Of a stretch of DNA of 11,300 bases, positions 1 through 11,300 are shown piece after piece; the first letter of the stretch is position 1; every line of letters begins with the position of its first letter. Under the pieces are notes generated by a model. That model was not told where the DNA came from. It saw nothing but the letters and a program-made list of their open reading frames with translations, and did no database searches. This DNA comes from Bacteroidales bacterium UBA7574. Its GTDB lineage: Bacteria > Bacteroidota > Bacteroidia > Bacteroidales > Paludibacteraceae. The position numbers and the translations under genes were made by a program. The stretch lies in assembly GCA_002479035.1 (NCBI GenBank), contig DLLA01000161.1, positions 1-11,300 on the forward strand, given 5' to 3'.

Positions 1-385
1 TGAGGTTCTCGAGCCACAGCATAACAATGGCTCTGTCTACCAGTCCCAAGCGGTGAATACGGCTGTAGAGAGCCTGCACCTGTTGGGTGTCATCGTCTTG
101 GTCGGTATAGAGGTCGATATCCATACTGAGCGGTACACGTTCACCGCGCGACTTGCGTTTGCGGTCTGCCGAGATACAGGTGTTCATACTCACGCGGTAT
201 ATCCACGTGGCTTCCCGGCTCTCGCCGCGGAAGGTGTCGTAGCCCTGCCAAAGGCGTATGAGAATGTCTTGGAAGAGGTCGGCGACCTCGTCTTTGTCCG
301 AAGAGAACATATAGCAGATACTGTATATCGTGCTTTTGTTCCGCCGGACAAGCCGGGCAAATTGTTGTTCTTTTGTCAGTTCCAT
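1..385 (-). CDS. ECF-type RNA polymerase sigma factor, 3' end cut by window edge
   Basis: The gene starts at ATG 385-383 and is open for 128 codons to the left edge. It directs RNA polymerase core to a specific promoter set in the cytoplasm. Residues about 9-75 form sigma region 2: the segment YMFSSDKDEVADLFQDILIR (25-44) matches the region 2.1-2.2 core-binding helix, and TFRGESREATWIYRVSMNTC (51-70) matches the region 2.3-2.4 melting and -10 reading part. After an acidic linker (DQDDDT, 95-100), region 4 begins (LVDRAIVMLWLENL, 115-128); its DNA-binding helix lies outside. It sits 147 bp downstream of the anti-sigma/barrel gene on the same strand, so it could be co-transcribed with it, but the gap holds palindromes and a hairpin that suggest its own control. 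Its own regulator, if any, would lie further left. The family is clear; the regulon is unknown. Confidence 0.93.
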   Translation of the reverse strand, partial: MELTKEQQFARLVRRNKSTIYSICYMFSSDKDEVADLFQDILIRLWQGYDTFRGESREATWIYRVSMNTCISADRKRKSRGERVPLSMDIDLYTDQDDDTQQVQALYSRIHRLGLVDRAIVMLWLENL

Positions 386-405
386 CAGTTTGTTTTGTTT
401 AGTTG

Positions 406-424
406 TCGGTGGGCGTGCCACCAA
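406..424 (-). other. small hairpin in the leader of the left-edge sigma gene
   Basis: On the minus-strand transcript a 7-bp stem with one G.U pair (TTGGTGG / CCACCGA) closes a 5-nt loop, ending about 20 nt before the ATG at 385. No U-run follows, so it is not an intrinsic terminator. It could shape the 5' leader of the sigma mRNA, or mean nothing. Confidence 0.3.
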
Positions 425-440
425 CCGGTTTGCATGCAAA
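423..440. promoter_or_regulatory. two overlapping perfect palindromes upstream of the left-edge sigma gene
   Basis: AACCGGTT (423-430) and TTTGCATGCAAA (429-440) are both perfect palindromes sharing two bases, 38-55 bp upstream of the sigma start codon. The rest of the 386-532 gap holds no gene and no clear TTTG/TAnnTTTG promoter. A dimeric regulator site is possible; binding is inference only. Confidence 0.3.
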
Positions 441-532
441 GAATTTGTTTTGAATCAGCCAATTCTGCCTGTTAGACGCACATACCTATGGAAAAACTAC
501 ACGGGAAATGAAAAAAATGTGTATATAGCGTT

Positions 533-1765
533 TTATATGTTTGTTTTGGGGATGGAGAAACGGATGCCGAGGTTGAGGTTGAAGTTGAAGGGGCGTTGCT
601 TGTGGATGGTCTGCAGGGTGGAGCGGTCATCGAAATAGTAAGCAGCCCCCGGCTCAAGGTAAAGCCCTGCCCAGCGGGAAAAGTTGTATTGGATACCCGC
701 AGAGATGTTGGCGGAGAACTGCCATGGTTTGTCGGAAATGCGCTCTGTTTCAGTGGTTTGTGTCTGTTTTTTGAGCACATATTCCGTTGTGGTGTAGCCG
801 CTGACGCACTTCTCTGCCAGGCCCCCAAGGGAAGCATAGATGTCGAGTTGCCGCCACGTATAGATGTTGCACCTGAGGTTGAGCGGCACCCCTACGTAGT
901 GCAAGGTCTGCTGTGTGGCGATGTAGTTGTCAGAGGTACCTTCCTGTCCGTCCGCCAGCAGGCAGGCATACGCGACGCCCGTCTCAAGGCTCACGCGGGG
1001 GTGTACCTGATACGCGACATTGATGCCCGCACGAATGGGGATGTGGTGCGTCAGGGTGCGCTGTGTCGGCTTGCTGCTGTTCAGAAGCATGATGCCGAGT
1101 ATGGGTGCATCTGCCCACTCCACTCCATTGACTGATGCGCTAAGAGCCTTAGGGTTAGGGTGATAGGTGGATGTAGTGGTGCTATTCAACCCACCTGCGC
1201 CATACGCGGAAAGCGCAAGGGTTCCACGCCAGCGGTCGTGCGATACGAGGGGGGCAGGTTGCTCCTCCAACGGTATCTCGGGAAGAGTCGTCGGGAGGTC
1301 TTTTGTCTCCGTTTGACGGAGAGCGGGGGGCTCCGAGACGGGTGTGCTCGTGGGCTCTTGAGGTGTGGGCAGGTCTGCGGGTTCGTCGGGCTGTAGTTGG
1401 GAGTTGGATGTGGCTTGCGCTATGTTCCGGCGGGGTGTAGGTTCAGGATATGTCTCTTGGGGTATGGGCATAGTTGGTGGCGTATATTCTTGATTATCAA
1501 CAGGAACTTCCTCTTGCCATTCGGCTTGTGCCACTTGGGTAGGCGTGGTTGTTCGGGTGAGCCAGATGCCTACTCCGCCGAGGGCAATGACCAATAATGC
1601 CACGGCTGCTGCATAACCGTGCCCCTTCCTCCACAAGAGGACGGGAACGCGCCGTTTCTCTTTTGGGGGCATCTGCGATTCTATCTGTTGCCACAAGCCG
1701 ACGGGTTCGTCCGTCTCAAAGTCCGACATGCGGTCGTGTATGTCGTTCAGCCATTTTTCTTTCAT
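533..1765 (-). CDS. Dma-like dual membrane-spanning anti-sigma factor with C-terminal outer-membrane beta-barrel
   Basis: Probable sensor linking the outer membrane to the sigma factor encoded just upstream. I chose ATG 1765 (410 aa) because its ATGA overlaps the sigma stop codon; an in-frame ATG at 1798 would add 11 residues inside the sigma gene. Residues 1-49 are a cytoplasmic segment (MKEKWLNDIHDRMSDFETDE at the start) suited to holding a sigma factor. One hydrophobic helix spans about 50-69. Residues 71-177 are a linker with about 20 prolines and many Thr/Glu, long enough to cross the periplasm. From 178 to the end, alternating beta-strands rich in Tyr/Gly/Leu (GTLALSAYGAGG, VSLETGVAYACLL, WAGLYLEPGAAYYFDD, FNFNLNLGIRFSI) fit a small outer-membrane barrel of the OMP_b-brl_2 type. 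There is no N-terminal secretion signal ahead of the helix, so it is not an ordinary porin. The same layout is known for Dma1 of B. thetaiotaomicron, which controls the sigma factor Das1 and vesicle formation; orthology to Dma1 itself is not shown here. Confidence 0.85.
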   Translation of the reverse strand: MKEKWLNDIHDRMSDFETDEPVGLWQQIESQMPPKEKRRVPVLLWRKGHGYAAAVALLVIALGGVGIWLTRTTTPTQVAQAEWQEEVPVDNQEYTPPTMPIPQETYPEPTPRRNIAQATSNSQLQPDEPADLPTPQEPTSTPVSEPPALRQTETKDLPTTLPEIPLEEQPAPLVSHDRWRGTLALSAYGAGGLNSTTTSTYHPNPKALSASVNGVEWADAPILGIMLLNSSKPTQRTLTHHIPIRAGINVAYQVHPRVSLETGVAYACLLADGQEGTSDNYIATQQTLHYVGVPLNLRCNIYTWRQLDIYASLGGLAEKCVSGYTTTEYVLKKQTQTTETERISDKPWQFSANISAGIQYNFSRWAGLYLEPGAAYYFDDRSTLQTIHKQRPFNFNLNLGIRFSIPKTNI

Positions 1766-2301
1766 AAAGCGTTGTTTGCGGGGTGCTGTTTTATCCATTT
1801 AGCCAAAAGTGCCTTGGCGCGATGCAGTTGGGAAGCCGAGGTGCTCTCCGTGATATGGAGGAGGTCGGCAATCTCTTTGTGGCTCTTGCCCTCGATGACG
1901 TACAAGTTGAAGACTGTGCGATAGCCATCGGGGAGCGCGCGTATGAGTTTGTATATCAGTTCGGTGGGTACACCTGTGGTGTCGGGTTCTTCGTCGGGGA
2001 TTTCCTCCATACCGTCTATGTCCTGCCAAAGGATGTGGCTGTCGCGGAGCCACTTGAGTGCCTCGTTCACCACGATGCGCGTAAGCCACGCTCGGAGAGA
2101 GCCTTCGCCGCGATAGACAAAAGCGGGGAAAGATGAGAAGATGTGGAGGAAACTGTCTTGCAGAATGTCGCGCACGTCCTCGTCGTTGGTGATGTAGCGT
2201 GCACAGACAGCCGTGAGATAGCGCACGTATCGGGTATAGAGCAGGTGCGGTGCCTCAGCATCGCCACGTTGCAAACGCTTTACCAACTCTTGTTCACTCA
2301 T
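1762..2301 (-). CDS. ECF-type RNA polymerase sigma factor, partner of the downstream anti-sigma/barrel protein
   Basis: A complete 179-aa ECF sigma factor, normal length for the family. Region 2 covers about residues 18-88, with the core-binding helix EDVRDILQDSFLHIFSSFPA (41-60) and the promoter-melting/-10 segment GEGSLRAWLTRIVVNEALKW (65-84). An acidic linker (about 94-109) leads to region 4 (about 112-168), whose helix-turn-helix (HKEIADLLHITESTSASQLH, 141-160) would read the -35 element. The TGA stop overlaps the ATG of the anti-sigma/barrel gene as ATGA, so translation of the two is probably coupled and the products made in step. No TAnnTTTG promoter is visible upstream; instead the 142-bp gap holds an 11-bp tandem repeat ending about 40 bp from the start codon. 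ECF systems often activate their own gene, which would fit the missing housekeeping promoter, but that is inference. Confidence 0.95.
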   Translation of the reverse strand: MSEQELVKRLQRGDAEAPHLLYTRYVRYLTAVCARYITNDEDVRDILQDSFLHIFSSFPAFVYRGEGSLRAWLTRIVVNEALKWLRDSHILWQDIDGMEEIPDEEPDTTGVPTELIYKLIRALPDGYRTVFNLYVIEGKSHKEIADLLHITESTSASQLHRAKALLAKWIKQHPANNAL

Positions 2302-2340
2302 CTGTATCGTCAGCCTATCCTACCGACAAGGACAGCAATA

Positions 2341-2395
2341 TCTACCGTGTATCTACCGTATATCTACCGTGTATGTACCGTATATCAACCGTAGT
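2341..2395. repeat. five-copy 11-bp tandem repeat upstream of the ECF sigma/anti-sigma pair
   Basis: Five contiguous 11-bp units with consensus TCTACCGTRTA. Units 1 and 3 are identical; units 2 and 4 differ by one base; unit 5 (TCAACCGTAGT) is degenerate. G and A alternate at position 9, so there is a 22-bp higher-order period that is 21/22 identical between its two copies. A further CTACCG at 2320-2325 lies exactly 22 bp before unit 1's CTACCG, in phase with the array. The array lies 40-94 bp upstream of the sigma start codon. One turn of B-DNA is about 10.5 bp, so the ACCG cores fall nearly on one helix face, as expected for cooperative protein binding. The remainder of 2302-2443 contains no gene. 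Confidence 0.8.
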
Positions 2396-2443
2396 TGACA
2401 GCGCGGGGACAGTGCGCGGGAAGTGCGGGAAAAACATAAAGAA

Positions 2444-3196
2444 TCAGTCCACACGAGAGGTCATTTCGGGGATTCTATTTAGGAAAACCGGTCGGCGTGA
2501 ACTGGGGCGCAAATCAAACTCGACGGACTTCTCGCCACTGAAAGACTGCCATTTGAGGGTCATCTTGATGGGATTGGCAGAGGGACACAGGGCGTTCAGG
2601 TTGAAGGCGATGAGGGCATCGCCCATGGTGCCGCCGACATCGCCCAGTGCATCGTGGCGCAACTCCAACTCAAAGGAGTTGTCGGGGTTGGTGCCCATTA
2701 AGAGGTTGATATTGTGTTTCTTACCCGTTCCACCCCAAAGCGTGCGCACACGCAAAGTGAGATAGCCGTCCTCGGCAATCGTGACCCAGTCGCGTACAAT
2801 CTCAATCGGGTCGGTGCCATAGATGGAGTCGTTCTGTATGCCCATGGTTGGCATAGGGTTCTTGGTTCGTATACTATCTATCCAGTTGATATACACATGG
2901 TTGTCGATGTCCGTTTCGGAGTAGTTGACGAGTGCGCGTACCTCTCTGCCGAAGGGGGAACGCGTGATGTTGGACGGGTAGAGCGTGGTGCTGTCGTCCA
3001 ACTGAAGAATGAACACGCTGTCGCCTTGCGTGCAGGCGGTTACGAGAGCAGTCGGGTAGTAGAGGTCGGGTTCATGGTTGTTGCTGCACGCCGGCAAACA
3101 CAAAAGCAAAAGACTCAGGATGGTGATGCCCATAAGCGCGTACATCGCGTAGAAAAATCGGGTCAGAGTCAGATTTTCGTTCTTTTTCATACTCAT
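2444..3196 (-). CDS. NigD-like lipoprotein
   Basis: A 250-aa secreted lipoprotein of the NigD family, which is largely confined to Bacteroidota and has no firm biochemical role. A hydrophobic signal (about residues 14-34) ends in a lipobox (LCLPAC) with the lipidated cysteine at 37. The next residues (SNNHEP) lack a strong acidic outer-surface export signal, so a periplasm-facing position is likely. Residues about 48-115 fit the N-terminal OB-like domain (VFILQLDDSTTLYPSN, then REVRALVNYSETD). About 130-245 fits the C-terminal beta-sandwich, with the family hallmarks DWVTIAEDGYLTLRVRTLWG, NPDNSFELELRHDALGD and the closing strand LTLKW-like TLKWQSFSGEKSVEFDL. A second ATG at 3190 would shorten it by two residues and is equally possible. 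It stands alone, 142 bp before the sigma gene and 153 bp after the zinc-ribbon gene, whose terminator separates the two. I saw no consensus promoter in 3197-3294. Confidence 0.88.
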   Translation of the reverse strand: MSMKKNENLTLTRFFYAMYALMGITILSLLLLCLPACSNNHEPDLYYPTALVTACTQGDSVFILQLDDSTTLYPSNITRSPFGREVRALVNYSETDIDNHVYINWIDSIRTKNPMPTMGIQNDSIYGTDPIEIVRDWVTIAEDGYLTLRVRTLWGGTGKKHNINLLMGTNPDNSFELELRHDALGDVGGTMGDALIAFNLNALCPSANPIKMTLKWQSFSGEKSVEFDLRPSSRRPVFLNRIPEMTSRVD

Positions 3197-3294
3197 TATC
3201 AGTTTGTTGGTTGAACATTATGATTATCTGCCCTATAAATCCACATACGTCCGAAATCTTGCATGAGCCGTGAATTTTTTTGTTTTTTTTCTAC

Positions 3295-3331
3295 AAAAAA
3301 GGAGATTACCCTGCGGAAGGATAATCTCCTT
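3295..3331 (-). terminator. intrinsic terminator after the zinc-ribbon gene
   Basis: On the minus-strand transcript an 8-bp perfect stem (GGAGATTA / TAATCTCC, 3301-3308 with 3322-3329), extended by two A-T pairs at its base, closes a 13-nt loop and is followed directly by six U residues (3300-3295). It begins 18 bp past the stop codon at 3350 and ends the DUF5606/Nif3/zinc-ribbon unit. Further A/T-rich runs follow at 3276-3292. Confidence 0.85.
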
Positions 3332-3349
3332 AATCGGTTGGATACAAGT

Positions 3350-4102
3350 TTATTTCTCGCCCATTTCGGGGTCCACGAGGATACGTCCGCAGAACTCGCA
3401 GACGATGATTTTCTTGCGTTGGCGGATGTCCAACTGCCGCTGTGCGGGAATCTTGCTGTGGCAACCGCCGCAACTGTCGCGCTCGACCTTGACAACAGCC
3501 AAACCGTTGTGCGCATTCTTGCGGATACGGCGGAAAGCGGTCAGGAGACGCTCGTCGATACCCTTCTCCAATTCAGCAGCACGGAGCATGAGTTTTTCGG
3601 TTTGGTCCTTGGTCTCACCGAGGATGGAGTCGAGTTCGTTGCGCTTCTGGTTGAGGTCCACGGTGCGCTCCTCGATGTCGGAGATAGTCTTGGCTTTATC
3701 TGCCTGACGTGCCTCCAAATCAGCGGTAGCGGTGCGAATCTTCTTTTGCGACAACTCGATGTCAAGTTCCTGGTACTCAATCTCTTTGGTGAGATTGTCG
3801 AACTCGCGGTTGTTGCGCACGTTGTTCTGCTGTTCGCGGTAGCGGGAGATGGCCGCGTTGCAGTTCTCGATGCGGACACGGTGGTCGGAGATAGCGGTCT
3901 CCAACTCTTTGATGTCGTTCTCGATATTGGAGAGACGTGTTTTGAGTCCCTCAACCTCGTCGCTCATGTCCTTGACCTCCTGCGGCAGTTCGCCGGCGAG
4001 GATGCGCAACTCGTCGATTTTGGAATCGACCTCTTGCAACTCATAGAGGGCACGCAGTTTGTCCTCTACGGTCAGTTCTTTTTCTACTTTCTCTTTTGCC
4101 AT
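3350..4102 (-). CDS. coiled-coil protein with C-terminal C4 zinc ribbon (DUF164 / zf-RING_7 family)
   Basis: A 250-aa cytoplasmic protein of the family whose best-studied member is Chlamydia CT398. Residues about 12-195 are almost wholly charged heptad-repeat helix (for example LRALYELQEVDSKIDELRIL, then EVEGLKTRLSNIENDIKELE), expected to fold as a long antiparallel coiled-coil hairpin. The central YREQQNNVRNNREFDNLTKE (about 87-106) is the conserved part of one arm, where related proteins carry 'NNREYxAL'-like sequence. A zinc ribbon closes the protein: Cys211 and Cys214 (CGGC), Cys235 and Cys238 (CEFC), all four intact, followed by GRILVDP. The molecular role is not established; partners such as sigma-54 and type III secretion proteins were proposed in Chlamydia. 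It starts 17 bp after the Nif3-like gene, and this pairing recurs in many bacteria as I recall. Transcription should stop at the hairpin just downstream. Confidence 0.93.
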   Translation of the reverse strand: MAKEKVEKELTVEDKLRALYELQEVDSKIDELRILAGELPQEVKDMSDEVEGLKTRLSNIENDIKELETAISDHRVRIENCNAAISRYREQQNNVRNNREFDNLTKEIEYQELDIELSQKKIRTATADLEARQADKAKTISDIEERTVDLNQKRNELDSILGETKDQTEKLMLRAAELEKGIDERLLTAFRRIRKNAHNGLAVVKVERDSCGGCHSKIPAQRQLDIRQRKKIIVCEFCGRILVDPEMGEK

Positions 4103-4119
4103 ATTCGTTGTATTTTAGT

Positions 4120-4923
4120 TTAATCGAATGATATGTGATTGTCAGCATAGTACCTGACGGGGCTGCGGTCGGTTGCGGCGATGTGCACCTCTATATAAGG
4201 TGTGAGGAGTTCGCGGAAGATGTCGCGCGTGAATTGCTCGCTCACCCAGTGGTCGAGGTCGATGATGCCGATGCGTCCGACGGCACTCTGCATCTCGTGG
4301 TACTTGAAGTCGGCGGAGATGTACACATCTGCTCCCTGTGCAATGGCGGTTTCCATAAATTCAGCCCCCGCCCCTCCGCATAGGGCAATGGTCAGCACCT
4401 CGTGTTTCTCGGGCTCGATGCAACGTATGCCCGAATAGTCTGTGCGGAATGCGCTATGCACAAGTTGCACGAAATCAGTCCATTGCATAGGTGTCGGTAG
4501 GTTGCCTATCACACCTAACCCCACCTCTTCGCGCCCCTGTTGCGGGGAGAGGATACGGTATTCCGCGATGCCGATGCGCTCTGCCATGCGCCCGCTGACG
4601 CCGTGGAGGTAACTGTCCATGGACGTGTGCGCGGAATAGATGGCAATCCCGTGACGGATAGCCTGCTCCACACAACGTTCCTGCGGCGTGCTGCCCGTGA
4701 GGTGCTTGAGCCCGCGGAAGAGCAACGGATGGTGGGATATGATGACATCGCAATGCTTTGCAATAGCCTCATTGACAATAGATTCCGTAACATCTACTGC
4801 CAACAATGCCGCCTTTACCTGTGCATTGCGCTCACCCACCTGCAGTCCCGAATTATCCCAAGCCTCTTGGTAACTCAAGGGAGCAACAGATTCTATGCTA
4901 TTGATGATTTCCTGAAGAATCAA
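4120..4923 (-). CDS. Nif3-like dinuclear metal centre protein (YbgI/YqfO family), TTG start
   Basis: A 267-aa member of the Nif3 family, ring-forming proteins that bind two metal ions per subunit. Some members are labelled GTP cyclohydrolase I type 2, but the physiological reaction is unsettled. Metal ligands expected for the family are present: His64-His65 in SHHPLLF, Asp103 in HTSMDSYLHGVS, and His225 with Glu229 in DLDHWVSEQF. That last motif is usually GHYESE-like, so the ligands are kept but the glycine and first glutamate are changed. AWDNSGLQVG (21-30) is the usual N-terminal signature. It is the short form; many Bacteroidota homologues are near 365 aa with an inserted middle domain, and only about 95 residues separate Asp103 from the C-terminal lobe here. 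No ATG exists before residue 102; TTG 4923-4921 places MILQEIINSIESVAPL exactly where the family begins and overlaps the upstream stop as TTGA, so translation is probably re-initiated there. Confidence 0.93.
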   Translation of the reverse strand: MILQEIINSIESVAPLSYQEAWDNSGLQVGERNAQVKAALLAVDVTESIVNEAIAKHCDVIISHHPLLFRGLKHLTGSTPQERCVEQAIRHGIAIYSAHTSMDSYLHGVSGRMAERIGIAEYRILSPQQGREEVGLGVIGNLPTPMQWTDFVQLVHSAFRTDYSGIRCIEPEKHEVLTIALCGGAGAEFMETAIAQGADVYISADFKYHEMQSAVGRIGIIDLDHWVSEQFTRDIFRELLTPYIEVHIAATDRSPVRYYADNHISFD

Positions 4924-5453
4924 CCTTTTTTGGCACCAACGCCCGTCTTTACGGACGCTACTGCGGATTTCTGCGTTTTCACCTGTGCCTTTGGCGCGGG
5001 TTTCTTCACCTCTTGCTTCTTGCCCTCAACGGCCACAGCCTCCTCGTCGCCCTCGTCCTCTTTGGTGGTGAAGTCGGTGATGCCGGCGTTGATGAGGATG
5101 TTGTACCACTGCACCAGTTTGCGAATATCCGTGGGATATACGCGGTCACGGTCGAAATCGGGCAGTACCTCGGCGAAGTAAGCGCGCAGGGCATCGTTGT
5201 CCGCTTTCTTGGGGTCGATAGATGCTACTTTCAGGCCTTCTTTCTCGCCCAGTTTGGTCAGCACCTCGCTGAGGGCGATGTCGTCACCGGTGGTGAACAT
5301 GGACACTTCTGCCAACGACACAATCTTGTCGCGCGCGTAGGTCGGCATGCGTTTGCCGTCGATGAGCGACTCCACAATCAGCATGTTGTTGCCGCGACTT
5401 ACCAACTTGTATAACCCGGGCTTGCCCGTGATGGATAGGATATTCTTAAGCAT
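4920..5453 (-). CDS. DUF5606 domain-containing protein
   Basis: A 177-aa protein of a Bacteroidota family with no known function. Residues 1-130 form the conserved domain: LKNILSITGKPGLYKLVSRG (2-21) at the start, a middle with ALSEVLTKLGEKEGL, and the hallmark RDRVYPTDIRKLVQWYNILI near its end. From about 133 the sequence changes to a low-complexity tail, first acidic (KEDEGDEEAVAVEG) and then Lys/Ala/Val-rich, ending GVGAKKG; this tail is probably disordered. There is no signal peptide or membrane segment, so it should be cytoplasmic. A strong Bacteroidota promoter lies 53-84 bp upstream of the ATG, making this the first gene of a three-gene unit. Its TGA stop overlaps the TTG start of the Nif3-like gene. 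The lysine-rich tail could contact nucleic acid, but nothing in the sequence proves that. Confidence 0.9.
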   Translation of the reverse strand: MLKNILSITGKPGLYKLVSRGNNMLIVESLIDGKRMPTYARDKIVSLAEVSMFTTGDDIALSEVLTKLGEKEGLKVASIDPKKADNDALRAYFAEVLPDFDRDRVYPTDIRKLVQWYNILINAGITDFTTKEDEGDEEAVAVEGKKQEVKKPAPKAQVKTQKSAVASVKTGVGAKKG

Positions 5454-5505
5454 ATTCCACGTTAGTTTATATGGTCTATTACCTCATTTTATCTAAAAAT
5501 CGGGG

Positions 5506-5537
5506 CAAAAGTACTGCTTTTTTGTGAGATTTGCAAA
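5506..5537 (-). promoter_or_regulatory. Bacteroidota-type promoter for the DUF5606/Nif3/zinc-ribbon unit
   Basis: On the minus strand TTTG (5537-5534), a 20-bp spacer and TACTTTTG (5513-5506) match the Bacteroidota -33/-7 consensus TTTG and TAnnTTTG. Transcription would start near 5499, giving a leader of about 45 nt before the ATG at 5453. The -33 element lies inside the palindrome ATTTGCAAAT. Confidence 0.8.
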
Positions 5538-5588
5538 TACTGCGTGATTTTTACATAGATTCAGCATTACCTACAACCATTTGCAAAT
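5529..5588. promoter_or_regulatory. pair of identical ATTTGCAAAT palindromes
   Basis: The perfect 10-bp palindrome ATTTGCAAAT occurs at 5529-5538, covering the -33 box of the DUF5606 promoter, and again at 5579-5588, touching the rfbB stop codon. The copies are 50 bp apart, close to five helical turns. It may be an operator pair; AT-rich chance is the alternative. The rest of 5454-5587 has no gene and no obvious rfbB terminator. Confidence 0.3.
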
Positions 5589-6718
5589 CAGCGGTTGGCG
5601 TACATCGACTCGTAGTACTTCTCGTACTCGCCCGAGGTGATGTTGTCCATCCACTCTTGGTTGTCCAAGTACCAACGGACGGTCTTCTCAATACCCTCTT
5701 CAAACTGCAATGACGGTTCCCAACCCAATTCGCGCTGCAGTTTGCGCGAGTCAATAGCATAGCGCATATCATGTCCTGCACGGTCGGTGACGAAGGTGAT
5801 GAGGTCCATATCCTCTCCTTCCTTGCGTCCGAGCAGACGGTCCACCGTGTTGATAACCACCTTGATAATATCGATGTTCTTCCATTCATTGAAACCACCG
5901 ATATTATAGGTGTCGGCAATAGTGCCTTTGTGGAATATCAAGTCAATGGCGCGCGCATGGTCTTCTACGTATAACCAGTCGCGCACGTTCTCACCCTTGC
6001 CATATACGGGCAGTGGCTTACGATGACGTATATTGTTGATAAAGAGCGGTATCAGTTTCTCGGGGAACTGATACGGACCATAGTTGTTGGAGCAGTTGGT
6101 TACTATCGTCGGCATACCGTAGGTGTCGTGGAACGCCCGCACGAAGTGGTCGGACGATGCCTTGGATGCCGAATAGGGGCTGTGCGGGTTGTACTTGGTG
6201 GTCTCCGTGAAGAACTCCTCCCCGTAAGTGGCATGGTCAATGGACGAAGCCTTTGTGCTAAACGGTGACGGCAGTCCCTCTGGGTGCGTGAGTTGCAATG
6301 CTCCGTACACCTCATCGGTAGAGATATGGTAGAAACGCTTCCCCTCATACTTCTCCGGTAGCGACTCCCAATAGAGTTTAGCCGCCTGAAGCATGGACAA
6401 CGTGCCGAGTACATTGGTCTTGGCAAAGGTAAAGGGGTCCTTGATAGAGCGGTCCACATGGCTCTCTGCTGCCAAGTGAATGACACCCGTGACGTGTTCC
6501 TCCTGCATAAGTGCATAGATAGTGTCGAAATCGCAGATGTCGGCTTTCACAAAGCGGTAATTGGACTTGCCCTCTATGTCTTTGAGGTTAGCCAGATTAC
6601 CCGCGTACGTCAGTTTATCCACATTGATAATGCGATACTCGGGGTACTTGTTCACAAATAATCGAACTACGTGGCTGCCGATAAAGCCGGCACCGCCTGT
6701 GATAATAATGGTGTTCAT
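5588..6718 (-). CDS. rfbB: dTDP-glucose 4,6-dehydratase
   Basis: Converts dTDP-glucose to dTDP-4-keto-6-deoxyglucose using bound NAD+, the second step of dTDP-rhamnose and related deoxysugar synthesis for surface polysaccharides; cytoplasmic. It is an extended short-chain dehydrogenase. The NAD-binding glycine motif GGAGFIG is at 8-14, followed by VDKLTYAGNLANL (33-45), typical of RmlB. The catalytic Asp135-Glu136 follow Thr134 in HISTDEVYG, and the Tyr182/Lys186 pair lies in YSASK. NNYGPYQFPEKLIPLFI (211-227) and the VRDWLYVEDHARAI segment (245-258) are RmlB signatures. Length is 376 aa; the extra loop KASSIDHATYGEEFFTETTK (156-175), as I recall, is normal for Bacteroidota copies. It starts 22 bp after the cotH-like gene and is last in its unit. 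The rmlA, rmlC and rmlD partners are not in this window, so it may serve a distant pathway. All key residues are intact. Confidence 0.97.
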   Translation of the reverse strand: MNTIIITGGAGFIGSHVVRLFVNKYPEYRIINVDKLTYAGNLANLKDIEGKSNYRFVKADICDFDTIYALMQEEHVTGVIHLAAESHVDRSIKDPFTFAKTNVLGTLSMLQAAKLYWESLPEKYEGKRFYHISTDEVYGALQLTHPEGLPSPFSTKASSIDHATYGEEFFTETTKYNPHSPYSASKASSDHFVRAFHDTYGMPTIVTNCSNNYGPYQFPEKLIPLFINNIRHRKPLPVYGKGENVRDWLYVEDHARAIDLIFHKGTIADTYNIGGFNEWKNIDIIKVVINTVDRLLGRKEGEDMDLITFVTDRAGHDMRYAIDSRKLQRELGWEPSLQFEEGIEKTVRWYLDNQEWMDNITSGEYEKYYESMYANR

Positions 6719-6740
6719 ATTGGATTATGTATAAGTTTTT

Positions 6741-8228
6741 TTACCAGTTTATTGCGTTTACTTTTGTATCAAAGTAGTTAGTCTCCTTCGACTGACCGTC
6801 TCCAACACTGCCACTAAGCAGGCGGTAGTTGCCGAAACTGCCCCACGATGCAGGCTTGTCACTGATGGTCATATCCTCGCCTGTGTCATTGCTGATGTAA
6901 TCACGGATAAGTGATTGGAAGTGCCTGATACGCTGCTTGGCTGCGGCGGGTTGCATCAAGTTAGGGCTGGTGGCAATGGTCTTGATGTATTGTTTGTAGG
7001 TATCTTCAAACTCCTTTATGGACAGCACTTTGCGCATCAATATACGGTCTCCGCCGCGGCTACCCCAGTTGAGCATATCCTTTGTACCCGGGTTGCCAAA
7101 GTCATTGGTCCCTGTGCCTAATGTGTTGTCATAGTCGAAAGGAATGAAATAGAAGCGGTGCTTGGAGTCAAAGTAAAAGAGGTAGTTGTTTTGGTTGCAC
7201 CAATAGTCGTCCCACATACCCACCATCACATTCACGGCGTAGGCACGAAGGAAAAGGTCAATATCAACGTGTTGCAACAACCAGTTCTTCAACGTATCAC
7301 TACCTGAAGGCAATACGGTCATCTCTTGGATGAAATCGCGCAGTTCCAATTGGGCTGATGTCAGTTTGGTCTTATTGGTTTTCAAGTCATATACAGGGTT
7401 TACCAGCCCGTAATCATCGGATATACCCATACGGGCAGTATCTGCATTACTGAGGTCAGCACCCCATGATGCCTTCCACATATTCCCCTTCTTGTCAGGG
7501 ATGTAGCCTTCCTTGAGACGATCATCCAGCCAACCCTTACGAGGGTTCTCTATCAGTTCATAAACACCCATATATACAGGCTTGGCATCCCCCTCAATAC
7601 GTATAGAGAATCGGCAGTAGGAGGCATGCGGTGCAGACCACACACCAAAGCGGTGAAACAGGTCATAGCAGAATATCTCGCGGCAATAAGCAGCGTCATC
7701 TTTATGCCATTTCAGTATCAGCCGGTCGCACCCGAAGAAGCGTTCACCTGTAGTGTACTCCGTAAACTTCACCCCGAAATGGGCATGATGCCACTGTGCT
7801 CCGTCGCTGTGCATATCACCGTTATTACCTTCAGGGCGGCGGCGTGAGGTGTTTCCCCGAGGACGTAGTCCCACACTATCGCGGTGGTAGGTGAATCCGT
7901 CTTTGGAGAAAGTGAATTGTGCCGGCACATACAGCCCATTGTGCTCCCACTTGTCAAAATTACCAAGGTAAGTATTCCAATCGCGTGCGGTAAGCGTGAT
8001 ACATACTTCAGGCACGGATTCGATATCAAACAGATAGGTCAGGTTACGTTTGGTATCATCAGGACGTGTGACAACGGTTGCAGTAGTATCAACGAAAGTG
8101 ATACTGTCCACAGTCTCTATGCTGAAAGGCGTGTATTGTCCACCCTCCCATACATACATCACCTGTTGTGCATAGGAAGCAAGACTAATCAGAGAAACAA
8201 GCAAAATGCCGAGTGTCAAGCGTTTCAT
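6741..8228 (-). CDS. secreted CotH-family kinase-like protein
   Basis: A 495-aa exported protein with a signal peptide (about residues 1-20, cut after SYA). A short N-terminal segment (VWEGGQYTPFSIETVDSITF, 26-45) resembles the beta-rich leader that Bacteroidota place ahead of surface and cell-envelope domains. CotH proteins have an atypical protein-kinase fold; Bacillus CotH phosphorylates spore-coat proteins outside the usual kinase family, but Bacteroidota targets are unknown. Visible family motifs: GLRPRGNTSRR (120-130), RLILKWHKDDAAYCREIF (169-186), PVYMGVYELIENPRKGWLDD (217-236), then VDIDLFLRAYAVNVMVGMWD (321-340) with Asp340/341 and NNYLFYF (347-353), and FIPFDYDNTLG (361-371) with Asp365/Asp367 as the likely metal ligands. 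These acidic residues are present, so the fold is probably active. The protein has no lipobox or obvious sorting tail and probably stays in the periplasm or is released. Its ATG overlaps the birA stop as ATGA, and rfbB follows 22 bp later. Confidence 0.88.
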   Translation of the reverse strand: MKRLTLGILLVSLISLASYAQQVMYVWEGGQYTPFSIETVDSITFVDTTATVVTRPDDTKRNLTYLFDIESVPEVCITLTARDWNTYLGNFDKWEHNGLYVPAQFTFSKDGFTYHRDSVGLRPRGNTSRRRPEGNNGDMHSDGAQWHHAHFGVKFTEYTTGERFFGCDRLILKWHKDDAAYCREIFCYDLFHRFGVWSAPHASYCRFSIRIEGDAKPVYMGVYELIENPRKGWLDDRLKEGYIPDKKGNMWKASWGADLSNADTARMGISDDYGLVNPVYDLKTNKTKLTSAQLELRDFIQEMTVLPSGSDTLKNWLLQHVDIDLFLRAYAVNVMVGMWDDYWCNQNNYLFYFDSKHRFYFIPFDYDNTLGTGTNDFGNPGTKDMLNWGSRGGDRILMRKVLSIKEFEDTYKQYIKTIATSPNLMQPAAAKQRIRHFQSLIRDYISNDTGEDMTISDKPASWGSFGNYRLLSGSVGDGQSKETNYFDTKVNAINW

Positions 8229-8986
8229 AAGTCAATAATATATCGTATTTGTTTGAAATGATACGTTTTAATATCTCCACGTTGTGTACGGAGTACCAAC
8301 TCTCCGTTAGGTGTAATGCTCACAAACTCGGCAAGGAAGGGGTGTACCAACGGGTCATCAGTATGGGCAATGACTGTGGGAGCCACACTGACCTCGCGTT
8401 CCACATAAGGGAACCACCCTACTCTACGGTACAAATGCCCCATGTATGCCGCTTTCAGCACTTGCAATGGCACATTCATCCAGTGTTCCAACACTTTCAA
8501 ATAGTGTTCCAACAGCATTTGTACATCATATTCCTGCCCCGAAATCTGCTGCATAGAGACGGGATTAGGGGCTTTGCTGTGGAACTCCTGCTGATTGACA
8601 TTCAGTCCTATACCGACAATGGAATAGGCTACACGCCCTCCCATCAGGGTGTTCTCCACCAATATGCCTGACAGTTTTCTGTCGCCATAGTAGATGTCAT
8701 TCGGCCACTTGATACACAGCCCCTCTTGGGGTAAGTATTGCGCCAGCATATCCACCATTGCCACCGATACAAGCATTGTCAGACAGAACTGTTCACTTGC
8801 CGATACATTGCACCGCAACAGACTGGAGAAGAGCAAGTTCTTCCCGTCTTCACTCTCCCAACTGTTGCCTGCCTGCCCGCGACCAGCCGACTGGTAGTCC
8901 GTCCGTATGGTGTACAGGTTCGGCAGCGTGTCCGAGTATTGTTCCCGCAGCAGCGTGGAAGTGCTATTTGTTTGCCTTATATACAT
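8225..8986 (-). CDS. birA: biotin--[acetyl-CoA-carboxylase] ligase
   Basis: Activates biotin with ATP to biotinyl-AMP and joins it to the lysine of biotin carrier proteins of carboxylases; cytoplasmic. The 253-aa protein is the catalytic-domain-only form, with no N-terminal helix-turn-helix repressor domain, so it should not regulate biotin synthesis as E. coli BirA does. DYQSAGRGQAGNSWESEDGK (30-49) contains the biotinyl-AMP binding loop, usually GRGRxxRxW; here the loop reads GRGQAGNSW. KWPNDIYYGDRKLSGILVE (93-111) contains the catalytic lysine region, and GIGLNVN (125-131) closes the active site. The C-terminal 85 residues form the small SH3-like domain (GELVLRTQRGDIKTYHF). The ATG at 8986 lies inside the end of dacB, which it overlaps by 23 bp, and the stop overlaps cotH as ATGA. 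Both overlaps point to coupled translation in one unit. Confidence 0.95.
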   Translation of the reverse strand: MYIRQTNSTSTLLREQYSDTLPNLYTIRTDYQSAGRGQAGNSWESEDGKNLLFSSLLRCNVSASEQFCLTMLVSVAMVDMLAQYLPQEGLCIKWPNDIYYGDRKLSGILVENTLMGGRVAYSIVGIGLNVNQQEFHSKAPNPVSMQQISGQEYDVQMLLEHYLKVLEHWMNVPLQVLKAAYMGHLYRRVGWFPYVEREVSVAPTVIAHTDDPLVHPFLAEFVSITPNGELVLRTQRGDIKTYHFKQIRYIIDL

Positions 8987-10343
8987 CCAACAAGTATTGT
9001 TCTATCACACGTTGTATCTGCTTGGGTTTTGCATTGGCACTATTCACCATAACCGCAAATACCCATACCCTGCCATCAGGCAGAAAGATATACCCCGCAT
9101 AGTTCTTGGTACCACCAATCGTTCCGCTCTTGGCGCATACGCACCCGTGCAAGGCTGTTCCCGCAAGAAACGACTGCAGTGTTCCACTCTCTCCACTACG
9201 GGGAAGAGACTCCACAAAGGCTTCACGCTCATGCGAACCGTACATATACCGCAATATCTGTACGAACTGTGCGGGGGATACAGCGTCTTGTGGTGCCAAG
9301 CCACAGCCATCCAATATCTTGGCAGTACGCAGGCTCACACCACGATTGCGCCAATACTCGCGGACAAAATCCGATGCATTATGAATGGTACACGGTATGC
9401 CATAGCGTACAGCCAATGTGCGAAACAGCATCTCTGCATACAGGTTGTCCGACTTGTGGTTGGTGTGCTCGATAATGGCAGCCAAGTTTTCGCTTTCGTT
9501 TATAAACAGCACATTGCGCATTGCCCCGTCAATAGGAGCCTCACTGATATACGAGGCCTCACCTTCTACGTATATTCCGCTTGAACGCAGTATAGTCGTA
9601 AAGTCGCGTGCCAACGTCAGTGGCGGGTTGGGCAGGTCGCCCATCACTCCGAAAGTCTGTCTGTTAGACGGTACACTTCCCACCAAGTACCTGCGGTTGC
9701 TATACGGTACACCGTGTACAAAGGCACCGTCGTAGGATATATGGGTGCAGCGTATATGGTTCTCAAACTCTATGTCCGGCACATTGGGCGTAGTGTTCAG
9801 CACTTCTGCTATACTCCCCACGGGACCGCTTTTGAGTACAATGTTCATCGTATTGTCAAGGTAAGACAGAGCAAATATGCCAGGTGCGTAGTAGTTGCCT
9901 GCATCTTCCCATAGCCACGCAGGATTCAGTGCGTCCGCATCAAAGTACGATGCGTCAGCAATCACGGAACCCGTAATACGCTTTATGCCAGCATCACGCA
10001 GTTGTCTTACCCACTTATAAAGAAACGCTCTGCTACCCACATAGCGCGAGCCAAAGGTCGGGTCGCCACGTCCTTCGATATACAGGTCGCCATATAGCAC
10101 CCCGTCGCAGATATGTCCCGTATAGGTAACGGGAGTCTGAAAGCGATATTCCCGCCCCAACATATCTATTGTCGTGGCAGTAGTCAGTATCTTCATGGTA
10201 GAAGCAGGCGGGATAACGCAATTCTCACGATAGGCATCTATCGTGTCCCCTGTAAGGTAATCACATATCAACACACCCACATTCGCATCGCGCGTGATGG
10301 GATGCGTGGTCAAAATAGAAAGTATGAATAGCAAACTACACAT
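8964..10343 (-). CDS. dacB: D-alanyl-D-alanine carboxypeptidase/endopeptidase, PBP4 family (peptidase S13)
   Basis: Trims or cuts peptidoglycan stem peptides in the periplasm as a class C penicillin-binding protein. The 459-aa protein begins with a short hydrophobic secretion signal (MCSLLFILSILTTHPITRDA, 1-20). The three active-site motifs are in order and intact: Ser48-Thr-Met-Lys51 (SxxK, nucleophile and base), Ser298-Asp-Asn300 (SxN), and Lys405-Ser-Gly407 (KTG-type). The roughly 245 residues between the first two are the PBP4-specific insertion, with the usual DLYIEGRGDPTF (86-97) and a segment IADASYFDADALNPAWLWED. DGCGLAPQDAVSP (345-357) is the family's DGSGLSRxNxxSP motif with Cys in place of Ser. 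A consensus Bacteroidota promoter lies 50-81 bp upstream of the ATG, making dacB first in the dacB-birA-cotH-rfbB unit. Its TAG stop lies within birA. The symbol follows E. coli usage. Confidence 0.95.
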   Translation of the reverse strand: MCSLLFILSILTTHPITRDANVGVLICDYLTGDTIDAYRENCVIPPASTMKILTTATTIDMLGREYRFQTPVTYTGHICDGVLYGDLYIEGRGDPTFGSRYVGSRAFLYKWVRQLRDAGIKRITGSVIADASYFDADALNPAWLWEDAGNYYAPGIFALSYLDNTMNIVLKSGPVGSIAEVLNTTPNVPDIEFENHIRCTHISYDGAFVHGVPYSNRRYLVGSVPSNRQTFGVMGDLPNPPLTLARDFTTILRSSGIYVEGEASYISEAPIDGAMRNVLFINESENLAAIIEHTNHKSDNLYAEMLFRTLAVRYGIPCTIHNASDFVREYWRNRGVSLRTAKILDGCGLAPQDAVSPAQFVQILRYMYGSHEREAFVESLPRSGESGTLQSFLAGTALHGCVCAKSGTIGGTKNYAGYIFLPDGRVWVFAVMVNSANAKPKQIQRVIEQYLLDVYKANK

Positions 10344-10392
10344 ATATACACAAAAAACAGAGCAACACTCTTCACGTGTACTCTACTGCCTG

Positions 10393-10424
10393 CAAAATTA
10401 CATTATTTTTCCCACATATCCAAA
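10393..10424 (-). promoter_or_regulatory. Bacteroidota-type promoter for the dacB-birA-cotH-rfbB unit
   Basis: On the minus strand TTTG (10424-10421), a 20-bp spacer and TAATTTTG (10400-10393) match the -33/-7 consensus with the usual spacing. The start point would be near 10386, leaving a leader of about 43 nt before the dacB ATG at 10343. Confidence 0.8.
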
Positions 10425-10507
10425 CCCCGATCCATATCTAATCATAGAAACCGCAAACTAATAATGACACATAAACATATCATTATCCGCGAAATTGCCA
10501 TTAATTC

Positions 10508-10570
10508 TCTACATTTTTGGTATGAATTTGTCGATTATAATCTACATTTTCAGTATGAATTTGTCGATTA
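10508..10570. repeat. two 30-bp direct repeats with 33-bp period upstream of the AAA/DUF4143 ATPase gene
   Basis: Copies at 10508-10537 and 10541-10570 match at 28 of 30 bases, starting TCTACATTTT and ending GAATTTGTCGATTA, with 3 bp between them. They lie 14-76 bp upstream of the ATPase gene's -33 box. A third copy is not present. The rest of the 295-bp gap (10344-10638) holds the two divergent promoters and, at 10425-10507, AT-rich DNA in which I see nothing definite. Confidence 0.85.
10530..10545. promoter_or_regulatory. near-perfect palindrome at the repeat junction
   Basis: GTCGATTATAATCTAC pairs with its own complement at 7 of 8 positions, with a perfect core GATTATAATC (10533-10542). 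It forms where the end of one direct repeat meets the start of the next. The outer ends of the repeat pair carry only half sites (TCTAC at 10508 and GTCGATTA ending at 10570). This is a plausible operator, not proven. Confidence 0.4.
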
Positions 10571-10583
10571 GTGTGTGTTTTTC

Positions 10584-10614
10584 TTGTGTATGTCATAAAA
10601 AAGACGTACCTTTG
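10584..10614 (+). promoter_or_regulatory. Bacteroidota-type promoter for the AAA/DUF4143 ATPase gene
   Basis: TTG (10584-10586), a 20-bp spacer and TACCTTTG (10607-10614) fit the -33/-7 consensus. The predicted start near 10621 gives a leader of only about 18 nt before the ATG at 10639; AGGAAT seven bases before the ATG is a weak ribosome-binding site. Confidence 0.7.
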
Positions 10615-10638
10615 CAACCGTCTAAAACAATAGGAATT

Positions 10639-11300
10639 ATGATACATCGACTTATAAGCCAATCGGTCGCAGCGGATTTTTTTCAAGGAAAGATTATTGC
10701 CGTTTTAGGTCCTCGACAGGTAGGTAAGACTACTTTATTGACGCAATTATCTATTCCAAATGAGGAAACACTTTGGCTGAACTGCGACAATATAGATGAT
10801 TGTCAGGCGTTGGAATATCAGACCACCACCGAGTTGCAACAATTAGTTGGTAACAAACGGTATGTGGTCATTGATGAGGCGCAGCGCGTAAAGAATATCG
10901 GTCTGACGCTCAAGATGATGGCAGATGCTTTCCGCAACAACGTACAAGTGATTGTAACGGGTTCTTCTTCATTGGAACTATCCAATCAGATCAACGAGCC
11001 GGCAACAGGGCGCATCTACGAATATCGCCTTTATCCCCTCTCATTGGCGGAATTAAGTCAGCATACTTCAGCACGCGAGGAGCAACGCCTGTTGGAGCAA
11101 CGGCTTATTTACGGCTGTTATCCCGAAGTAGTTACACGTCCTGACCAAGCCAAACGTATCCTGACAACCATTGCAAACAATTATCTCTACAAAGACCTGC
11201 TCAGTTATAACGGGATACGCAAGCCGGAGATTCTTGCACGCCTGTTACAAGCCTTGGCAATGCAGGTAGGTGAACAAGTGTCGTACAATGAACTCAGTCG
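10639..11300 (+). CDS. AAA-family ATPase with DUF4143-type architecture, 3' end cut by window edge
   Basis: The only plus-strand gene, open for 220 codons from ATG 10639 to the right edge. It belongs to the AAA_14/DUF4143 ATPases, common in Bacteroidota and other anaerobes, of unknown cellular role. The Walker A motif GPRQVGKT is at 24-31, Walker B YVVIDEAQ at 75-82, and the sensor-like VTGSSSLEL at 106-114. GRIYEYRLYPLSLAEL (124-139) is the segment that normally closes the ATPase domain. YGCYPEVVTRPDQAKRILTT (about 157-176) and NNYLYKDLLSYNGIRKPEIL lead into the DUF4143 domain, of which only the start is seen; full-length members are near 380-400 aa. There is no signal peptide. It is divergent from dacB, with its own promoter and a repeat pair in front, so it is probably a separate, possibly mobile or accessory gene. 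Genes for these ATPases are often scattered in many copies in one genome. Confidence 0.92.
   Translation, partial: MIHRLISQSVAADFFQGKIIAVLGPRQVGKTTLLTQLSIPNEETLWLNCDNIDDCQALEYQTTTELQQLVGNKRYVVIDEAQRVKNIGLTLKMMADAFRNNVQVIVTGSSSLELSNQINEPATGRIYEYRLYPLSLAELSQHTSAREEQRLLEQRLIYGCYPEVVTRPDQAKRILTTIANNYLYKDLLSYNGIRKPEILARLLQALAMQVGEQVSYNELS

Follow-up and report, generated by a model that had tools for sequence, protein, structure and literature searches.

The minus strand of the window (the whole stretch of 11,300 nucleotides from Bacteroidales bacterium UBA7574 that was analysed) carries an ECF sigma factor gene that runs into the gene for a 410-aa protein. In the sigma-E/RseA and FecI-FecR-FecA systems the state of the outer membrane controls an ECF sigma factor via a membrane anti-sigma factor, and sensor and anti-sigma factor are separate proteins, whereas here the two appear to be one. 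The Pfam and NCBIfam models for FecR and RseA gave no match in the window, and no TonB receptor was seen among the window proteins scanned. In order of transcription the locus reads nigD, ECF sigma gene and 410-codon anti-sigma gene (Table 1), and we consider it very probable that these form an envelope-stress operon of NigD, sigma factor and dual-membrane anti-sigma factor. The nigD gene and a conserved element define this unit, and both were absent from an earlier sequence-only reading of this DNA.

Table 1. Features of the NigD-sigma-anti-sigma locus, in window coordinates.
Feature	Position	Strand	Evidence or remark
Promoter-like element TGCAAGATTTCGGACGTATGTGGATTTA, candidate ECF sigma site	3236..3263	-	Pattern and matrix score
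250-aa lipoprotein of the NigD1/NigD2 family (first gene in the unit)	2444..3196	-	NF051862; NigD_N, NigD_C
11-bp tandem array, 5.1 copies, ATATCTACCGT on the plus strand	2338..2393		TRF; nigD-sigma gap
ECF sigma factor, 179 aa (Das1/EcfO-like)	1762..2301	-	Sigma70_r2, Sigma70_r4_2; TIGR02937 cut-off passed
ATGA overlap, sigma stop (1762-1764) and anti-sigma start	1762..1765	-	Sequence
Dual-membrane anti-sigma factor (predicted), 410 aa	533..1765	-	Structure model and family likeness
N-terminal segment, residues 1-49, predicted helices 2-14 and 24-30	1619..1765	-	Helices from the structure model; presumed cytoplasmic and sigma-binding
Presumed inner-membrane helix, residues 50-71	1553..1618	-	Structure model
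Disordered linker, presumed periplasmic, residues 72-177, 22 Pro in 106	1235..1552	-	pLDDT <50 except residue 138
Outer-membrane beta-barrel, OmpA/OprF-like, residues ~178-406	548..1234	-	Confident structure prediction
Beta-signal-like motif NLGIRFSI, residues 398-405	551..574	-	Pattern match
Beginning of a second ECF sigma gene, truncated at the window edge	2-439	-	Follows the anti-sigma gene; Sigma70_r2 E 1.9e-14

The sequence-only reading had given the 410-aa protein an N-terminal segment, one membrane helix, a proline-rich linker and a C-terminal barrel, and structure prediction bore this layout out, with the closed C-terminal barrel predicted confidently. The N-terminal segment is marked by W5, P21 and W25, conserved in 83, 96 and 93% of 106 aligned rows, respectively. 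In 78 of 80 relatives the most hydrophobic run of 19 residues, sought in the first 130, begins at 39-75 and is weak (1.15) in one locus, L009; the other two relatives are truncated frames. We presume that the N-terminus is cytoplasmic and the linker periplasmic. Linkers in the family are 100-162 residues long (median 121 aa) and are the least conserved portion of a 25-row alignment, in which 35 of the 38 invariant columns fall in the barrel. The barrel matches PF13505 at E 4e-5, below that model's cut-off, and a search for solved relatives by sequence found none at E 1. Foldseek also matches Flavobacterium and Porphyromonas BAM-complex chains (TM 0.20-0.24), which we take as a shared barrel fold only. 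With the Pfam and NCBIfam anti-sigma models the protein gave no match at E 0.1 other than DUF2275, which scored weakly and below threshold across the membrane helix (E 0.01). The C-terminal NLGIRFSI resembles a beta-signal, and 118 of 119 relatives have the pattern, compared with a mean of 15 and a maximum of 23 for shuffled tails. A mirror-tree comparison with the sigma factor gave a partial r of 0.32 for the N-terminus, reached in 0 of 300 permutations; because the partial r between sigma factor and barrel is higher (0.63), we rejected this comparison as a sign of contact between the N-terminus and the sigma factor.

To place the pair, relatives of the anti-sigma factor were scanned in one genome per species, giving 311 encoding stretches, and the best 80 of these were treated as loci. 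All 80 are named Bacteroidota, including Flavobacteriia, and the window's anti-sigma factor is 27-46% identical to these relatives over the best segment. A sigma gene adjoins upstream in 78 of the 80 (77 with a tighter limit), and the other two have less than 240 bp upstream and are untestable, so the sigma/anti-sigma pairing proposed from the sequence holds in 78/78 testable loci. A census of 295 genomes from one order found some match to the anti-sigma alignment in 129, many of them weak or partial, and all 30 census loci returned have the sigma gene alongside, or 27/27 once three duplicates of scanned loci are removed. The argument that the ATGA overlap fixes the sigma/anti-sigma ratio is weak, because just 39 of the 80 relatives have it. 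The sigma factor itself scores below the cut-off of TIGR02985, and in a quick tree its nearest proteins come from Candidatus Liminaster caballi and Candidatus Minthosoma equi assemblies, in a grouping with an SH-aLRT of 93% that was not starred. The second sigma gene at the window edge was rejected as the partner, as 78/80 scanned loci have one sigma-model match each and its own tblastn matches there were nine and weak; of the 30 census loci, L089 and L093 do have a second sigma match downstream.

These features are those of a family that has been described recently. PMC13088901 describes the Dma layout as a sigma-binding end, a membrane helix, a disordered tether and a barrel, and describes the family as confined to Bacteroidota with its genes adjoining ECF21 sigma genes. 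The window has in common with it the single membrane helix, the disordered tether, the C-terminal barrel and the adjoining ECF sigma gene, and the likeness to Dma1/Das1 that the sequence-only reading had drawn is thus upheld at the level of the published layout. In Phocaeicola vulgatus, EcfO is paired with Reo, an anti-sigma factor reported to reach to the outer membrane (PMC9308784, PMC13114119). EcfO-Reo and the window pair each consist of an ECF sigma gene beside a larger anti-sigma gene whose product has an inner-membrane region and a C-terminal outer-membrane barrel, and nigD adjoins the pair in both; the P. vulgatus nigD, ecfO and reo genes bear the consecutive locus numbers M0N98_03762-03761-03760 (PMC9308784, PMC13114119). 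Because the published family descriptions match its layout and gene neighbours, the window locus is of the Dma/Reo kind, and, judged from its sequence and predicted structure, the 410-aa protein belongs to the Dma/Reo dual-membrane anti-sigma family (Das1/Dma1; EcfO/Reo of B. fragilis and P. vulgatus). The Dma and EcfO-Reo work is also cited in PMC12596196 and PMC11878027.

The first gene of the unit links it to a known kind of target. The window NigD passes NF051862, the NCBIfam NigD1/NigD2 model named for BT4005/BT4719, at E 9.3e-54 and 182 bits against a cut-off of 60, and with the described layout this is the ground on which we liken the locus to Das1-Dma1-NigD1. In B. thetaiotaomicron bt_4005 is nigD1; vesicle output rises through nigD1 once dma1 is lost, and the dma1 mutant needs NigD1 for this rise (PMC13088901). 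The P. vulgatus EcfO regulon contains three nigD genes, one with an adjoining locus number, and NigD3293 is made only when EcfO is free (PMC9308784, PMC13114119). The window nigD would likewise be under the control of its sigma factor.

Gene order differs between the window and Bacteroides or Phocaeicola. In those Bacteroides and Phocaeicola loci examined that show nigD, the gene is divergent and the element lies before sigma, whereas in the window nigD comes first on the same strand with the element before it. The Phocaeicola massiliensis anti-sigma factor is 29% identical to that of the window over the best segment, and its nigD neighbour suggests that this locus is that species' EcfO-Reo. 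A NigD neighbour was counted at E <=1e-6 within 2.5 kb upstream, in loci that offered 2 kb or more on that side (n=72). NigD stands beside the pair in 56/72 of these scanned loci, sharing its strand in 46 and divergent in 10. The remaining 16/72 had room upstream and no nigD. Two Myroides loci (L038, L057) have a sigma/anti-sigma pair and no nigD neighbour, and the NigD1/NigD2 model had no match in the genome holding L057. NigD is therefore not obligatory, and in that Myroides genome the pair must have other targets. A tblastn search with 11 window proteins (1e-5, flanks of up to 5 kb on each side of the 80 scanned loci) recovered the anti-sigma factor in 80 loci, the sigma factor in 78 and NigD in 51, and the seven proteins other than these and the second sigma had no matches. 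G030, which has the highest profile score of the census genomes, keeps the triple at identities of 53% (NigD), 60% (sigma) and 32% (anti-sigma), and the other window proteins have no match there in 19.9 kb. Elsewhere in the window, genes for a Zn-ribbon coiled-coil protein, NIF3/DUF34 and DUF5606-DUF6852 form a close-packed row at 3350-5453 on the minus strand, and a 33-bp direct repeat of 1.9 copies lies at 10508-10570, where the longest frame of a plus-strand AAA_14 ATPase gene begins. Rfam gave no match in the window at gathering score.

A promoter-like element ahead of nigD has the form TGCAAGATTT-N12-GATTTA, with TGCA starting 67 bp ahead of the first nigD ATG. It is the single match to its pattern in the window, with 0 matches in 200 shuffles, and a looser search allowing up to three mismatches returned the same lone site, with at least one match in 15/200 shuffles. 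With the window excluded from matrix training the site scores 34.1 bits, where the 99% control lies at 7.3. Dyad counting ranked TGCA-N19-ATTT first in the nigD upstreams (32/63 sequences) and joint first in the sigma upstreams (20/109, tied with an A-rich pair), in sets that included the window and three duplicate loci and for which the top dyad in five shuffles per set was at most 9. Read from the sequences, many same-strand nigD genes are preceded by TGCAAG(A/G)TTT-N12-(G/C)ATTTA, and sigma genes with a divergent nigD by TGCAGTATTTTT...CATTTA.

How the element is placed was measured in two ways. A five-fold matrix test put it upstream of 46/50 held-out same-strand nigD genes at a 1% control rate, the other 4/50 loci being without it as scored. 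A matrix trained on nigD sites alone was then used to score sigma and divergent nigD upstreams, and it found the element before 8/12 sigma genes with a divergent nigD, which it had never been trained on (the remaining four fell below control), 4/50 with a same-strand nigD, 11/43 with no nigD in reach, and 4/12 divergent nigD genes. Refining the matrix on all loci but the window raised the divergent classes to 12/12 for sigma and 7/12 for nigD, with 2/50 same-strand sigma genes and 14/44 without nigD, values that are partly circular. Since the element precedes nigD in 46/50 same-strand loci and sigma in 4/50 of these, and precedes sigma in 8/12 when nigD is divergent, it tends to stand ahead of the first gene of the unit, as far as sequence comparison can tell. 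Since sigma factors of this sort are reported to act on NigD genes, and since the element precedes the first gene here, the unit looks like an autoregulated NigD-sigma-anti-sigma operon.

The element was also sought in whole genomes. A strict pattern gave 12 matches in 12 genomes against one for the reversed pattern: five before a sigma/anti-sigma pair, one before the nigD of such a unit, two before other NigD-like genes, three before unassigned genes with lipoprotein-like starts (at 66, 94 and 167 bp) and one with no likely start within 300 bp. Another strict pattern gave 21 matches in 15 of 295 genomes against two control matches among those listed; 13 of the 21 lie inside unrelated reading frames, one precedes nigD, two precede sigma, and five precede lipoprotein or signal-peptide starts judged by eye, in the two genomes with the element before sigma. 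The strict pattern is too strict for listing regulons. The letters of the element were not found in the literature searched, but according to PMC7366714 a B. fragilis EcfO motif had already been identified (Ndamukong 2013), so we do not claim the element as new.

The gap between nigD and sigma in the window holds the 11-bp array of Table 1, with 84% matches and about one copy per DNA turn, and an adjoining GC-rich 11-bp array at 2397-2429. No array like that at 2338-2393 was seen by eye in the last 150 bp upstream of sigma in the relatives. An RNA hairpin attenuator in this gap was considered and rejected, as its folding z is +0.8. Among the relatives' nigD-sigma gaps, 12 of the 29 that are at least 40 nt long have z below -2 (16/45 gaps were shorter and dropped), and it is possible that folded gaps there (e.g., L008, L011 and L029) lower sigma relative to NigD.

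For the window we picture the short N-terminal helices holding the sigma factor at the inner membrane, with the barrel seated in the outer membrane, as would be expected mostly from the family. A disturbed outer membrane or barrel would end this hold, probably through cutting of the anti-sigma factor, and the freed sigma factor would then transcribe its own operon from the element, raising NigD, a surface lipoprotein with a link to vesicle output in B. thetaiotaomicron, and making more sigma and anti-sigma alongside. As induction raises sigma and anti-sigma together, the response would be both self-amplifying and self-limiting. Repression of the sigma factor, NigD as target and outer-membrane stress as trigger are taken by analogy from the family, and for this protein we infer that residues 1-49 bind the sigma factor, that release is proteolytic and that autoregulation acts from 3236-3263. 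The sequence-only reading had called the signal unknown, which seems too bleak, as BcpT and bacteroidetocin A both induce the EcfO-Reo pair of P. vulgatus, for which the authors infer outer-membrane stress as the signal (PMC9308784, PMC13114119).

That release involves cutting is suggested by natural fusions in which sigma factor, membrane helix, linker and barrel form a single chain, found in four loci (L113, L114, L116 and L117) and as the 120 listed proteins (P0121-P0240) of 2887 recovered with one of these; Dma3 is described in similar terms (PMC13088901). The sigma and barrel parts of such fusions are homologous to those of the window, which has them as two separate ORFs. In three fusions checked with HMMs the sigma domain extends to about residue 177 and the match to the anti-sigma model begins only at model position 29-38, its first 28 or more positions being missing, and the sigma factor thus appears to replace the anti-sigma N-terminal end. 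With those positions gone, the fusions were of no use as a model for sigma/anti-sigma contact. None of the 120 listed fusion proteins (0/120) fits the beta-signal pattern, and the four examined end in W. A fused sigma factor cannot be freed by letting go, and hardly without cutting, and therefore proteolytic release seems likelier than protease-free signalling. IutY, also a fusion, is cut and activated by Prc and RseP (PMC8999054), and the claim that the window protein would work without a protease relay is not supported.

If cutting releases the sigma factor, the barrel could be a mere anchor, with periplasmic proteases or the linker sensing stress. The need to cut a fused sigma factor and the poor conservation of the linker agree with this, but the invariant columns concentrated in the barrel seem more than an anchor needs, and in the window no gene next to the pair was recognised as a protease gene, so we regard a passive barrel as possible, if doubtful. 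Direct mechanical or conformational signalling, in which a ligand or change of state of the barrel acts through the linker on the N-terminus and frees the sigma factor with no proteolysis, strikes us as unlikely: the model does show a single chain that spans from one membrane to the other by way of a long disordered linker, and the Dma2 authors hypothesise sensing of a surface glycan (PMC13088901), but a disordered linker of the family's lengths would be a poor pushrod, fusions with sigma covalently on the membrane helix would need cutting, and IutY depends on Prc and RseP for its activation (PMC8999054). That the protein is no anti-sigma factor at all but a plain outer-membrane barrel whose signal peptide is long and whose gene shares a transcript with a sigma gene would fit the lack of solved relatives and of anti-sigma matches beyond DUF2275, but is highly improbable given that conserved W5, P21 and W25 are odd for a signal-peptide n-region, that the fusions put sigma in the N-terminal place, which needs a cytoplasmic end, and that relatives of the same layout act genetically as anti-sigma factors (PMC9308784, PMC13088901).

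Proteolytic release, our preferred reading, allows a more specific version that we regard as unlikely. Given the beta-signal-like motif at the end of its barrel, every newly made anti-sigma chain would need insertion by BAM for protection, and the anti-sigma factor could report outer-membrane assembly as a BAM client: when BAM fails, newly made anti-sigma would be cut and the sigma factor freed without a ligand. If this were true, a single molecule would serve as sensor, client and repressor, giving Bacteroidota a counterpart of the sigma-E response, and every round of induction would provide a test substrate made by the operon itself. Together, the fusion argument and the beta-signal raise two questions, namely whether a protease is needed and whether BAM failure alone is enough.

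The Dma/Reo family was already known, and what is added here is a unit with nigD first on the same strand and a conserved element ahead of it. Dma/Reo proteins are a recent class, and the window puts a divergent member of it in one unit with NigD, a type of target connected with both gut expression and vesicle formation. The element ties the sigma factor to NigD in both gene orders and provides a sequence handle for such regulons in uncultured gut Bacteroidota.
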